Assembly (NCBI RefSeq): GCF_003002875.1
Contig: NZ_PVTH01000003.1
Location: forward strand, 248,001 to 312,000
Origin: Arcticibacter pallidicorallinus
GTDB taxonomy: Bacteria; Bacteroidota; Bacteroidia; Sphingobacteriales; Sphingobacteriaceae
Direction: 5' to 3'
Length of the DNA stretch: 64,000 nucleotides
This document shows positions 1 to 64,000 of the stretch, one piece after another. How positions within the stretch are numbered: position 1 is the first letter of the stretch; every line of letters starts with the position of its first letter. The position numbers and the translations under genes are program-made. The notes beneath the pieces were generated by a model. That model searched no databases and was not told the DNA's origin. It saw only the letters and a program-made list of their open reading frames with translations.

Positions 1-1227
1 ACTTCCTTCATGCACATGTTTTACTGACGCCGGTGCTTTAAAGTTTCCACTTTCAATCTCCATTCCAACCTTCTTATAAGCTTCTCTGAAAGGCAATCCA
101 TTAAGCACCTCTTCATTCACTGCTTCCACGCTGAACAGATATGCATACTTAGGATCATCCAATATATCGGCTTTAATAGAAATATGCTTAAGCATGTATG
201 TGGTCATTTCCAGACATTCGTTTAGCGAAGTAAAGGCCGGAAAAAGGCTTTCTTTCAAAAGCTGCAGATCCCTGTGGTAGCCGGAGGGAAGATTTGTGGT
301 CATCAATGCGACCTCGTTAGGCAAGGCTTGTATCTTGTTGCAACGCGAACGGATCAATTCGAATACATCCGGATTCTTTTTATGCGGCATGATACTTGAG
401 CCCGTGGTCAGCTCATCAGGAAACTTAATAAATCCGAAGTTCTGATTGATGAACAAACATGCATCCATAGCCAGCTTGGCCAAAGTAGCAGCAACGGACG
501 ACATGGCCTGAGCCAGGATACGCTCGGTTTTACCTCTTCCCATCTGCGCATAGACCACATTGTAGTTCATAGAATCAAATCCGAGGAGCTCGGTTGTCAT
601 CGTGCGGTTCAACGGAAAAGATGAGCCATAACCGGCGGCAGACCCGAGCGGGTTCTTATTACACACCTTCCAGGCTGCGAGCATAAGCTCCATATCATCC
701 ACCAGGCTTTCGGCATAAGCTCCAAACCACAGTCCGAAAGATGAGGGCATAGCAATCTGAAGATGCGTGTAACCGGGAAGAAGTTTGTCTTTGTGTTCTT
801 CGCTGAGATCTATCAGCAAGTCAAACAGAGAGGTCGCATTTCCTACGAGGTTCTTTATCTCAGACCGGAAAAAGAGCTTCAGGTCAACAAGCACCTGATC
901 GTTTCTTGAGCGCCCGCTATGTATTTTCTTCCCTGCTTCGCCTATTCGTTTGGTCAGCAGAAGCTCCACTTGTGAATGCACATCCTCAACACCTTCTTCA
1001 ATCTTGAACTGGCCTTGACGAATTTCCTGATAAATAGACTTTAATTCCGCCTGGACCGCTTCGAGATCTTTCGGGTCCATAAGTCCGATACTTGCAAGCA
1101 TACGCGTATGCGCAAGTGAGCCTAACACATCGGCTTCGGCAAGGAACTGATCTAATTCACGATCTCTTCCCACAGTAAATTGTTCGACCGAACCTGATAC
1201 TTCTTTATCTTTTTGCCAAAGCTTCAT
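1..1227 (-). CDS. argH: Argininosuccinate lyase (3' end beyond window)
   Basis: Last step of arginine synthesis: splits argininosuccinate into arginine and fumarate in the cytosol. The translation starts MKLWQKDKEVSGSVEQFTVG and carries the lyase-superfamily signature GSSIMPHKKNP (lower strand of about 379-411), the HSGRSRNDQ motif near residue 100, and GYTHLQ. About 409 codons are visible; the C-terminus lies before base 1. The ATG overlaps the argE TGA as ATGA, so translation is probably coupled. It is the last visible gene of the arginine operon. Identification is firm. Confidence 0.95.
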   Translation of the reverse strand, partial: MKLWQKDKEVSGSVEQFTVGRDRELDQFLAEADVLGSLAHTRMLASIGLMDPKDLEAVQAELKSIYQEIRQGQFKIEEGVEDVHSQVELLLTKRIGEAGKKIHSGRSRNDQVLVDLKLFFRSEIKNLVGNATSLFDLLIDLSEEHKDKLLPGYTHLQIAMPSSFGLWFGAYAESLVDDMELMLAAWKVCNKNPLGSAAGYGSSFPLNRTMTTELLGFDSMNYNVVYAQMGRGKTERILAQAMSSVAATLAKLAMDACLFINQNFGFIKFPDELTTGSSIMPHKKNPDVFELIRSRCNKIQALPNEVALMTTNLPSGYHRDLQLLKESLFPAFTSLNECLEMTTYMLKHISIKADILDDPKYAYLFSVEAVNEEVLNGLPFREAYKKVGMEIESGNFKAPASVKHVHEGS

Positions 1228-2288
1228 TTGGTAGTTATTTTATTCAGTAATGTGATGTAAATCGTTATTGCTTCTTCTATCTCTTTAACGTAAATAAACT
1301 CGTCTGCCATGTGTGATCGTCCCGAAAACCCTGGTCCCATCTTCAAAGACGGGATATTAAGGAGCGCCTGGTCGCTCGTCGTGGGAGATCCGTATGTATT
1401 TCGGCCCATTTCAATACCTGCTAACACGATAGGGTGATCCTTGGCAATAGAGGAGGGCTTTAGACGCATTGAGCGGGGGCGGACTTCGCTTGACACGTGC
1501 TCTTTGATTATTTGCAGTACTTCTTCCATCTTGTAGGCATCAGTCAGGCGCACGTCTACAGTGTAATTGCAGGTAGAAGGTACGACGTTGTGCTGAGATC
1601 CTGCGTTAATTATAGTGACTGACATTTTAATCGGTCCGAACACCTCGGATTCGCGGGAGAATCTGTATGTACTGAACCACTCAATATCCTTTATAGCCTT
1701 ATATATTGCGTTATCACCCTCATCACGAGCCGCATGTCCCGCTACCCCCGTTGCGACGCAATCAAGCACCATAAGTCCTTTTTCAGCTATGGCAAGCTGC
1801 ATTTCAGTAGGTTCGCCTACGATAGCAAACTCAAGTGTTCCTAATTCAGGGAGGATGAGTTCAATACCATTTTGTCCGGAAATCTCTTCTTCCGCGGTAG
1901 CTGCAAGACAGAGGTTGTATGGAAGATCGGTCTTCAGGTAAAAGTATCGAAAAGCAGCAATTAGTGACACCAAGGCACCACCGGCATCGTTACTTCCCAG
2001 ACCATAAAGCTTACCGTCTTCCATATCTGCAGCAAATGGATCTCTCGTATAACCGGGATTTGGTTTTACGGTATCATGGTGCGAGTTAAGAAGGATGGTA
2101 GGCTTGGACGCATCAAAATATGCGTTATAAGCCCAGATATTATTAGCTTTTTCGTGAAAGACGATCTGATGCGTCTCAAAAAAAGATTTCAGTAAGGCTG
2201 CCGTCTTATCTTCCTCCCGACTTAGCGAAGGTGTCTTGATCAGTTCCTTCAGCAACTTTATACTATCGTCCGCAAGATGATCGATCAT
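1224..2288 (-). CDS. argE: N-acyl-ornithine/citrulline deacylase, M20 family (ArgE-like)
   Basis: M20 zinc metallopeptidase fold of 354 aa. It shows the HHDTV metal-binding motif near residue 70, GLGSNDAGGA near residue 98, and the AEEEISG catalytic Glu segment near residue 131. In the Bacteroidota pathway this enzyme removes the acyl group, usually from N-acyl-citrulline because the ArgF' step acts on acyl-ornithine. The ATG begins directly after the proC TAA and the TGA overlaps argH. That the acyl group is succinyl is an inference from ArgF', not from this protein. Confidence 0.88.
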   Translation of the reverse strand: MIDHLADDSIKLLKELIKTPSLSREEDKTAALLKSFFETHQIVFHEKANNIWAYNAYFDASKPTILLNSHHDTVKPNPGYTRDPFAADMEDGKLYGLGSNDAGGALVSLIAAFRYFYLKTDLPYNLCLAATAEEEISGQNGIELILPELGTLEFAIVGEPTEMQLAIAEKGLMVLDCVATGVAGHAARDEGDNAIYKAIKDIEWFSTYRFSRESEVFGPIKMSVTIINAGSQHNVVPSTCNYTVDVRLTDAYKMEEVLQIIKEHVSSEVRPRSMRLKPSSIAKDHPIVLAGIEMGRNTYGSPTTSDQALLNIPSLKMGPGFSGRSHMADEFIYVKEIEEAITIYITLLNKITTK

Positions 2289-3110
2289 TTACTTTTCTTC
2301 TGTGTATAATCCACCTGCCTTCAGCGCAGAAAGCTTTATTCCCTTAATCAGCGACGAGCTAAAACCATGATACTCCATTTCGTTTAGTCCGGCGATGGTA
2401 CAGCCTTTAGGTGATGTAACTTTATCGATTTCACTCTCTGGGTGACTTTCATGAATCAGGAGCAAATCTGCCGCACCTTTTGCTGTCTGAACAGCCATCT
2501 TTAATGCATCCTCCGCATGAAAACCTATCTCCACTCCACCTTGCGAGGCGGCACGGATAGCCCTTAAAAAGAATGCTATTCCGCATGCACAAAGTGCCGT
2601 TGCCGATGTCATCAGCTCTTCGTTAATGACGACTACAGAACCCACCGTCTCAAACATTCCCTTTACTAAATCCACATTTTCGGTTGTAGCGTTCTCCGAG
2701 GCGATACAGGTCATAGACTGACCAATTGAAATAGCTGTATTCGGCATGGCACGTATTACCTGTACGTCTTCGCCGAGCTTAGCTTTAATGTCATTGCAGG
2801 AAACGCCGGAGATCACTGAGATCACGGTATGTTTCTTCGCATCGATAACCGGCTTGATTTCGTTAAGTAGCCCGTTCAGTTGCTGGGGAAGTACAGCTAA
2901 TATGATAATTGAAGCACTTGAAACGGCTTCCATATTATTGGCTGATACCTGGTATCCGAGCGCTGCCTGTTCGGAAAGGCCAGAGACATTCCGTCGGGTC
3001 AATATGATAGACGAGGCGGTTTGGTAACTCGACTTTACTAATCCGTAGGCTAACGATAGCCCTATATTGCCGCTTCCGAGGATAGCGATATTACCGATTA
3101 AACTTTTCAT
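2289..3110 (-). CDS. proC: Pyrroline-5-carboxylate reductase-like protein in the arginine operon
   Basis: About 273 aa with an N-terminal Rossmann nucleotide site (AILGSGNIG) and the C-terminal ProC signature VTSPKGCTIAGLNEMEYHGF. Known ProC reduces P5C to proline. The usual GSGPAY segment reads ACGIAF, and the usual SPGGTT loop reads SPKGCT, so substrate handling may differ. I start at ATG 3110 (MKSLIGNIAILG); an upstream in-frame extension to 3146 adds non-homologous residues. It lies between argB and argE, linking proline and arginine synthesis or marking a diverged paralogue with a role in this operon. Confidence 0.82.
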   Translation of the reverse strand: MKSLIGNIAILGSGNIGLSLAYGLVKSSYQTASSIILTRRNVSGLSEQAALGYQVSANNMEAVSSASIIILAVLPQQLNGLLNEIKPVIDAKKHTVISVISGVSCNDIKAKLGEDVQVIRAMPNTAISIGQSMTCIASENATTENVDLVKGMFETVGSVVVINEELMTSATALCACGIAFFLRAIRAASQGGVEIGFHAEDALKMAVQTAKGAADLLLIHESHPESEIDKVTSPKGCTIAGLNEMEYHGFSSSLIKGIKLSALKAGGLYTEEK

Positions 3111-3187
3111 CAATATGGATATAATGGCGAAAGATACACGACACATGAAGCATGTGTATGGACTGCAATCACCTGTTTTAACTCCTG

Positions 3188-3985
3188 CTACGCAAATAGG
3201 CGCGTACCAAATTGCTCTTTGCCTAACATCTCAAGTTCTTCGGACTTACCGATGTAAACTTCGCTCACTCCGCTATTTATAGCTTGAAAAGCGTTCTGAA
3301 GCTTCGGCAACATCCCACCAGCGATAATATTTTCCGCCTTAAGGCGATCAAAGTCAGACGAGCTTATCTCTCTTAAAACGGAGTTATCATCGGCAACATC
3401 TAAAAGTACTCCCTTTTTTTCAAAGCAGTAGACGAGACTCACCTGATAAAGAGATGACAATGCAATAGCAAGTGTTGACGCGATCGTGTCTGCGTTTGTA
3501 TTAAGTAGCTGTCCTTCTCCATCGTGAGTGATGGCGGAAAAAACAGGAACGACACCCGTTTGCAAAATCTCGTCAAGCTTATTACGGTCTACGGAAGATG
3601 GAGACAAATCACCAACAAAACCATAATCTATATCTTTTACAGGTCTCTTAGTCGCCCTGATGAGATTTCCATCAGCGCCGGTAAGGCCTATAGCGTTACA
3701 TTGGTATCTTTGAAGCTGGGCGACTATGTTCTTATTAATAAGACCAGCATACACCATCGTCACGACTCTCAATGTATCGATATCAGTAATTCTTCTGCCA
3801 TCGACCATTTTTGGCTCTATTCCCATCGTATGAGAAAGGTCAGTTGCAATTTTGCCACCACCGTGTATAAGGATTTTATCCCCGGGCAGAGTCGAAAAAT
3901 CTTTCAAAAAATAGTGAAGGTTTTCAGAATTGTCGATGACGTTCCCTCCAATTTTAATGACAAATAGCGGTTTCTTATTATCCAT
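3188..3985 (-). CDS. argB: N-acetylglutamate kinase family (acyl-glutamate kinase)
   Basis: Amino-acid-kinase fold of about 265 aa. It has FVIKIGGNV near the N-terminus (ATP phosphate binding), IHGGGK near residue 40 and GLTGADGN near residue 100. It phosphorylates N-acyl-glutamate, the second step of arginine synthesis, and is commonly the feedback point in linear pathways. A GTG sits immediately before the chosen ATG; ATG 3985 is preferred because the purine-rich AGAAAGG lies just upstream. argF' ends 8 bp upstream. Confidence 0.93.
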   Translation of the reverse strand: MDNKKPLFVIKIGGNVIDNSENLHYFLKDFSTLPGDKILIHGGGKIATDLSHTMGIEPKMVDGRRITDIDTLRVVTMVYAGLINKNIVAQLQRYQCNAIGLTGADGNLIRATKRPVKDIDYGFVGDLSPSSVDRNKLDEILQTGVVPVFSAITHDGEGQLLNTNADTIASTLAIALSSLYQVSLVYCFEKKGVLLDVADDNSVLREISSSDFDRLKAENIIAGGMLPKLQNAFQAINSGVSEVYIGKSEELEMLGKEQFGTRLFA

Positions 3986-3993
3986 CACCTTTC

Positions 3994-4953
3994 TTATGTA
4001 GATGAAAGCAAATTTTTAAGGACTGTTTGAGCTGCCCAGAGACGGTTCCCTGCTTCCTGAATAACCAGAGACTCCTTGCTATCGAGTATTTCTGAAGAAA
4101 GTTCAAGATCTCTACGGACCGGGAGGCAGTGCATAACTTTAGCTTCATTTGTAACTTTCAACCTTTCTAGATCAAGCATCCATCCATCTCCTGAGGTGAG
4201 AATCTTGCCGTAGTCCTGATAGCTCGACCAGTTCTTAACATATACAAAATCTGCATTCTTCAATGCCTCATCCTGATCATAGGTTATCCGCGCGCCAGAG
4301 GTAAACTCCTCTGCGAGTTCATAGCCTTCTGGATGCGTTATAACGAAGTCAAGCAAACCCTCAGCCTGTGCACGGCACATCCATTCTGCAAAGGAGTTCG
4401 GAACAGCTTGAGGCAGGGGCTTAATGTGAGGAGCCCAGGATAATACCACTTTGGGACGCGTTACTTTTTTATGTTCCTGAATGGTTATCAAATCGGCGAA
4501 GCTCTGTAGTGGATGTCGCGTTGCACTCTCCAGACTTACTACTGGGATGCCACTGTATTTAATGAACTTATTAAAAATGTCTTCGCTGTAATCCTCCTCC
4601 CTGTCTTTCAAGCCGGGAAAAGAACGGATCCCTAATACATCGCAATATTCACCAATTACTGCGGCTGCTTCTCGGATATGCTCTACTGTCGTCCCATTCA
4701 TGACTACACCGTCGCGTGTTTCGAGAGCCCAGCCTTCTTTGTCCATGTTCATTACCATTACGTTCATACCCAGATTAAGCGCCGCTTTTTGGGTGCTTAA
4801 GCGAGTACGGAGGCTGGGATTCAAAAAAATAAGTCCTAAGGTCTTATTTTTTCCAAGACTTTGGTCAGCATAGGGGTTTGCTTTAATTGCAAGAGCTTCG
4901 TTTACCAGCTCAGCTACATCAGAAACATCGTTAACAGAAGTAAATAAATTCAT
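3994..4953 (-). CDS. argF': N-succinyl/acetyl-ornithine carbamoyltransferase (ArgF')
   Basis: A 319-aa transcarbamylase: carbamoyl phosphate plus N-acyl-ornithine gives N-acyl-citrulline. The carbamoyl-phosphate motif reads SLRTR (residues 47-51) instead of STRTR, as in the B. fragilis/Xanthomonas acyl-ornithine branch. HPLQSFADL and HCLPVRR are present. Position 90, where Pro in B. fragilis directs succinyl-ornithine use and Glu in Xanthomonas (Glu92) directs acetyl-ornithine use, is Val here. From recalled literature, replacing Glu92 by Val gives a succinyl-ornithine enzyme, so succinyl specificity is predicted. It pairs with argB, argD and argE. Confidence 0.93.
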   Translation of the reverse strand: MNLFTSVNDVSDVAELVNEALAIKANPYADQSLGKNKTLGLIFLNPSLRTRLSTQKAALNLGMNVMVMNMDKEGWALETRDGVVMNGTTVEHIREAAAVIGEYCDVLGIRSFPGLKDREEDYSEDIFNKFIKYSGIPVVSLESATRHPLQSFADLITIQEHKKVTRPKVVLSWAPHIKPLPQAVPNSFAEWMCRAQAEGLLDFVITHPEGYELAEEFTSGARITYDQDEALKNADFVYVKNWSSYQDYGKILTSGDGWMLDLERLKVTNEAKVMHCLPVRRDLELSSEILDSKESLVIQEAGNRLWAAQTVLKNLLSST

Positions 4954-4969
4954 CTTTATGGTGTTCTCT

Positions 4970-6103
4970 CTAGGGATTTAAAATACTGTTGAATGCCTGC
5001 AAAAACCTATCGGCATGTGCTTTATTCATATTCAGCGCAGGAAGCAATCGAATGACGTTCGGCTTCGCTTCCCCCGTAAAAATATGATGTTTAAATAATA
5101 AATCCTTCTTAACATGAGAAAGTTCCTCAGGAAGATCTATGCCAATCATCAATCCCTTCCCTCTAACTTCGCGCACCTGTTCAAACTTTCCAAGCTCTTT
5201 CATGAGATATTCTCCAACCGTTAGAGCGTTAGCAAGCAAGTTTTCTTGTTCGATGACTTCCAAAACAGCGAGCGCTGCAGCACAGGCCAGATGGTTTCCA
5301 CCAAAAGTGGTTCCGAGCATTCCATGCCAGGACTGAAATTTAGGGGCTATAGAAATTCCGGCTACAGGGAACCCATTTCCCATACCTTTCGCCATGGTGT
5401 ATATATCTGCATCCACCCCGGCGTACTCATGCGAGTAAAATTTACCTGAGCGAGCGTAACCGCATTGAACAGAATCAGCTATGTAAACGGAGTTATAAGT
5501 GTCGCATAGAGACCGAATCAGACGTAAAAAATCATCGTTTGCCGGCTTAATTCCCCCCACTCCCTGAATACCTTCGATAATAACTGCACATATTTCATTT
5601 CCGTACGCCTGGAAGGCTTCATTGAGCGCATCAAGATCGTTAAGAGGGAGGAATACGATATTATCCGTTTCATTAACAGGGGCGACAATCTTAGGATTGT
5701 CTGTTGCAGCCACAGCCAGAGATGTACGTCCGTGAAAAGCACCTTTAAAAGCGATGATCTTTTTTCTTCCATTGTAGAAAGAAGCAAGCTTTAAGGCATT
5801 TTCGTTGGCCTCAGCTCCTGAGTTACATAGAAACAACTTATAATCCGCCTTTCCAGAAACCTGACCTAGCTTTTCCGCTAGCTCTTCCTGTCCCCTTATA
5901 CGAATCGAGTTTGAGTAAAAACCTATTTCATTCAATTGCTCAGTCAACCGTTTAACATAGTGTGGATGGCTGTGACCAATCGATATAACGGCATGGCCTC
6001 CGTAGAGGTCCAAATATTCCTGACCATTGCTATCCCATACCAGGCTTCCTTCGCCTTTTACAATTTCAATAGGATTTAATGGATATACATCAAATAACTT
6101 CAT
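4970..6103 (-). CDS. argD: N-acyl-ornithine aminotransferase
   Basis: Class III PLP-dependent aminotransferase of 377 aa that converts N-acyl-glutamate semialdehyde to N-acyl-ornithine. It shows the N-terminal DLYGGHAVISIGHSHP segment, GAEANENALKLA, GRTSLAVAATD, and the PLP lysine in YTMAKGMGNGFP. Length is typical. It sits between argC and argF' in the same direction with short spacers, as expected from pathway order. Confidence 0.94.
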   Translation of the reverse strand: MKLFDVYPLNPIEIVKGEGSLVWDSNGQEYLDLYGGHAVISIGHSHPHYVKRLTEQLNEIGFYSNSIRIRGQEELAEKLGQVSGKADYKLFLCNSGAEANENALKLASFYNGRKKIIAFKGAFHGRTSLAVAATDNPKIVAPVNETDNIVFLPLNDLDALNEAFQAYGNEICAVIIEGIQGVGGIKPANDDFLRLIRSLCDTYNSVYIADSVQCGYARSGKFYSHEYAGVDADIYTMAKGMGNGFPVAGISIAPKFQSWHGMLGTTFGGNHLACAAALAVLEVIEQENLLANALTVGEYLMKELGKFEQVREVRGKGLMIGIDLPEELSHVKKDLLFKHHIFTGEAKPNVIRLLPALNMNKAHADRFLQAFNSILNP

Positions 6104-6155
6104 TCGCGTTTTGTATAATAATTATTCCTCCGGAAGCTCTCGCCATCCGGATTCG

Positions 6156-7142
6156 CTAAAAAGCTGCCGCTTTTAGCTTCAAACCAGCCTGTTCGTCAAA
6201 GCCAAAAAGCAAATTCATATTCTGCACTGCTTGTCCGGAAGCACCCTTAAGAAGATTATCAATTATGCTGATGATAAGCAATTTATTGTCGTGCTTCTCC
6301 AAATACAGGAAGCATTTATTGGTATTGACAACCTGTTTCAGATCTATGTTCTTTTTTAGGATATGCGTAAAAGGATGATCCTTGTAGTATTCCGAGAAAA
6401 CCTTCGAGGCCTCCTCTAAACTGAGATCAGACTCGGTATATAAGGAGGCGATAATACCTCTCGTAAAATCTCCTCTGTAGGGAATAAAACTCATGTTATC
6501 CCTGGTTATTGGAGAGCCTGCCTGGTTTAATGACTGAGTGATCTCGTTCAGGTGCTGATGACCAAAGGGCTTGTATACCGATGAGTTGTTATTTCTCCAG
6601 CTAAAATGAGAAGTAGTAGACAGGCTTTGTCCGGCTCCCGTCGATCCTGTAGTTGCAGAGATGTGAATCTCGTTCTGCAGGTTACCCGATTCAGCCAGGG
6701 GCAATAATGCCAATTGTATACAAGTAGCAAAACACCCTGGATTAGCAACATTCTTCGCCGTTCTTATTTTTTCCTTTTGAAGCTCTGGTAAGCCGTACAC
6801 AAAACCGCCTTCTCTAAAGTCAGCGTTCTCGGCAAGTCTGAAATCCTGACTCAGATCTATTACCTTGATTCTTTCGTCTATGTGGTTTCTATCCAAGAAC
6901 TTTTTTGCGTCTCCATGTCCTACACATAGAAACAGCACATCAACATCTTGCGATAAAGTATCTGTGAAAGCAATGGACGTCTCGCCTGTTAGATCCGTAT
7001 GGACATCTGAAACCAGGTTTCCTGCATTACTATTGCTGTGAACAAAATTGATGTCAACATTGGGGTGATTAACCAGCAGGCGAATCAATTCACCTCCCGT
7101 ATAGCCAGCCCCTCCAATAATTCCGGCTTTAATCTTCTGCAT
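6156..7142 (-). CDS. argC: N-acyl-gamma-glutamyl-phosphate reductase
   Basis: NADPH-dependent reductase of 328 aa for the third arginine step. The N-terminal dinucleotide motif is GIIGGAGYTGGEL, and the catalytic cysteine lies in NPGCFAT (Cys137). The C-terminal substrate domain contains FIPYRGDFTRGI. The next gene on this strand, argD, uses its product. Confidence 0.95.
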   Translation of the reverse strand: MQKIKAGIIGGAGYTGGELIRLLVNHPNVDINFVHSNSNAGNLVSDVHTDLTGETSIAFTDTLSQDVDVLFLCVGHGDAKKFLDRNHIDERIKVIDLSQDFRLAENADFREGGFVYGLPELQKEKIRTAKNVANPGCFATCIQLALLPLAESGNLQNEIHISATTGSTGAGQSLSTTSHFSWRNNNSSVYKPFGHQHLNEITQSLNQAGSPITRDNMSFIPYRGDFTRGIIASLYTESDLSLEEASKVFSEYYKDHPFTHILKKNIDLKQVVNTNKCFLYLEKHDNKLLIISIIDNLLKGASGQAVQNMNLLFGFDEQAGLKLKAAAF

Positions 7143-7172
7143 AACTCTAAACTAAGTAAACGTTTCCTAAAT

Positions 7173-7199
7173 AACGAGCCGACCTGCAGACAGCTCGTT
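7173..7199 (-). other. Intercistronic hairpin between argG and argC
   Basis: A 7-bp perfect inverted repeat (AACGAGC / GCTCGTT, 7173-7179 and 7193-7199) with a 13-nt loop lies in the 79-bp gap between argG and argC. On the minus strand it is followed by TATTTAGG, too poor in T for a strong terminator. It may stabilise or process the message. Role not shown. Confidence 0.4.
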
Positions 7200-7221
7200 C
7201 ACGTGTTTGATGAATGAAGGA

Positions 7222-8418
7222 CTAAGATATTCCTTCATTAACTTTATGCCAGATAGAAACCTGGTTTCCGAATATCTTAGAAAAGCCTTTTACGTCCTCG
7301 CCAGTATAACCCTCGTTCATCTCTCCATAGCTGCCGAATTTGCTACTCATCAGATCATTTTCAGACTCTATACCTATTACCAGAAAACGGTAAGGCAGTA
7401 GCTGAATATACACTTTTCCATTAACCGTTTTTTGAGCGTTGGTCATGAAGGCTTCGATATCACGCATAATCGGGTCGTGAAATTGTCCCTCATGCATCCA
7501 GTTGCCGTAAAACATAGCCAGCTGATCTTTCCAGCTTAGCTGCCACTTGGTTAACGTATGTTTTTCTAAGGCATGGTGTGCCTTAATGATTACCATTGGT
7601 GCCGCAGCTTCAAAGCCGACACGTCCCTTAATACCTATAATGGTATCACCCACATGTATATCCCTTCCAATGCCAAAAGGTGCAACGATCTCCTGAATAG
7701 CCTGTATCGCCTCTACCGGATGCTCAAACTTCTGTCCATTAACAGCAACAAGTTCTCCCTGTACAAATTCAAGTTCCAGATCCTCTGCGGTGCTTTTTGT
7801 AACCTGTGTGGGCCAAGCCTCTTCCGGGAGCATGCCTTTCGATGTGAGCGTTTCCTTACCACCGACGGAAGTTCCCCAGATACCCTTATTTATGGAATAC
7901 TGTGCTTTTTCGGCATTAATCTCAACGCCATGCTGGCGGAGATATTCAATCTCGGCTTCGCGACTAAGTTTTTGGTCTCGTATAGGTGTTATAATTCCAA
8001 CCTTCGGAACTAAGATATTGAAGATCATATCAAAACGCACCTGGTCGTTTCCGGCTCCGGTACTACCATGAGCAACAAAGTCTGCTCCTATTTCTTTCGC
8101 ATAATTGGCGATAGCAGTTGCCTGGGTAACTCTTTCAGCACTTACAGATAAGGGGTAGGTATTATTTTTAAGGACATTACCGAAGATCAGATAACGTAAA
8201 GAACTGTCGTAATAGCCCTTAACTGCGTCAACAGCGTGATGTGAAGCAACTCCTAACTCATATGCTCTTTTTTCAATTTGGCGAAGTTCTTCCTCACTGA
8301 ATCCCCCGGTATTTACAATTACGGAATGAACCTCAAGATCAAGATCTTTTGACAAGTAAATCGCACAATAAGAAGTATCTAATCCACCACTAAAGGCTAA
8401 AACAACTTTCTTTTTCAT
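7222..8418 (-). CDS. argG: Argininosuccinate synthase
   Basis: 398 aa. The N-type ATP pyrophosphatase motif AFSGGLDTSYC (residues 8-18) marks this family, which joins citrulline and aspartate using ATP. The segments FVAHGSTGAGNDQVRFD and IWGTSVGGKE are typical. Second gene of the operon, after the GNAT protein. In an acyl-citrulline pathway it acts only after deacylation by ArgE, yet it is placed early in the operon, as in other Bacteroidota. Confidence 0.95.
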   Translation of the reverse strand: MKKKVVLAFSGGLDTSYCAIYLSKDLDLEVHSVIVNTGGFSEEELRQIEKRAYELGVASHHAVDAVKGYYDSSLRYLIFGNVLKNNTYPLSVSAERVTQATAIANYAKEIGADFVAHGSTGAGNDQVRFDMIFNILVPKVGIITPIRDQKLSREAEIEYLRQHGVEINAEKAQYSINKGIWGTSVGGKETLTSKGMLPEEAWPTQVTKSTAEDLELEFVQGELVAVNGQKFEHPVEAIQAIQEIVAPFGIGRDIHVGDTIIGIKGRVGFEAAAPMVIIKAHHALEKHTLTKWQLSWKDQLAMFYGNWMHEGQFHDPIMRDIEAFMTNAQKTVNGKVYIQLLPYRFLVIGIESENDLMSSKFGSYGEMNEGYTGEDVKGFSKIFGNQVSIWHKVNEGIS

Positions 8419-8515
8419 TTAATATTTATTTGGTAGGAGGACAACGAAAAGATTTCGGATCTTCCAAATTGTTATATAAAAACGGGTCGCGCTGCCCGCA
8501 TTGACTGTCGTGAAA

Positions 8516-9196
8516 CTAGGGATGAACAGCAGCAAATAGCACTTTGGCAGAACCTTTGAGCTTCGCCTCAATCCGTTCAAACAGCGAGGCTTTACGAGTA
8601 ACCTTATTAAGCTTCTCGTTTTGTATACGCTGTTGCTCTTCCAGCTCTTTCATCTTCTCCACCGGATCATAAAGCATCGCAGTGCAAAGACAATTTTTGC
8701 GCTCCTTCATTGTAAGGATGTCGTAATTCACACAACTTTGACAACCCTGCCAAAACTTATCATCTTGTGTAAGCTCTGAATAGGTGACCGGTTCGTATCC
8801 AAGTTCCGAGTTTATCTTCATTACAGCTAACCCAGTAGTTAGGCCGAAGATTTTCGCTTCCGGATATTTCTCTCTTGAAAGTTTAAATATCCGATTTTTG
8901 ATTGCTTTTGCCAATCCGCACTTTCTAAATTGTGGATTTACGATAAGACCCGAATTCGCAACAAAGCTTTCATGCTGCCAGGTTTCTATATAGCAAAATC
9001 CTGCCCATGTGCCGTCTTGATGAAGAGCAATCACAGCCTTCCCTTCCCTCATCTTGGTCGCCACATATTCCGGACTTCTCCGTGCAATTCCAGTTCCCCG
9101 AGCTTTGGCAGATTCTGCCATCTCATCACATATTTGCTCCGCATAAACAGTATGAATATCCGAAGCTACAATTACAGAAAAATCTTTTTCGTTCAT
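8516..9196 (-). CDS. GNAT acyltransferase, probable N-acyl-glutamate synthase (argA-like)
   Basis: About 226 aa. A GNAT core is visible: GLIVNPQFRKCGLAKAIKN matches the acyl-CoA pyrophosphate-binding R/Q-x-x-G-x-A segment near residues 85-105. A Cys-containing stretch (WQGCQSCVNYD, NCLCTAM) and a charged helical tail follow. First gene of the arginine operon, where an acyl-glutamate synthase is needed and no argJ or classical argA is present, so that role is inferred. I use ATG 9196; an in-frame TTG at 9217 would add 7 residues. The donor (acetyl- or succinyl-CoA) cannot be read from sequence. Confidence 0.78.
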   Translation of the reverse strand: MNEKDFSVIVASDIHTVYAEQICDEMAESAKARGTGIARRSPEYVATKMREGKAVIALHQDGTWAGFCYIETWQHESFVANSGLIVNPQFRKCGLAKAIKNRIFKLSREKYPEAKIFGLTTGLAVMKINSELGYEPVTYSELTQDDKFWQGCQSCVNYDILTMKERKNCLCTAMLYDPVEKMKELEEQQRIQNEKLNKVTRKASLFERIEAKLKGSAKVLFAAVHP

Positions 9197-9489
9197 TTTA
9201 AAGAAATCCGCTCTCAACGGACGAAGACGCTACGTCTTGACAATTTTCCAGAAAAATTATTGATTTTGACTCTGATGAAACCAGAGCCTAAAGGGGAGGA
9301 ATGCCTGCGAGTTATCAAACTCGCGGCATAAATGGTCGTCGGTGCCTGAACACCAATTTCCCGTTGATATTCTTTTCACCTATCACTACAGGAACATGTC
9401 CGGATAAGGAGGAACATGCTGAAGTAATGTTAAAAAGAGAATTGTTCATTTCAGTTGACTAACAATGTGTAAAACCTATTATTACACTA
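9197..9489 (-). promoter_or_regulatory. Long structured 5' leader of the arginine operon
   Basis: Together with the bases up to the ssb stop this fills the roughly 430-bp gap between the GNAT gene and ssb. From the predicted start near 9483 the leader runs about 290 nt. It contains a strong hairpin (9301-9329: ATGCC/GGCAT and GCGAGTT/AACTCGC around a TGAT loop), CTCTG/CAGAG (9270-9286), AAGACG/CGTCTT (9223-9237), and two nested short ORFs (44 codons at 9449-9315; 13 codons at 9417-9376). No riboswitch class I know fits. It may sense arginine or another metabolite. Confidence 0.5.
9315..9449 (-). CDS. Candidate leader peptide of the arginine operon (44 codons)
   Basis: ATG at 9449, TGA at 9317-9315. 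Four of the last ten codons are Arg (AGG, CGA, CGA, CGA; end of peptide FRHRRPFMPRV), and the stop lies in the loop of the 9301-9329 hairpin. A second overlapping ORF in another frame (9417-9376, starts MFLLIRTCSC) is Cys-containing instead, so the coding frame, if any, is uncertain. No T-rich terminator directly follows the hairpin, which weakens a classical attenuation model. Confidence 0.3.
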   Translation of the reverse strand: MNNSLFNITSACSSLSGHVPVVIGEKNINGKLVFRHRRPFMPRV

Positions 9490-9521
9490 CAAAATTATTG
9501 AATTAAATGTAAGTTATGCAA
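9490..9521 (-). promoter_or_regulatory. Promoter of the arginine operon
   Basis: On the minus strand TTG (9521-9519), a 21-bp spacer and TAATTTTG (9497-9490) match the Bacteroidota housekeeping consensus. Predicted start near 9483. Confidence 0.6.
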
Positions 9522-9629
9522 CATCATTAAATATTTTTATTCATCTGTAAGTCAAGATATAAGCAATTCACTTTTATTTTTCCGCCTTCCGGGAAAGGAT
9601 TTAATGATACGATAATCCGTAGACCGAAC

Positions 9630-10067
9630 TTAGAAGGGCAAATCATCGGAGGTATCAGTAGAATAATCTACCTGAGGTTCCTGATAATCAGAAGCACTCT
9701 TATTAGCTGAGTTTTCAGTGCCTTCGTCGCCCGAACCACCTTTTCTCCCGAGCATATTGAAATTATCCGCCACAATCTCCGTCACATATCTCTTTGTGCC
9801 ATTCTTATCGTCATAACTGCGCGTGCGAAGCTTCCCTTCCACATAGATAAGCTCGCCCTTTTTCAAATATTTAGCCGCTACATCTGCAAGTCCTCGCCAA
9901 ACAACGATATTATGCCACTCCGTTTGCTCTACTTTCTTCCCGTCTCTGGTATAAGTTTCTGATGTGGCTAACGTAAAATTGGCGACGCTGGCGCCTCCTT
10001 CCAAGTGTCGAACTTCCGGATCTCTGCCCAAATGTCCAACCAAAATAACTTTGTTAACTCCTGCCAT
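9630..10067 (-). CDS. ssb: Single-stranded DNA-binding protein
   Basis: 145 aa. An OB fold starts MAGVNKVILVGHLGRDPEVR, includes EWHNIVVWRGLADVAAKYLKKGELIYVEGKL (given in parts of the family signature), and ends in the acidic tip DDLPF that recruits replication and repair partners. It starts 23 bp after the mutY stop on the same strand, so the two are probably co-transcribed. Confidence 0.95.
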   Translation of the reverse strand: MAGVNKVILVGHLGRDPEVRHLEGGASVANFTLATSETYTRDGKKVEQTEWHNIVVWRGLADVAAKYLKKGELIYVEGKLRTRSYDDKNGTKRYVTEIVADNFNMLGRKGGSGDEGTENSANKSASDYQEPQVDYSTDTSDDLPF

Positions 10068-10090
10068 AATTTAGCTTTTTAATTGTGAAG

Positions 10091-11140
10091 TCAATGTAGG
10101 AAGTTTCTAAGAAACGAGAAAATTATTTTTGGTTGCGCTATGTTTGGAAGCTCATCCAAAGCCACAAAATGCCACCCCATCTGATCTACGTTCTGGAGTT
10201 TATGCGCCTCTATAACAACAAACTGTGCGTGAATCGTCTGATGACTGAGCTGGTGCTTTGCGGGACCGTGAACCGAAAGGATAGTAACCTCTTCGCCGAA
10301 AGCCGATACAAAGTCAGGACGCCCGATCAACTCGATTACGTCAAGTATTTTATCAGATTCAAAAAGAGGAAATTCATATAGATTCTCCCAAATATCCTTC
10401 GCCCTTCGTTTACTCAACAATATGGAGTCGCGCGACAAAACAACTATGTAGTTAAAATACCGGGGCCTGGGACGCTGTGCTTTTTTCTTGACGGGTAATA
10501 CAGTAATCATATCGTTGCGCAGAGCAAAACACTGCTGATTTAAAGGACAGACGATGCAGTCGGGATTGCGCGGCTTACACACCTTTGCACCGAACTCCAT
10601 CATAGCCTGATTACTTGTTCCCGGATCATGTTTATTAATAACCTCGTTTGCAAGTTCAGTAAACGCTCTCTTCCCCTGAGGACTATTGATCACATCCCGA
10701 AGCCCAAAAAAACGTGAGAGTAGCCTGAAGACGTTCCCGTCGACCACCGCCTTTGCCTCGCCGGCAGAGAAGGAAGAGATCGCAGCGGCAGTATATTCGC
10801 CTACCCCCTTCAACTTTAAGAGATCGTCGTATCTATTCGGAAAATACCCCCCATATTCCTCCATAACTATTTTAGAGGTTTTATGCATATTTCTGCCTCT
10901 TGAATAATATCCCAATCCCTGCCATAGATTGAGGATCTCGTCCTCATTTGCCGCAGCGAAATGTGCGATCGTAGGGTACCGATCTAAAAAGCGTTCAAAA
11001 TAAGGAAGCCCTTGTTCCACCCTTGTTTGCTGAAGGATTATCTCAGATAGCCAGATGATATACGGATCCCGGGTATTTCTCCATGGCAGATCTCTTTTGT
11101 TGATGAGATACCACGCAATAATCTCTTCGATGAAATGCAT
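10091..11140 (-). CDS. mutY: A/G-specific adenine DNA glycosylase
   Basis: 349 aa from ATG 11140 (MHFIEEIIAWYL). It removes A mispaired with 8-oxoG. Visible: LPWRNTRDPY and ILQQTRV at the N-terminus, the helix-hairpin-helix LKGVGEYTAAAI, catalytic Asp in VVDGN, an Fe-S motif Cys-x6-Cys-x2-Cys-x5-Cys (CKPRNPDCIVCPLNQQC), and a C-terminal NUDIX-like lesion-recognition domain. An open frame continues 77 codons upstream but is not MutY-like. Confidence 0.95.
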   Translation of the reverse strand: MHFIEEIIAWYLINKRDLPWRNTRDPYIIWLSEIILQQTRVEQGLPYFERFLDRYPTIAHFAAANEDEILNLWQGLGYYSRGRNMHKTSKIVMEEYGGYFPNRYDDLLKLKGVGEYTAAAISSFSAGEAKAVVDGNVFRLLSRFFGLRDVINSPQGKRAFTELANEVINKHDPGTSNQAMMEFGAKVCKPRNPDCIVCPLNQQCFALRNDMITVLPVKKKAQRPRPRYFNYIVVLSRDSILLSKRRAKDIWENLYEFPLFESDKILDVIELIGRPDFVSAFGEEVTILSVHGPAKHQLSHQTIHAQFVVIEAHKLQNVDQMGWHFVALDELPNIAQPKIIFSFLRNFLH

Positions 11141-11508
11141 ACGCGAAGGTCCTAAAAACTTCAAGATTTCGATGACCGATATCCAAAAAATGACGTCGAG
11201 CACAAGCCTGGAAGAGCGGAGAATAGTCTGAAGTGTACTTCGGAGCGGAATTTCAGAACTCTCAACAATGATACAAAGCCTTAACAAGCTGGAGGATGTA
11301 GTTCCCTTAAACCGCTGCAGAACGCAGATTTTCAGACTATTTACCTTCTTTGAACAGAATAAATGGAGCAATTTCCAGTGCTATCTGTCTGGCATTTCAG
11401 AAGTTAAAAGAAAAATAAATGGATTTATTTTACGAATTCGAATTAAACCAATACTTTTGCAACCCCAAAACAATTAAGAGTTTACGAAAAAGTTTAACCC
11501 AATAAGAT
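11141..11508. other. 368-bp gap between mutY and HU gene
   Basis: The mutY frame stays open upstream but looks unlike protein of the family. Apart from the HU promoter near its right end I see no gene, strong hairpin or repeat, and no clear minus-strand promoter for mutY. Confidence 0.5.
11452..11459 (+). promoter_or_regulatory. -7 box of the HU gene promoter
   Basis: TACTTTTG, a full match to TAnnTTTG, about 50 bp before the HU start codon. No convincing TTG at the -33 position. Confidence 0.5.
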
Positions 11509-11841
11509 ATGACTAAAGCAGAAATTATCGCAGAGATATCCACCAAAACAGGAATCGAAAAGCTAGATGTGCAGGAAGCGGTAGAAGCATTTTTTAAAGT
11601 AATTAAAAACTCAATGGTTAGCGGCGAAAATGTCTACGTGAGAGGTTTTGGGAGCTTTGTTGTAAAGAAAAGAGCGACAAAGACAGCACGTAATATTTCA
11701 AAAAACACCGCTATCATTATCCCTGAGCATTTCGTTCCAAGCTTTAAACCAGCAAAGGTTTTTGTTGAAAAAGTAAAGAACGGTAACGTAACAAAATTGG
11801 CTGCAGCAGCCGAAGAAGCAAAAACTGCAGCAGAAGCATAA
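11509..11841 (+). CDS. HU/IHF-family DNA-binding protein
   Basis: 110 aa. It starts MTKAEIIAEISTKTG and has the HU beta-arm core VRGFGSFVVKKRATKTARN followed by the SFKPAKVF segment. The body is normal HU length; the last 15 or so residues form an Ala/Glu-rich tail (LAAAAEEAKTAAEA). A nucleoid protein; whether it acts as homodimer HU or sequence-specific IHF cannot be told. Followed 9 bp later by a TPR gene. Confidence 0.93.
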   Translation: MTKAEIIAEISTKTGIEKLDVQEAVEAFFKVIKNSMVSGENVYVRGFGSFVVKKRATKTARNISKNTAIIIPEHFVPSFKPAKVFVEKVKNGNVTKLAAAAEEAKTAAEA

Positions 11842-11850
11842 TCTCTGAAT

Positions 11851-12693
11851 ATGATCAATGGTAAGCAAATAGCAGTAATCGGACTAGTTGTTGTTCTAAT
11901 GGGACTTCTGTTTTCATTAGACATCAAGGGTTTGGTTAAGGATGGCCAACATTCGGGGGAAGCTGCCGAAAGTGCCTCACAAGCCACTTTGGTGACAGTT
12001 CAAACTGTTTCTGAATCGGCTAAACTGATGCTAAATGCTAATTTATCTGCTCAAATATCCTCTCTGGAAACTCAGCTTAAATCCGCAGAAGGTTCAGAGA
12101 GGCTACCTCTTCTTAAGGAACTTGCGCAGAAATGGGATGATGTTAATCAACCAGCCCCAAGCGCATTCTACAATGAAGAGATTGCTGAAAAAGAAAACAC
12201 TGTCTCGAGATGGCTAAAGACTGGAGATCTTTTTACGAGTGCTTACAGTACCACAAAGGATTCGCTGATTCAGCCTACATTTGTTGCCAAGTCTATCGTC
12301 GCCTACCAGAAAGCACTAGACTTGGATGCTAACAACCTAGGTGCCAAAACAGGCCTCGGCGTAGCATACGTTAGCGGAACACCTGAACCAATGAAAGGGA
12401 TCACTCTCTTACTTGAAGTAGTTAAGCAAGATCCTAAGAACATCAAAGCGAACATGAATCTTGGCTTATTTTCGATCAAGTCCGGGCAGTTCGACAAAGG
12501 TATTAACCGCTTTAAAACAATTTTAGAGCAGGAGCAAATGCCTGAAGCATGGTTTTACCTGGCGACTTGTTACGAGAATATCGGACAGAATGCTGAGGCT
12601 ATTCATGCCTATGAACAAAGCAAAACCCTTGCTGCTGACCCTGGTTTCAGCTCATACATAGATCAGCGCATCAACACATTGAAAAGTAATTAA
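11851..12693 (+). CDS. TPR-repeat protein with N-terminal membrane anchor
   Basis: 280 aa. A single N-terminal hydrophobic helix (residues 7-23) is followed by a long helical linker and at least two or three tetratricopeptide repeats between residues 145 and 275 (for example NIKANMNLGLFSIKSGQFDKG and AWFYLATCYENIGQNAEAIH). Probably membrane-anchored with periplasmic or cytosolic TPRs that bind a partner. It follows the HU gene directly and precedes the small ribosomal-type gene. Specific function unknown. Confidence 0.85.
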   Translation: MINGKQIAVIGLVVVLMGLLFSLDIKGLVKDGQHSGEAAESASQATLVTVQTVSESAKLMLNANLSAQISSLETQLKSAEGSERLPLLKELAQKWDDVNQPAPSAFYNEEIAEKENTVSRWLKTGDLFTSAYSTTKDSLIQPTFVAKSIVAYQKALDLDANNLGAKTGLGVAYVSGTPEPMKGITLLLEVVKQDPKNIKANMNLGLFSIKSGQFDKGINRFKTILEQEQMPEAWFYLATCYENIGQNAEAIHAYEQSKTLAADPGFSSYIDQRINTLKSN

Positions 12694-12724
12694 TTAACAA
12701 TAAAAACATTTAAAACTTAAAATT

Positions 12725-12814
12725 ATGCCAAGCGGTAAAAAAAGAAAAAGACATAAAATGGCTACCCACAAACGTAAAAAACGTTTAAGAAAAAACAGAC
12801 ACAAGAAGAAGTAG
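12725..12814 (+). CDS. 29-aa very basic AURKAIP1/COX24-like protein (probable small-subunit ribosomal protein)
   Basis: ATG 12725 to TAG 12814. More than half of the residues are Lys, Arg or His (starts MPSGKKRKRHKMATHKRKK). The pattern resembles the COX24/AURKAIP1 (mS38) domain; members of this family are very short basic ribosomal proteins, and a similar small gene is often annotated in Bacteroidota. It lies just before RNase G, in keeping with a ribosome link. Too short for routine ORF calling; the homology is a recollection. Confidence 0.75.
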   Translation: MPSGKKRKRHKMATHKRKKRLRKNRHKKK

Positions 12815-12931
12815 TCTAACTGCTTAGTCAATGAAAAAGACCTCCACGCTCATGCGACCGGAGGTTCTTGTGTTATAATCATTTCTTGTGTCAAACGTTG
12901 ACAGGTAACCCTGTCACTAAAAAGGTAGCTG

Positions 12932-14482
12932 TTGGTAAAAGAATTAATAATCAATTCAGCCCCTAATGGGGTAACTATAGCTTTACTGCAAGACAAGCAA
13001 CTCGTAGAACTGACCACAGAACACATTAACAACAACTATGCTGTTGGCGATATTTACCTTGGGCGGATTAAAAAAATCATGCCCGGGTTAAATGCTGCTT
13101 TTGTTGATGTGGGCTATGAAAAAGATGCTTTCCTGCATTATCTTGACCTGGGGCCTCAGGTTCAGTCGCTGATTAAGCTGACGAAGATTGTAAAGAACGG
13201 CAGTTATAAAGAAAAATTGCTGAATAATTTTAAGCTGGAAGAGGACATCAATAAATCCGGCAAAATTTCCGAAGTGCTAAACCGCAACATGTTGTTGCCT
13301 GTTCAGATTGCTAAGGAACCTATATCAACTAAAGGCCCACGCTTAAGTTCAGACCTTTCGATTGCAGGACGATTTGTAGTATTGGTTCCGTTTTCGGAGT
13401 CGATCTCTATATCAAAAAAGATCAAGAGCAACACAGAGAGAGTTCGTCTTAAGAAGATAGTTGAAAGCATTAAGCCAAAGAATTTTGGCGTTATTATACG
13501 TACTGTTTCAGAGGGTAAGGGCGTTGCAGAATTGCAAAAAGACCTGCTCGATTTAATATCCCGGTGGGAGACCATATCGGCGAGATTAGACGCCACTGAA
13601 CCTTCTAAAAAGATCCTTGGAGAAATGGGGCGTACGTCCACAATTCTTAGGGACTTATTAAATGCTGATTTTACAAATATCCATGTCAACGACACTGCGA
13701 TATTCGAAGAGATCCGTATGTATGTAAGAGACATTTCGCCTGAACTGGAAAAGATCGTGAAACTCTATAAGCACAAGGAGCCTATATTTGAGCACTTTGG
13801 AATAGAGAAACAAATCAAATCAACGTTCGGCAGAACAGTTAATCTACCGGGTGGTGCTTATCTCGTAATCGAGCATACAGAGGCCCTCCATGTCGTGGAT
13901 GTAAATAGTGGAAACCGGACGGCCAATCCTGAGAATCAGGAAGAAAACGCTTTCATGGTAAACAAGGAAGCAGCCAAAGAAATCGCCAGACAGCTTCGTC
14001 TGAGGGATATGGGAGGCATTGTTGTAGTCGATTTTATCGATATGCACAAGCCAAATAACCGTAAAGATCTCTTTGATTACCTGAAGCAGCAAATGGCTCT
14101 TGACCGTGCGAAACACACTATTTTGCCTCCAAGTAAATTTGGACTCGTCCAGATCACCAGGCAGAGAGTGCGCCCGGAGATGAACATCGTTACTAATGAA
14201 AAGTGTCCTGCCTGTGACGGAACAGGAGAGATAAAGGCCAGCATTGTCTTGATGGACGACATCGAGAATAATCTGAACTATATCTTAAGTGAGCAGAATG
14301 AAAAAAGCGTTACACTTACTGTCCACCCCTACATTGAGGCCTACATTAAAAAGGGAATTATCTCCAGACAATGGAAGTGGTTCTTAAATTATGGTAAATG
14401 GATTAAAGTTAAATCCTCCCCATCTTATTATCTTACCGAATTCCACTTCATGAATTCGAAAGATGAAGAAATTAAGCTTTAG
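12932..14482 (+). CDS. rng: Ribonuclease G/E family protein
   Basis: 516 aa endoribonuclease acting on rRNA precursors and mRNA. An S1-like domain lies at residues 30-120 (YLGRIKKIMPGLNAAFVDVG). Catalytic Asp segments are HVVDVNSGN and VVVDFIDMH, and the zinc-link CPACDGTG dimerises the enzyme. The start is TTG 12932, forced because an in-frame TAG lies at 12926-12928 and AAAGG precedes it. A strong terminator follows. Confidence 0.93.
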   Translation: MVKELIINSAPNGVTIALLQDKQLVELTTEHINNNYAVGDIYLGRIKKIMPGLNAAFVDVGYEKDAFLHYLDLGPQVQSLIKLTKIVKNGSYKEKLLNNFKLEEDINKSGKISEVLNRNMLLPVQIAKEPISTKGPRLSSDLSIAGRFVVLVPFSESISISKKIKSNTERVRLKKIVESIKPKNFGVIIRTVSEGKGVAELQKDLLDLISRWETISARLDATEPSKKILGEMGRTSTILRDLLNADFTNIHVNDTAIFEEIRMYVRDISPELEKIVKLYKHKEPIFEHFGIEKQIKSTFGRTVNLPGGAYLVIEHTEALHVVDVNSGNRTANPENQEENAFMVNKEAAKEIARQLRLRDMGGIVVVDFIDMHKPNNRKDLFDYLKQQMALDRAKHTILPPSKFGLVQITRQRVRPEMNIVTNEKCPACDGTGEIKASIVLMDDIENNLNYILSEQNEKSVTLTVHPYIEAYIKKGIISRQWKWFLNYGKWIKVKSSPSYYLTEFHFMNSKDEEIKL

Positions 14483-14488
14483 CTTTAA

Positions 14489-14523
14489 AAGGACCCGGGA
14501 AATTCCCCGGGTCCTTGCTTTTT
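14489..14523 (+). terminator. Terminator after rng
   Basis: 11-bp perfect stem AAGGACCCGGG/CCCGGGTCCTT (14489-14499, 14506-14516) with a 6-nt loop, then GC and five T. Confidence 0.9.
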
Positions 14524-14662
14524 GCACCCTTCCGAAGCCGTGGTTAATCGACTGTCTAAACTTCTTACATTAATCTCTTCTCACGCATTGACGATGCAAG
14601 CAACATTTTTTGGAAGATTGCCATTCCAGAGTGCTATTTTCGTGTGAAATAGATCGAGAAAA

Positions 14663-16051
14663 TTGGCAAAAATTAAATCTGCATACTTCTGTCAAAGCTG
14701 TGGCTACGAATCAGCCAAATGGTTGGGTAAGTGTCCCTCATGTAATCAGTGGAATTCATTTGTAGAAGAAGTGATACAAAAACCAGGCGCCGCCGTCCCT
14801 GAATGGAAAGGCGCAGGAAATCTCTCCAGAGTCGCAAAGCCTTCAGCGATTCACGAAATCACGTACAAGGAGGAAAGCAGATGGGTTAGTCCCGACTCTG
14901 AATTCAATCGGGTACTAGGCGGCGGAATCGTTCCTGGATCTCTCGTCCTTATTGGCGGCGAACCGGGCATCGGAAAATCGACACTGATGCTCCAGCTGGC
15001 ATTACAACTGAAGGATAGAAAGATCCTTTACGTCTCGGGAGAAGAAAGCGAGCATCAAATCAAGATGAGAGCGGAAAGGCTCAGCAACCAAAATGCTCCA
15101 AAAGAAAAAAACGGAGTATTCATACTCACTGAAACCTCCACCCAGAACATCTTCAAGCAGATTGAAATATTGGAGCCTGGCCTGGTAGTAATAGACTCCA
15201 TTCAGACGCTCCACTCAGCACATATTGAATCGACGCCAGGAAGTGTTTCCCAGGTACGCGAATGCACGGCCGAACTCATGCGCTTCGCTAAAGAAACCTC
15301 TACACCTGTCTTTCTCATAGGCCACATCACGAAAGATGGGTCCATTGCCGGACCGAAAATCCTGGAACACATGGTCGATACCGTCTTGCAGTTTGAGGGC
15401 GACAGGCACCATGTCTACCGGATCCTGAGAGCGGTGAAGAACAGGTTCGGATCTGCTTCGGAGCTTGGAATTTATGAGATGCAGGGCGCTGGTCTGCGAG
15501 AGGTCTCTAACCCCTCAGAGATTCTGCTTTCTCAACGAGATGAAGAGCTGACAGGCATCACTATATCAGCCATGTTAGAAGGCGTCAGACCGATGCTAAT
15601 CGAAACCCAGGCATTGGTCAGCCCCTCAGCTTACGGAACGCCTCAGCGGTCCGCTACAGGCTTTGACACGCGAAGAATGAATATGTTGCTTGCCGTACTT
15701 GAAAAGAGATGCGGCTTCAGGTTAAGTGCAAAGGACGTATTTCTTAACATCGCCGGAGGGCTGCGCGTTGAAGACCCTGCTGTAGACCTCGGGATCATCG
15801 TCGCAATCATCTCTTCTCATGAGGATATTGCAGTTTCCTCCAAGACCTGCTTCGCTGCGGAAGTAGGGCTCTCAGGTGAAGTCAGAGCGGTCAACAGGAT
15901 TGAGCACCGCATCGCAGAAGCTGAGAAGCTAGGATTTGAGCGAATCTACATCTCTAAATACAATAAAAAAGGATTAGACCTCAGCAAATATTTAATCAAA
16001 ATAGAAACTGCTTCCAAAATTGAAGACGTATTTACATCCCTCTTTGGATAG
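14663..16051 (+). CDS. radA: DNA repair protein RadA
   Basis: 462 aa. N-terminal zinc finger CQSCGY...CPSC, Walker A GGEPGIGKSTL near residue 97, the RadA-specific KNRFGS motif near residue 255, and a C-terminal Lon-like domain. It promotes branch migration in recombination. Start codon is TTG 14663 (translation MAKIKSAYFCQSCG), which gives the canonical N-terminus. Convergent with carB across a shared terminator. Confidence 0.95.
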   Translation: MAKIKSAYFCQSCGYESAKWLGKCPSCNQWNSFVEEVIQKPGAAVPEWKGAGNLSRVAKPSAIHEITYKEESRWVSPDSEFNRVLGGGIVPGSLVLIGGEPGIGKSTLMLQLALQLKDRKILYVSGEESEHQIKMRAERLSNQNAPKEKNGVFILTETSTQNIFKQIEILEPGLVVIDSIQTLHSAHIESTPGSVSQVRECTAELMRFAKETSTPVFLIGHITKDGSIAGPKILEHMVDTVLQFEGDRHHVYRILRAVKNRFGSASELGIYEMQGAGLREVSNPSEILLSQRDEELTGITISAMLEGVRPMLIETQALVSPSAYGTPQRSATGFDTRRMNMLLAVLEKRCGFRLSAKDVFLNIAGGLRVEDPAVDLGIIVAIISSHEDIAVSSKTCFAAEVGLSGEVRAVNRIEHRIAEAEKLGFERIYISKYNKKGLDLSKYLIKIETASKIEDVFTSLFG

Positions 16052-16061
16052 ATACAACATG

Positions 16062-16089
16062 AAAAAAGGCCGCTAATCGCGGCCTTTTT
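16062..16089. terminator. Bidirectional terminator between radA and carB
   Basis: GGCCGC/GCGGCC stem (16068-16073, 16079-16084) with a TAATC loop, flanked by an A-run and a T-run, so it can serve both convergent genes. Confidence 0.9.
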
Positions 16090-16091
16090 AT

Positions 16092-18911
16092 TTATTTACT
16101 TAAGTACATTGATTTCTCTTTGTAAAGCTTTACGAAGTATGGATCTTCCAGATCTTTTATAAAACGTATTGCCTCACCAGTAGACTTCATCTCAGGCCCT
16201 AATTGCTTTTCAACTTCAGGGAACTTATCAAAAGAGAAGACTGGCTCTTTGATGGCATAACCGATCAGCTTGCGCTCAATCTTGAAGTCCTTAAGCTTAT
16301 TAGCACCTAACATAATTTTCGCTGCAATATTGATATATGGAACATCGTAAGCCTTCGCGATAAACGGAACAGTCCGCGAAGCCCTTGGATTAGCTTCAAT
16401 CACATATACGTCCTCACCTTTGATCGCAAACTGGATATTTAGCAACCCTCTCACATCGAGAGCCTTCGCGAGCTTAATGGTATACTCTTCCATTAAATCG
16501 GTAACTTTCTTCGAAAGGTTGAAAGGGGGAAGAACTGCACTTGAGTCTCCAGAGTGGATACCTGCAGGTTCGATGTGCTCCATTAAACCAACGATATGTA
16601 CATCTTCACCATCGCAGATACTATCTGACTCCGCTTCTTCTGCACGATCCAGGAAATGATCAATCAGTACTCTGTTCCCAGGCAAATCACCGAGTAATTT
16701 CACTACCGCCTTTTCAAGATCTTCATCGTTGATGACAATGCTCATACCCTGACCACCCAATACATAACTCGGACGAACCAGGACAGGATAACCAACTTGT
16801 CTCGCTACATCGATAGCCTCTTCAGCACTCTCAGCAACACCGTATTTAGGATAAGGAATGTCAAGATCCTTCAACAGGTCAGAGAACCGGCCGCGATCTT
16901 CAGCTATATCCATGTTATTGAATGAAGTACCGATGATCTTGATGCCCTTTTCATGAAGCTTTTCAGCCATCTTAAGAGCTGTTTGACCTCCCAGCTGAAC
17001 GATCACACCTTCCGGCTTTTCAAGATCGATGATCTCGCGAACGTGCTCCCAGAATACAGGCTCAAAATAAAGCTTATCTGCCATATTGAAATCCGTAGAC
17101 ACTGTCTCAGGGTTACAGTTCACCATGATAGATTCATAGCCAGCTTCTTTAGCAGCTAAAAGACCGTGTACACAAGAATAATCAAACTCTATACCCTGCC
17201 CAATACGGTTGGGCCCCGATCCAAGCACAATGACTTTTTTCTTGTCAGACGGGAAAGACTCGTTCTCGTCTTCGTATGTGGAATAATAATAAGGTGTCTG
17301 TGCCTGAAACTCAGCAGCACAAGTATCAACCATCTTATAAACACGCTTGATACCCAGCTCTTTCCTGCGGTCATAAACATCGTCCTCAGTAACCGAGTTA
17401 CCCAGTAACCATGCAATCTGAACATCAGAATACCCCTTCTGCTTCAACGTCAGGAAGAAATCCCTTGGAATATTAGTCAGCGAATATCTCTTGATTTCTG
17501 TCTCCAAAGCAACAAGCTCCTGGATCTGAATAAGGAACCACTTATCTATCTTCGTAGCCTTGCGGATCGACTCAAGAGGCACGCCCATACTCATAGCATC
17601 CTTGATCAGGAACAATCTGTTCCAGCTTGGATGCTCCAGTCCGTGCATAATTTCATCCAGGTTGCGGCACTGCCGCCCGTCTGCACCCAAACCAGAACGG
17701 CCAATCTCAAGACTTTGTGTCGCCTTTTGAAGAGCCTCAATGAATGTACGACCGATTGCCATAACCTCACCAACAGACTTCATCTGAAGCCCCAGCTCCG
17801 TATTGGCACCCTTGAATTTATCAAAGTTCCATCTCGGAACCTTCACAATTACGTAATCGAGTGTAGGCTCGAAATAAGCCGATGTTGTTTTGGTGATCTG
17901 ATTCTCAACCTCATCAAGGTTGTATCCGATCGCAAGTTTCGCAGCGATCTTTGCAATTGGGTATCCGGTTGCCTTAGAGGCAAGAGCTGATGAACGAGAA
18001 ACCCGTGGATTGATTTCGATAGCAATAATCGATTCATCTGCAGGATTCACAGAAAACTGTACGTTACATCCACCTGCGAAATTACCAATGGCACGCATCA
18101 TCTTCATCGCCTGATTACGCATCTCCTGGTAACAACGATCGCTTAAGGTCATAGCCGGAGCAACGGTTATAGAGTCGCCGGTATGAACCCCCATCGGATC
18201 GAAATTCTCGATTGAACAGATAATAATCACATTATCCTTGCTGTCTCTCAATAATTCCAGTTCATACTCTTTCCATCCAAGAACCGCCTGCTCAACCAAT
18301 ACCTCATGGGTTGGAGAAGCTTGCAGACCCCGACTTAAAGCTGCATCGAAATCCTCTTTCTTGTGAACTATACCACCTCCGGTACCACCAAGAGTGTATG
18401 ACGGACGGATAACTAAAGGAAATCCTATCTCCTGAGCAGCTTCCTTACCTTCAAGAAAAGAGTTTGCAATTTTGGATGTCGCTACCCCAACGTTGATGTC
18501 CACCATAAGCTGGCGAAACTCCTCGCGGTTTTCTGTCTTTTCGATAGCTGCAACATCAACACCAATCACACGGACGTTATATTTAGCCCAGATGCCTCTT
18601 TCTTCCGCCTCTTTACAAAGATTTAACGCTGTTTGTCCTCCCATAGTTGGTAAAACAGCATCAATTTGACGCTCAGAAAGAATCTGCTCTAAACTCTCGC
18701 AATTAAGCGGAAGAAGATAAACGTGATCTCCGATCACTTTATCTGTCATAATGGTCGCCGGATTGGAATTAATTATAGAAACTTCTATCCCTTCATCTTT
18801 AAGAGATAAAGCCGCCTGCGATCCTGAATAATCGAATTCACAAGCTTGACCGATAATAATAGGCCCTGAACCGATGATCAGGACTGATTTAATGGATGGA
18901 TCTTTTGGCAT
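16092..18911 (-). CDS. carB: Carbamoyl-phosphate synthase large subunit lacking the C-terminal allosteric domain
   Basis: 939 aa against about 1070 for E. coli CarB. Both ATP-grasp synthetase halves are present (VLIIGSGPIIIGQACEFDYSG and the duplicate VIVLGSGPNRIGQGIEFDYS). The protein stops just after the second half (SMYLSK), where the UMP/ornithine-binding MGS-like domain would begin. The TAA is 3 bp from the terminator T-run, so this is not a frameshift artefact visible here. Supplies carbamoyl phosphate to arginine and pyrimidine synthesis. carA is not in the window. Confidence 0.94.
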   Translation of the reverse strand: MPKDPSIKSVLIIGSGPIIIGQACEFDYSGSQAALSLKDEGIEVSIINSNPATIMTDKVIGDHVYLLPLNCESLEQILSERQIDAVLPTMGGQTALNLCKEAEERGIWAKYNVRVIGVDVAAIEKTENREEFRQLMVDINVGVATSKIANSFLEGKEAAQEIGFPLVIRPSYTLGGTGGGIVHKKEDFDAALSRGLQASPTHEVLVEQAVLGWKEYELELLRDSKDNVIIICSIENFDPMGVHTGDSITVAPAMTLSDRCYQEMRNQAMKMMRAIGNFAGGCNVQFSVNPADESIIAIEINPRVSRSSALASKATGYPIAKIAAKLAIGYNLDEVENQITKTTSAYFEPTLDYVIVKVPRWNFDKFKGANTELGLQMKSVGEVMAIGRTFIEALQKATQSLEIGRSGLGADGRQCRNLDEIMHGLEHPSWNRLFLIKDAMSMGVPLESIRKATKIDKWFLIQIQELVALETEIKRYSLTNIPRDFFLTLKQKGYSDVQIAWLLGNSVTEDDVYDRRKELGIKRVYKMVDTCAAEFQAQTPYYYSTYEDENESFPSDKKKVIVLGSGPNRIGQGIEFDYSCVHGLLAAKEAGYESIMVNCNPETVSTDFNMADKLYFEPVFWEHVREIIDLEKPEGVIVQLGGQTALKMAEKLHEKGIKIIGTSFNNMDIAEDRGRFSDLLKDLDIPYPKYGVAESAEEAIDVARQVGYPVLVRPSYVLGGQGMSIVINDEDLEKAVVKLLGDLPGNRVLIDHFLDRAEEAESDSICDGEDVHIVGLMEHIEPAGIHSGDSSAVLPPFNLSKKVTDLMEEYTIKLAKALDVRGLLNIQFAIKGEDVYVIEANPRASRTVPFIAKAYDVPYINIAAKIMLGANKLKDFKIERKLIGYAIKEPVFSFDKFPEVEKQLGPEMKSTGEAIRFIKDLEDPYFVKLYKEKSMYLSK

Positions 18912-18938
18912 AGGGTTGTTAAAGTCAAAAGTTAAATC

Positions 18939-18954
18939 GAAGTCTTAAGACTTC
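18939..18954. promoter_or_regulatory. Perfect 16-bp palindrome upstream of carB
   Basis: GAAGTCTTAAGACTTC, 28 bp before the carB ATG. It could be an operator for a dimeric regulator or a hairpin. A TACCTTTG -7-type box on the minus strand (19019-19012) lies further upstream, so the palindrome would be in the 5' UTR. Confidence 0.4.
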
Positions 18955-19117
18955 ATAACCAGCGAGATTTCCTATGCTGTTTATGAAAATCCCGGCCTGA
19001 TTGTCGGGATGCAAAGGTAAGGAATAATAATACTTTTAATTATATAAAGTACAAAAAAAATAAACGTAAAATCTCGCTATGTAAAGTTAGATCCGCTCAT
19101 AGCCCTAATCTTCGTCC

Positions 19118-19147
19118 TTGCACCCACTTCCGGTTTTCATACCTTTG
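19118..19147 (+). promoter_or_regulatory. Promoter of pnuC
   Basis: TTG (19118-19120), 19-bp spacer, TACCTTTG (19140-19147). Predicted start near 19153, which makes the in-frame GTG at 19152 unlikely and favours ATG 19167. Confidence 0.7.
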
Positions 19148-19166
19148 CTGCGTGATCGCCTATAGC

Positions 19167-19772
19167 ATGAATTTTGGAGAACTTATTCTCAACCAGCTCA
19201 TCCAAACCTCAGCTCTGGAGTGGGTTGGAACAATTACCGGATTTCTTTGCGTTTACCTCGCAGCCCGCGAGAACATCCTGAATTGGCCTGTCTCGATTAT
19301 AAGCGTGCTTGCATACTCCGTTCTTTTCTTCCAATACCATCTTTTCGGTGACGCTGCCCTGCAAATTTATTTTCTCGGAACAGCACTCTATGGCTGGTAT
19401 TTCTGGAGAAAAAACAAGTCCGAAGATCAAAAGCCGGTAGTCTCGCTCAAACCGACAGAATACCTCATAGTCGGAGCTGCCGTCGTTACTTTATCAGGCC
19501 TGCTGGGTCTCTTTCTTGATCACTTCACCCCAACAGACGTTCCCTATATAGATGGGACTTGCACTGCAATCAGTTTCGTTGCACAAATTTTGCTTACAAG
19601 AAAAGTACTGCAAAACTGGATACTATGGATTATCGTCGATATTATCTACGTACCATTATATTTATATAAAGAACTTGCACTCACAGCTATCCTCTACGTG
19701 ATATTTCTATTTATCGCAGCAATGGGCTATAAAGACTGGAGAAAGACATGGAAAACAGCACAGACATCATAA
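19167..19772 (+). CDS. pnuC: Nicotinamide riboside transporter PnuC family
   Basis: 201 aa, about seven hydrophobic helices. Family features: WVGTITGFLCVYLAARENILNWP near the start, FFQYHLFGDAALQIYF, and a C-terminal WILWIIVDIIYVPLYLYK. PnuC-type carriers import vitamin B1/B3-like compounds by facilitated diffusion. The overlapping downstream NR-kinase gene indicates nicotinamide riboside as substrate; no TPP riboswitch is visible. Start chosen from the promoter position. Confidence 0.92.
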   Translation: MNFGELILNQLIQTSALEWVGTITGFLCVYLAARENILNWPVSIISVLAYSVLFFQYHLFGDAALQIYFLGTALYGWYFWRKNKSEDQKPVVSLKPTEYLIVGAAVVTLSGLLGLFLDHFTPTDVPYIDGTCTAISFVAQILLTRKVLQNWILWIIVDIIYVPLYLYKELALTAILYVIFLFIAAMGYKDWRKTWKTAQTS

Positions 19773-20287
19773 AGAAAATAGCAGTCGTAGGGCCAGAATC
19801 TACCGGAAAATCTACCATTTCGGCTCAACTGGCAGATTACTACCAAACCGTATGGGTGCCCGAATACTCCAGAGAGTACTGCAGCAAGCTCACCGGCCCA
19901 TGTAGCTGGGAGGATGAAATCAATATGTTCAAGGGACAACTGGCCCTGGAGGATGAACTATTACCGAAAGCAAATAAACTGCTCATCTGCGATACTACCT
20001 TCATAACAGTAAAGATCTGGAGTGATCATGTTTTCGGCAAAGCACCCGAAGAAGTCCTCACTGAACTGCCTCGTCGCCATTACGATCTCTACCTCCTGAT
20101 GGATATCGACCTTCCATGGGAAGATGACCCTTTAAGAAATTTCCCCGACCTCAGGGAGTACTTTATGACCATCTGGATGAAGGAACTTCAGGCGCTCAAC
20201 GCAAACTATTCGGTCATCAGCGGCACTTACGATGTGAGAAAAAAGAATGCAATTGATACAATTAACCAATTCTTTAACATCATTTAA
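19748..20287 (+). CDS. NadR-like ribosylnicotinamide kinase (AAA ATPase domain only)
   Basis: 179 aa with a P-loop VGPESTGKSTI (residues 14-24), resembling only the C-terminal kinase domain of NadR. The DNA-binding and NMN adenylyltransferase parts of NadR are absent. It should phosphorylate nicotinamide riboside to NMN, trapping what PnuC imports. It overlaps pnuC by 25 bp. Confidence 0.88.
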   Translation: MENSTDIIKKIAVVGPESTGKSTISAQLADYYQTVWVPEYSREYCSKLTGPCSWEDEINMFKGQLALEDELLPKANKLLICDTTFITVKIWSDHVFGKAPEEVLTELPRRHYDLYLLMDIDLPWEDDPLRNFPDLREYFMTIWMKELQALNANYSVISGTYDVRKKNAIDTINQFFNII

Positions 20288-20502
20288 CAGTCAATTCGAA
20301 GATTTTTCATAGTTTTACAATGATACCAATTAGCTTATGTGATAAGCAATCGTATGCAGGTTGACCGATTACAAGGTGAACAAATCTGCTTAATTAGGCA
20401 CAATGGAGACGAGGGAAAAGACTGGGATGTATTCATTTAGTGCCAGTTAATTTAATTACCGACTTAGCTCTCCTAAGTATACGTTCTTTTTAGTTAATGA
20501 TT

Positions 20503-20537
20503 AAAAAAACCTTCTGCTCTTCAGAAGGTTTTTTTTT
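20503..20537 (+). terminator. Terminator upstream of terC
   Basis: Stem CCTTCTG/CAGAAGG flanked by A-run and T-run (20503-20537), loop CTCTT. It closes the pnuC-kinase unit; the 215 bp before it hold nothing I can support. Confidence 0.85.
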
Positions 20538-20575
20538 GCACAACATTACTATATTCGCTTCGTAAAAAATCATCT

Positions 20576-21364
20576 ATGGAATTCTTATCGAACCCCGAAA
20601 TCTGGGTTTCTCTCTTAACCCTTACCGTCCTTGAGATCGTCTTAGGGATCGACAACATTATTTTTATATCGATTTTGTCCGGCAAACTGCCCGAACACCA
20701 GCAAAAAAAAGCACGACAAATCGGACTGGCTCTTGCCATGATTACGCGCATCTTGCTTCTACTCTCACTAAGCTGGGTAATGACACTTACCGATCCCCTC
20801 TTTAACTTAGGATCCCTGGTCGGCATTAGCAGTCCCGAATGGCTCGAGAAGCTGGCTATTTCAGGGCGCGACCTCATTCTCTTAACGGGAGGTCTATTTC
20901 TTATTTACAAAAGTACTGCCGAAATACACGACAAGCTCGAAGGACACGAACATGAAAGCGGCGTAAAAAAGGTCTATTCTTTTTCCGGCGTCCTTGCTCA
21001 GATATTAGTACTCGATGTCGTATTTTCTCTTGACTCCGTAATCACAGCAGTAGGTATGGCCGACGAGGTAATGGTAATGATTGCCGCAGTCGTCATCTCT
21101 ATTATCGTGATGATGTTCTCCGCCGGAAGCATCAGTGCCTTCGTGAACAAACATCCAACGGTTAAAATGCTTGCATTATCCTTCCTGCTCCTGATAGGCG
21201 TATCACTGATAGCAGAAGGTCTTGATCAACACATACCAAAAGGATATATTTATTTCGCGATGGCCTTCTCTGTGCTGGTTGAAATGCTTAACCTCAAAAT
21301 GAAAGGCAGCTCTCAAACGCCGGTAGCTCTGAAAAACTTCCCCGACGAAAGCAAAGAATCATAA
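20576..21364 (+). CDS. TerC family integral membrane protein
   Basis: 262 aa with about seven transmembrane helices. TerC-family repeats with conserved Asp in the membrane are visible: LGIDNIIFISIL near residue 27 and the related VFSLDSVITAVGMA near residue 150. These proteins are linked to metal (Mn) export or loading of secreted enzymes; the original name is tellurite resistance. Monocistronic between terminators. Confidence 0.92.
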   Translation: MEFLSNPEIWVSLLTLTVLEIVLGIDNIIFISILSGKLPEHQQKKARQIGLALAMITRILLLLSLSWVMTLTDPLFNLGSLVGISSPEWLEKLAISGRDLILLTGGLFLIYKSTAEIHDKLEGHEHESGVKKVYSFSGVLAQILVLDVVFSLDSVITAVGMADEVMVMIAAVVISIIVMMFSAGSISAFVNKHPTVKMLALSFLLLIGVSLIAEGLDQHIPKGYIYFAMAFSVLVEMLNLKMKGSSQTPVALKNFPDESKES

Positions 21365-21381
21365 TCCAGACATACCTGTTA

Positions 21382-21420
21382 AACAAATAAGGAGTGCCAA
21401 ATCGGCACTCTTTATTTGTT
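21382..21420. terminator. Bidirectional terminator between terC and rlmI-like gene
   Basis: GAGTGCC/GGCACTC stem, loop AAATC, extended by AACAAATAA/TTATTTGTT. The rlmI-like stop codon begins in its last base. Confidence 0.85.
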
Positions 21421-22607
21421 TAGACAATCCTGCAAAACAAACCCTTCAGATATTCTCCCTCGGGGAACGAAGACCTTACCGGGTGATCTTCTGGCTGACA
21501 GAACTGATATATATACTGAATTTCCTTTCCGGCGTCCAAAGCTGCCCAGGCCAATATCTGCTTAAAGTGACTAATATCCACTGCTCCCGAACAAGAAAAC
21601 GTCGCCAGTAAGCCCCCGCTGTTTAAAAGCCCCATTGCCATCCTGTTTAAATCTTTGTATGCTCTTGAAGCTTTGTCAAGCGATGAGCGGGAGGGCGCAT
21701 ACTTCGGAGGATCCAGTACGATGATATCAAACTTCTGTCCCTCCTCTTTCAATACGCGCAGATATTTATTCACATCCGACTGTATAGCCGTGTGCTTCGC
21801 TTCATCAAAACTATTGAGTACGATATTTTGCTTCAGCGTTTCTACAGCCAACGCAGAACTATCTACACTTGTCACTTCTGCCGCACCAATCTTTAAGGCA
21901 TTTAAGGTAAATCCGCCGGAATACGAGAAGCAATCGAGCACCCGTTTACCTTCCGCATACCCTGCAACAATTCTGCGGTTCTCCCGCTGGTCACAGAAAA
22001 ACCCGGACTTTTGTCCCTCCGCAATATTGATATGATACTTTAATCCGTTCTCCAACACCTCCACAAACTGAGGTGGTTCCTCTCCGTAAAGAATCCCAAA
22101 AGAGGCATCCATTCCATCGTGTGCCCTCGCAGAAGCATCGCTCCGGTCAAACACCCCCTTTACGTTTAAGAGACTAACAAGCTCATCTACGATAATCCCT
22201 TTCACTTTTTCAATCCCCGACGTCAGGATCTGCACCGAAAGATAATCAGCATACCGGTCCACAATCAGTCCAGGCAGAAAATCCGCTTCACTAAAAATCA
22301 GCCGGTAAGTATTGGTTCCGGTAGCCGACAACAAATCCTTACGGGCAGAAACCGCCCTTTGAACCCTCATCCTCCACCAAGACTCATCAATAGTAACCTG
22401 TTCATTCCATTCCAGGAGGCGCACAGCAACGCGGGACTGATCGTTGTAAAATCCCTTTGCCAGGAATTCCCCCGAATGATCCCTTACATCTACTATATCA
22501 CCGTTCTCCGGCTTTCCATTTATATGTTCAATCGCTCCCGAAAAAATCCATGGATGCAATTGACGCACTGCTTTTTCTTTTCCTTTTTTAAGACGCACTT
22601 CCGACAT
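21420..22607 (-). CDS. rlmI: RlmI-family 23S rRNA cytosine-C5 methyltransferase
   Basis: 395 aa. N-terminal PUA domain (residues 1-75, LKKGKEKAVRQLHPWIFSGAI), central RlmI-type domain with LIVDRYADYLSVQ, and a SAM Rossmann domain with RVLDCFSYSGGFTL and the DPPKYAPS catalytic motif. Likely modifies 23S rRNA C1962 or an equivalent. Confidence 0.9.
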   Translation of the reverse strand: MSEVRLKKGKEKAVRQLHPWIFSGAIEHINGKPENGDIVDVRDHSGEFLAKGFYNDQSRVAVRLLEWNEQVTIDESWWRMRVQRAVSARKDLLSATGTNTYRLIFSEADFLPGLIVDRYADYLSVQILTSGIEKVKGIIVDELVSLLNVKGVFDRSDASARAHDGMDASFGILYGEEPPQFVEVLENGLKYHINIAEGQKSGFFCDQRENRRIVAGYAEGKRVLDCFSYSGGFTLNALKIGAAEVTSVDSSALAVETLKQNIVLNSFDEAKHTAIQSDVNKYLRVLKEEGQKFDIIVLDPPKYAPSRSSLDKASRAYKDLNRMAMGLLNSGGLLATFSCSGAVDISHFKQILAWAALDAGKEIQYIYQFCQPEDHPVRSSFPEGEYLKGLFCRIV

Positions 22608-22663
22608 AAGATCAAAGGTAACACGATCGTATCAATTTATCGTATTACTGCTACATTTGCCTA

Positions 22664-22999
22664 ATGGAAGAGATTGCGTGGAATGACTTTGAAAAAGTCG
22701 AACTCCGGATAGGAACGATTCTGGAGGTATTACCATATCCGGAAGCGCGAAAGCCTGCTTATAAAATTAAGGCTGACTTTGGCATTTTCGGAGTAAAGTG
22801 GAGTAGCGCACAAATTACAAAACTATACTCCCCAGACGAATTAACAGGCAGGCAGATCATCGGCGTAACTAATTTTCCCAAGAAGCAGATCGGCAAATTT
22901 ATGTCCGAATTTCTAGTAACTGGTTTCGAGAATGAAAACGGCGATATCGTTCTGGCAGCAGTAGAGAAACCGGTTCCTAACGGTTCAAAATTAATTTAA
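22664..22999 (+). CDS. csaA: CsaA-type tRNA-binding protein
   Basis: 111 aa, a stand-alone EMAP-II/MetRS C-terminal tRNA-binding OB fold. Motifs: DFEKVELRIGTIL, WSSAQITKLY, GVTNFPKKQIGKFMSEFLV. CsaA has been proposed as a secretion chaperone; RNA binding is the sound part. It precedes tadA by 13 bp, so the two form a tRNA-related pair. Confidence 0.9.
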   Translation: MEEIAWNDFEKVELRIGTILEVLPYPEARKPAYKIKADFGIFGVKWSSAQITKLYSPDELTGRQIIGVTNFPKKQIGKFMSEFLVTGFENENGDIVLAAVEKPVPNGSKLI

Positions 23000-23012
23000 T
23001 ACAATCACCATT

Positions 23013-23483
23013 ATGAGATATATAAGCTTTACCGATGATCCAGTAACGCCACCTGATGAGATTTTTATGAAGGAAGCTCTCAGAGAAGCTGAAAAGGCCC
23101 TCGAGCAAGATGAGGTCCCTATAGGAGCTGTAATTGTCAGCAAGGGCAAAATTATCGGCCGTGGTCACAACCTTACCGAACGGCTTAACGACGTCACTGC
23201 ACACGCCGAAATGCAGGCTTTCACCGCCGCAGCTGGCTACCTGGGAGGAAAATACCTTAAAGACTGCACGTTGTACGTAACCATCGAACCCTGCGTAATG
23301 TGTGCGGGAGCATCCTACTGGACACAAATCAGCCGGATCGTTTACGGTGCAGAAGATGAAAAAAGAGGATTCAGCAAAATTAACAGCATCATTACCCATC
23401 CCAAAACAGAAATCACCGCAGGTGTCATGCAACAAGAGTGCGCCACCCTCATAAAAGATTTCTTCCTCAAGAAAAGAAAGTAA
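23013..23483 (+). CDS. tadA: tRNA(Arg) adenosine-34 deaminase / nucleoside deaminase
   Basis: 156 aa zinc deaminase. HAEMQAF holds the zinc His and proton-shuttle Glu; PCVMCAGA holds the two zinc Cys. It converts A34 to inosine in tRNA-Arg(ACG). Length and order fit TadA, though guanine-deaminase relatives share the motifs. Confidence 0.88.
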   Translation: MRYISFTDDPVTPPDEIFMKEALREAEKALEQDEVPIGAVIVSKGKIIGRGHNLTERLNDVTAHAEMQAFTAAAGYLGGKYLKDCTLYVTIEPCVMCAGASYWTQISRIVYGAEDEKRGFSKINSIITHPKTEITAGVMQQECATLIKDFFLKKRK

Positions 23484-23520
23484 ATTGACAATGAGCTGAA
23501 CAAATCACTTTTACAAAAGT

Positions 23521-23528
23521 TATATTTG
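23521..23528 (+). promoter_or_regulatory. -7 box of the sod promoter
   Basis: TATATTTG, 36 bp before the sod ATG; no clear -33 TTG. Confidence 0.5.
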
Positions 23529-23564
23529 TAGAGCTTAAAATTTTAACTCATAAAACGTAATATT

Positions 23565-24167
23565 ATGGCTTTTGAACTTCCTGCGTTACCATACGCATCT
23601 GATGCCCTTGAACCAAATATCGACAAAGCAACGATGGAAATCCACCATGGCAAGCATCACCAGGCTTATGTCGACAATTTGAATAAAGCTATCGCTGGTA
23701 CCGAAGCTGAAGGCAAAACAATAGAAGAAATATTAGCAAATATCTCTTCTTACGCTCCTGCTGTTCGCAACAACGGTGGCGGACACTACAACCACAGCTT
23801 ATTCTGGACAGTCTTAGGTCCTGATGGCGGTGGCGAACCTACAGGTGAACTGGCTGAAGCTATCAACGAGGCTTTCGGTTCATTCGAAGATTTCAAAAAG
23901 AAATTCGCTGAAGCTGGAGCAACACGTTTCGGATCAGGATGGGCTTGGTTATCGATCTCTTCTGAAGGTAAGCTTCAGGTTTCATCCACTCCAAACCAAG
24001 ACAACCCGCTGATGGATGTTGCCGAAGTTAAAGGAACTCCGATCCTTGGTCTTGACGTATGGGAACATGCTTACTACCTGAAATATCAGAACAAACGCCC
24101 TGACTATATAGCGGCTTTCTGGAACGCAGTAAACTGGTCTGCAGTTGCAGAGCGCTTCAAAAAATAA
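23565..24167 (+). CDS. sodA: Superoxide dismutase, Mn-type Fe/Mn family
   Basis: 200 aa. Metal ligands lie in [19 protein letters not shown] and LDVWEHAYY. The [13 protein letters not shown] segment and the outer-sphere Gln in TPNQDNPLM are typical of Mn rather than Fe enzymes; cambialistic use is possible. No signal peptide, so cytosolic. It neighbours oxyR and katA, an oxidative-stress cluster. Confidence 0.94.
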
Positions 24168-24190
24168 GTTCTAAAAACATTTAGAGAAAA

Positions 24191-24220
24191 GTAGTGTACT
24201 AATCGTATACTACTTTTTTT
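24191..24220 (+). terminator. Terminator after sod, abutting the next start codon
   Basis: GTAGTGTAC/GTATACTAC stem (one G-U pair), loop TAATC, then seven T ending at 24220; the next ATG is at 24221. Confidence 0.8.
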
Positions 24221-24388
24221 ATGGAAAAGAAAATAACATACCTATCAGCGCTTTTATTTATCAGCATGCTGTCAAGCTGTGAGCTTGCCGGCGACATCTT
24301 CAAAGCAGGTGCCTACGTTGGAATATTCATGGTCGTGGCCGTGCTCATTTTGATCTACTGGCTATTCAGCTTTTTCAGAAGGAGATAA
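24221..24388 (+). CDS. 55-aa membrane-anchored mini-lipoprotein
   Basis: ATG 24221, TAA 24388. A signal peptide ends in the lipobox LSSC (Cys20), followed by ELAGDIFKAGAYVGIF, a transmembrane helix (about 33-52) and a basic end FFRRR. Similar tiny Bacteroidota proteins are often mislabelled phosphatidate cytidylyltransferase; this protein is far too small for that. Function unknown. No ribosome site is visible because the sod terminator T-run touches the ATG. Confidence 0.75.
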   Translation: MEKKITYLSALLFISMLSSCELAGDIFKAGAYVGIFMVVAVLILIYWLFSFFRRR

Positions 24389-24409
24389 AATACCGGAAGG
24401 CTGGATTAA

Positions 24410-25351
24410 TTACATGAAGCCTTCCAGTATTTCTTTTTTGGAATTGCTGATCATTTCTTCAGGCAACGACTCGATGATCTCGCGTTCCAAAGCAGATATA
24501 ATACCTCGCTTGAGGAAGTTGCGATGAGTAACGATGCTGATCTCCCTCGCGGGAACAGGATCTTTAAATCTTCTTACCCGCTTCATTTCTTCCTTATTAA
24601 GATCCAGAATACTAAGCTCAGGCAATACTGTCACGCCTGTATTGATATCAACCATTCGCTTAAGTGTTTCGACACTCCCTGTATTGTACTCAAAAGGCTT
24701 AAGCTTGCTGCCTTCTGCCTTTTTACTACACAAATTCAATACCTGATTCCGCATACAATGGCCCTCATTAAGAAGCCATAGATCGTTAGGATCAATATCC
24801 TCAGCGGTAATGCTGCGCTTATTCAAAACCCCGTTACCTTTCGAAGCATATACAGCGAATGCTTCGTAGAATAAAGGAAGCTCATTTAAAGTCTTATCAT
24901 CCAGAGGTGTCGACAATATTCCGCAGTCCAGCAAACCCACCTTCAGCTTCTGAACGATCTGCTCCGTAGTGTACTCCCAAATCAGCAGCTGTACCTTAGG
25001 ATACTTCTCGGTAAACTTCGTTATGATTTTAGGCAACAAATAAGGAGCAACGGTGGGGATAACTCCTACTTTAATGACCCCACTCAACTCTTTCTTATAT
25101 GAATTGATAATTTCATTCAGATTATCAGCTTCTGCAAGCAGTACCCTCGCCTGATCGATCACAGAAATACCTATTTCAGTAGGCACTACCGGCTGCTTGC
25201 TCCGGTCGAAAAGAATCACACCCAAAGTGTCCTCCAGCTTCTGGATCTGCATACTTAATGTCGGCTGCGTTACAAAACACTTCTCTGCGGCAACAACAAA
25301 GTTTCGGTAAGTATCAACCGCCACTATATATTCTAACTGGACCAAAGTCAT
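24410..25351 (-). CDS. oxyR: OxyR-type LysR hydrogen-peroxide regulator
   Basis: 313 aa from ATG 25351 (MTLVQLEYIVAVD). LysR helix-turn-helix at residues 1-60. The redox pair falls at Cys199 and Cys208 in GHCMRNQVLNLC, the same numbers as E. coli OxyR. Divergent from katA across about 100 bp, the usual arrangement for peroxide control. An in-frame upstream extension to 25396 is not LysR-like. Confidence 0.94.
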   Translation of the reverse strand: MTLVQLEYIVAVDTYRNFVVAAEKCFVTQPTLSMQIQKLEDTLGVILFDRSKQPVVPTEIGISVIDQARVLLAEADNLNEIINSYKKELSGVIKVGVIPTVAPYLLPKIITKFTEKYPKVQLLIWEYTTEQIVQKLKVGLLDCGILSTPLDDKTLNELPLFYEAFAVYASKGNGVLNKRSITAEDIDPNDLWLLNEGHCMRNQVLNLCSKKAEGSKLKPFEYNTGSVETLKRMVDINTGVTVLPELSILDLNKEEMKRVRRFKDPVPAREISIVTHRNFLKRGIISALEREIIESLPEEMISNSKKEILEGFM

Positions 25352-25455
25352 ATAAGCAAAATCTATGTGATAATAGCAAATATCGATTTTTCTCATCCAT
25401 TAATTAGACAGATCTTTATCGGACAATTAGAAAGGACATTTTAACTACAAAGTAC
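25352..25455. promoter_or_regulatory. oxyR-katA divergent control region
   Basis: 104 bp. A CTAT-N6-ATAG inverted repeat (25373-25386) and AT-rich half-sites resemble ATAG-type OxyR sites, but they do not make a full four-half-site operator. No consensus -7 box is clear. Confidence 0.4.
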
Positions 25456-26946
25456 ATGGCAAATAAGCAAAAATTGACAACTGCATCCGGTATCCCTTAT
25501 TACGAGAATGAGAACTCCATGACGGCAGGGCCGAGAGGACCTGTTCTTCTTCAGGACTTCATACTTCACGAAAAGATGGCACATTTCAACCGGGAACGTA
25601 TTCCTGAGCGTGTCGTCCATGCAAAAGGCTCCGGCGCCTATGGTACTTTCACCGTTACCCACGATATCACTCAATATACGCGTGCTAAAATTTTTAACCA
25701 GATAGGAAAGCAAACAAGGGTATTTCTTCGATTCTCCACAGTGGGCGGTGAGAAAGGCTCGGCAGATACAGAACGTGACCCAAGAGGATTCGCCCTGAAA
25801 TTCTACACAGAAGACGGCAACTGGGATCTTGTCGGCAATAACACTCCGGTGTTTTTTGTCAAAGACGCAAAAAAATTCAGTGATTTCATCCACACTCAAA
25901 AAAGAGACCCTTATACCAACTGCAAAAGCGCAACCATGATGTGGGATTTCTGGTCGCTTAATCCCGAAAGTCTGCATCAGGTTACCATTCTGATGTCTGA
26001 TCGCGGAACCCCTTACAGCTACCGCCATATGCATGGATTCGGCAGTCACACTTTCTCCATGATCAACAAAGACGGAGAACGCAACTGGGTAAAATTCCAC
26101 TTTAAAACACTGCAGGGGATTAAAAACTTTACCGATGCTGAAGCTGCTGCCTTGCGCGGTACGGATCCCGACTGGGCTCAGCGTGACCTGGTACAATCAA
26201 TTGACAAGGGCGAATTCCCTAAGTGGGCGCTGAAAATACAGATCATGTCTGAAAAGCAAGCCGCAGAATTTCGTTGGAATCCGTTCGACCTCACCAAAAC
26301 CTGGCCTCAGGGAGACTTCCCGCTGATTGACGTGGGCGTTCTTGAACTCAATGAGAACCCTGACAACTATTTCGCCCATGTCGAGCAGGCTGCATTTGCT
26401 CCGGCTCACGTAGTAGACGGAATTGGATTCTCTCCCGACAAAATGCTGCAGGGTAGGATCCTATCTTACACCGACGCTCAGCGCTATCGTCTGGGGACAA
26501 ATTATGAGCACATCCCGGTAAATCGCTGCCCGTATATGGTTAGCAATTATCAGCGCGACGGCGCCATGCGTATGGATGGAAACGGTGGATCTTCACCTAA
26601 CTATTTTCCTAACAGCTTTGACAACATAGAAGCAGATCCGGCTTACAAAGAACCCGGCTTGCCGATTGAAGCCACCAACGCGGATTGGTATGATCGCAAT
26701 GCGGAAGGAGAGAACGATCACTATACACAACCGGGAGATCTTTACAGACTCCTGAGCGCAACAGATAAAGCGAATCTCATTTCTAATATTGTAGGCTCTA
26801 TGAGCGGAATTGACGGTCCAAAAAGAGAAGAAATCATAAACCGTCAGCTATGCCACTGGTTCAGGGCCGACATCAGCCTGGGAATAGGAGTAGCAAAGGG
26901 TCTGAAAATCGACCTTGACTCGGTAATGAAACACATGCCGGCATAA
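25456..26946 (+). CDS. katA: Monofunctional heme catalase, small-subunit clade
   Basis: 496 aa. Distal His in [31 protein letters not shown] (heme pocket), Asn in [11 protein letters not shown], and proximal Tyr in [15 protein letters not shown]. Degrades hydrogen peroxide in the cytosol. Likely controlled by the divergent OxyR. Strong terminator follows. Confidence 0.96.
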
Positions 26947-26947
26947 C

Positions 26948-26982
26948 AAAAAAACCGCCTGATTTACTCAGGCGGTTTTTTT
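26948..26982. terminator. Bidirectional terminator between katA and glmS
   Basis: CCGCCTGA/TCAGGCGG stem (26955-26962, 26968-26975), loop TTTAC, A-run before and T-run after. Confidence 0.92.
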
Positions 26983-26986
26983 TGTT

Positions 26987-28819
26987 TTATTCTACCGTAA
27001 CCGACTTAGCCAGATTACGCGGCTGATCTACATTGCAGCCCCTCAGAACAGCAATGTGATAAGATAATAACTGTAACGGTATTGTCGCCAGAAGCGGCAG
27101 ATAGGCTTCGTTACAAGCCGGTATCTCAATAATATAGTCTACCATTTCCTTTACCGTCTTGTCGCCCTCTGTTACAATAGCGATAACCTTACCTTTCCGG
27201 GCCTTTACTTCCTGGATATTACTAATCACCTTCTCGTATGAAGAATTCTTTGTCGCAATAAACACAACCGGCATATCCTCATCGATCAAAGCGATTGGTC
27301 CGTGTTTCATTTCTGCTGCAGGATAACCTTCAGCATGGATATAAGAGATCTCCTTCAGCTTCAATGCTCCTTCCAACGCAACAGGGAAACCACTACCACG
27401 ACCCAGGAACAGGCAATTAGATGAATCTTTGAACTTCTCAGCAATCTCAGCGATTTTCTCGTCCGATTTGAGAGCCTGCTCTATAAGCGTCGGTATCTCG
27501 TCCAGCTCAGTAAGCATGCTTACCAGATCCGACTGCTTAACAGTTCCCCGCTGCTGAGCCATATACAAGGCCATGAGCGTTAAAACTGTTACCTGCGCGG
27601 TAAAAGCTTTCGTAGAAGCCACTCCAATCTCCGGACCTGCATGCGTGTATACGCCCGCATCAGTAATTCTCGGAATAGATGAACCTACAACATTACAAAT
27701 ACCGAAAATCGTAGCGCCCCGCTCCTTTGCGAGTTCAATGGCAGCCATGGTGTCTGCCGTTTCGCCCGATTGGGATATTGCAATAACGATGTCTTTCTCG
27801 GAAATAATCGGGTTACGATATCTGAATTCAGAAGCATATTCAACCTCCACCGGTATTCTTGCGTACTCTTCAATCAGGTACTCACCAACCAGACCGGCAT
27901 GCCATGAAGTACCGCAGGCAATAACGACTATACGCTCAACATTCTTCAATTTGTCTGCATAATCCTTTATCCCGCCAAGCTGAACCTTTCCTTCAATCGG
28001 ATAAATCCTCCCGCGCATACAATCACGTACAGAGCGAGGCTGTTCATAGATTTCTTTAAGCATAAAATGCTCAAAGCCCCCTTTCTCCAGCATTTCCAGC
28101 TGAAGCGATAATTCCTGAATATAAGGTGTCTGAATGATATTGTCGATAGTCTTCACTACCAGCTCATCGCGTTTAACAAGCGCAATTTGCGAGTCTTTCA
28201 GATAAATAACGTTCTTGGTATATTCAACGATCGGAGTGGCATCCGAGGCAATGAAATACTCACCTTCGCCAACACCAATTACCATCGGACTTCCCTTCCT
28301 GGCAGCAATGAGCTGATCAGGACTATCCTGGCTCATGATCACAATAGCATAGGCTCCTATCACTTCGTTCAGGGCCAAACGCACTGCTTCAAGCAAGTCA
28401 GTGGTATCACTATGAATATCTTCTATCAGGTGTATAAGAACCTCTGTATCCGTATCACTACTAAATACATGCCCCTTTGCCAGCAAAGCTTCCTTGATAA
28501 CAGAGTAATTTTCGATAATGCCGTTATGAATAATGGAAAGCTTTCCATCTCCCGAGCGGTGCGGGTGAGAGTTCCGGTCCGATGGCGCGCCGTGAGTTGC
28601 CCAGCGGGTATGTCCCATACCTGTCGTTCCAGATCGGTCTTCGTGTAGCGTATGAGCCTCCAGATCAGAAACCTTTCCGGCCTTTTTGTGGATTTTTAAC
28701 CCACCGTTCATTAATGCAATACCAGCACTATCGTAACCCCGGTATTCTAATCGCTTAAGCCCTTTGATAACAATATCCCAGGCATCGCGATGGCCTATAT
28801 ATCCAACAATTCCACACAT
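26987..28819 (-). CDS. glmS: Glutamine-fructose-6-phosphate aminotransferase
   Basis: 610 aa. N-terminal glutaminase with catalytic Cys2 (MCGIVGYIGHRDAW), then two SIS sugar domains (GTSWHAGLVGEY, ISQSGETADTMAAI) and C-terminal KSVTVE. First committed step to UDP-GlcNAc for the envelope. Only 68 bp separate it from the upstream DUF4270 gene, leaving no room for a glmS ribozyme. The DUF4270-glmS order is common in Bacteroidota. Confidence 0.96.
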   Translation of the reverse strand: MCGIVGYIGHRDAWDIVIKGLKRLEYRGYDSAGIALMNGGLKIHKKAGKVSDLEAHTLHEDRSGTTGMGHTRWATHGAPSDRNSHPHRSGDGKLSIIHNGIIENYSVIKEALLAKGHVFSSDTDTEVLIHLIEDIHSDTTDLLEAVRLALNEVIGAYAIVIMSQDSPDQLIAARKGSPMVIGVGEGEYFIASDATPIVEYTKNVIYLKDSQIALVKRDELVVKTIDNIIQTPYIQELSLQLEMLEKGGFEHFMLKEIYEQPRSVRDCMRGRIYPIEGKVQLGGIKDYADKLKNVERIVVIACGTSWHAGLVGEYLIEEYARIPVEVEYASEFRYRNPIISEKDIVIAISQSGETADTMAAIELAKERGATIFGICNVVGSSIPRITDAGVYTHAGPEIGVASTKAFTAQVTVLTLMALYMAQQRGTVKQSDLVSMLTELDEIPTLIEQALKSDEKIAEIAEKFKDSSNCLFLGRGSGFPVALEGALKLKEISYIHAEGYPAAEMKHGPIALIDEDMPVVFIATKNSSYEKVISNIQEVKARKGKVIAIVTEGDKTVKEMVDYIIEIPACNEAYLPLLATIPLQLLSYHIAVLRGCNVDQPRNLAKSVTVE

Positions 28820-28887
28820 AAGTAATGAATAAGATCAAGGGGAGCGAAATTATAAAAAAAATAACCAGAACATGGCAAAGCCTGATA

Positions 28888-30255
28888 TTAATCAGGCTTT
28901 GTATAATAAATGTTCAGTTTTATCTTTAAATTTTCATGGTTATTTCCCGCTAATATAGAGCGCGCCGCGGTAGTGAGTACGGGCGCAATATTTGCAGCCT
29001 GAGTATTGAGGAAGTTAACATCAACCGGAGCTATGTAGGTACTATATTGCGTATCCTTCCCGTTAACCAGGTTTTGTATATACGAACTGACATTGAAAAT
29101 ATAGCGTTTCCGGTTCGTATCATATGGCGTGCCCAGAAAAGACACCTGATCCGCAACCTGACGCTGGCCGGCAATATCCGTACGATAAAGCGTCAGTCGT
29201 GGTAAAGGTTTAAATATAGTTTCTGTTCCTGGCTCTACATATACTACAAGCTCGGCCTTATTTATGGCAATTTTACCCAAAGCGCGCAGAGCATCCAGAT
29301 TTGTAAAAGAAATTTTGGTACGTAAACCCGCAAGCGGTTGCGCGTAAACAGTGCTGAAAGACTGCTGCGGATTATCCAGTTGAGCCTGCACAGCTGTTCC
29401 CGCATAATTGTGTTTGATCGCTGCAGATGTTGTCGTATTAGACAGGCCAAAGATCACTTTGTTGGTATCGACTGTTGTTCCGGTCGTGTTCTTGTAATAT
29501 AACTCCAGTCCACTAACATTGGCCGTCGCCAGATCAAAGTAGGCAATTCCACCTCTTCCATCTGGCTGCACCTTTCTAACTTTCACATAAAGACCTTTAA
29601 TATGGTTCTGAAATGCAGCTGCAGTAGCGAAATGAGTGGAAGACGCATTTAGAAAATAAGTTCTCATGAACTCAGGTGTCATCTTGATTCGGATCTGCGG
29701 AACTACCTTCAGGGCAGTATCTTGTCCTCCCTTAACGATTTGATTAACAAATAAACTGTCGTTCCATCTGAAACGATTAACGTTCGGCGCTGATCCTATC
29801 ACCGTAGTGCTGTCATAATTCCACTTCCTGTTCGTATAGTAGTTTGACGTCGAAATGTAATTTTCCTTCAGCTGATGAACCGTTACATTATAAGTCGTGT
29901 TCGTTGAATCTCCAAAAAATCCTTTTCCATATTTCAAAACAAGGACTCCTGAATCCAAGGATGTGGTAGCACCGAAGCTAAGTGCAGTTGAGGGCAAGGA
30001 TATACCCATAGCCAGGGCTGCATCAGTAGTTCCTAACACCGGGTCAGTAATCGACCCCGCAGGATATTGAGGCTGACTGGAAGCCAGGACACTATCCTCA
30101 CGAACAGTTACCGTGCTTACATCATAATCTTCAATATATTTACTGTTGATCGTATCGTTAGGGTTAATATCCAGTCCAACATTGTCCGTCTTCTGACAAC
30201 TGCTAAAAGCGATAAGACTTACAAAAATGAATAAGCCCCTGCTTAAATAATTCAT
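28888..30255 (-). CDS. DUF4270 family lipoprotein
   Basis: 455 aa from ATG 30255 (MNYLSRGLFIF). SPII signal with lipobox FSSC, then VGLDINPNDTINSKYIEDYDV, SVLASSQPQYPAGSITDPVLG and other DUF4270 features. Exported lipoprotein of unknown function. The conserved position next to a glycogen-synthase-like protein and glmS hints at a surface-polysaccharide role, but that is inference. An 8-codon upstream extension is less likely. Confidence 0.85.
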   Translation of the reverse strand: MNYLSRGLFIFVSLIAFSSCQKTDNVGLDINPNDTINSKYIEDYDVSTVTVREDSVLASSQPQYPAGSITDPVLGTTDAALAMGISLPSTALSFGATTSLDSGVLVLKYGKGFFGDSTNTTYNVTVHQLKENYISTSNYYTNRKWNYDSTTVIGSAPNVNRFRWNDSLFVNQIVKGGQDTALKVVPQIRIKMTPEFMRTYFLNASSTHFATAAAFQNHIKGLYVKVRKVQPDGRGGIAYFDLATANVSGLELYYKNTTGTTVDTNKVIFGLSNTTTSAAIKHNYAGTAVQAQLDNPQQSFSTVYAQPLAGLRTKISFTNLDALRALGKIAINKAELVVYVEPGTETIFKPLPRLTLYRTDIAGQRQVADQVSFLGTPYDTNRKRYIFNVSSYIQNLVNGKDTQYSTYIAPVDVNFLNTQAANIAPVLTTAARSILAGNNHENLKIKLNIYYTKPD

Positions 30256-30560
30256 ATGTATAAAATAATTCTTTGTCATTCAATATTTCGCGCTAAGATA
30301 TAGATTTTAGTTTTCTTTTCGTGCTTTGTTAAAGCTTGCCAAAGATAGACTACGCAGGCCACTTCTGTTGTTAAAAACTGTTAATCAGGACATCCGTTTT
30401 CGCCCGCTTAGTGTTAAAGGATGTTAAAGAAACGGACTTTAACATCCAAAAGTCTACGTCATGATCATTTCCCTATGTTTTTGATCACGCCAATGGCCAT
30501 AATGCAAGAAAGGCTGTCCCGAAAATCACGAGACAGCCCTTCCAATGTTGTATAAGCTTT
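30256..30560. other. 305-bp gap before the DUF4270 gene, with repeats
   Basis: Holds a minus-strand -7 box TATCTTTG (30347-30340) for the DUF4270 gene; two copies of TTAACA-N4-TTAACA on the minus strand (30384-30369 and 30427-30412); an 11-bp perfect inverted repeat (30419-30429, 30437-30447); and a weak terminator hairpin for the upstream glycosyltransferase (30512-30538). Confidence 0.55.
30512..30538 (-). terminator. Probable terminator after the GT5-like gene
   Basis: GGCTGTC/GACAGCC stem with partial inner pairing, followed on the minus strand by TTTCTTGC; the T-tract is short. Confidence 0.5.
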
Positions 30561-31385
30561 CTAAGCTAGAGACGCCAATTCCTCATTGTGCATCTCTTCA
30601 TAGAGATTAAAATAATTCTCAAAATCAGCCGTAGCATCATATGTCAATACTGGCTTATCGGTAGCTTCAACCACCTTCAATACCTCAGGATGCGTATTAG
30701 GTCCGCCCAATACAACAGCATCCGAATAGGATATAGCACCTAAATGCATAGCCTCACAGCTTCCGTCCCCGTAAGGTACCAGATGAGATGCATCCATTCC
30801 GCTCATAACCGCTTTCTTTGAAAAATCAGGATTTAACTTTTCGCCGAAGCAATTGTCATAAACCGAATACACAATCTTAGCTGTTTTGAACGTCGGATCG
30901 TCCTTATAGGTCGTTTTCATGTAAACGGGAACCAGAGAACTCATCCAGCCATGGCAATGCACCACGTCAGGCGACCAACCTAATTTCTTAACCGTCTCCA
31001 ATGCTCCTTTACAAAAAAAGATTGTTCGCTCATCGTTGTCTTCGTAAAACTTACTATTATTGTCCCTGAAAACATGCTTACGCTGAAAGTATTCTTCGTT
31101 ATCCAAAAAATACACCTGCATGCGAGCTGAAGGAATTGATGCCACTTTAATGATCAACGGGTTATCGTTTTCATCAATGATGATGTTCATTCCTGAAAGA
31201 CGGATAACTTCATGCAGACGATTACGACGTTCATTGATGTTACCAAAACGAGGCATTAAAATGCGGATTTCAAATCCTTTGTCTTGCATCGCTTGCGGAA
31301 GTTTCCGCGTTATCTCAGAAATTTTTGTTAACTCGAGGAAAGGCGACATCTCGTGAGTAATAAACAGTAACTTCGTTTTTGCCAT
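30561..31385 (-). CDS. Half glycogen/starch synthase-like protein (GT5 N-terminal domain only)
   Basis: 274 aa from ATG 31385 (MAKTKLLFITHEMSPF). It aligns with the N-terminal Rossmann domain of GT5 synthases (PDVVHCHGWMSSLVPVY). The ADP-glucose loop KxGGL is replaced by KISEITRKL, and the whole C-terminal GT domain is missing. So synthase activity is doubtful, although the half protein is usual in Bacteroidota beside panC and DUF4270. Divergent from panC. Confidence 0.82.
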   Translation of the reverse strand: MAKTKLLFITHEMSPFLELTKISEITRKLPQAMQDKGFEIRILMPRFGNINERRNRLHEVIRLSGMNIIIDENDNPLIIKVASIPSARMQVYFLDNEEYFQRKHVFRDNNSKFYEDNDERTIFFCKGALETVKKLGWSPDVVHCHGWMSSLVPVYMKTTYKDDPTFKTAKIVYSVYDNCFGEKLNPDFSKKAVMSGMDASHLVPYGDGSCEAMHLGAISYSDAVVLGGPNTHPEVLKVVEATDKPVLTYDATADFENYFNLYEEMHNEELASLA

Positions 31386-31422
31386 CTCCAAATGTTAAAT
31401 TTTATGAAAGAATTTGGGACTG

Positions 31423-31452
31423 CAAATATACATATATATTATGATATATCAA
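31423..31452 (-). promoter_or_regulatory. Promoter of the GT5-like gene
   Basis: Minus strand TTG (31452-31450), 19-bp spacer, TATATTTG (31430-31423); about 38 bp before the start codon. Confidence 0.72.
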
Positions 31453-31469
31453 TGAATTACGCAATAGCC

Positions 31470-31500
31470 TTTGATATAATTGCGGGAATTCTCACCTTTG
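31470..31500 (+). promoter_or_regulatory. Promoter of panC
   Basis: TTTG (31470-31473), 19-bp spacer, CACCTTTG (31493-31500), one mismatch to TAnnTTTG. Leaves a leader of about 140 nt with nothing recognisable. Confidence 0.55.
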
Positions 31501-31647
31501 CAACGGCATTTTCATTATCGTATTAATTAAAAAAGCCTTGAATATTAAGAAAACTATACGCATTTCACAGGTAACCGCCCCTTCATACTGTTTTAACTCT
31601 GCCTTAACACATTCAGCCGTTAAAATCTGTCTTAAAAAAATCAAAAA

Positions 31648-32484
31648 TTGAAAATTTTCACCTCGAAATCCGGACTTTCAGACGCGCTTCAGGATCTTAA
31701 AGCACAAGGGAAACAGATTGGTTTAGTGCCTACAATGGGAGCACTTCACGATGGTCATATTTCACTCATCGACATGGCCAAACAGCAAACAGACGTGGTC
31801 GTTTGCAGTATTTTTGTGAATCCCACCCAGTTTACAGATCCACTCGATCTGGAGAAGTACCCCAGAACCGTAGAAGACGATATTAAAAAACTCGAAGATG
31901 CAGGGTGCGACATCCTCTTTCTTCCTGAAGTTGCAGAAATGTACGGCCAGAACGAAAGCTGGGATATTGATCTGGGTTATCTGGAAACTATCCTGGAGGG
32001 GCAATCGCGCCCTGGACATTACCAGGGTGTAACGCAAATCGTTTACAAACTATTCCAGGTAACATCGCCCGACAAGGCATTTTTTGGCCAGAAAGATTAT
32101 CAGCAGGTATTGGTGATAACCAAAATGGTCTCCATCTTCAAGCTGCCTGTAGAACTTGTTATGTGCCCTATACAACGCAGTGAAGAAGGACTTGCTCTGA
32201 GTTCAAGAAATATCCATTTATCCCCCCAGGAGAAGCGTCAGGCTTATACGATCAGTCGCGCGCTCTTTACCATGCGGCAGCAAGCTTCAGTATTACATGC
32301 CGACAAACTGAAAGAGATTGGCCTTAATATTCTAAACGAAGAGCCGGGAATCAACCTCGACTACTGCGAAATACTCGACAAAGATACCCTCAAACAGCCG
32401 AACGAAGACACATCGGGACTTGTAGCCCTCATCGCTGCTCATGTCGGAAAGACACGTCTCATCGATAATATGATTTTAAATTAA
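31648..32484 (+). CDS. panC: Pantothenate synthetase
   Basis: 278 aa, joins pantoate and beta-alanine using ATP. It has the adenylation motif VPTMGALHDGHISLI, FVNPTQF, PGHYQGV and SSRN. Start is TTG 31648 (MKIFTSKSG). The next gene panD makes the beta-alanine it uses. Confidence 0.95.
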   Translation: MKIFTSKSGLSDALQDLKAQGKQIGLVPTMGALHDGHISLIDMAKQQTDVVVCSIFVNPTQFTDPLDLEKYPRTVEDDIKKLEDAGCDILFLPEVAEMYGQNESWDIDLGYLETILEGQSRPGHYQGVTQIVYKLFQVTSPDKAFFGQKDYQQVLVITKMVSIFKLPVELVMCPIQRSEEGLALSSRNIHLSPQEKRQAYTISRALFTMRQQASVLHADKLKEIGLNILNEEPGINLDYCEILDKDTLKQPNEDTSGLVALIAAHVGKTRLIDNMILN

Positions 32485-32539
32485 CACGACGAATCATACC
32501 AACCACAACTCTTTCGATACCTTTTGCTAATTTTGCGTT

Positions 32540-32890
32540 ATGATTATTCAAGTTTTGAAGTCAAAGATACACCGGGTGAAGGTGACGCAGGCGGAATTGA
32601 ACTACGTGGGAAGTATCACTATTGATGAAGACTTAATTGACGCTGCCAATATCATTCCTAATGAAAAGGTACAGATCGTAAACAATAACAACGGCGCCCG
32701 CTTTGAAACATACGTCATTAGAGGCGAACGAGGATCGGGTATTGTTTGCTTAAATGGCTCTTGTGCGCGCCTTGCTCAGGTAGGAGATATCATTATTATT
32801 ATGTCTTACGGACAGCTCAGCATGGAAGAAGGAAGAAAATACCAACCAATCCTGGTGTTTCCTGACGACAATAACCGGCTGATAAAGTAA
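32540..32890 (+). CDS. panD: Aspartate 1-decarboxylase
   Basis: 116 aa. Self-cleaves between Gly24 and Ser25 (NYVGSITID) to form the pyruvoyl cofactor; Tyr58-region [13 protein letters not shown] is present. Converts aspartate to beta-alanine for PanC. A TAATTTTG box (32528-32535) just upstream suggests an additional, nearly leaderless transcript. Confidence 0.95.
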
Positions 32891-32916
32891 TTGCTCTAAA
32901 TCCTAATAAGTAACTT

Positions 32917-33411
32917 ATGAACAAACTAGAGACGCTCAACAATAAGATACTTAGCCTGCCGGAAATCATTAAGTTGATACAGGTATGGAAATTTCAGGAC
33001 AAAAAAATAGTCTTCACCAACGGCTGTTTCGACCTTTTACATCTCGGACATATTGACTATTTAGCTCAGGCTGCCTCTCTTGGAAACAAATTAATCATCG
33101 GTTTGAATACCGACGCTTCAGTCTCCAGAATCAAAGGGCCTGCCAGGCCAATTACCGACCAGCAGTCCAGGGCCTCCCTTATAGCAGCGCTTTTCTTCGT
33201 AGACGCAGTGGTGCTATTCGACGAACCCACACCCGCAGACCTCATCTCTGCAATAAAACCAGACATTCTTGTTAAGGGTGCCGATTACACCATAGCCCAG
33301 ATTGTAGGAGCTGAAACCGTTCTTTCTAATGGTGGTGAAGTGAAAACCATACCTCTGATCGAAGGCTATTCAACCACCGCTATAGAAAAAAAAATACGTA
33401 GTCAACAATAG
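32917..33411 (+). CDS. rfaE2: Heptose 1-phosphate adenylyltransferase (RfaE2/HldE C-domain)
   Basis: 164 aa nucleotidyltransferase with the TNGCFDLLHLGH (HxGH) motif near residue 40 and the KGADYT segment. In LPS inner-core synthesis it forms ADP-heptose from heptose-1-phosphate. Stand-alone form; the kinase half is elsewhere. Ends in GYSTTAIEKKI, typical. Confidence 0.92.
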   Translation: MNKLETLNNKILSLPEIIKLIQVWKFQDKKIVFTNGCFDLLHLGHIDYLAQAASLGNKLIIGLNTDASVSRIKGPARPITDQQSRASLIAALFFVDAVVLFDEPTPADLISAIKPDILVKGADYTIAQIVGAETVLSNGGEVKTIPLIEGYSTTAIEKKIRSQQ

Positions 33412-33436
33412 TCTTTTGATCATTAATAAGGGTTAG

Positions 33437-34681
33437 ATGCTTCCAAAAAACTTCTATAAGCTGGCACTTTTGCTATCGTTCCTGATGGTAACGATGCTCT
33501 CTTGCAGAAATAAGAACAACGAATTCTCCGCCGGAACCTGGAGAGCAACCATAAAAAATGAATCAGGAACAGAGGTGCCGTTTAATTTCGAAGTAACCGA
33601 TTCTTCGGGAGTAAAAAAGCTCTATATTCTAAATGCAGACGACCGTCTGTTGGTCGACGACATTCAGGTCAGCAATGATTCGGTAACCATCAGACTTCCG
33701 TTGTTCGACTCAGAGATCAAGGCCGCACTAACATCAGACGGCTTCACAGGAAAGTGGATCAGACACCTAGTCGATAATGACATCTCCATGGAGATCAATG
33801 CCCAAAAAAATACCGACTACCGCTTCTTTAAAGACGATCCCGACGCCCCAAACCAGCTCAGCGGAAGATGGTCTACCACCATCGTTAGTCAGGATAACCA
33901 GGACACGACTATCGCAGTAGGCGAATTCCGCCAGGAAAAATCGCGGGTAACGGGCTCATTCCTCACCAGTACCGGCGACTACAGATTTCTTGAAGGCGCG
34001 GTATCCAGCGGGCGACTGTTTCTATCTGCCTTTGACGGATCCAACTGTATGCTGTTCACGGGTACAATAAACGGAAACACGATCACCGAGGGCAAGTTTT
34101 ATTCAGGTCTGGCTACGGTGCGCAACTGGTCCGCCCGAAAAGACGAGCAGGCCATTCTCCCGGATGCCTATACCCTGACAAACCTGAAACCCGGTTACTC
34201 CAGCCTGGAGTTTCGCTTTCCTGACCTCGACGGTAATCAAACATCATTGAAAGACCCACGTTACAAAGGTAAAGTTGTCATCGTTAGCTTCCTGGGCTCC
34301 TGGTGCCCCAACTGCATGGATGAAACAGCTTATTTGACTAATTTCTATAAAGAGTACAAGGACAAAGGAGTTGAAGTCATAGGATTAGCCTATGAGCGAA
34401 CCAACGATACAGAAAGGTCAAAAAAGAGCCTGGAACAACTTCGCAAACGGTTCCATGTTAGCTATCCGATTCTTCTAACCGGATACACAAACAAAGAAGT
34501 TTTGAAAAGCATGCCCGAACTGAGCGAATTCAAAGCCTTTCCTACCACCATCATCATCGACAAGCAAGGGAAAGTAAACAAGATTCATACAGGATTCAGC
34601 GGACCCGGCACGGGCAAACACTACACCGAATACATCAACGAGTTCGAAAACCACATCAACAAACTTCTTACTGCTAAATAA
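33437..34681 (+). CDS. TlpA-like thiol-disulfide lipoprotein
   Basis: 414 aa. Lipobox MLSC (Cys22), an N-terminal beta-rich DUF4369-like domain, and a C-terminal thioredoxin fold (about 270-410) with active site WCPNC. Periplasmic or outer-membrane facing redox protein, as in cytochrome maturation or disulfide reduction. An M1 aminopeptidase starts 88 bp downstream. Confidence 0.85.
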   Translation: MLPKNFYKLALLLSFLMVTMLSCRNKNNEFSAGTWRATIKNESGTEVPFNFEVTDSSGVKKLYILNADDRLLVDDIQVSNDSVTIRLPLFDSEIKAALTSDGFTGKWIRHLVDNDISMEINAQKNTDYRFFKDDPDAPNQLSGRWSTTIVSQDNQDTTIAVGEFRQEKSRVTGSFLTSTGDYRFLEGAVSSGRLFLSAFDGSNCMLFTGTINGNTITEGKFYSGLATVRNWSARKDEQAILPDAYTLTNLKPGYSSLEFRFPDLDGNQTSLKDPRYKGKVVIVSFLGSWCPNCMDETAYLTNFYKEYKDKGVEVIGLAYERTNDTERSKKSLEQLRKRFHVSYPILLTGYTNKEVLKSMPELSEFKAFPTTIIIDKQGKVNKIHTGFSGPGTGKHYTEYINEFENHINKLLTAK

Positions 34682-34768
34682 TATGAAGCTATCATGCGCG
34701 CGCTGAGCGAAAAGCGTGTATTATTGCCCCTGAAAGTTTCATTACCGTTTAAAAAACAAATCGTTCCA

Positions 34769-36877
34769 ATGAAAAACAGTCTCCTGATGCTCTGTTCCCT
34801 AATGGCAGCGCTGTTACTAGGCTCTTGTTCCAGTACTCAAAAAGTTACTCTTGATCCGATCTCCGTACATGGTGCCAGACAAGGGTCGCAAATCTACCAG
34901 GCGAGCTACACCCGCCTGACCGACATCATCCATACCAGCCTCGACCTAAAACTGGATTGGGATAGCGCCTACGTTATAGGGCGTGCAACCATTGAGGCTA
35001 AACCATACAATTATCCCTTGTCTGAAGTTGTTCTCGATGCAAAAGGATTCCGGATCAATCAGGTATCTCTCATAGAGGGTTACGATAACAAACCGCTCAA
35101 GTACACCTATAACAACAAAAAGCTTACTATCCACCTGAGTCAAAAGTACAGCGGTGAGCAAAAGTTTAAGATCCAGATCGACTACGTGGCAATGCCCGAG
35201 AAGCTGAAGGTCGGCACGGATATCAACGGCCCCGGAAGTAAGGGATTTTTTTTCGTTAACCGCGACAATTCCGAACCCGGCAAGCCAAAGCAATTCTGGA
35301 CCCAGGGAGAGACCCAAAACAACTCATGCTGGTTCCCTACAATAGAAGATCCACAGGAAAAGATGACCCAGGATATCAGTATCACCCTCCCGGACGGCAT
35401 GGTTTCCCTGTCGAACGGACTTCTGGACTTCTCTACTGACAACGGCGACGGTACGCATACCGACAGCTGGCGACAGGAGCTTCCCCATTCCACCTATCTG
35501 ACGATGCTCGCCGGTGGCGACTTCCGGATCGCCAAAGATTCCTGGAAAGACAAAGAAGTAAGCTATTACATGGAGCCCAAATTCGCTGATCATGCAAAAC
35601 TGATATTTGGGAAAACTCCTGAAATGATGGAATTTTTCTCCAACATATTAAAAGTGGAATATCCCTGGGAGAAATACGCCCAGATCGTGCTGCGCGATTT
35701 CACCGGAGGAGCCATGGAAAACACCACTGCCACCACCTTCTTCGAGGGCATGAACATGACTCCGGCCGAATATTTGGATGAAAACCACGAAGACATTATA
35801 GCCCATGAGCTCTTCCATCATTGGTTTGGTAATCTCGTTACATCCGAATCCTGGGCAAACCTCCCCCTTAACGAGTCTTTTGCTACATACGGAGAATACC
35901 TTTGGAACGAACACAAATATGGTGGCGATGAAGCCGATTATCAAGGATGGAATGACGCAAATGCCTATTTCAACACCGAACGGGCGAAGCAGGCCGATGT
36001 TATCCGCTTCAACTATCCCGACAGAGAGCAGATGTTTGACGTTGTAAGCTATCAAAAAGGCGGACGAATTCTGCACATGTTACGCAAAACAGTAGGCGAC
36101 GAAGCATTCTTTGAGAGCCTGACGCTTTACCTGAAACGGCATTCTTATAAAACCGCAGAGATCCATGACCTTCGTTTAGCATTTGAAGAAGTGACGGGTA
36201 AAGACCTCAACTGGTTTTTTAATCAATGGTTCCTTGCATCGGGCAATCCGGAACTTGAAATCTCCAATCACTACGATGCTGCTGGTAAAAAAGCAACCGT
36301 AACGGTAAAACAAGTCCAGTCCTTGAACGCCGCACCCCTATATCGTTTACCTGTAAAAATCGATTTTTACGCTAATGGCCAGGTAGAAAGAAAACAAGTA
36401 GTTGTAGATAAAGCTGAGCAAAGCTTTTCATTTGATATGCTGCAGCAACCCGAACTGATCAACTTCGACGCTGAAAAGTATCTATTGGCCACGAAGAAAG
36501 AGAACAAAACCCCTGCTCAGTATGCCCTGCAATATAAGCAAGCGCCCTTGTTTCTTGATAGGATGGAGGCCCTGCTGGCAATAACTAAACAACCAGCCGA
36601 CAAACTATCAGCGCCCCTGATTATCTCTGCTATGAACGATAGGCATTGGGCTATCCGCCGACTCGCTGTAAAATCACTCGCATTGCTAAACAAGGAGGCA
36701 CAGGCATCAGCACATGATAAAGTGAAAGATCTTGCGATAAATGACTCGCGCTCCTATGTGCGGGCATCAGCGATCAATGTATTGAAAAAAGTCTACAAGG
36801 CTGAAAAGAATGACGAAACCCTGAGTAAAGCTCAGCAGGATGTATCGCCATCAGTCGTAAAAGCGCTTACTGAATAG
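34769..36877 (+). CDS. M1 family aminopeptidase lipoprotein
   Basis: 702 aa from ATG 34769 (MKNSLLMLCSLM), giving a clean SPII signal with lipobox LGSC. M1 signature: GGAMENTTAT for the N-terminal amine and the zinc motif HELFHHWFGN with a downstream Glu in NESFATY. A HEAT-like C-terminus follows residue 590. Extracytoplasmic peptide trimming. The frame is open 25 codons further upstream, but that would bury the signal peptide. A paralogue lies at 55524-58046. Confidence 0.92.
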   Translation: MKNSLLMLCSLMAALLLGSCSSTQKVTLDPISVHGARQGSQIYQASYTRLTDIIHTSLDLKLDWDSAYVIGRATIEAKPYNYPLSEVVLDAKGFRINQVSLIEGYDNKPLKYTYNNKKLTIHLSQKYSGEQKFKIQIDYVAMPEKLKVGTDINGPGSKGFFFVNRDNSEPGKPKQFWTQGETQNNSCWFPTIEDPQEKMTQDISITLPDGMVSLSNGLLDFSTDNGDGTHTDSWRQELPHSTYLTMLAGGDFRIAKDSWKDKEVSYYMEPKFADHAKLIFGKTPEMMEFFSNILKVEYPWEKYAQIVLRDFTGGAMENTTATTFFEGMNMTPAEYLDENHEDIIAHELFHHWFGNLVTSESWANLPLNESFATYGEYLWNEHKYGGDEADYQGWNDANAYFNTERAKQADVIRFNYPDREQMFDVVSYQKGGRILHMLRKTVGDEAFFESLTLYLKRHSYKTAEIHDLRLAFEEVTGKDLNWFFNQWFLASGNPELEISNHYDAAGKKATVTVKQVQSLNAAPLYRLPVKIDFYANGQVERKQVVVDKAEQSFSFDMLQQPELINFDAEKYLLATKKENKTPAQYALQYKQAPLFLDRMEALLAITKQPADKLSAPLIISAMNDRHWAIRRLAVKSLALLNKEAQASAHDKVKDLAINDSRSYVRASAINVLKKVYKAEKNDETLSKAQQDVSPSVVKALTE

Positions 36878-36970
36878 ATCACAAACGCAGGCCGCAGAAT
36901 GGCTGATAGTCAACCCGGCTGGCTGCATGGTATAATCTCTATTCGTTTTCCCGGGACAAATCCTTAGACC

Positions 36971-37318
36971 TTAGCGGTCGCGGTCGCTTGTAAGCGAGCC
37001 AAAGACCATTTTAATTACAGAAAGGATGAGGGCAAAGATCAGGGCAGCCCAGAAACCTTCTGTATTGAAGCCTTTCATCATTGAATCTACCAGCAGCACC
37101 ATCAATACGGTAATGACAAAAGACATCAGACCTAATGTCAGGATGTTAACCGGAAAAGTAAAAATGCGAAGTATGGTCCCAACGGTCGCATTTACAAGCG
37201 CCAACAAGATGCCGGCTATAAGCGCGCTAAGAAATCCGTCAACGTGGACACCCGGAGATAGGAATGCCGCTACTGAAACCGCTATTCCCGTAAGTAAAAG
37301 TTCGATGATGATTCTCAT
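36971..37318 (-). CDS. Phage-holin-superfamily IV membrane protein
   Basis: 115 aa, four transmembrane helices, ending in charged SDRDR. Matches the PF04020-type small membrane proteins that are labelled phage holin family. No phage gene is nearby, so this is a chromosomal membrane protein of unknown function. Confidence 0.82.
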   Translation of the reverse strand: MRIIIELLLTGIAVSVAAFLSPGVHVDGFLSALIAGILLALVNATVGTILRIFTFPVNILTLGLMSFVITVLMVLLVDSMMKGFNTEGFWAALIFALILSVIKMVFGSLTSDRDR

Positions 37319-37400
37319 ATTAATGTGATTAACGTGAGCGGGGATCAGATAGTTTTCAAAAAGCCTGATAAAGCTGAGTCCATTCTTTGTCCATTCCTAA

Positions 37401-37526
37401 AAACACCTTTATATGTAACCCATAACAGGCCCTCTTTATCCCGTGATAAGTCCGACGTTTCGCTGTTGAAGTCGGACTCATCACGGGATTTTCCCGGGTG
37501 TATTGCCCCTTCATATAAAGGCGTTT
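37401..37526. repeat. 126-bp imperfect palindrome
   Basis: Outer arms AAACACCTTTATATG / CATATAAAGGCGTTT (37401-37415, 37512-37526; one mismatch). Inner arms 37438-37456 and 37471-37489 match over 19 bp with one mismatch, around a 14-nt loop; the 22-nt stretches between are not complementary. It lies in the divergent gap between the holin-like gene and recQ. It may be a non-autonomous element of MITE or REP type. No target duplication is seen. Confidence 0.75.
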
Positions 37527-37618
37527 GACTCTGATTTCTACCCATGCATCACACTAAATCTGTTAAAATCCAAAGGCTTTTGCCTAAAAAGCTACAGATA
37601 AGTTCCTACTTTTATACG

Positions 37619-39433
37619 ATGGCTTTACCTGCTGGCGAAATTCTCAGGAAATATTTCGGGTACGACCGGTTCCGGCCGCTTCAGGAACAGATCATCCAGT
37701 CCGTCGTATCCGGGAAAGACGCGCTCGTCCTTATTCCCACCGGAGGTGGCAAATCGGTCTGCTTTCAGATTCCCGCCCTGATGTTGGACGGGGTCTGCAT
37801 TGTGATCTCACCGCTAATCTCTCTGATGAAGGATCAGGTGGACGCGCTGAGAGCTAACGGCATCTCCGCTGCCTATCTGAACAGTTCCCAAACTTTTTCC
37901 CAGCAACAGGCTATTCTTGACTCGTGCTACCGTGGGGAGGTTGCCCTGCTATACATATCGCCTGAAAAACTCACGGCCGACATTTCGCTGATCTCACAGA
38001 TGGCCCGGCCTTCTATGTTTGCCGTAGATGAAGCGCATTGCATCTCTGAATGGGGACATGATTTTCGTCCGGAATATATGCACCTAGGCGCTTTGCGGGA
38101 GCGCTTTAGCCACGTCCCCTTCGTAGCACTAACCGCTACCGCTGATAAGGTAACGCGCAAAGATATTATCCGGCAGCTCAAGCTCAAAGATCCCGGGATT
38201 TTTATCTCATCCTTCAACCGTAGCAACCTTAGTCTGGAGGTGAGGGCGGGTGTAAAACCCAAGCAACGATTAGCAGAGATCGCAGCATTTATCAGGCAAA
38301 AGAGAGGGCAGTCAGGCATTATCTATTGTCTCAGCAGATACAATTGCGAAGAACTGACTTCGGACCTGCGCATGTTGGGAATCCAGGTTGCTTTCTATCA
38401 TGCGGGCATGAGCGCAGCCAACAGGAGTAAAGTTCAGGAAGGGTTTTTGAATGACGACCTCCAGGTGATATGCGCGACTGTCGCTTTTGGTATGGGGATC
38501 GATAAATCCAACGTCCGCTGGGTCATCCATTACAACCTGCCGAAGAATATGGAAGGCTACTATCAGGAGATCGGACGTGCCGGAAGAGATGGCTTACCCG
38601 CAGACACCATCCTGTACTATAACTATGCAGACCTGACCACTCTGAACCGATTTGCTGCCGAAAGCGGCCAGGCTGATATCAGCCTCGAAAAGCTGAAACG
38701 TATTCAGCATTATGCCGAGGCAGATATCTGCAGAAGGAGGATCCTGTTAAACTACTTCTCCGAGAATCTGAATGAAGACTGTGGCAACTGCGACGTGTGC
38801 CGTAACCCGAGAAAGCATTTTGACGGCACCCATCTTGTTCAGAAGGCTCTCTCGGCCATAACGCGCATGAGGGAAAGAGAGGGAGCTGCCATGGTTATCG
38901 ATGTACTGCGAGGCTCCATGCGTACCGATCTTAAAGAAGCAGGGTATCACCTGCTGAAAACCCATGGGGCGGGGGCCGATATCAGCAGCTTCGACTGGCA
39001 GCGCTATCTGATGCAGATGCTGAATTTGGGGATCCTTGAGATAGCATACGACGAAAACTTTGCACTGAAGATTACCGCACAGGGCCGAGATATTCTTTTC
39101 GGAAGAACGAAAGCCAGACTAACGGTTCTTCCTCTGCTCATCAGAAAAGTCAGCAGCACATCCGGAATACAGTCTTCCCATGTGAACGACGAGGATGAAC
39201 TTTTCGAACAATTAAAGAAGGTAAGGCGGAAATTCTCGTTGGAAGAAGACATATCTCCTTACCATATTTTCAGCGATGCCACCCTTTATGAAATGGCGAA
39301 AGAAAAGCCCCTGACCGAGCAGGAGATGCTACTCATCCCGGGTGTAGGAGAGCACAAATTTGACAGGTACGGAGAGGATTTCCTGGATATAATTAACAGT
39401 TACCCGGTGCAAAAAACACGCAAGGGGAGGTAA
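37619..39433 (+). CDS. recQ: ATP-dependent DNA helicase RecQ
   Basis: 604 aa from ATG 37619 (MALPAGEILRKYFGYDRFRP). Walker A IPTGGGKSVCF, DEAH box, FGMGIDKSNVRW, QEIGRAGRDG; RQC zinc site CRRRILLNYF...CGNCDVC; a C-terminal HRDC-like domain ends at IPGVGEHKFDRYG. The frame extends 25 codons upstream without homology. DNA repair and recombination. Confidence 0.94.
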   Translation: MALPAGEILRKYFGYDRFRPLQEQIIQSVVSGKDALVLIPTGGGKSVCFQIPALMLDGVCIVISPLISLMKDQVDALRANGISAAYLNSSQTFSQQQAILDSCYRGEVALLYISPEKLTADISLISQMARPSMFAVDEAHCISEWGHDFRPEYMHLGALRERFSHVPFVALTATADKVTRKDIIRQLKLKDPGIFISSFNRSNLSLEVRAGVKPKQRLAEIAAFIRQKRGQSGIIYCLSRYNCEELTSDLRMLGIQVAFYHAGMSAANRSKVQEGFLNDDLQVICATVAFGMGIDKSNVRWVIHYNLPKNMEGYYQEIGRAGRDGLPADTILYYNYADLTTLNRFAAESGQADISLEKLKRIQHYAEADICRRRILLNYFSENLNEDCGNCDVCRNPRKHFDGTHLVQKALSAITRMREREGAAMVIDVLRGSMRTDLKEAGYHLLKTHGAGADISSFDWQRYLMQMLNLGILEIAYDENFALKITAQGRDILFGRTKARLTVLPLLIRKVSSTSGIQSSHVNDEDELFEQLKKVRRKFSLEEDISPYHIFSDATLYEMAKEKPLTEQEMLLIPGVGEHKFDRYGEDFLDIINSYPVQKTRKGR

Positions 39434-39493
39434 CTAAAAATCAACACAATTTCACTACCGAGCTGATAATCTTCACTTTATCCAAATAAAGTT

Positions 39494-39521
39494 TTGTTAA
39501 ATATATATTTATATATATTTG
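39494..39521 (+). promoter_or_regulatory. Promoter of the O-methyltransferase
   Basis: TTG (39494-39496), 17-bp spacer, TATATTTG (39514-39521). The start would fall at or next to the ATG at 39527, suggesting a leaderless message. Confidence 0.6.
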
Positions 39522-39526
39522 CATCT

Positions 39527-40162
39527 ATGGAAATGCTAACTGAGGGACTGCAAATCTATCTAGAGCAACACTGCGAACCAGAGCCTGAATTGCTCAGATA
39601 TATAAGTAGGGAAACGCATTTAAAGGTGCCAATGGCCCGAATGCTTTCCGGGCATTATCAGGGTCGTGTCCTGAGCTTTCTCAGTAAAATCCAGTCGCCA
39701 AAACGCATTCTTGAAATAGGAACCTTTACCGGATATGCCTCTATATGTCTGGCCGAAGGGCTTACTGAAGATGGCACTCTTCATACGATTGACATCAACG
39801 AAGAGCTCGAAGAACGGGTTCGCGACTATTTCAGTAAATCTCCTTTCGGATCGAAGATTAAATACCAGATCGGCAATGCGGTTGAAATTGTCCCGACGCT
39901 AACGGATGTTTTTGACATGGTATTTATAGATGCAGACAAGAAAAATAACGGTACTTATTACGATATGATATTTGATAAGGTAAGACCCGGGGGCCTTATC
40001 ATAGTGGATAATGTGTTATGGCATGGGAAAATCACTTCAGGGGCGCAGGATAAGGACACGCAGAACATCAGCAATTTCAATGAGAAAGTAATTAACGACC
40101 AACGCGTAGAGAAACTAATACTTCCTGTACGCGATGGCCTATTGATAATCCGTAAACTGTAA
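39527..40162 (+). CDS. Class I SAM-dependent O-methyltransferase
   Basis: 211 aa. SAM motif ILEIGTFTGYASICLAEGL, acidic motif TIDINEE, and the metal-binding FIDADKKNNGTYYD of the COMT/CCoAOMT family, then IIVDNVLWHGKI. Substrate not known. Four bp from the following glucosaminidase gene, so probably one transcript. Confidence 0.9.
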   Translation: MEMLTEGLQIYLEQHCEPEPELLRYISRETHLKVPMARMLSGHYQGRVLSFLSKIQSPKRILEIGTFTGYASICLAEGLTEDGTLHTIDINEELEERVRDYFSKSPFGSKIKYQIGNAVEIVPTLTDVFDMVFIDADKKNNGTYYDMIFDKVRPGGLIIVDNVLWHGKITSGAQDKDTQNISNFNEKVINDQRVEKLILPVRDGLLIIRKL

Positions 40163-40165
40163 TCT

Positions 40166-40837
40166 ATGCTAAGAAAATTCATTTATGCCAGCCTTATAGT
40201 TTTCATATCAGGTACCGCTACGGCGCAAAGCCCGGCAGAGAACTACATAGAAAATTATAAGGAAGTGGCAGTGAGTACCATGAACCAACATGGTATCCCT
40301 GCCAGCATCGTACTTGGAATTGCCATACATGAGTCAGCCAGCGGCACGAGCAGAATTGCCAAGTATCTTAACAACCATTTCGGACTAAAGGGAAAAACAG
40401 GTCCGAAGCCTATCAAATCAGCCTACAAAGGCTACGAAGAAGTTGACGATTGTTACGACGACTTCGTTAATTATTTAAAGAAGCGGTTTTCAGGGCTCTT
40501 TACGCGATACTCATCAGACGATTACAGGGGTTGGGCGATGGGAATTCAACGTGGGGGCTATGCTCATAGCCGCACATGGGCCAGTCAGGTAATGGCTATC
40601 ATTAAAAAATATAACCTGGACCAATTTGACCAGAATGCGGAAAACGCCGCCAAAAGTACTATACTTGCGGCCAACAAAGCTGAGAGCGATCCGTCAGAGC
40701 CAATTGTTTATCACGTTCGCCGGGGCGATACACTGTCGAGGATAGCACAACGTTTTAGAACCACCGTCAAAGAAATTAAAAATAAAAATGGCTTGTCGAG
40801 TAGTTTACTCGACGTAGGTCAGCGATTACATTTGTAG
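40166..40837 (+). CDS. Secreted glucosaminidase with C-terminal LysM
   Basis: 223 aa. Signal peptide (cleavage after TATAQ), glucosaminidase domain about 30-145 with catalytic-Glu segment IAIHESASGTSR and NNHFGLKG, and a LysM at 178-223 (YHVRRGDTLSRIAQRF). Cleaves peptidoglycan glycan strands. Tandem paralogue of the next gene. Confidence 0.9.
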   Translation: MLRKFIYASLIVFISGTATAQSPAENYIENYKEVAVSTMNQHGIPASIVLGIAIHESASGTSRIAKYLNNHFGLKGKTGPKPIKSAYKGYEEVDDCYDDFVNYLKKRFSGLFTRYSSDDYRGWAMGIQRGGYAHSRTWASQVMAIIKKYNLDQFDQNAENAAKSTILAANKAESDPSEPIVYHVRRGDTLSRIAQRFRTTVKEIKNKNGLSSSLLDVGQRLHL

Positions 40838-40933
40838 TATCTGAATGGAGCTGTAATGAGCACGCTTCGGCATATAGAGGAATATATCGGCTCATAGCAG
40901 CTTCACTACCGTTAAAAAAACAGATTATATCTG

Positions 40934-41797
40934 ATGAGAAATTTTTTACTGATTGCCTTTGTGGCTTTCTTCCTAGCATCTTGTAGCAGCAAAAAACAAT
41001 ATACTGCGGCACGCCGTCCAACCAAGCAACCGGACAAGATCATTACAAATAAGCCCGAGAAAGTTCGGTTTCCTAAACATCAGGGAGCTGTGATAGAAGA
41101 CAAGATCGTCAGAGTCTATTCTTCCAGTGGCTATGTGGAACGTTTCAAAGATATCGCTATTGAAGAGATGCTGAAGAGTGGTATTCCTGCGAGCATAACA
41201 CTCGCTCAAGGGATGCTTGAATCGGCAAGCGGAAACAGCACACTGGCCCGGGAGGCTAATAACCATTTCGGCATTAAATGTCATGCCGGCTGGACCGGAA
41301 AGACGATCCTCAAAGATGATGATGCGGTAGGTGAATGCTTTCGTTACTACAATTCGGCCGAGGAATCGTACAGGGACCATAGCGAGTTTCTGAAGCGTAG
41401 CCATTATGCTTTCCTCTTCGATCTGGACAGGAATGACTATAAAGGTTGGGCGAGAGGGTTAAAGAAAGCAGGTTATGCCACTAACCCCCGGTACCCTGAG
41501 CTCCTGATCAGCTTGATTGAACGTTATGGCCTTGATCGTTATGACCGGGAAGAATCCGTCTTCGCTAAAGCTAATCGTGAAGAGCAGGTCCTGGCCCAGA
41601 TCGCTGCAAAGCCAGCAGAAACCAAGGCAGAGGTTGCTATTCCTGCCGTAGCGATGAAAGTTTATGAAGTTGCCGCGGGGGATACCTTATATGCTATCAG
41701 CCGAAAGGTGGGCCTTAGTGTTGACGAATTGAAAGTTTTGAATTCTTTAGGTGGAAATGATATTAAACCAGGACAGCTTTTAGTTGTTTCCAAATAG
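40934..41797 (+). CDS. Glucosaminidase-LysM lipoprotein
   Basis: 287 aa. Lipobox LASC, a basic linker, glucosaminidase domain (LAQGMLESASGNSTLA, NNHFGIKCH) and a C-terminal LysM (YEVAAGDTLYAISRKV). Same architecture as its neighbour but lipid-anchored, so one may be secreted and one held at the membrane. Confidence 0.9.
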   Translation: MRNFLLIAFVAFFLASCSSKKQYTAARRPTKQPDKIITNKPEKVRFPKHQGAVIEDKIVRVYSSSGYVERFKDIAIEEMLKSGIPASITLAQGMLESASGNSTLAREANNHFGIKCHAGWTGKTILKDDDAVGECFRYYNSAEESYRDHSEFLKRSHYAFLFDLDRNDYKGWARGLKKAGYATNPRYPELLISLIERYGLDRYDREESVFAKANREEQVLAQIAAKPAETKAEVAIPAVAMKVYEVAAGDTLYAISRKVGLSVDELKVLNSLGGNDIKPGQLLVVSK

Positions 41798-41852
41798 TTA
41801 AGAGTTGTTAAATAACTTTTTTCCGGAATCAATTTAGGTAGATTTACACCAC

Positions 41853-42605
41853 TTGAAAAGCAATATTGTCCTGTTCCTCTTATTTATAACCTGTACAGCT
41901 TTCGCCCAGGAGAAAACGGTACAAGGCATTATCTTTGATAAGGACTCCAAAGTGCGACTCACGCGTGTCTATCTCTACAACATGCGTACGCACTCAGGCT
42001 TTTACAATAATACCAAAGGAGAATTTACTACCAAAGCGGTTGTTGGCGATACGCTCGTAGCAGCCCTGCAGGGATACCACGTGGATACGCTGATCGTACC
42101 GCCCGCCAATACCGTTTTATTCTATTTGAAACGCAACAGTATCCTCCTCCAGGAAGTCAGGGTGAGTGATAGCTTGCTGAGCCCGCAGGAGCGGCTCAAC
42201 CGGACACGCAAGGAATACGGGGGGATATACAGAAAAGGTGATCCTCAGGATCTGCTACAGCTCGGAACTGCAAACAGGCCAGGAGGCGCGGGGCTGGGTA
42301 TCGACGCTTTATACAGCCTGCTCAGCCGGGAAGGAAAGAATGCCCGCTACCTGCAGGAGATCATTGAACGGGATTATAAAGACAACATCATAAATTACCG
42401 GTATACTCCCGCGCTAGTGAAGAGTGTGACGGGGTTGCAGGACGAAAAGCTGAAAGACTTCATGCAGCAGTATCGCCCTTCCTATTATTTTATTTTAGAG
42501 GCGGGAGATTATGCGCTGATCAAGTACATAAAAGAATCTTTCCGCCAGTATCAGATGAATCCTTCGTTAAACAGGCTGCCGCCTTTGGTACCCGAATACA
42601 AATAA
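41853..42605 (+). CDS. Secreted carboxypeptidase-like regulatory-domain protein
   Basis: 250 aa, start TTG 41853. Signal peptide to AFAQ, then an N-terminal CarboxypepD_reg-like beta-sandwich (QGIIFDKDSKVRLTRVYLYN), then a helical region of unknown type. Translation of the next gene is coupled (TAATG overlap). Function unknown. Confidence 0.75.
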   Translation: MKSNIVLFLLFITCTAFAQEKTVQGIIFDKDSKVRLTRVYLYNMRTHSGFYNNTKGEFTTKAVVGDTLVAALQGYHVDTLIVPPANTVLFYLKRNSILLQEVRVSDSLLSPQERLNRTRKEYGGIYRKGDPQDLLQLGTANRPGGAGLGIDALYSLLSREGKNARYLQEIIERDYKDNIINYRYTPALVKSVTGLQDEKLKDFMQQYRPSYYFILEAGDYALIKYIKESFRQYQMNPSLNRLPPLVPEYK

Positions 42606-42931
42606 TGAGGTTTCTGATACTTCATATTGCGCGCTTACCTGCCGCCGGCATGGCGCTATTCCCGTTCATACTGGTTAAACGCAAGGCTTATAAGGAAGAT
42701 AAGGTGCTGATCAACCATGAAAAGATTCATCTGGTTCAGCAGCTTGAGCTCTTGCTGATTTTCTTTTACATCATCTATCTGGTCCATTACGTGATCAATC
42801 TGGCGAGGTATCGGAGCCACCGGATGGCGTATTTAAACATCGTATTTGAGCGGGAAGCATTTCATATGGATGCTGATCTGTTGTATCTGAAACGCCGTAG
42901 ATTGTTCGCCTGGCGTTATTTCTTCGGGTAG
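42605..42931 (+). CDS. Small membrane protein with HExxH motif
   Basis: 108 aa. Two hydrophobic stretches (about 3-24 and 48-66). Between them NHEKIHLVQQLELL gives His38-Glu39-x-x-His42, and FEREAF places Glu82/Glu84 forty residues on, the spacing style of gluzincin metallopeptidases. It may be a minimal membrane metalloprotease or only resemble one. It shares one base with the preceding stop codon. Confidence 0.65.
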   Translation: MRFLILHIARLPAAGMALFPFILVKRKAYKEDKVLINHEKIHLVQQLELLLIFFYIIYLVHYVINLARYRSHRMAYLNIVFEREAFHMDADLLYLKRRRLFAWRYFFG

Positions 42932-42987
42932 ATCACAAACACATTAGATTTTTTATACTACTCAATTTTTCATTAATTTGCCGAAAT

Positions 42988-43989
42988 ATGGTGAAAAGGC
43001 TAATCTTTCTACTGTGCTTAACCTGCTCATTAAGTGCATTCTCTCAGGATAGTCAGACGGACACGACTGATTTAAGTGATTTGAGGCTATACCCATCCAA
43101 GAAACCGCTTCCGGTTAGAAGGCCAATCCTTCAGCTACGACCTGTCGAAATTGCGAATTCTCCGCTTGATCTGAAGGTAAACTATTGGCGGAACTGGGTT
43201 TCGTTCGGGGTCAATTTAAATCAGGCAGCGTTCAGCGACAACTGGAGCGGTGGGGGTGTTAACTCCATGGCTGTTGGTACGACCTTCAATTATAAGACTG
43301 ACTATACCAAGGGCGACAAGAATTACGTCTCTGAGGTGATATTCCAGTATGGTAAGATTAAGAATAAGGGGCAATTACAGCGCAAAACGAATGACCGTCT
43401 CTATTGGGATAATAAAATCTCGATGAAGCTCTCTAAGAACTGGAGCTTTTTCGGGTCATTAAACTTTGAATCGCAGTTTGACAGGGGCTTTTCCTACTAC
43501 AAGGAAAAAGACGAAGACGGCAATGAAATAGAAAGACAGCGTACTATTTCGCGCTTTATGTCTCCCGGCTATCTGACTGAGTCTTTAGGTTTTGAGTATA
43601 AGCCCAGTAAATACTACTGGCTACGTATAGGTACAGGTACTGCCAGGCAGACTTTTGTACTGGATAAGGATATTTATAGGAACATTCCTAAAAACTATGG
43701 GGTTGACACCGGCAAGGTTTTCAGAAACGAGCTGGCTTTCCAGTTGGTGAGTAACTTCGAGAAAGACATCATGCAAAACCTCTCGCTGAAGACCAGATAC
43801 GCGATGTTTGCCAACTATGAGAACCTGAGAAGCATTGACCAGCGTTTGGATGTAAGCCTCCTGGCCAAAGTAAACAGACTGATCAATGTAACAGTAAATG
43901 GAGTGATCCTTTACGATGACGACGCCAGCGGCAAAATCCAGGCAAGCCAGACACTGGCGTTGGGCTTACTTTATAAGTTCCCCCATTGA
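42988..43989 (+). CDS. DUF3078 outer-membrane beta-barrel protein
   Basis: 333 aa. Signal peptide to AFSQ, a Pro-rich linker, then WRNWVSFGVNLNQAAFSDNWSGGGVNS, the DUF3078 hallmark, and alternating beta strands to the end (LGLLYKFPH). Probably a small barrel in the outer membrane; no known ligand. Confidence 0.85.
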   Translation: MVKRLIFLLCLTCSLSAFSQDSQTDTTDLSDLRLYPSKKPLPVRRPILQLRPVEIANSPLDLKVNYWRNWVSFGVNLNQAAFSDNWSGGGVNSMAVGTTFNYKTDYTKGDKNYVSEVIFQYGKIKNKGQLQRKTNDRLYWDNKISMKLSKNWSFFGSLNFESQFDRGFSYYKEKDEDGNEIERQRTISRFMSPGYLTESLGFEYKPSKYYWLRIGTGTARQTFVLDKDIYRNIPKNYGVDTGKVFRNELAFQLVSNFEKDIMQNLSLKTRYAMFANYENLRSIDQRLDVSLLAKVNRLINVTVNGVILYDDDASGKIQASQTLALGLLYKFPH

Positions 43990-43995
43990 CGGGAC

Positions 43996-44028
43996 TTGTT
44001 ATCTTACTAAAAATAATACTTACCTTTG
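43996..44028 (+). promoter_or_regulatory. Promoter of ffh
   Basis: TTG (43996-43998), 22-bp spacer, TACCTTTG (44021-44028). Confidence 0.6.
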
Positions 44029-44055
44029 CAAGCTGTTTAAAAGCGGATTAACACC

Positions 44056-45396
44056 ATGTTTGAAAATTTACAGGATAAACTAGACAGAGCTTTTAAGGTA
44101 CTTAAAGGTCAGGGCTCAATTACGGAAATTAACGTGGCCGAAACCATGAAGGAGATTCGAAAAGCCCTTCTTGACGCCGACGTAAACTATAAAACTGCTA
44201 AGACTTTTACAGACGAGGTAAAGGTAAAAGCTTTGGGTCAAAATGTACTGACCTCTGTTTCCCCGGGACAGTTGCTTACCAAAATCATGAACGATGAGCT
44301 TGCTGAGCTCATGGGAGGAACAGCTACAGAGCTTAATTTAACAACAAACCCAACAGTCATATTAATCGCCGGCCTTAACGGTGCGGGTAAAACAACTTTC
44401 TCCGGAAAGCTTGCTAACTATCTGAAAACGCAAAAAGGCAGAAAGCCTTTGCTGGTTGCAGGTGACGTTTATCGTCCGGCGGCTATTACGCAGCTTCAGG
44501 TACTTGGGGAGCAAACGGGCATACCTGTTTATGCGAACCTGGAGTCGAAAGACCCCATTGCCATCGCTATGGAGGGTATCGCGGAAGCGAAGCGGAACGG
44601 CAACAATGTGGTTATTCTGGATACCGCTGGTCGCTTGGCCATTGATGAAGAGATGATGAACGAAATTGCGGCGGTAAAGGCCAACGCAAAGCCTGACGAA
44701 ATTCTCTTTGTTGTGGATGCGATGACCGGTCAGGATGCTGTAAACACAGCCAAGGCGTTTAATGACCGTCTTGACTTTACCGGTGTGGTGCTAACCAAAC
44801 TGGATGGTGATACGCGTGGCGGTGCTGCCCTGTCTATTAAGTCGGTGGTTAACAAACCCATCAAATTCATCGGTACCGGTGAAAAGATGGAGGCTCTGGA
44901 TGTTTTCTATCCGGATAGGATGGCTTCCAGAATCCTTGGAATGGGTGACGTCGTGTCGCTAGTTGAGCGTGCGCAACAGCAGTTTGATGAAAAGCAGTCT
45001 GCAGAACTTCAGAAAAAGATTCGTAAGAACAAGTTTGACTTCAATGACTTTATCGGACAGATCCAGCAGATTAAGAAGATGGGTAACATGAAAGATCTGA
45101 TGGGGATGATTCCGGGCGTTGGAAAGGCTGTTAAAGATATAGACATCGACGACAACGCATTCAAACCTATTGAGGCGATCATTCAGTCGATGACTCCGTT
45201 TGAGCGGGAGAACCCGGATTCAATTAATCAAAGTCGCAGAGCGCGTATTGCAAGTGGATCAGGCACATCCTTGCAGGAAGTAAACAAGCTGATTAAGCAA
45301 TTTGACGATATGCGTAAGGTGATGAAGCAATTCAGTAACCCGGCAGCTATGTCAAAAATGATGAAGGGCATGCCTAAAATGCCTTTCGGAAAATAA
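44056..45396 (+). CDS. ffh: Signal recognition particle GTPase Ffh
   Basis: 446 aa. N domain, then G domain with GLNGAGKTTFSGKLA, DTAGRLAID, TKLDGDTRGGAA; the C-terminal M domain is Met-rich (MGNMKDLMGMIPGVG) and ends MSKMMKGMPKMPFGK. Targets membrane proteins co-translationally. No SRP RNA gene is recognised in this window. Confidence 0.96.
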   Translation: MFENLQDKLDRAFKVLKGQGSITEINVAETMKEIRKALLDADVNYKTAKTFTDEVKVKALGQNVLTSVSPGQLLTKIMNDELAELMGGTATELNLTTNPTVILIAGLNGAGKTTFSGKLANYLKTQKGRKPLLVAGDVYRPAAITQLQVLGEQTGIPVYANLESKDPIAIAMEGIAEAKRNGNNVVILDTAGRLAIDEEMMNEIAAVKANAKPDEILFVVDAMTGQDAVNTAKAFNDRLDFTGVVLTKLDGDTRGGAALSIKSVVNKPIKFIGTGEKMEALDVFYPDRMASRILGMGDVVSLVERAQQQFDEKQSAELQKKIRKNKFDFNDFIGQIQQIKKMGNMKDLMGMIPGVGKAVKDIDIDDNAFKPIEAIIQSMTPFERENPDSINQSRRARIASGSGTSLQEVNKLIKQFDDMRKVMKQFSNPAAMSKMMKGMPKMPFGK

Positions 45397-45403
45397 AGTA
45401 ATT

Positions 45404-45447
45404 AAATGGACGTCCATGCTTAATGTCATAGACGTCCATTTTTCTTT
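45404..45447. terminator. Terminator between ffh and murF
   Basis: AAATGGACGTC/GACGTCCATTT stem (45404-45414, 45431-45441) with 16-nt loop, then TTCTTTT; usable from either side. Confidence 0.85.
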
Positions 45448-45448
45448 T

Positions 45449-46747
45449 CTACAAAAGCGGAAGCAAGGTCTCCAGCTTCATTCCACGCGAACCCTTTAGC
45501 AGAATCGTCGATCCGCTCACAGGACGACTTTTTATTCCCTCAACAGCACTCTGTATATCGGCGTAAAAATCAGCGTTCCGGCTATGCTTTGAAGCAGAAA
45601 AAGCTTTACCGATAAATATATTGCGGTCTGCGTTGATTTCCATCGCGCAATCGACGATGCGCTGATGCTCTTGTTCAGACTCTTCCCCAAGTTCAAACAT
45701 ATCGCCCAAAATAAGCGTCTTATGGTTTGCAGTAATTGCAGCCAGATTATCGATAGCCACCTGCATACTGCTGGGATTAGCATTGTAATAGTCGCATATC
45801 AAGGTATTGGAGGATGTTCGGATCACCTGAGACCGGTTATTTCCCGGAACATAGGAAGATATTCCTGTATGAACCTGCTCTTCGCTCAGGTCAAAATGAA
45901 AACCTACCGCTACGGCTGCCAGAATATTCTCCAGATTATAGCTACCCGTCAGGTTGGTACCGAGTTCTCCGAATGCTTCGGCAGATTTCCATAGGATGGT
46001 CAGCAGTGGATCGTTGGAGACGATTGAGCCTGAAATATCATTCAGTTCATTTTCTCCGTAAGTCACACGCTTCGTTATTCCCTTTGAGCTGTATAATTCA
46101 TGTAAGATAGGGTTGTCGTCGTTGACGAAGATGGTACCACCTGTTTCTTTCATAAAGTCGTAAAGCTCCGCCTTCGCTACTTTGACTCCTTCGAATCCGC
46201 CAAAGCCCTCAAGATGCGCTTTGCCTATATTTGTAATTAAGCCGTAGTTAGGTTTTGCTATGGCGCAAAGAGCGGCGATCTCCCTCTTGTGATTGGCGCC
46301 CATCTCGACGATAGCCATCTCTACATCTGGCTGGATAGCAAGCAAGGTCAAGGGGACACCGATGTGATTATTCAAGTTCCCCTGTGTACAATAGGTAAAA
46401 TATTTTTCGGCCAGGACAGCGTTCAGTAATTCCTTCGTCGTCGTTTTTCCGTTAGTGCCTGTGATGCCGATCACCGGAATCTTAAGCTGGTCGCGATGAT
46501 AGGCAGCGAGCAGCTGAAGAGTTTCCAGCACATGGGGAACCAGAATACAACGGTCATTATCTGCGTATTTCGGGTCATCAACCACCGAGAATGCCGCTCC
46601 TTTCTCCAGGGCGGTGAGGGCGAACTCGTTTCCGTCGAAGCTCTCGCCTCTCAGGGCAAAGAAGATGCTTGCCGGCAGAATATTTCGTGTGTCAGTTGTT
46701 ACTTTTCTGCTTTGCGTGTACAGCCTGTATAATTCCTCTATCTTCAT
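45449..46747 (-). CDS. murF: UDP-MurNAc-tripeptide--D-Ala-D-Ala ligase
   Basis: 432 aa from ATG 46747 (MKIEELYRLY). Mur ligase P-loop GITGTNGKTTTKELL, NNHIGVPLTLL, EMGANHKREI, and a C-terminal ligase domain with LILGDMFELG and ILLKGSRGMKLE. Last cytoplasmic step of the peptidoglycan stem peptide. Confidence 0.94.
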   Translation of the reverse strand: MKIEELYRLYTQSRKVTTDTRNILPASIFFALRGESFDGNEFALTALEKGAAFSVVDDPKYADNDRCILVPHVLETLQLLAAYHRDQLKIPVIGITGTNGKTTTKELLNAVLAEKYFTYCTQGNLNNHIGVPLTLLAIQPDVEMAIVEMGANHKREIAALCAIAKPNYGLITNIGKAHLEGFGGFEGVKVAKAELYDFMKETGGTIFVNDDNPILHELYSSKGITKRVTYGENELNDISGSIVSNDPLLTILWKSAEAFGELGTNLTGSYNLENILAAVAVGFHFDLSEEQVHTGISSYVPGNNRSQVIRTSSNTLICDYYNANPSSMQVAIDNLAAITANHKTLILGDMFELGEESEQEHQRIVDCAMEINADRNIFIGKAFSASKHSRNADFYADIQSAVEGIKSRPVSGSTILLKGSRGMKLETLLPLL

Positions 46748-46814
46748 CTTCAAACTTTGATACAATTATAACATGAAATTGGGAGAGGAATTGACATGAT
46801 TGAAACTTTCGACA

Positions 46815-46843
46815 CAAAAAAAACCGGACTAGCCGGTTTTTTT
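46815..46843. terminator. Terminator between murF start and the 46869 gene
   Basis: AAAACCGG/CCGGTTTT stem with ACTAG loop, A-run and T-run; placed to end the minus-strand gene at 46869. Confidence 0.85.
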
Positions 46844-46868
46844 ATATTCATCAATAGGGTAGGTATTT

Positions 46869-47363
46869 TTAAAGGCTCTTCACATAAGATACATCTCCGT
46901 CTGGAGTAACCTTCACCAGTACATTCTCTGTATCATTTTTCAGATTCACAAAATACACGGTATTGTAGTATCTTTTTCCGGTTAGCATTTGCAGATGAGC
47001 ATCAGGCTCGCCATCAAAGTCATAACGAACAACTTCGTTTACTTTGTAATCCCCGTATAATTTAACTAGTCTCTTTTTACCAACTGAAGGAATTTTGTTT
47101 GCTGTCACATACTGAGTTGTGGCGATATATTCTCCGTTTCTGTCAAAAAAAGCAGACATTGCCTGTCCGTCAAGAGTGAATACCGCTTTCTGGAAGTTGC
47201 TTGTAACAACCCACTTCACGTCTTCAGCAGCAAAATATTTGTTTAAAAAGTTGTTTTCAGCGAAATAAGATACTTCAGCATCCTTTCCGTCATTCTTATC
47301 AGCCGCGAAACTTTTAGCAGATAGAACAGTGATTAAGCAGGCCAGGAATAAAATCTTTTTCAT
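46869..47363 (-). CDS. Secreted protein of unknown function
   Basis: 164 aa from ATG 47363 (MKKILFLACLITVLSAKSFA), a standard signal peptide. The mature part has a PepSY-like alpha/beta look (VKWVVTSNFQKAVFTLDGQAM, then TPDGDVSYVKSL) but no motif I can name. Flanked by its own promoter and terminator. Confidence 0.75.
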   Translation of the reverse strand: MKKILFLACLITVLSAKSFAADKNDGKDAEVSYFAENNFLNKYFAAEDVKWVVTSNFQKAVFTLDGQAMSAFFDRNGEYIATTQYVTANKIPSVGKKRLVKLYGDYKVNEVVRYDFDGEPDAHLQMLTGKRYYNTVYFVNLKNDTENVLVKVTPDGDVSYVKSL

Positions 47364-47386
47364 AATGTTTGTTTTTATTTTCATAA

Positions 47387-47417
47387 CAAAAGTAGCTAAG
47401 ATTTACACACTTTCCAA
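47387..47417 (-). promoter_or_regulatory. Promoter of the 46869-47363 gene
   Basis: Minus strand TTG (47417-47415), 20-bp spacer, TACTTTTG (47394-47387). Confidence 0.65.
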
Positions 47418-47631
47418 GTAAATTGTTTTTTTTATAAGATTTTCATAATAAAAGCGCTTATTTATTGAATTTTTAAAAAACGTACAGCGCAAACGTAAGG
47501 CATTTAAGAGTTTCTTAAAACGAGTTTGTCTTGGATACCAGAAGCTAGCCGCGCGATGAAATAAATTCGAGTTCGGAAACCTAATTTCATAACGTTTGTT
47601 AAAACATCTCATAAACATCTGAAATACAGCT

Positions 47632-47877
47632 ATGAAAACGAAAATCTTAATGTTAACGCTCGCTGCCGGACTGGGTCTGACAGCATGTTCCGCCAGTCGG
47701 GAATCACAATCTAATTCTGACAGCGCGATGGTGGATTCCACCGGTGCCGAAACTACCGATCCCGGAATGACCGATACTTCCACCACACCAGGAACTACCA
47801 CTCCCGACGCAGGAACACCAGGCACAACTACCCCCGGCACATCTCCTGATACTGCTGCGACAACGTCTCCCATGTAA
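47632..47877 (+). CDS. Thr/Pro-rich small lipoprotein
   Basis: 81 aa. Lipobox LTAC (Cys19), followed entirely by low-complexity Ser/Thr/Pro/Asp sequence with TPGTTTP-like repeats. Likely a disordered, possibly O-glycosylated surface or periplasmic lipoprotein. The complementary strand also stays open, an effect of the repeats. Confidence 0.75.
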   Translation: MKTKILMLTLAAGLGLTACSASRESQSNSDSAMVDSTGAETTDPGMTDTSTTPGTTTPDAGTPGTTTPGTSPDTAATTSPM

Positions 47878-47881
47878 ATAG

Positions 47882-47909
47882 AGAGCGGTCTGCGAACCCA
47901 GACCGCTCT
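47882..47909 (+). terminator. Terminator after the Thr/Pro lipoprotein
   Basis: AGAGCGGTCTG/CAGACCGCTCT (47882-47892, 47899-47909), 6-nt loop, then TTCATTTT. Confidence 0.88.
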
Positions 47910-47985
47910 TTCATTTTCGAATTCTTATAAAACAATTAAGAAATATTAATATTTGTAGTTCAGATACACACCAAATATTAATACT

Positions 47986-49743
47986 ATGAGAGCCATACGG
48001 CCCCGCCTTTTTATATTCTTTACCATCCTTCTGACTAGCTACAGTCTTTCCGCTCAACACAAAAAGCCATTTTACGAAGCCGACGCCGATAAAGACAGAT
48101 GGGTAGACTCCGTATTTAACAAGCTAAATAAAAGAGAGAAAGTAGCGCAGATGTTCTTTGTCAGGGCACATACCGATAAAGGCAAGGCGTACGAAGATTT
48201 GGTTGAGAAGATGATCAGGAGGGGTAAAGTCGGAGGGTTGGTATTTTTCCAGGGAGGACCGGGAAGGCAGGCTGCTCTCACTAACCGGTATCAGTCGGTA
48301 TCATCAGTTCCCTTGCTAATCGCTATGGATGCAGAATGGGGAGTGGCTATGCGCCTTGACAGCACTATCGCTTATCCCTATCAAATGACACTGGGGGCGA
48401 TACAAGATACCAGCCTGATCTATCAAATGGGCAGGGAGATAGGAAGAGATTTCAGGGCGCTGGGAATGCACCTGAACTTTGCACCCGTAGTCGACATCAA
48501 CAACAATCCTGCGAATCCCGTGATCGGATATCGGTCATTTGGCGACAATAAGTATAACGTAGCGACGAAAAGCCTTGCTTACATGCAAGGACTTCAGGAT
48601 GAGGGAATATTGGTAAGTATAAAACACTTTCCCGGACACGGTGATACCAACGTAGACTCTCATCATGACCTCCCCCAGCTTAAGTTCAGCAAAGAGCGCC
48701 TCGACTCGCTCGAATTATATCCCTTTAAGCAGCTCATCGACAAAGGAGCTTCAGGTGTGATGATCGCCCACATGAACATCCCTTCGCTTGATGCGACAAA
48801 GAATCTCCCGTCTACACTTTCTGAACCAATAGTAAAAGGCTTACTGAAGAAAGAGCTCGGTTTCCGCGGCCTCGCTATTACCGATGCGATGGAAATGAAA
48901 GGAGTGGTAAAGTTTTTTCCTGACGGCGAAGCAGATGTAAGAGCAGTTATTGCAGGAAATGATGTCATTGAGCTATCAGAGAATACGAAACGGGCAATTA
49001 AGCTTGTTAAGAAAGCCATAAGGCAGGGAAGAATAGAGATTCAGCAGATTGATACAAGCGTACGGAAGATCCTCGAGGCAAAATACTGGGCAGGACTAAG
49101 CATCGTTAGACCTCTTTCTACAGAGCATATTTCAGCCGCCGTGATGCGCCCGGAATCATCCAGCCTCGTGCAGCGACTAACTGATGCATCAACAACTGTA
49201 TTAAAAAGCGACAGTCTGATAAAGACCCTTGACCTTTCTAAGAAAACCGCGATTATCAGTCTGGGTACAACAGAGGTTTCAACTTTTCAGAGGGAGTTAA
49301 AGTCGAGAATTCCGAACTCTACAAACTTTCTTATGTCCAAGATAGGATCTGCCACGGATATTAGAGCAATGCTGCGTGAAGTAGCGAAGTTCGATCAGGT
49401 AATCATGGCTATCCATGATTACCGTAAACGCCCTCAGAGCTCGCTTGATTATAACACCCAGCTAAAAATATTCATAGCTGAGCTTTCTAAGTTGAATACC
49501 ATTACCTGTGTATTTGCAAATCCTTACACCATTGCGGGCTTACCGGGAATCGAGTCAAGTAAGAGCATCATCGTTAATTATGAGAACAGCCCCCAAGCAC
49601 AGCGGTCTGCCGCAAAGGTAGTAACGGGCCAGATGCCTGCAATGGGCAAACTTCCAGTGAGTATTAACACATTCTTCAGAAACGGGGATGGAATTAATTA
49701 TTTCCCGGAGCCAAAGCCAGTGCTCGGACAAGTGAACTACTAG
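47986..49743 (+). CDS. Glycoside hydrolase family 3, NagZ-like
   Basis: 585 aa. Signal peptide to LSAQ; GH3 domain about 40-370 with LNFAPVVDINNNP, the NagZ loop KHFPGHGDTNVDSHHD and catalytic Asp in AITDAMEMKG; a C-terminal GH3_C-like domain follows. Predicted exported beta-N-acetylhexosaminidase. It lacks the C-terminal beta-lactamase-like domain of larger Bacteroidota relatives. The stop overlaps the convergent receptor gene in CTAG. Confidence 0.9.
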   Translation: MRAIRPRLFIFFTILLTSYSLSAQHKKPFYEADADKDRWVDSVFNKLNKREKVAQMFFVRAHTDKGKAYEDLVEKMIRRGKVGGLVFFQGGPGRQAALTNRYQSVSSVPLLIAMDAEWGVAMRLDSTIAYPYQMTLGAIQDTSLIYQMGREIGRDFRALGMHLNFAPVVDINNNPANPVIGYRSFGDNKYNVATKSLAYMQGLQDEGILVSIKHFPGHGDTNVDSHHDLPQLKFSKERLDSLELYPFKQLIDKGASGVMIAHMNIPSLDATKNLPSTLSEPIVKGLLKKELGFRGLAITDAMEMKGVVKFFPDGEADVRAVIAGNDVIELSENTKRAIKLVKKAIRQGRIEIQQIDTSVRKILEAKYWAGLSIVRPLSTEHISAAVMRPESSSLVQRLTDASTTVLKSDSLIKTLDLSKKTAIISLGTTEVSTFQRELKSRIPNSTNFLMSKIGSATDIRAMLREVAKFDQVIMAIHDYRKRPQSSLDYNTQLKIFIAELSKLNTITCVFANPYTIAGLPGIESSKSIIVNYENSPQAQRSAAKVVTGQMPAMGKLPVSINTFFRNGDGINYFPEPKPVLGQVNY

Positions 49744-52547
49744 AAGCCTCGTCCGCCCGGAGGGCCACCGCCCCCGGGTCTGAAGCCCCCTTCGCGTCTT
49801 TCTCCGCCCCCTCTGCTATCGTTGTTTTGCGTTCTACCAGCAAACTTGTTAAACCGGTAAGAAAACGTCAGCAGGAAATAGCGAGTCAGGAGGTTCGTGT
49901 TGCTGGATGAGTATCCATTGTCTCCCTGGCTAAAAGTTACTCCAGCCGCCTGATTCAGCAGGTCATATCCCTGTAACCTCAGTCCGCCTTTTCTGTTGAA
50001 GAGTTGCTTTTCCAGATAACTATTGATAACAAGAGGATTGGTATTAACCCGACCAAAGCCACTGTTTATATTCTTGCTGCCATCAAAACCAATGATCCAG
50101 GTTTTGAGAAAATAGATCTTAGCATTAAGGTCGAGTGACACAGTCGAATTTTTGGCGTCTATGCTATTGGGGAGTGAATAATTAACAAATCCATATCTGT
50201 AGTTAACTCCTGGCGTAATATCAATATTCTCGTTAGGGTTGATCTGAATTCTGGCCATTTGAGAGAATGTCCAGTTCTTGCCTATGTTCTTTTCGTTATC
50301 TACATAAGAAATATCATTGGTATAATTCACCGAGCCTCCCAGCTGCAGACGATATTTTCGGTCCTTGAAAGGTTTGGACCACCGGTAGTATCCGTTTGAT
50401 GTATAATATCCATCTTCATTAAGAAATCTTCTTTCCTGAATGAGGTTGTAGGTAGTGTCGCTGCCCTTTATAACGGGCTGGCGTACGCGTATCGTATTAT
50501 TGATAATTCGGTCGCTTACAAGGTTGCCCCTCAGTCCCGCACTAAAATAGGATCCGGTTTCCGCGCTGGTATTGTTATATTCAATATTCAGGCTTTGGTT
50601 CAACGAAGACTTCAAGTTGGGATTACCGATAACGGGACTCTGCGGGTTGCTCAGATCGACTACCGGTTGGATTTGCTCGAAGCTTGGTTCACTGCTTGCC
50701 CCTGAGTAATTAATTCTAAGAGAAACCGTTTTTGCAAAATTATAAGAAAAACGTACGCTAGGAAAGAAATTGAATCCATCTTTCCCGGCACGAACATTAT
50801 TTGTCTCTGAATAGCCTTTTAATGACGTAGGCTGAGCCGCGAGTCCGATGGAGAAGTTATAGAGTTTATCTCTGTCATACCGGTAACTCAGGCCAAAACG
50901 ATTCGTAGTGAAGGAATAATCAAAAACATTACTAAGCGAGTCTGATCTTAGATAACCACCAGCACCCTCCAAATTCGTGATCCTGCTGTTGTCGTACTCG
51001 CTTCGGCTCAAGGCATAAGAAAAATCCAGGCGAGAGTAAACACCCAAAGGTTCACTGTATGTTACATTCAACTCATTATTGAACCGCTCGTTATCTGTAT
51101 ATATTAGTCTATTGGACGCGGAGTCTGCTACAAATATTCCACCAGTATCATAGAACTCAAAAGCGTCTGCAACGTTTTGGTCATTCTGGTTGTACGACTT
51201 GTTAAACGAATAGTTCAAAGAGAAATTTCGCCCAGGTTTTAAGAACCGTTTGTTGTAAAGAATATCCGCACCGAATGCAGGAGAGCTGGCATCACTGCTT
51301 GAAATGGTATTTTGATTTTGCCTAACTAGCTCCGTTATCTGCCTTGCGCTAAGATTATCTGATTTACTGGAACTCAGGTTAAGAGAAGGTGCTATTTTAA
51401 GAAAGTTAAGTGAATCAATTTTATACTCGAGGTTTAAATTGAGTCCCTGATTAACATTGTCGCGTTCAGAACGGCTGTTTTGAATGGTGAGTATCTCCCG
51501 GCCTCCTGTGATTGTTTCAGATATTCTATCAGTAATGGCATTATTATTAGAGGCTGAAACACGGTAACTGCCGAAAACGGTAATCTTTTTGGAAAGATCT
51601 TTCCTGTAATCAAAGCCACCGGCTTGCGTATTCGTGATGCCACCGCTATTGCCGCCACGACCACCGCCTGCCCCTCTGAAGCGGCCACCCCGCTGATTCC
51701 CTCCACCCGCAAAATCGAACAGGTTAGCATTGGTGTTATTGAGGTTAAACATGAATGATACCTGTTCATCATTGTTCATAATCCGGCCCATACCAGATGC
51801 AATATAACGACTATCATTTCCACCGCCGGCAACGCCATTGGCTATCACTCCCTTATTCTTGCTTGGACTGATAGTAATGTTGAGGATCTTATCAGGATCT
51901 CCGGTGCGAATACCACTTGCATTCGCTTGGTCACCGTAGTCGTCTACTAGCTGTATGTTTTCTATGATTTCAGCAGGCAGATTCCGCGTTGCAGTTTTCA
52001 GATCACCATCGAAAAAGTCCTTACCGTTTACCCTCACCCTCGTTACACTCTTTCCCTGCGTGGTTACGTTACCGTCCTTGTCGACTTCAATGCCGGGAAG
52101 CTTCTTTAAAACGTCCTCTACAACGGAGTTTTCTCTAACGGGAAAATCGCTGGCCCTGTATTCTATCGTATCTTCTTTCACCGTGATCGGCAAAGCACCG
52201 GATACAAGCACCTCATTTAGCAGGTTACTTTGGGTTTTAAGCGTAATAACTTTCAGCTTAAGAGGTGTAGTGCCCTCCGGAAAAAGAAAGCGCTGATTAA
52301 AACTCTTGTAACCAAGACTACTAACACTGATCAGGAACTGCGAAGACCGAACGTTTTTGAAAGCATATTTCCCATCGATATCGGTACGTGTGAACAGCGT
52401 ATCGCCGGATGATGTCAGTTTGACTGTTGCAGCTATGACACTGGTGCCTGTAGAATCGAGTACAACACCGGAAACGTCGCGCGCACTCTGCGCATACAGG
52501 ACAGAACTAAAGAGAGTGATTAAAAAGAAAAATAAAACAGGTTTCAT
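49740..52547 (-). CDS. Outer-membrane receptor, CarboxypepD_reg + OMP_b-brl_3 (TonB-receptor-like)
   Basis: 935 aa from ATG 52547 (MKPVLFFFLITLFSSVLYAQ signal). CarboxypepD_reg domain (VSGVVLDSTGTSVIAATVKL), plug-like domain (VVEDVLKKLPGIEVDKDGNV, GKDFFDGD), long beta-barrel, and a disordered Gly/Arg tail (GGGGPPGGRGF). No clear C-terminal phenylalanine barrel signature beyond the last Phe. The upstream open frame (110 codons) is dismissed. No SusD partner adjacent; substrate unknown. Confidence 0.88.
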   Translation of the reverse strand: MKPVLFFFLITLFSSVLYAQSARDVSGVVLDSTGTSVIAATVKLTSSGDTLFTRTDIDGKYAFKNVRSSQFLISVSSLGYKSFNQRFLFPEGTTPLKLKVITLKTQSNLLNEVLVSGALPITVKEDTIEYRASDFPVRENSVVEDVLKKLPGIEVDKDGNVTTQGKSVTRVRVNGKDFFDGDLKTATRNLPAEIIENIQLVDDYGDQANASGIRTGDPDKILNITISPSKNKGVIANGVAGGGNDSRYIASGMGRIMNNDEQVSFMFNLNNTNANLFDFAGGGNQRGGRFRGAGGGRGGNSGGITNTQAGGFDYRKDLSKKITVFGSYRVSASNNNAITDRISETITGGREILTIQNSRSERDNVNQGLNLNLEYKIDSLNFLKIAPSLNLSSSKSDNLSARQITELVRQNQNTISSSDASSPAFGADILYNKRFLKPGRNFSLNYSFNKSYNQNDQNVADAFEFYDTGGIFVADSASNRLIYTDNERFNNELNVTYSEPLGVYSRLDFSYALSRSEYDNSRITNLEGAGGYLRSDSLSNVFDYSFTTNRFGLSYRYDRDKLYNFSIGLAAQPTSLKGYSETNNVRAGKDGFNFFPSVRFSYNFAKTVSLRINYSGASSEPSFEQIQPVVDLSNPQSPVIGNPNLKSSLNQSLNIEYNNTSAETGSYFSAGLRGNLVSDRIINNTIRVRQPVIKGSDTTYNLIQERRFLNEDGYYTSNGYYRWSKPFKDRKYRLQLGGSVNYTNDISYVDNEKNIGKNWTFSQMARIQINPNENIDITPGVNYRYGFVNYSLPNSIDAKNSTVSLDLNAKIYFLKTWIIGFDGSKNINSGFGRVNTNPLVINSYLEKQLFNRKGGLRLQGYDLLNQAAGVTFSQGDNGYSSSNTNLLTRYFLLTFSYRFNKFAGRTQNNDSRGGGERREGGFRPGGGGPPGGRGF

Positions 52548-52620
52548 TGAGCTTAAATGAGGGGTATATAATTGCAACCCTTTTAAGACTCCATGAAACC
52601 CCGGAGGTTTAATCACCAAT

Positions 52621-53874
52621 CTAACTTTTTTCCTCCCAAATAAGCGCGATATTAACAATGGTCTCAACGGCTTTGTGCATGTCCTGCACAGAGATCCATT
52701 CATGCTTGCCGTGGAAGGCATGCTCTCCTGCAAAAATATTGGGACAGGGAAGTCCCATAAAGGACAATCTAGAGCCATCTGTCCCACCCCTGATGCTTTG
52801 CAGCTTAGGCTCAATGCCTGCTTTTTGGATAGCCAGCATAGCATATTCCACAAGATCAGGATGTTCATCAAGAACATTCTTCATATTGCGGTATTGCTCC
52901 TTTATTTCCAGTTGATAAGAAGATGAGGGATAGTGTTCCATGACTTCCTCCGCGATTACTTTCAGAATCTGCTCATGGTTTTTCAATTCATGATCAGAAA
53001 AATCACGGAGAATAAAATCGATAGTGGCTGTTTCCACCGATCCTTGCATAGCTACAGGATGAATAAATCCTTCCTTCCCTGAGGTGCTTTCCGGCGAAAG
53101 TCTGTCTTTGGGGAGCAAAGCTACTATCTGGGCTGCGATCTTCAATGCACTTTCCATATGCCCCTTGGCAAAGCCTGGATGAGAGCTCACTCCTTGTATG
53201 GTGATGCGGGCGAAATCCGCGGAGAATGTTTCATTTTCTATAGATCCAAGGGTTTCCCCGTCGACAGTATAGCCGTATTGGGCCCCCAGCTTTTGCAGAT
53301 CTACCTTGTCTACACCGCGGCCGATCTCCTCGTCAGGGGTAAACAGTATCCGGATCTTCCCATGCTTTAGATCCGGATTAGACATCAGGAAAGCTGCGGC
53401 ATCCATAATTTCGGCAAGGCCTGCTTTATTATCGGCACCAAGTAAGGTGTCGCCACTTGCAGTAACAATATCATTACCAATTTGATACTGAAGGTCGGGG
53501 TGTTCGGCAGCTTTTATAACCTGTCTGGAATCCAAGGGCAATACAATGTCCTGACCCTGATAGTTGTGGTGCACAAGAGGACTCACATTGTATCCACTAC
53601 AATCGGAAGAAGTGTCCATATGGGAACAAAAACATATGACAGGCACGTCTTTATCTGTGGTTGAAGGTATTGTAGCGTATACATAACCGTACTCATCTAA
53701 CTCCGCATCCCTGATTCCCATCTCGTGAAGCTCATCGACAAGCAAACGTCCGAGGTTTTTTTGCTTCTCGGTAGAAGGCTGTGATGGTGATGCAGGATCT
53801 GACTGGGTATCAATCGTCACGTATTTCAGAAAGCGTTCGAGTGCTGTAAAGGAGTAGGATTTAAAACGGTCCAT
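52621..53874 (-). CDS. pepT: Peptidase T (tripeptide aminopeptidase)
   Basis: 417 aa M20B zinc peptidase. SHMDTSSDCSGYNV and TLLGADNKAGLAEIMDA give the metal ligands; TPDEEIGRG carries the catalytic Glu; GGTDGSRLSFMGLPCPN and HGKHEW are typical. No signal peptide, so cytosolic, in contrast to the exported M1 enzymes here. Confidence 0.95.
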   Translation of the reverse strand: MDRFKSYSFTALERFLKYVTIDTQSDPASPSQPSTEKQKNLGRLLVDELHEMGIRDAELDEYGYVYATIPSTTDKDVPVICFCSHMDTSSDCSGYNVSPLVHHNYQGQDIVLPLDSRQVIKAAEHPDLQYQIGNDIVTASGDTLLGADNKAGLAEIMDAAAFLMSNPDLKHGKIRILFTPDEEIGRGVDKVDLQKLGAQYGYTVDGETLGSIENETFSADFARITIQGVSSHPGFAKGHMESALKIAAQIVALLPKDRLSPESTSGKEGFIHPVAMQGSVETATIDFILRDFSDHELKNHEQILKVIAEEVMEHYPSSSYQLEIKEQYRNMKNVLDEHPDLVEYAMLAIQKAGIEPKLQSIRGGTDGSRLSFMGLPCPNIFAGEHAFHGKHEWISVQDMHKAVETIVNIALIWEEKS

Positions 53875-53924
53875 GATATCGGGTTTTCAGACAAAAGTAA
53901 AATAATTTGTACATTACGGGCATT

Positions 53925-54545
53925 ATGCAAGATCTATTTAGCCAGACTCCTGTAGCTGCTTTCATCTTTATCCTAACGATAGTAACGAGTCTATACGCCT
54001 TTTCAAATGAGCAGGTTTATGGAAAATTCATGCTTCATCCTTACAGTGTTTCACGCGGTCAGAGGGTGTATTCGATCCTTACCAGCGGCCTGATTCATAA
54101 GGACTGGGGACATCTTTTCTTTAATATGTTTTCTTACTATTTCTTTGCCTTTACCCTGGAAAGAATGATAGGAAGCTGGCAATTTGCTGTCCTGTATATA
54201 GCAAGCCTTGCCTTGAGTGATCTGACTACGATAAGCCGCCATAAAAACGATTTCTGGTACAATAGCCTCGGTGCTTCTGGTGCGATAGCGGCGGTAGTAT
54301 TCAGCTACATCCTGTTTGACCCAAGTACGAAGTTCTACATTATGTTCATTCCCATTGGCATACCTGCAGTAATATTTGGTGTGTTATACCTGGCATATAG
54401 TGCCTATGCAGCAAAGCAGGCAAGTGGCATTAACCACGATGCTCACTTTTACGGTGCGCTCTCAGGCATGATCATTACGATTATTTTCTTCCCGGGAATT
54501 GTCAAACATTTCTTCTCGGAGCTCTCAAGAATGCTGGGAGGCTGA
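53925..54545 (+). CDS. Rhomboid-family intramembrane serine protease
   Basis: 206 aa from ATG 53925 (MQDLFSQTPVAAFIF), six hydrophobic helices. Catalytic Ser in NSLGASGAIAAVV (GxSG) and His in INHDAHFYGALSG. HLFFNMFSYYFFAFTLERMIG is the conserved loop helix. The 3' end overlaps the opposite-strand gene by 21 bp. Confidence 0.92.
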   Translation: MQDLFSQTPVAAFIFILTIVTSLYAFSNEQVYGKFMLHPYSVSRGQRVYSILTSGLIHKDWGHLFFNMFSYYFFAFTLERMIGSWQFAVLYIASLALSDLTTISRHKNDFWYNSLGASGAIAAVVFSYILFDPSTKFYIMFIPIGIPAVIFGVLYLAYSAYAAKQASGINHDAHFYGALSGMIITIIFFPGIVKHFFSELSRMLGG

Positions 54546-55508
54546 TGCTGGCCGCGGGTTAACGATAAAATGACCCTGTGCATCTAACAGAAAGCTCATC
54601 GGATGATCCGGATCTTTTATGATCTCAAAAAGGACATATCCCCATGGCTTCCAGAACGTTTCCAGAACCTGTCCGTATGTTTTTGCTTGCCAGGCATCAA
54701 AAACCGGTCTGCTGCTGATACGCAGCGGCATGGCATCGATATAATTCATATCTCCGGTAGAAAGGAGCGAATATTCAGGCAGGCGATTAAAAATATATGC
54801 CGAGTAAAAGAAACGCGCACATAGCTCTTCGAACTGAATCGGCTGAAGCGTATTAGAGCCCACCTTATTGAGCACATCCTGATGATAGTTGGCATTCTCT
54901 CCATTGTCCTGCAGGCAGGCTATGATACCAAAATCTGCCATGGTGAGAGAAAATACTAGAGTATTGATTTCGTCTCTGTATATAAACGCAGCGGGAGGAT
55001 TGTCGATGGGGAACACCAGGATCTTCCAGGGGAGCACCCCTTCAAACTCGACCGGGCTGACCAATGATTGCAACATCAGGTGGAGGTTTCCAAATTTCTG
55101 CATCAGGCCCTGAGAAAAATTGAGTGCTTCTCCAGCGGCTCTCTGCTGGCGCATTCCTGCTCTTACCTCATGATGGATCATTCCGTACACCTGCTTGGCG
55201 ATCCATTGGAATAGACGAAGATCATCCAACTCTTTCACTGCCTGATATCCGTGGTTAAAGGCTGTGCTTACATCCGTTTCCAGTTTGTTCAATTCACCAA
55301 GTGCCTTTTCAGAAACAGGGATTTTGATATCCGGATAGGTAAGGATATGCTCATCAAGCATTTTAAGCGCTTTATCTTCCAGATGAAACTGAGCTACCAT
55401 CCATTCAGGAAACACCTGAATCTGATGGCCGGCCTCCAGACCCGTCAAAAAGCAGACCTTGTCACTAAAGTTAAATCTTTCAAAAGGACGGAATAATGTA
55501 GTACTCAT
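54525..55508 (-). CDS. Conserved Bacteroidota protein of unknown function
   Basis: 327 aa, soluble, no signal peptide or membrane segment. Acidic-aromatic composition with LFRPFERFNFSDKVCFLTG at the N-terminus and WKPWGYVLFEIIKDPDHPMSFLLD near the end. No motif I can assign. Lies 15 bp after the M1 aminopeptidase stop region on the same strand orientation, so it could share a transcript with other minus genes. Confidence 0.7.
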   Translation of the reverse strand: MSTTLFRPFERFNFSDKVCFLTGLEAGHQIQVFPEWMVAQFHLEDKALKMLDEHILTYPDIKIPVSEKALGELNKLETDVSTAFNHGYQAVKELDDLRLFQWIAKQVYGMIHHEVRAGMRQQRAAGEALNFSQGLMQKFGNLHLMLQSLVSPVEFEGVLPWKILVFPIDNPPAAFIYRDEINTLVFSLTMADFGIIACLQDNGENANYHQDVLNKVGSNTLQPIQFEELCARFFYSAYIFNRLPEYSLLSTGDMNYIDAMPLRISSRPVFDAWQAKTYGQVLETFWKPWGYVLFEIIKDPDHPMSFLLDAQGHFIVNPRPASASQHS

Positions 55509-55523
55509 AGTTGAAATATATCT

Positions 55524-58046
55524 TTAAGAATCCGTTTTCTTCAACTCAGCGATTGCCGCAGAGATATGTTTGATCTGCTCTTCCAGTTCTTTCTTTTGTT
55601 GAGCAGAAGCGTTTTTAGCCATCTCCTGCTTCACTTGCAGGAACGACTCGAACAGATCGAGCATATAGACGTCGATACCGTATTTGCGGTTTTCGACGCC
55701 AATCTTTTTGAAATCAGTGATACGTCTGTTAACCACGCCTGTGTCGCCTGCTCTTGCCAGGATACTCAAATAAGGGGTAGCCATTTCTACTTTGTCCTGA
55801 AGCCCCGCCTTATCGAAAGAATCACTGAAAAAGGTCAATTCATCTTCGCCGCCGCCGTAAGTATAGGCAGCCATTACAGCTTTAGTCAACTCGCCCCTGC
55901 TCCCTTTTTCCAGATTTTTGGCAATTGGGAAAGCGTCGTCCGGATTCAGCATGATAACTCCGGCAAGTGCCGCCGCTTGTACAGAGTAAGACCGGCTTTT
56001 AAGGGCAGTATCGAATATGGGTCTGTTCGACGGATCGCGCATGGACGCAAGGTTCTGAAGAGCTGCTGCCCGCACAAGTGTTTTGGGATCTGATGCCGCA
56101 ATCTCCCGTATTAAAGGTAATGCCGAAGCTTGGGTAATGGAGTCGTTCAGATCAATATTGTTAAGTGCGAAGATGCGCAGGCCATGGTATTTATCCTTCA
56201 ACCCAGCAAGCATCACACTACGCGCTCCTTCATGAGTTTGCTGTGCAGTGCTACATGAGTCTAAGGCTTCAAGCCGGTCGACATACAAGGGTGCATTGAA
56301 ATACTGGAAAGTAAGCTCCTGGAGTGTTTTGTTATCTTTTTTCTCAGCGAGAAGTGTTTTTTCAGCATCTACATTAACCAGGTCGGGCTTTGAATTCAGC
56401 TTAATAACCAGTGTGTCTTTTTTGTTCGTGACAAAGAAATTATATCGCTCGCCTTTTCCATTGGCATATACATCGACAGCCAGAGGAAGTTTAAATGCGC
56501 TGCCTTCCTGAGTCTGACTTAAAAATATTTTCTGGATCTTGGCGGCTTCATCCCAATGGTAACTAATATTCAGCACCGGGTGCCCGCTATTAAAGTACCA
56601 CTGATTAAAGAACCAGTTCAGATCTTTTCCACTTACCTGCTCCAATGCCAGACGCAGCTGGTGGGCCTCCGTAGCCTTAAATGCGTTTTGTTTCAGATAT
56701 AGGTTCAGCCCCTTGAAGAATGCTTCTTCACCGAGATAATTCCGAAGCATGTTCACAATTCTCCCCCCTTTCTGGTAGCTAACGAGGTCGAACATATCGT
56801 CCTTGTTTTTGTAGTGGAAGCGCACCAGATGCTTTTCAGCGTCTTCAGGAGAGCTGAGATAACGCTGCATATCTTTATAGTTCACAGCATCACCCTCATC
56901 TTTTCCATACTTGTACTCACGCCAAAGCACCTCGCTGAAGTTGGCGAAGGATTCGTTAACGGTGAGATTGCTCCAGCTTTCGGTGGTAACATAATCACCA
57001 AACCATTGGTGAAACAGCTCGTGCACAATCACGTCTTCGCCTTCGTTCTCATCCAGCAACTGTCTGTCTGTGGCCTGAACGAACTCCCCATGAATCGTTG
57101 CCGTTGTGTTTTCCATAGCACCGCTGACGAAATCCCGAACGACAATCTGTGCGTATTTATTCCAGGGGAAGTCTACTCCAAGCTTCTTGGAAAAGAATTC
57201 CATCATTTCGGGAGTATGCCCGAATATTTGCTTTGCATAGGGTGCGTAGGCAGGCTCCAGATAATAATCAACATGAAGGTCTCTCCACTTATCTTTGAAA
57301 ATTTTAAAGTCGCCAACTGCCATCATAAACAGGTAAGGAGCATGAGGAAGATCCATTTTCCATGTATCTGTTCGGGTACCATCATTATTCAATTTTCTGG
57401 ATACCTGCTTGCCGTTTGACAGGCTCTCGTACTTTGCAGGAACCGTCATGCTGATTTCCGAAGTGGTTTTCTGGTTGGGTCGGTCGATGGTCGGAAACCA
57501 CACAGAAGAGGCCTCTGTTTCTCCCTGCGTCCAGATTTGTACAGGTTTATCTTTATCCGAGCCATCTGGATTGATAAAATATAGTCCTTTAGCGTCTCTG
57601 ATAGCCTGGCTTCCCTCTGCCTTCAGCTCATTAGGTTTGGAAACATAATCGATGAAGACCGTGTACTTTTCATCACGATTGTATTCTCTTCCCAAGTTGA
57701 TCCGAAGAGACCGTCCGTCGTAGGAATACTTGAGGGGAAGTAATGACTTCCCGGAGATGAGTGAGACATTCTTGATCTCCATACCTTTGGCATCCAGCTG
57801 TAAGGAATCGGTAGCATAAAAATGTGGCTTGAGTGTCACCCAGGCCTTGCCATAAAGATAACACTTTGCATAGTCGAAGCGAACCTCAAGTTTGGTATGA
57901 ACCAGGGCATTAATTTTCGCAGCACTCTCTCTGTATATACTTAGTTCCGGAGCAGCTGATACGTTTACCTGCGACGTAGCGACAGCAGGTATAAAAAGGG
58001 CAATTGTGACAGCAAGTGCAAGTTGCCTGAACGATTTGTTAATCAT
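55524..58046 (-). CDS. M1 family aminopeptidase with HEAT-like C-terminus
   Basis: 840 aa. Signal peptide (ends near VATSQ), M1 exopeptidase motif GAMENTTATIHG and zinc motif HELFHQWFGD with NESFANF. A HEAT-like repeat region (about 590-790) and a charged coiled tail follow (QQKKELEEQIKHISAAIAELKK). Related to the shorter lipoprotein at 34769-36877, but secreted and longer. Confidence 0.92.
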   Translation of the reverse strand: MINKSFRQLALAVTIALFIPAVATSQVNVSAAPELSIYRESAAKINALVHTKLEVRFDYAKCYLYGKAWVTLKPHFYATDSLQLDAKGMEIKNVSLISGKSLLPLKYSYDGRSLRINLGREYNRDEKYTVFIDYVSKPNELKAEGSQAIRDAKGLYFINPDGSDKDKPVQIWTQGETEASSVWFPTIDRPNQKTTSEISMTVPAKYESLSNGKQVSRKLNNDGTRTDTWKMDLPHAPYLFMMAVGDFKIFKDKWRDLHVDYYLEPAYAPYAKQIFGHTPEMMEFFSKKLGVDFPWNKYAQIVVRDFVSGAMENTTATIHGEFVQATDRQLLDENEGEDVIVHELFHQWFGDYVTTESWSNLTVNESFANFSEVLWREYKYGKDEGDAVNYKDMQRYLSSPEDAEKHLVRFHYKNKDDMFDLVSYQKGGRIVNMLRNYLGEEAFFKGLNLYLKQNAFKATEAHQLRLALEQVSGKDLNWFFNQWYFNSGHPVLNISYHWDEAAKIQKIFLSQTQEGSAFKLPLAVDVYANGKGERYNFFVTNKKDTLVIKLNSKPDLVNVDAEKTLLAEKKDNKTLQELTFQYFNAPLYVDRLEALDSCSTAQQTHEGARSVMLAGLKDKYHGLRIFALNNIDLNDSITQASALPLIREIAASDPKTLVRAAALQNLASMRDPSNRPIFDTALKSRSYSVQAAALAGVIMLNPDDAFPIAKNLEKGSRGELTKAVMAAYTYGGGEDELTFFSDSFDKAGLQDKVEMATPYLSILARAGDTGVVNRRITDFKKIGVENRKYGIDVYMLDLFESFLQVKQEMAKNASAQQKKELEEQIKHISAAIAELKKTDS

Positions 58047-58087
58047 ATAAATAGAAAATTCTATGGAGCTTTTTGTTTGAAAAATGT

Positions 58088-58582
58088 CTACTTACTGATG
58101 TAAGACCGGGGATCAATCGCAAGGGGAGACCAGTTATTCAGGAACTCCAGCACCTTGGCGGAGCTATGCCCCTTGCCGCTTTCAAGATAAGCACTATTCT
58201 GGGTATGAATCAGGTTTCCTTTTCCATCCAGGATGACAAAGACAGGGAAACCAAAACGCTGCGGATACCCTAAAGATGCAAGTACCTCTTCATTTTTATT
58301 TTCCTTGCTGTGATTGACGTGAACAACTACATAATTTGTTTTCAATTTGTTGCTCAAGGTATCGTTTTTGATGACGAGCTCATTAAACCGAAGGCACCAT
58401 ACGCACCAGTTACCCCCGATTTGCAAGAATACATGCTTGCCTTCCTGCCCCGCTTTTGATATTGCCTGCCTGATTTCAGCTGCGGCATTGGCCCCGGGAT
58501 TGTATACTTTAACATCCTGTGCCGATACAAGGCTAATCAAAACTGAGAGGATAAAAAATAGCTGGAAAATTCTTTTGATCAT
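58088..58582 (-). CDS. Secreted thioredoxin-fold protein (WCVWC)
   Basis: 164 aa from ATG 58582 (MIKRIFQLFFILSVLISLVSA). Thioredoxin_7-like fold with active site GGNWCVWCLRF and cis-Pro region GFPVFVILD. Predicted periplasmic redox protein. It ends about 40 bp upstream of the M1 gene on the same strand. Confidence 0.85.
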   Translation of the reverse strand: MIKRIFQLFFILSVLISLVSAQDVKVYNPGANAAAEIRQAISKAGQEGKHVFLQIGGNWCVWCLRFNELVIKNDTLSNKLKTNYVVVHVNHSKENKNEEVLASLGYPQRFGFPVFVILDGKGNLIHTQNSAYLESGKGHSSAKVLEFLNNWSPLAIDPRSYISK

Positions 58583-58629
58583 ATGGATACTGTATTCTAA
58601 ATGCAGACGCACAAAGATATAAGCCTTTC

Positions 58630-58645
58630 TTAACATCTTTTAACA
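58630..58645 (+). promoter_or_regulatory. TTAACA-N4-TTAACA motif
   Basis: TTAACATCTTTTAACA in the divergent gap between the thioredoxin-fold and DUF4890-like genes; the same pattern occurs twice before DUF4270. Possibly a regulator site; not identified. Confidence 0.35.
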
Positions 58646-58701
58646 TAATGCCATTAAACTATCTCCTCCTTTAGTCATCTATCTTATAAACACACTAAAA
58701 C

Positions 58702-59205
58702 ATGAAAAAGACACTCATAGCAGCTCTATTGTTGGCAGGATTAGCAACATCAGGCATAGCCCAGGAAAAGGCAAAGCGCACTCAGAACAGACATGGTGGA
58801 CAACTTGAAAGGTTCGAAAGAGGCCGAAATCGAATAGCAAGTCCGGAGCAACAAGCACGACAGGCAACAGACAGACTGGACAAGCAACTTTCACTGTCAG
58901 ATAAACAGAAGTCCGAAGTATATAAAATAAACTTAAAGAGGGCTAAGAATATGGCTGTTGCCCGTGAGAAGTCGCAAAAACAGAGACTTCAGCAGTTAAA
59001 ACAAATGGAGTCTGAGCGGGCAGACAATGAAAAAAGATTAAGCCGGGTGTTGAACAGCCAGCAGCAGGCTAAGTATGCCTCCTTAAAACAATCGAGGGCA
59101 GAAAAGCTCAGGGACAGGAAGGGGAGTTCGATCAAAAGACAAAAGAACGTTGCAAAAAGGGATTCGAGCAACCGGAGGACTGTGGAAGCCAGGCGAGCAA
59201 GATAA
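58702..59205 (+). CDS. Periplasmic Spy/CpxP- or DUF4890-like helical protein
   Basis: 167 aa. Signal peptide to GIAQE, then highly basic alpha-helical sequence; LSLSDKQKSEVYKINLKRAKNM resembles LTxxQ-type helical envelope-stress proteins, and RVLNSQQQAKYASLKQ is the second such segment. The C-terminus is Arg/Lys-rich and probably disordered. A TTAACA-N4-TTAACA motif lies 57 bp upstream. Confidence 0.75.
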   Translation: MKKTLIAALLLAGLATSGIAQEKAKRTQNRHGGQLERFERGRNRIASPEQQARQATDRLDKQLSLSDKQKSEVYKINLKRAKNMAVAREKSQKQRLQQLKQMESERADNEKRLSRVLNSQQQAKYASLKQSRAEKLRDRKGSSIKRQKNVAKRDSSNRRTVEARRAR

Positions 59206-59230
59206 ACTGGTTTTTTGAACGGTAATGATG

Positions 59231-59251
59231 CGGCCCCGACAGGGGCCGTTT
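59231..59251 (+). terminator. Terminator after the DUF4890-like gene
   Basis: CGGCCCC/GGGGCCG with GACA loop (59231-59248), followed by TTTCATTTT. Confidence 0.82.
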
Positions 59252-59390
59252 CATTTTGCACGCCACTTTTCTATGTAACATTTGATGCGAGCATCCTCCG
59301 GGTAGGTCTCCATTGCTCGAATTAAAGGCCCGATTTGTATGATTTATTTTCAAACCGGGTCATTATCGGTCATATCGTCTCCACTGCTAC

Positions 59391-59421
59391 TTGTTTCCCA
59401 AACATTACTGCATTATATTTG
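59391..59421 (+). promoter_or_regulatory. Promoter of the PDH E1 beta gene
   Basis: TTG (59391-59393), 20-bp spacer, TATATTTG (59414-59421). Confidence 0.7.
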
Positions 59422-59447
59422 CGTTCCAAATATTGATTTAGCAAATA

Positions 59448-60434
59448 ATGAGAGAAATACAGTTCAGAGAAGCGCTGCGTGAAGCAATGAACGAAGAAAT
59501 GCGCAAAGATGAAAAGATATTCTTAATGGGCGAAGAAGTTGCTGAGTATAACGGTGCTTACAAAGTGAGCCAGGGTATGCTTGCAGAATTCGGTGCAAAG
59601 CGAATAATCGATACTCCAATCGCGGAACTAGGTTTTGCCGGTATTGCTACTGGTGCTGCCATGAATGGCTTAAAACCTATCGTTGAATTCATGACGTTCA
59701 ACTTCTCCCTGGTTGCTATAGATCAGATCATTAACGGAGCTGCGAAGATCCTTTCAATGAGCGGAGGACAGTTTCAGGTTCCTATTGTATTCCGTGGCCC
59801 TACTGGTAATGCAGGACAATTAGGCGCCCAGCATTCCCAGAACTTTGAGAACTGGTTCGCGAACGTTCCCGGATTGAAAGTTGTTGTTCCTTCAAATCCT
59901 TATGACGCCAAAGGTTTATTGAAACAGTCCATTATAGATCCGGATCCTGTAATTTTCATGGAATCGGAAGTTATGTACGGTGACAAAGGACACGTTCCTG
60001 AAGAAGAATACTACATCGAGATCGGTAAGGCACATGTGGAAACCGAGGGAACGGATGTAACTATCGTATCTTTTGGAAAAATGCTTCCACGTGTTGTTCA
60101 TCCGGCACTTGAAGAACTGAAGAAAGAAGGAATCAGCGCTGAGGTGATTAATCTGCGCACGGTACGTCCGATTGATTATGATACCATTATCAATTCCGTT
60201 AAGAAAACTAACCGTTTGGTGATTGTGGAAGAAGCATGGCCTCTGGGCTCTATCGCTACTGAAATCGCATTCAAAGTACAGAACGAAGCTTTTGATTACC
60301 TTGATGCTCCGGTTGTACGGGTAGTTTCGGCAGACGTACCTCTTCCTTACGCTCCAACGTTGATAAAAGAAGCATTACCTAATGCGGAGCGCGTGGTAAA
60401 AGCGGTTAAAAGCGTGTTGTACGTGAACAAATAA
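59448..60434 (+). CDS. pdhB: Pyruvate dehydrogenase E1 component, beta subunit
   Basis: 328 aa. Transketolase-like pyrimidine-binding domain (MREIQFREALREAMNEEM, MGEEVAEYNGAYKVSQGM) and C-terminal domain (RTVRPIDYDTI, VEEAWPLGSIATEIA). Decarboxylates pyruvate with TPP together with an alpha subunit that is not adjacent. Branched-chain 2-oxoacid E1 beta is the main alternative, but the sequence reads PDH-like. Own promoter and terminator. Confidence 0.9.
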   Translation: MREIQFREALREAMNEEMRKDEKIFLMGEEVAEYNGAYKVSQGMLAEFGAKRIIDTPIAELGFAGIATGAAMNGLKPIVEFMTFNFSLVAIDQIINGAAKILSMSGGQFQVPIVFRGPTGNAGQLGAQHSQNFENWFANVPGLKVVVPSNPYDAKGLLKQSIIDPDPVIFMESEVMYGDKGHVPEEEYYIEIGKAHVETEGTDVTIVSFGKMLPRVVHPALEELKKEGISAEVINLRTVRPIDYDTIINSVKKTNRLVIVEEAWPLGSIATEIAFKVQNEAFDYLDAPVVRVVSADVPLPYAPTLIKEALPNAERVVKAVKSVLYVNK

Positions 60435-60450
60435 CAATATACTATACCAT

Positions 60451-60487
60451 AAAAAAGCCAATCCCGGATAACGAGATTGGCTTTTTT
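60451..60487. terminator. Bidirectional terminator after pdhB
   Basis: AAAAAAGCCAATC/GATTGGCTTTTTT (60451-60463, 60475-60487) with an 11-nt loop. Confidence 0.92.
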
Positions 60488-60515
60488 TATATGAGGCCCT
60501 AATATTGATTTGAGA

Positions 60516-60992
60516 CTACAGATCAAGGCTGATCTGCCTTTTAATACTTTCTTCCAAAGAGATAAACGTTTCAGTACGTTGAATACCTGCTACCGATTGA
60601 ATATGATCATTGAGAACCAGACGAAGATGGTTGGTATCGCGGCAAATAATTTTCGCGAACATACTCCAGGCACCTGTTGTGTAGTGTAACTCAACGATCT
60701 CTTTTATCCCTCTGAGCTTCTCCACCGCATCCTTATATGTAGAACCTTTTTCAAGGTAAATTCCAAGATAGGCGCATACGTCATAACCAATCTTTTGCGC
60801 GTCGACTAATAGGTTAGAACCCTTGATTATACCAAGATCCTGCATCTTTTTCATTCTGACGTGAATCGTTCCTCCCGACACAATCAGCTTCTTGGCGATC
60901 TCTGTATAAGGTATTGTAGCATCTTCCATCAGGATAGACAGGATTTGCATATCCAGATTATCAATTTCTAAATTAAGGCTCTTCTTTTCCAT
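60516..60992 (-). CDS. Lrp/AsnC family transcription regulator
   Basis: 158 aa. N-terminal winged helix-turn-helix (LDMQILSILMEDATIPYTEIAKK), linker, and a RAM effector domain with the ICRDTNHLRLVLNDHIQSVAGI core. It binds amino acids or similar ligands. Divergent from the tRNA-like gene and not in an operon; its target cannot be named. Confidence 0.9.
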   Translation of the reverse strand: MEKKSLNLEIDNLDMQILSILMEDATIPYTEIAKKLIVSGGTIHVRMKKMQDLGIIKGSNLLVDAQKIGYDVCAYLGIYLEKGSTYKDAVEKLRGIKEIVELHYTTGAWSMFAKIICRDTNHLRLVLNDHIQSVAGIQRTETFISLEESIKRQISLDL

Positions 60993-61068
60993 AAATTTTT
61001 TGAAAGATATTAATATATATACGAAGTAAATAATAAGTTCACAAAAATTAAAATATTTTGTTAAAATA

Positions 61069-61101
61069 TTTGCAACAATCGCGTACCCGATACTATATTT
61101 G
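61069..61101 (+). promoter_or_regulatory. Promoter of the tRNA-like gene
   Basis: TTTG (61069-61072), 21-bp spacer, TATATTTG (61094-61101). Start near 61108, about 25 nt before the RNA's 5' end. Confidence 0.7.
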
Positions 61102-61132
61102 TATCAAGCGGAAAGAAACTGCTTGAAAATAC

Positions 61133-61240
61133 TGTAAGGTGGTGAAACTGGCAGACACACCTCCTTGTCTCGGTGGCGGAGAATATGGGAAACCAGCAAT
61201 GGCTAACCACTCCTTGAAGGTTCGACTCCTTCCCTTACAG
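61133..61240 (+). tRNA. Unusual tRNA-like RNA: class II body, GUC anticodon, expanded variable region
   Basis: Acceptor stem TGTAAGG (61133-61139)/CCTTACA (61233-61239), with an extra C-G pair outside (61132-61240) and G as discriminator. D arm GTG/CAC with leucine-type loop AAACTGGCAGA. T arm GAAGG TTCGACT CCTTC (61216-61232). Tertiary bases T8, A14, GG, TTC, A58 are intact. The anticodon arm CCTCC TTGTCTC GGTGG (61160-61176) has a T-T mismatch and reads GUC with T at 37. The 39-nt variable region is closed by GGAG/CTCC and holds TGGGAAACCA and TGGCTAACCA hairpins. No encoded CCA. Confidence 0.7.
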
Positions 61241-61278
61241 CTCCTTTCAATAATTTAGGTTTATAATTGGTTAGTTTG

Positions 61279-61310
61279 AGCTCTCGCCCATCGGGAGCTT
61301 ATTTTTTTTC
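61279..61310 (+). terminator. Terminator after the tRNA-like gene
   Basis: AGCTCTCG/CGGGAGCT (one G-U pair; 61279-61286, 61292-61299), loop CCCAT, then TATTTTTTTT. Confidence 0.88.
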
Positions 61311-61446
61311 GTTAAAAGTAAAAAAAATGATTCATACAGTTGTGTAAACTGACAAAGATTTTGTTACATTAAACTTGGTCATTTATGCTGAGCCCTTTTC
61401 TTAAATCAATACAATTTTCGTTTCTTTGAGTAACTATTAGAAAATT

Positions 61447-61893
61447 ATGTACGATTTCTTATTCCACGCGCATTCTTTGCTGCGATTTGTAGTATTCTTT
61501 GCCCTGGTTGTGGCAACCATATTAGCTTTTATGGGCTGGTTCGGCAAAAAACCTTTCAGCAAAGCTAATAAGACGCTGAATCTGGTAACGTTGATATCAA
61601 CGCACGTACAGGTACTTGTTGGATTATTTTTATATTTCGTGAGTCCCCTGGTTACCAGTAGTACAATGGGTGAGGCAATGAAAGACAGCACCCTGCGCTA
61701 CTGGAAGGTAGAACATGTGGCGATGATGCTCGCAGCTGCGGTGTTAATTACTATTGGAAATGCAAAGTCAAAGAAGATTGCCGAACTAACCGCTAAACAT
61801 CGCCCTGTTGCCATCTTCTTCGGATTAGCTTTGTTATTAATTGTTGTGGCAATTTTACAGAGTGGAAGACCGCTATTAGGCATCAGTCATTAA
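61447..61893 (+). CDS. Four-TM membrane protein (cytochrome b-like, function uncertain)
   Basis: 148 aa with four hydrophobic helices. His residues near or in helices (HAHSLLR, STHVQVLVG, WKVEHVAMM) are the reason relatives are often called cytochrome b, but heme binding is not shown by sequence alone. GWFGKKPFSKANKTL is a typical loop. Stands alone before the trp leader. Confidence 0.7.
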   Translation: MYDFLFHAHSLLRFVVFFALVVATILAFMGWFGKKPFSKANKTLNLVTLISTHVQVLVGLFLYFVSPLVTSSTMGEAMKDSTLRYWKVEHVAMMLAAAVLITIGNAKSKKIAELTAKHRPVAIFFGLALLLIVVAILQSGRPLLGISH

Positions 61894-61904
61894 TTGAAAA
61901 AACA

Positions 61905-61936
61905 TTTGGTAATTTAACTTGCTTTACTTTCATTTG
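61905..61936 (+). promoter_or_regulatory. Promoter of the trp operon
   Basis: TTTG (61905-61908), 20-bp spacer, TTCATTTG (61929-61936; one mismatch to TAnnTTTG). Start predicted close to the leader ATG at 61941, so the leader may be nearly leaderless itself. Confidence 0.6.
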
Positions 61937-61940
61937 TAAT

Positions 61941-62012
61941 ATGTTGAATAATAAATATACTCAAAACTGGTGGTGGCACGAATCTGTGCACCGTAGCGTT
62001 GTATGTTTATAA
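61941..62012 (+). CDS. trpL: trp leader peptide (23 aa, three tandem Trp codons)
   Basis: ATG 61941 to TAA 62012. Codons 10-12 are TGG TGG TGG (peptide part NKYTQNWWWHESV). The Trp codons overlap the 5' arm of hairpin 1:2. Ribosome stalling there when Trp-tRNA is scarce would free segment 2 (61987-61993) to pair with segment 3 (62049-62055) and prevent termination. Confidence 0.9.
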   Translation: MLNNKYTQNWWWHESVHRSVVCL

Positions 62013-62044
62013 TCCATTGATCTAATTTTTCAAGATAAATATAG

Positions 62045-62071
62045 AACCCGGTGCATAACACCGGGTTTTTT
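62045..62071 (+). terminator. trp attenuator terminator (3:4 hairpin)
   Basis: AACCCGGTG/CACCGGGTT (62045-62053, 62059-62067) with CATAA loop and a T-run, 37 bp before trpE. The competing antiterminator is TGCACCG (61987-61993) with CGGTGCA (62049-62055). Hairpin 1:2 is 61972-61979 with 61986-61992. Confidence 0.92.
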
Positions 62072-62107
62072 GTTTTTTATTTTTCGCATCAAGATAATAC
62101 GATATAC

Positions 62108-63529
62108 ATGCATAAGCTATTTACATCATACAAAAAGTTGCTTGCTGACACCACAACACCTGTTAGTATCTACCTGAGAATCAGAGATGTGTTCCCCAAC
62201 AGCATTTTATTGGAAAGTTCCGATTATCATAGTCGCGAGAACAGCATGAGCTTTATCTGCTGTGATCCGATTGCGGGTATCGTATTGGATAAAAATACGC
62301 TGATGACTTACTATCCGGACGGAAGCAGGATGGAGGTTCCTTCGGAAGGCATTAATCTGCAGGAAGAAGTGACTGAATTCAGAAAAAAGTTCGCGTTTGA
62401 AGACGGTGATTTTAAGTTTATATCTAACGGGCTGTTCGGGTACTTCACATTTGAAACTATTGAAAAATTTGAAGACATCAAGCTTACTTCTTCTCTAAGT
62501 GAAGCCAGGGAGATTCCCCTATTACAGTACCATGTGTACAAATATGTTATCGCAGTTGACCACTTCAAGAACGAACTCTATCTGTTCGAGCACAGGTGTT
62601 CGGAGGAAGAAGAATCCGGTTTAGAGAAACTTCAGTATCTGACACAGAACAAGGATTTTCCAGAGTACCCTTTTGCTTCAGAAGAGTCTGAAACCTCTAA
62701 TTTCTCCGACGAGGGTTTTATCGAGGTAGTTGAAAATATGAAAAAGCATATTTTCAGAGGAGATGTATTTCAGATTGTGCCATCCAGGGCATTTTCCAAG
62801 CCTTTCAGCGGCGATGAATTTAACGTTTACCGCGCGTTGAGATCAATCAATCCTTCTCCTTATCTTTTCTACTATGACTACGGCGATTTCAAATTGTTTG
62901 GATCTTCCCCGGAGGCACAGCTTACTGTAAAAAAAGGGGAGGCGACGATCTTTCCAATTGCGGGAACTTTCTTAAGAACGGGTAATGATGCGATGGATGC
63001 GCAGTTAGCGGAGAAACTGGAGAACGACCCTAAAGAGAGCGCCGAACATGTGATGCTGGTTGACCTCGCTCGAAATGATCTGAGCAGGCACTGTAGCAAC
63101 GTACAGGTTAAGGCTTTTAAGGAGGTTCAGTATTATTCCCATATCATTCACCTCGTTTCGAAGGTGACCGGTATGTTACAGGCAGAGGTAGATCCCTTTA
63201 AGGTTGTGGGAGCCACCTACCCCGCGGGAACTCTTAGTGGCGCTCCAAAGTACAAGGCTTTACAGCTGATAGATAAATACGAAAACACCGGCAGGGGTTT
63301 TTACAGTGGTGCAATAGGGTTCATGCGATTCAACGGAGACTTTAACCACGCCATTATGATCCGCTCGTTTATGAGCAGAAATAACGTTCTTCATTATCAG
63401 GCGGGAGCTGGCATAGTAGCCGACTCGGATCCTCAAAGTGAGCTTAATGAAGTGAATAATAAAATAATGGCTTTGCGCAAGGCGATCGATCTGGCAAAAA
63501 CGATAGTACCGACATTTGAAAAAGTTTAA
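62108..63529 (+). CDS. trpE: Anthranilate synthase component I
   Basis: 473 aa from ATG 62108 (MHKLFTSYKKLLAD). Chorismate-binding domain with FGSSPEAQLTVKKGEATIFPIAGT, LVDLARNDLSRH, ATYPAGTLSGAPK and YQAGAGIVADSDPQSE. A regulatory LLESSDYHSRENSMS segment near the start resembles the Trp-binding LLES motif, suggesting feedback inhibition. The frame extends 19 codons upstream into the attenuator; that start is rejected. Makes anthranilate with TrpG. Confidence 0.95.
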   Translation: MHKLFTSYKKLLADTTTPVSIYLRIRDVFPNSILLESSDYHSRENSMSFICCDPIAGIVLDKNTLMTYYPDGSRMEVPSEGINLQEEVTEFRKKFAFEDGDFKFISNGLFGYFTFETIEKFEDIKLTSSLSEAREIPLLQYHVYKYVIAVDHFKNELYLFEHRCSEEEESGLEKLQYLTQNKDFPEYPFASEESETSNFSDEGFIEVVENMKKHIFRGDVFQIVPSRAFSKPFSGDEFNVYRALRSINPSPYLFYYDYGDFKLFGSSPEAQLTVKKGEATIFPIAGTFLRTGNDAMDAQLAEKLENDPKESAEHVMLVDLARNDLSRHCSNVQVKAFKEVQYYSHIIHLVSKVTGMLQAEVDPFKVVGATYPAGTLSGAPKYKALQLIDKYENTGRGFYSGAIGFMRFNGDFNHAIMIRSFMSRNNVLHYQAGAGIVADSDPQSELNEVNNKIMALRKAIDLAKTIVPTFEKV

Positions 63530-63627
63530 ACATTTACAGCTGAATGAAACCATCATGTACATACTGTTCCACGCAGCAATAAAATATGTTCATGATAGCT
63601 TCACCACCGAAAACAAATAAAAGTCTG

Positions 63628-64000
63628 ATGAAAATATTAGTTATTGATAATTATGATTCATTCACGTTTAATCTTGTCCATCTGCTAAATGAGTGCGGAC
63701 AAGATCCTGTTGTCTGGAGAAACGACAAGTTTCAGCTTGAGGATGTGAATGAGTTCGATAAAATACTACTTTCACCTGGTCCGGGAATTCCTTCCGAAGC
63801 AGGCCTGTTGCTTGATGTAATCAAAGCTTATGCACCTACGAAAAGCATTTTGGGTGTTTGTCTCGGCGTTCAGGCAATTGCTGAAGTGTTTGGTGGTAAT
63901 CTGTATAATCTTTCGTACCCCGTACACGGTAGGGCTACCGAGATGTCGGTTCTGGATAAAGAGGAAACGTTGTTTTCCGGGCTGCCTGAAACATTCAACA
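63628..64000 (+). CDS. trpG: Anthranilate synthase component II, glutamine amidotransferase (partial)
   Basis: ATG 63628; 124 codons are visible and the gene continues past the window. Class I amidotransferase: ILVIDNYDSFTFNLVHLL, LSPGPGIPSEAG, and catalytic Cys in GVCLGVQAIAEVFGG. Supplies ammonia to TrpE. Placed 98 bp after trpE, in the same operon. A PabA role is possible but the operon favours TrpG. Confidence 0.93.
   Translation, partial: MKILVIDNYDSFTFNLVHLLNECGQDPVVWRNDKFQLEDVNEFDKILLSPGPGIPSEAGLLLDVIKAYAPTKSILGVCLGVQAIAEVFGGNLYNLSYPVHGRATEMSVLDKEETLFSGLPETFN

Follow-up and report, generated by a model that had tools for sequence, protein, structure and literature searches.

What purpose is served by an RNA that pairs the body of a leucine tRNA with the anticodon loop of an aspartate tRNA? 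Such a molecule, 108 nt in length, is encoded by Arcticibacter pallidicorallinus (RefSeq assembly GCF_003002875.1) within the stretch of contig NZ_PVTH01000003.1 analyzed here, a 64,000-nt segment referred to as the window (positions 248,001 to 312,000 of the contig, forward strand). Judging from its identity elements and the genes it occurs with, the RNA is probably kept out of decoding and set aside as a carrier on which asparagine is made in a tRNA-dependent way. Its parts are located in the window as follows, with the basis of each assignment in brackets:

61133..61240, + strand: tRNA-like RNA body, 108 nt (sequence, covariance model, covariation)
61133-61139/61233-61239, + strand: acceptor stem, with U1-A72 and G2-C71 (sequence)
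from 61142, + strand: D arm (sequence)
61160-61176, + strand: anticodon arm (sequence)
61165..61171, + strand: anticodon loop TTGTCTC, with G34 U35 C36, U37 and C38 (comparison with the genome's own tRNA-Asp, family counts)
61178..61213, + strand: variable arm, one nested hairpin (column counts, pair counts, free fold, RNAalifold of long forms)
61216-61232, + strand: T arm (sequence)
61240, + strand: discriminator G73 (sequence)

A conserved tRNA-like RNA

The window sequence displays a 7-bp acceptor stem, a leucine-like D arm and a canonical T arm, and lacks an encoded CCA. The original prediction, made from this sequence alone, had described a leucine-type body with sound acceptor and T arms; this description holds, and A15-U48 and the 7/5 arrangement of acceptor and T arms extend across the family. 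In aligned copies, the acceptor stem is 7 bp, the D stem 3 bp, and the anticodon and T stems 5 bp each, accompanied by A15-U48, a 2-nt link on the 5' side of the T arm and G73. The family also retains the elongator-tRNA cloverleaf features of a 7-bp acceptor, a TTCRA T loop and G18 G19. An extra C(-1):G73 pair, proposed for the window copy, is not a family trait: the base at -1 is C in 100, A in 52, T in 51 and G in 1 of the 204 distinct copies.

A total of 242 copies were excised, 204 of them distinct, and 35 diverse ones were aligned for covariation. Pairing cells make up 97.6% in this alignment versus 86.0% in shuffles, two-sided changes occur at 14 of 27 pairs, and compensatory cells number 125 versus 29.5 in shuffles, with none of 500 shuffles scoring as high. 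The window copy matches covariance model R1 with 113.4 bits (E 8.9e-30). The free fold of this single sequence has ordinary stability (z -0.49), and the RNA is accepted as real because of the comparative evidence. ARAGORN, one of the checks initially suggested, calls no tRNA in the window, 61133-61240 included, and an Rfam gathering scan returned no match over threshold; matches to RT-6 (E 0.013) and PyrG_leader fell far under their own cut-offs and were dismissed. The RF00005 model (cut-off 29 bits) recovers two sister copies in the same genome at 35.5 and 34.2 bits and does not report the window copy. No earlier description of the RNA was found in Rfam 15 or the open-access literature.

By DNA search, the A. 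pallidicorallinus genome contains three full copies and one partial copy. The search of related genomes that had also been suggested gave matches, often in tandem, in 27 of 60 by DNA alone. A degenerate pattern located the RNA on at least 119 contigs of the named genome collection; among the 80 matches listed, all belong to Bacteroidota lineages (Sphingobacteriaceae, Chitinophagaceae, Saprospiraceae, Cyclobacteriaceae, Cytophagales and others) except one MAG labelled only 'bacterium'. The same pattern matched 16 IMG/VR contigs, and the sources of the 204 distinct sequences are these 16 viral contigs, various families of Bacteroidia and a single family from another class. Several viral copies sit within arrays of up to 24 ordinary tRNA genes, tRNA-Asp included, and one IMG/VR contig bearing the RNA encodes a phage DNA polymerase and clamp loader. 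Searched by blastn, the plasmid and GenBank phage collections gave no match. When R1 was run over 395 genomes of the phylum, members scored at least 96 bits with a clean gap below; the next match is a reduced copy in genome G127 (69 bits), followed by matches of tRNA-Leu length at ~63 bits and below.

This body of evidence bears on whether the RNA is merely a functionless repeat, decayed or selfish, derived from tRNA-Leu. Several partial copies in its own genome would suit that explanation, which is nevertheless extremely improbable given covariation unequalled in 500 shuffles, ends and loop that are invariant over many families, and the conservation of the promoter and of the linkage to asnC. 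The initial view that the locus is not simply a decayed fragment is upheld by the three full copies in the same genome, the 27 related genomes and the strong covariation.

Some members depart from the common form. In f68, the Bacteroidota family of another class (L288, L289, L293), position 33 is A and the anticodon stem reads CCGNC/GNCGG; two of the three genomes carry three tandem copies. The reduced copy of G127 (L290), 76 nt long, has an AUC anticodon and is devoid of a variable arm; G127 also encodes AsnA, and the copy looks like decay or conversion after a synthetase was gained. Remnants at L083, L226, L230, L234, L237 and L004 have lost the anticodon and variable arms and keep the promoter, ends and trailer, some with a new short hairpin; they could represent either decay or an RNA of shorter form. 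The anticodon arm of the window copy contains CACCTCCTT (61158-61166), found in the Sphingobacteriaceae form only, which is identical to the 16S anti-Shine-Dalgarno sequence. Elsewhere the segment reads CCCTCCT and the match is not kept; it was dismissed as probably due to chance.

A single nested variable arm

In the window, the variable arm is built from GGAG/CTCC, a bulge, TGG/CCA, a GAA/UAA internal loop and CCA-GCAA-TGG. Across the family, a first stem of 4 bp leads through a bulge of ~4 nt into a second stem of 3 bp, followed by a GAN/UAA internal loop and then a stem of variable length, closed by GNRA or other terminal loops. The UAA side of the internal loop is present in 188 of the 204 distinct copies, and the loop as a whole resembles the UAA/GAN motif. 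The variable region had been read as duplicated hairpins, TGGGAAACCA and TGGCTAACCA; these are the two strands of one arm, which covaries in the family and is also obtained by free folding of the window copy, and the two-hairpin model is ruled out by column and pair counts together with this fold. Long forms, which occur outside most Sphingobacteriaceae copies, add an inner, covarying 7-bp stem and a conserved GGGUNGACCAC loop region (RNAalifold of 16 rows, of which L255 was entered on the wrong strand). A separate elaboration is seen in the viral copies L210, L215, L221, L223 and L224, where an extra hairpin is inserted in the D loop.

Identity elements for aspartate charging and amidation

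The anticodon loop matches that of the genome's own tRNA-Asp (CTGTCAC) except that A37 is replaced and position 32 is C or U. Both the aspartate-type loop with T37 and the T-T mismatch in the anticodon stem, as first noted, are confirmed in the sequence. Among distinct copies, G73 and G2-C71 are found in 204 of 204 and U1-A72 in 203 of 204, and position 37 is occupied by T in 163, C in 27 and G in 14, mostly a pyrimidine and never A. Base 37 of the RNA is thereby without what the ribosome wants at this position. In copies found by the covariance model, U33 is replaced by G, C or A in several branches. Since GTC was fixed in the degenerate search pattern, the anticodon was checked on covariance-model copies found without the pattern: it is GUC in nearly all, the exceptions being CUC in lineage f29 (G439, G218) and UUC in G372, both of the Glu type. 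The copies concerned (L291 and L292 with CUC, L281 with UUC) possibly reflect a switch from Asp/Asn to Glu/Gln, or a loss of function.

Aspartate identity is specified by G73, G34, U35, C36 and C38 (PMC9976931). GatCAB is directed by U1-A72 to amidate Asp-tRNA-Asn and is kept from doing so by G1-C72 and U20a (PMC9976931; also PMC4206432); in E. coli AspRS, the G1-C72 pair of bacterial tRNA-Asp helps position the acceptor end (PMC9976931). The RNA possesses the aspartate determinants G34 U35 C36 C38 G73 and G2-C71, with exceptions at position 34 in f29 and G372, and conforms to the rule for GatCAB substrates, having U1-A72 and A instead of U at 20a. Missing are the G1-C72 pair and type I variable loop of tRNA-Asp, the A73 and leucine anticodon of tRNA-Leu, and the 8/4 or 9/3 arms of allo-tRNAs, the family being 7/5. 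The RNA thus joins features read by AspRS with features read by GatCAB.

A misreading tRNA had been raised as one possible role. As a decoding tRNA for programmed misreading, the RNA would insert Ser, Leu, Asp or Asn at Asp codons; its cloverleaf is canonical and its T and D arms are intact, phages carry it beside near-complete tRNA sets, and its type II body and G73 could be seen by SerRS, which reads a long variable arm together with G73 (PMC7609411). Decoding, however, requires U33 and a purine at 37, a combination the family does not maintain: A37 never occurs, and several branches have G, C or A in place of U33. The genome also encodes an ordinary tRNA-Asp GUC, and misreading would leave the GatCAB link, the loss of AsnB and the AsnC neighbour unexplained. 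We regard it as very unlikely.

GatCAB without asparagine synthetases

The U1-A72 pair leads to the prediction that GatCAB, scored here by its GatB subunit alone, should accompany the RNA. Of the 98 Bacteroidia genomes in the phylum sample, RNA and GatB occur together in 37, GatB by itself in four (G055, G127, G206, G254) and neither in 57, with the RNA by itself in none (Fisher p 7.5e-23, in a test that ignores kinship). A BLAST set of 37 Sphingobacteriaceae comprises 23 genomes with both, four with GatB only, nine with neither and one, G031, in which the RNA is present and GatB was not found; in a second set, GatB occurs in 48 of 49 RNA-positive genomes. AsnRS is encoded by all 98 Bacteroidia genomes, so GatCAB is not needed there for making Asn-tRNA-Asn. 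A GlnRS would likewise spare GatCAB the making of Gln-tRNA-Gln; the enzyme has been reported in 13 of 14 Bacteroidetes (PMC3927822), and a look for GlnRS and AspRS genes in the fetched loci gave a single GlnRS, in an RNA-negative genome.

If the RNA carries asparagine, a second prediction follows, namely that asparagine synthetase has been lost. The sample consisted of 80 genomes: 49 RNA-positive, 30 RNA-negative, and G127, placed in neither group. TIGR01536 was dropped as a test for AsnB because EPS-type paralogues, which are found in many genomes and may be active as synthetases, match it; the E. coli AsnB protein was used as query instead. E. coli-type AsnB is absent from the RNA-positive genomes (0/49 versus 18/30 RNA-negative, p 3e-10, kinship ignored), and the same split is seen within Sphingobacteriaceae (0/20 versus 8/11, p 2e-5, kinship ignored). 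The orthologues found are full-length, with 63-67% identity to E. coli AsnB and scores >800 bits; a 19th, more distant AsnB (40%) occurs in G407, an RNA-negative genome. AsnA is mostly absent from RNA-positive genomes as well (3/49, versus 8/30 RNA-negative). An E. coli-type synthetase was not found in nine of the RNA-negative genomes.

An AsnC regulator beside the RNA gene

The RNA gene is flanked by a divergent regulator gene and by its own expression signals:

60516..60992, - strand: AsnC orthologue, divergent, 140 bp from the RNA (protein comparison, NCBIfam, Pfam PF01037)
61051..61071, + strand: perfect inverted repeat AAATATTTT-GTT-AAAATATTT, overlapping the -33 element (sequence)
61069..61101, + strand: Bacteroidetes-type promoter, TTTG at 61069-61072 and TATATTTG at 61094-61101 (sequence)
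61105..61125, + strand: 5' leader hairpin CAAGC...GCTTG (copy comparison)
61254..61274, + strand: conserved trailer TTTAGGTTTATAATTGGTTAG (copy comparison)
61280..61310, + strand: intrinsic terminator GCTCTC-GCCCATC-GGGAGC and T run (sequence)

The promoter and terminator attributed to the RNA in the original prediction are both visible, in a layout common to most copies: TTTGCAA and then TAnnTTTG lie upstream, and an intrinsic terminator, variable in its stem and with the loop GCCCATC kept in many, lies at the end. In many other copies the leader carries a boxA-like GTTCTTTAA instead of the small hairpin. The trailer follows the RNA in Sphingobacteriaceae, yet it also occurs without the tRNA-like RNA, up to 20 times per genome even where the RNA is not detectable by DNA search. 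Joined to a terminator hairpin (often with the GCCCATC loop), it is present in 20 copies in G008 and 13 in G020, and is exemplified by window 61254-61310, L083, L088, L089, L241 and L251, sometimes with a promoter of its own. In Sphingobacteriaceae, trailer and terminator together form a repeat that is independent of the tRNA-like RNA and may be a small RNA family in its own right.

With E. coli AsnC, the product of 60516-60992 shares 45% identity (E 5e-44), and with Lrp 25%; its best NCBIfam model is PRK11179 AsnC, at 175 bits, under the cut-off of 227. The window locus is one of 89, among 135, at which a gene of the Lrp/AsnC family is divergent from the RNA; the next commonest neighbour is found at 14. 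Every one of the 89 regulators resembles E. coli AsnC (median identity 43%) more than Lrp (25%). The E. coli genes asnC and asnA are transcribed divergently, 151 bp apart; E. coli AsnC responds to asparagine and activates asnA when asparagine is short. Relative to asnC, the RNA gene occupies the place of the E. coli synthetase gene asnA. In 20 loci from RNA-negative genomes, asnC was never found next to asnA or asnB. The inverted repeat at 61051..61071 is a possible AsnC operator on the basis of its sequence; a general palindromic operator upstream of the RNA was rejected, with palindromes at only some loci and a mean arm of 5.6 versus 4.6 in shuffles.

A divergent asnC at 89 loci would also be expected of a regulatory RNA, sensing asparagine or aspartate, or acting as a decoy on AsnC, AspRS or GatCAB, without bulk amidation. 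The long structured arm with its conserved internal loops speaks for such a role, as does the fact that a carrier has no known release step. A regulator would nevertheless not explain the replacement of asparagine synthetase genes, and the phage copies lie among ordinary tRNA genes, which makes this quite an improbable function.

A proposed carrier for asparagine synthesis

The aspartate-type loop, the amidation tag and the company of GatCAB in genomes without synthetases probably point to the making of asparagine, not to codon reading. The carrier proposed here is built on the observed conservation, structure, identity elements, GatCAB co-occurrence, absence of E. coli-type AsnB (and mostly of AsnA) and AsnC neighbourhood; charging, amidation, release and regulation are its predicted parts. 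AspRS would recognise G34 U35 C36 C38, G73 and G2-C71 and charge the RNA with aspartate, after which GatCAB, recognising U1-A72, would convert the attached aspartate to asparagine by amidation. The replacement of A37, the elaborate variable arm and the leucine-type body would bar the RNA from reading Asp codons. Asparagine would then be released, feeding AsnRS and the cell, and the divergent AsnC probably tunes transcription of the RNA to asparagine supply. Of the roles first suggested, a non-translational tRNA is thus the kind favoured, with asparagine synthesis in place of lipid or cell-wall aminoacylation.

Several observations weigh against a carrier. The RNA lacks the G1-C72 pair that helps E. 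coli AspRS place the acceptor end, and AspRS, being of class II, might be impeded by a long variable arm. AsnA coexists with the RNA in three genomes, and the anticodons of f29 and G372 are of the Glu type; G031 has no detected GatB, and nine RNA-negative genomes have no detected E. coli-type synthetase. The weak point is release: rapid deacylation is required, and bulk supply would need, by a rough estimate, ~1 turnover/s per molecule.

The main rival is a scaffold for an asparagine transamidosome, in which the RNA would bridge AspRS (through the anticodon loop) and GatCAB (through U1-A72), the amidated substrate being Asp-tRNA-Asn made by a non-discriminating AspRS. Identity elements and co-occurrence also fit a scaffold, and no release step is required. 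Elsewhere, organisms with AsnRS and GatCAB but no synthetase use a non-discriminating AspRS with tRNA-Asn, and Bacteroidetes genera have been placed in that group (PMC4206432). The tRNA-Asn of A. pallidicorallinus has the U1-A72 pair this would call for, but also U20a, and that of the RNA-positive genome L178 has G1-C72, so that by the published rules both look like poor GatCAB substrates. The invariant G73 further suggests a working acceptor end, and we consider a scaffold unlikely.

Relation to known systems and implications

The RNA stands apart from its nearest known counterparts. It has in common with tRNA-Asp (GUC) the loop apart from position 37 (and C32/U32), C38, G73 and G2-C71, and differs by U1-A72, the lack of A37, A20a, a type II body and a variable arm of at least 36 nt. 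With tRNA-Leu, the next-best R1 match and well below the family, it shares the D arm, the A15-U48 Levitt pair and a long variable arm, and differs by G73 in place of A73, the aspartate-type loop and a much larger variable arm. The staphylococcal tRNA-Gly for peptidoglycan is a dedicated non-proteinogenic tRNA, likewise set apart from translation for metabolic use, although amino acid, enzymes and architecture differ. Allo-tRNAs and selC* tRNA-Cys (Mukai 2017, as reviewed in PMC7609411) are also unusual long-armed bacterial tRNAs, some with GUC anticodons, but have 8/4 or 9/3 acceptor/T arms, unlike the 7/5 found here. The nearest pathway is that of GatCAB on tRNA-Asn in Deinococcus, Thermus, Bdellovibrio and Staphylococcus (PMC4206432), which similarly combines AspRS, GatCAB and a U1-A72 RNA in the presence of AsnRS and the absence of a synthetase. 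In that pathway, the decoding tRNA-Asn itself acts as carrier and AspRS has to be non-discriminating, whereas here a separate RNA with an aspartate-type loop should suit an ordinary AspRS.

More speculatively, and with considerable doubt, the RNA may represent a separate class of 'metabolic tRNAs', taken off decoding to serve as covalent cofactors: an amino acid would be synthesised while attached to the RNA and afterwards freed. The large variable arm, with its UAA/GAN loop and the GGGUNGACCAC hairpin of the long forms, could then be a module for release or for docking to the transamidosome, and phages might carry the RNA to sustain asparagine supply when host tRNAs fail.

If the carrier reading is true, Bacteroidota would possess an RNA dedicated to amino-acid biosynthesis, apart from translation. 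This would explain why GatCAB is kept by many members of the phylum that have AsnRS but neither AsnA nor AsnB, and would give a further reason for odd members in phage tRNA arrays. An ordinary AspRS would suffice for asparagine to be made on a tRNA, and the release of the product would become the new question.

Follow-up and report, generated by a model that had tools for sequence, protein, structure and literature searches.

A predicted ribosome-mediated trp attenuator with a near-leaderless start before trpE of Arcticibacter pallidicorallinus, and a separate putative attenuator before trpDFBA

Attenuation requires that a ribosome load on the leader RNA in the few seconds that precede synthesis of the terminator, and Bacteroidota lack the Shine-Dalgarno sequences that would assist such loading. 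The region upstream of trpE in Arcticibacter pallidicorallinus raises the question of whether tryptophan may be sensed there by a translating ribosome and, if so, how that ribosome would begin. The window analyzed here is a stretch of 64,000 nucleotides of the forward strand, and the original prediction, made from its letters, described a complete trp transcription attenuator between positions 61905 and 62071. In our analysis all the parts were found where they had been placed. We consider, with a probability of roughly 0.88, that the locus is a ribosome-mediated trp transcription attenuator with a near-leaderless start, and that a separate attenuator serves trpDFBA, as judged from sequence comparison.

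Leader, promoter and their conservation

The promoter, of the Bacteroidota type, and the 23-codon leader with three consecutive TGG codons can be read directly from the sequence (61905-62012), as had been proposed. Together with the neighboring genes, these features are as follows.

61905..61908, + strand: -33 promoter element TTTG, read from sequence (consensus in PMC6847099 and PMC7366714)
61929..61936, + strand: -7 promoter element TTCATTTG, one mismatch to the consensus TAHHTTTG
61941 (ATG)..62012 (TAA), + strand: leader peptide ORF trpL, 23 codons, MLNNKYTQNWWWHESVHRSVVCL, from reading of the sequence and the frame test
61968..61976, + strand: three Trp codons TGGTGGTGG, codons 10-12, read from sequence
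62108..63529, + strand: trpE, anthranilate synthase component I, Anth_synt_I_N over cut-off
63628..64000, + strand: trpG, glutamine amidotransferase, extending beyond the window end

The best model for trpE, TIGR00564, scores 427 bits, under its cut-off of 518. The gene order is trpE, trpG, trpC and then hflX, the last assigned by sequence. Upstream, on the same strand, lies a membrane protein ORF (61447-61893), whose stop codon is 12 nt 5' of the -33 element. The deviation of the -7 box from TAHHTTTG falls at the A, and the box of the genus itself is imperfect; most relatives also carry TTTG at a similar distance from their -7 box.

TrpE homologues were gathered from the family Sphingobacteriaceae and from the rest of its class, and their upstream regions were fetched; duplicates, loci without a leader or terminator in the automatic scan, and wrongly picked ORFs or hairpins were excluded. 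At each of the 148 loci that remained (97 from Sphingobacteriaceae, 51 from the other families of the class), a leader containing Trp codons and then a terminator lie upstream of trpE. The run comprises three Trp codons in 61 loci, two in 76 and one in 11, so that a run of two or three is present in 137/148, and the first Trp is most commonly residue 10. The trp genes are thus preceded by a short ORF whose tandem Trp codons keep their frame, and the conservation of this layout indicates, at the level of sequence, that the attenuator of the window is not a chance arrangement.

Beyond the Trp run, no amino acid conservation was detected (codon-position counts 87/164/190), which is why a frame test was used as the coding evidence instead. 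In this test, the -7-like box nearest upstream of the first TGG run was located, and the next ATG downstream of that box was taken, irrespective of frame. An open frame, uninterrupted by a stop, led from that ATG into the TGG run in 85/85 family loci and 38/38 others (123/123), where chance would give one third, although the loci are related and do not amount to 123 independent events. Two leaders of the family begin with GTG. Two family members (L030 and L031) form a distinct sub-type, in which the leader ends in FAWWRCNN and the terminator is different (AAGCTTGTCGC/GCGGCAAGCTT).

Competing helices and the proposed switch

The hairpins of the window copy are listed below.

61951-61960 with 62001-62010, + strand: outer helix of the 1:2 (anti-antiterminator) hairpin, 10 bp, from folding and covariation
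61972..61992, + strand: inner 1:2 hairpin, linking region 2 with Trp codons 11-12, from folding
61985..61993, + strand: region 2, 5' half of the antiterminator, from folding
62001-62009 with 62036-62044, + strand: A/T-rich antiterminator extension, from folding
62049..62057, + strand: region 3, partner of region 2 or region 4, from folding
62043..62075, + strand: intrinsic terminator, stem 62043-62069 and T tail, with covarying arms

Two of these elements are larger than first described. The 1:2 hairpin over the Trp codons exists, but it is enclosed by a 10-bp outer helix that had been missed, and the 7-nt antiterminator is really 9 bp long (61985-61993 with 62049-62057) and is continued by the A/T-rich extension. 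The outer helix and this extension compete for one 3' arm, from 62001 onward, and are therefore mutually exclusive. The leader thus holds a mutually exclusive antiterminator and anti-antiterminator, with the Trp codons within the latter, while the T-tailed terminator, as had been stated, sits between the leader ORF and the first structural gene, whose ATG is at 62108. The folding of the leader RNA gives z = -3.61, none of 200 shuffles being equally stable, and the antiterminator reaches -15.3 kcal/mol against -7.6 kcal/mol in shuffles (p = 0.005). The leader stop codon comes 17 nt downstream of region 2, and a ribosome paused on it would therefore leave region 2 uncovered; in 25 family loci (Mucilaginibacter excluded) the position of the stop relative to the end of this region varies between 12 nt on the 5' side and 21 nt on the 3' side.

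Alignment with MAFFT followed by RNAalifold recovered the terminator alone in the family, because indels misplace the arms of the other helices; hence, an alignment-free swap test was applied, in which each 5' arm was paired with the 3' arm of its own locus or of other loci (2000 permutations). Three sets were used: other families, Mucilaginibacter, and the rest of the family (25 loci). The outer helix paired better with its own arms in all three sets (0/2000 in each), and the same was true of the 3:4 terminator arms (0/2000 in each). For 2:3 the values were 0/2000 in other families, p = 0.005 in Mucilaginibacter and p = 0.055 in the rest of the family; for the A/T-rich extension they were 0/2000, 0.81 and 0.10, respectively. 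A control pairing showed no preference for its own arms in two sets (0.97 and 0.70) and gave p = 0.019 in the small family set, which therefore holds some signal of relatedness. The 1:2 pairing over the Trp codons can hardly covary because TGG is fixed. We conclude from these comparisons that three helices covary: 3:4, 2:3 and the outer helix. The Trp codons and pairing, whose loss from relatives the original prediction had named as telling against it, are retained there, along with the frame and the terminator.

The behavior of the window RNA was modeled by folding snapshots at growing lengths, with the ribosome represented by a 28-nt mask. With the mask at Trp codons 10-12 and RNA made to 62058, the probability of 2:3 pairing was 0.75-0.98. 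Without a ribosome, the outer and inner 1:2 helices persisted to 62046, and the full RNA formed 3:4 with a probability of 1.00. A ribosome at the stop codon let the inner 1:2 hairpin return behind it (about 0.86), and the full RNA terminated; at 62058, with region 2 unmasked, 2:3 and 1:2 were nearly level (0.51 vs. 0.41). Equilibrium favors the terminator over the antiterminator even with a stalled ribosome (probability of 3:4 pairing 0.67-0.98), from which it follows that antitermination must be kinetic.

From the parts, their conservation, the reading frame and the covariation, we infer a start site, a stall, a switch and a direction of response. RNA polymerase would start at or within 1 nt of the leader ATG, and a ribosome would load on the almost naked 5'-AUG unaided by a Shine-Dalgarno sequence. 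At low levels of charged tRNA-Trp, this ribosome may stall at codons 10-12 and hold the outer and inner 1:2 helices open; region 2 and the A/T-rich extension could then capture region 3 before region 4 is made, so that the terminator would fail and trpEGC would be transcribed. With plentiful tryptophan, or with an untranslated leader, the 1:2 hairpin would form, 3:4 would pair, and transcription would end about 40 nt before trpE.

Leaderless start and the split pathway

In Flavobacterium johnsoniae, the distance from the -7 box TAHHTTTG to the transcription start is 4 or 5 nt (PMC6847099). The window has 4 nt between its -7 box and the leader ATG, and by this rule the predicted start site falls at the ATG, 61941 or 61942. 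Thus, the suggestion of a nearly leaderless leader holds as a prediction from box spacing, and trpL is predicted to be leaderless. The distance from box to ATG is 4-10 nt in 95/97 family loci, which corresponds to predicted 5'UTRs of 0-6 nt there and of about 0 nt in the window. In other families, it is 4-10 nt in 27 of the 48 loci with a box and 12 to 43 nt in the rest. Among the long ORFs of the window, 4/49 have a box 3-10 nt before the ATG. Separately, two of the 49 have an exact TAHHTTTG 5 nt before the ATG, suggesting further leaderless genes in the genome.

It is conceivable, if unlikely, that the attenuator is real and its working transcript is not leaderless, with a normal 5'UTR supplied by transcripts that read in from the upstream gene or begin at a different site. 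The short gap to the upstream gene, the absence of the A of TAHHTTTG from the box of the genus and the distances of up to 43 nt in other members of the class fit such a transcript, as does the proportion of leaderless mRNAs in Flavobacterium psychrophilum, put at 5.5% and no more in PMC9723704. Against this stand the narrow 4-10 nt spacing in the family and the persistence of the box in loci where the upstream sequence differs; both argue for a near-leaderless start.

The idea that leaderlessness is shared by every amino acid leader in the genome was rejected, as the predicted 5'UTR is about 11 nt for pheA and about 31 nt for his; a predicted near-zero 5'UTR is, therefore, a trait of the Trp leaders and not of leaders in general. 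These two leaders were recorded in the genome itself. The Phe leader MQNNNTYLFGYFYYYQ (L161, minus strand, ~2260-2210, contig C7) precedes the prephenate dehydratase gene and has a T-tailed terminator, and relatives carry similar leaders. The His leader MSISFTYHHHFHHRLAAI (L121:1222-1278, contig C5) precedes hisG and has a hairpin at its end, with no T tract seen. A CAGGAG-like stretch 5' of the His leader start recurs in several genomes of the genus and family, and is unusual given that Shine-Dalgarno sequences are absent. An ilvD leader was sought in the same genome, and none was convincing.

The trp genes of the family are divided into trpEGC and trpDFBA. Downstream of trpE-trpG, trpC is found in 106/110 family loci and trpD in 0/110. 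In the genome studied, trpD, trpF, trpB and trpA lie on another contig, with trpF assigned by position and sequence, and a second leader stands before them.

G000:C8:108138-108191 (L274:1347-1400), outside the window: second Trp leader MKTNTIHKLWWWQIGQS, before trpD-F-B-A

Its -7 box is 10 nt before the ATG, its terminator is GGTTGCC/GGCAACC, and its fold gives z = -2.65. The pattern TTTG-ATG-TGGTGGTGG has four matches in the genome (the trpE leader, the trpD leader and two further ones), while a looser Trp-leader pattern was uninformative. Twenty-five trpD loci of the family were examined, and in 22 of them a Trp leader with a -7 box stands upstream of the gene; of the other three, one has a terminator without a detected leader, and two were unreadable or negative. 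Most of the genomes examined from outside the family have trpD close to trpE, and a -7 box followed by a leader was not detected upstream of trpD there. An attenuator of the same design would thus control trpDFBA, and both halves of the pathway should follow one signal.

For the family as a whole, we lean slightly toward a split trp pathway under two parallel attenuators, both with (nearly) leaderless leader peptides, in which tryptophan would be sensed by Shine-Dalgarno-independent loading at the RNA 5' end and by a ribosome tightly coupled to the polymerase. Two such attenuators would explain the co-regulation of the split pathway without a Trp repressor, none of which scored over the cut-off in 31 genomes (this one and 30 related ones). 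A start codon kept at the very 5' end of the RNA would offer a natural model of how Bacteroidota initiate rapidly on leaderless transcripts, and a leaderless Trp leader would also be a ready reporter for transcription-translation coupling.

In Sinorhizobium meliloti, trpL is leaderless and its attenuated RNA, rnTrpL, acts in trans on trpDC (PMC7298713). As the trp genes are split here as well, the leader RNA released by termination, or else its peptide, might also act in trans, like rnTrpL and peTrpL; we consider this improbable, since the cis attenuator of trpD itself removes the need for it and the peptide is not conserved outside Trp. Even less credible is the reading that the terminator merely ends the upstream membrane protein gene and that the Trp-rich frame arose by chance. 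That gene is on the same strand, it stops just before the -33 element, and no other terminator lies between, but many families, whatever their upstream neighbor, retain the Trp run with its frame, the promoter spacing and the covarying pairing. Finally, T-box elements, TRAP and the Trp repressor serve trp genes in other bacteria, but one of them as the sensor in place of the translating ribosome is highly implausible: searches for Rfam families in the window and for the Trp repressor in the 31 genomes gave nothing over the gathering score or cut-off, and none of these systems makes use of a Trp codon run whose frame is conserved.

Comparison with known systems

Attenuation by leader peptides is not new to the phylum. 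The Rfam family RF01692, Bacteroid-trp (Weinberg et al. 2010, PMC2864571), occurs before trp genes of Bacteroidota, and leader-peptide attenuation was described in 2021 upstream of amino acid biosynthesis operons of F. psychrophilum (PMC9723704), in the same phylum and with the same stated mechanism, the main text containing no trp case.

RF01692 and the window share an ATG, a leader with Trp codons, a terminator 5' arm at the 3' end of the model, and the outer helix, whose arms are codons 5' of the Trp run and a stretch 3' of region 2. RF01692 reaches its threshold of 49 bits at four loci of one other family, where the -7 box is 4-18 nt from the ATG (16-18 nt in 3/4) instead of 4 nt, and where the terminator arm is GGCTTGTC instead of CCCGGTG. 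The window does not reach this threshold and is not listed even at E <= 10, while the trpD leaders of the family score 34-38 bits. By its sequence, the window copy belongs to a known kind, as a divergent member that is missed by Rfam, and the Bacteroid-trp model could be broadened to include these leaders.

The E. coli-type trpL (RF00513, Trp_leader) scores 21.1 bits in the window against a threshold of 41. Attenuation as in E. coli is still the best reading of the locus, with stalling at tandem Trp codons and the same 1:2, 2:3 and 3:4 logic; the likeness does not extend to the Shine-Dalgarno sequence, which is absent here, the predicted leaderless start, the extra outer helix and the stop codon beyond region 2. 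S. meliloti trpL resembles the window in its leaderless leader ORF (predicted in the window) within a trp attenuator and in its split trp genes. There, however, a single attenuator also acts in trans on trpDC, whereas here each half of the pathway has its own cis attenuator. Searches of the open literature found no earlier report of a conserved near-zero 5'UTR or of paired attenuators, and these two features are extensions of the known kind.
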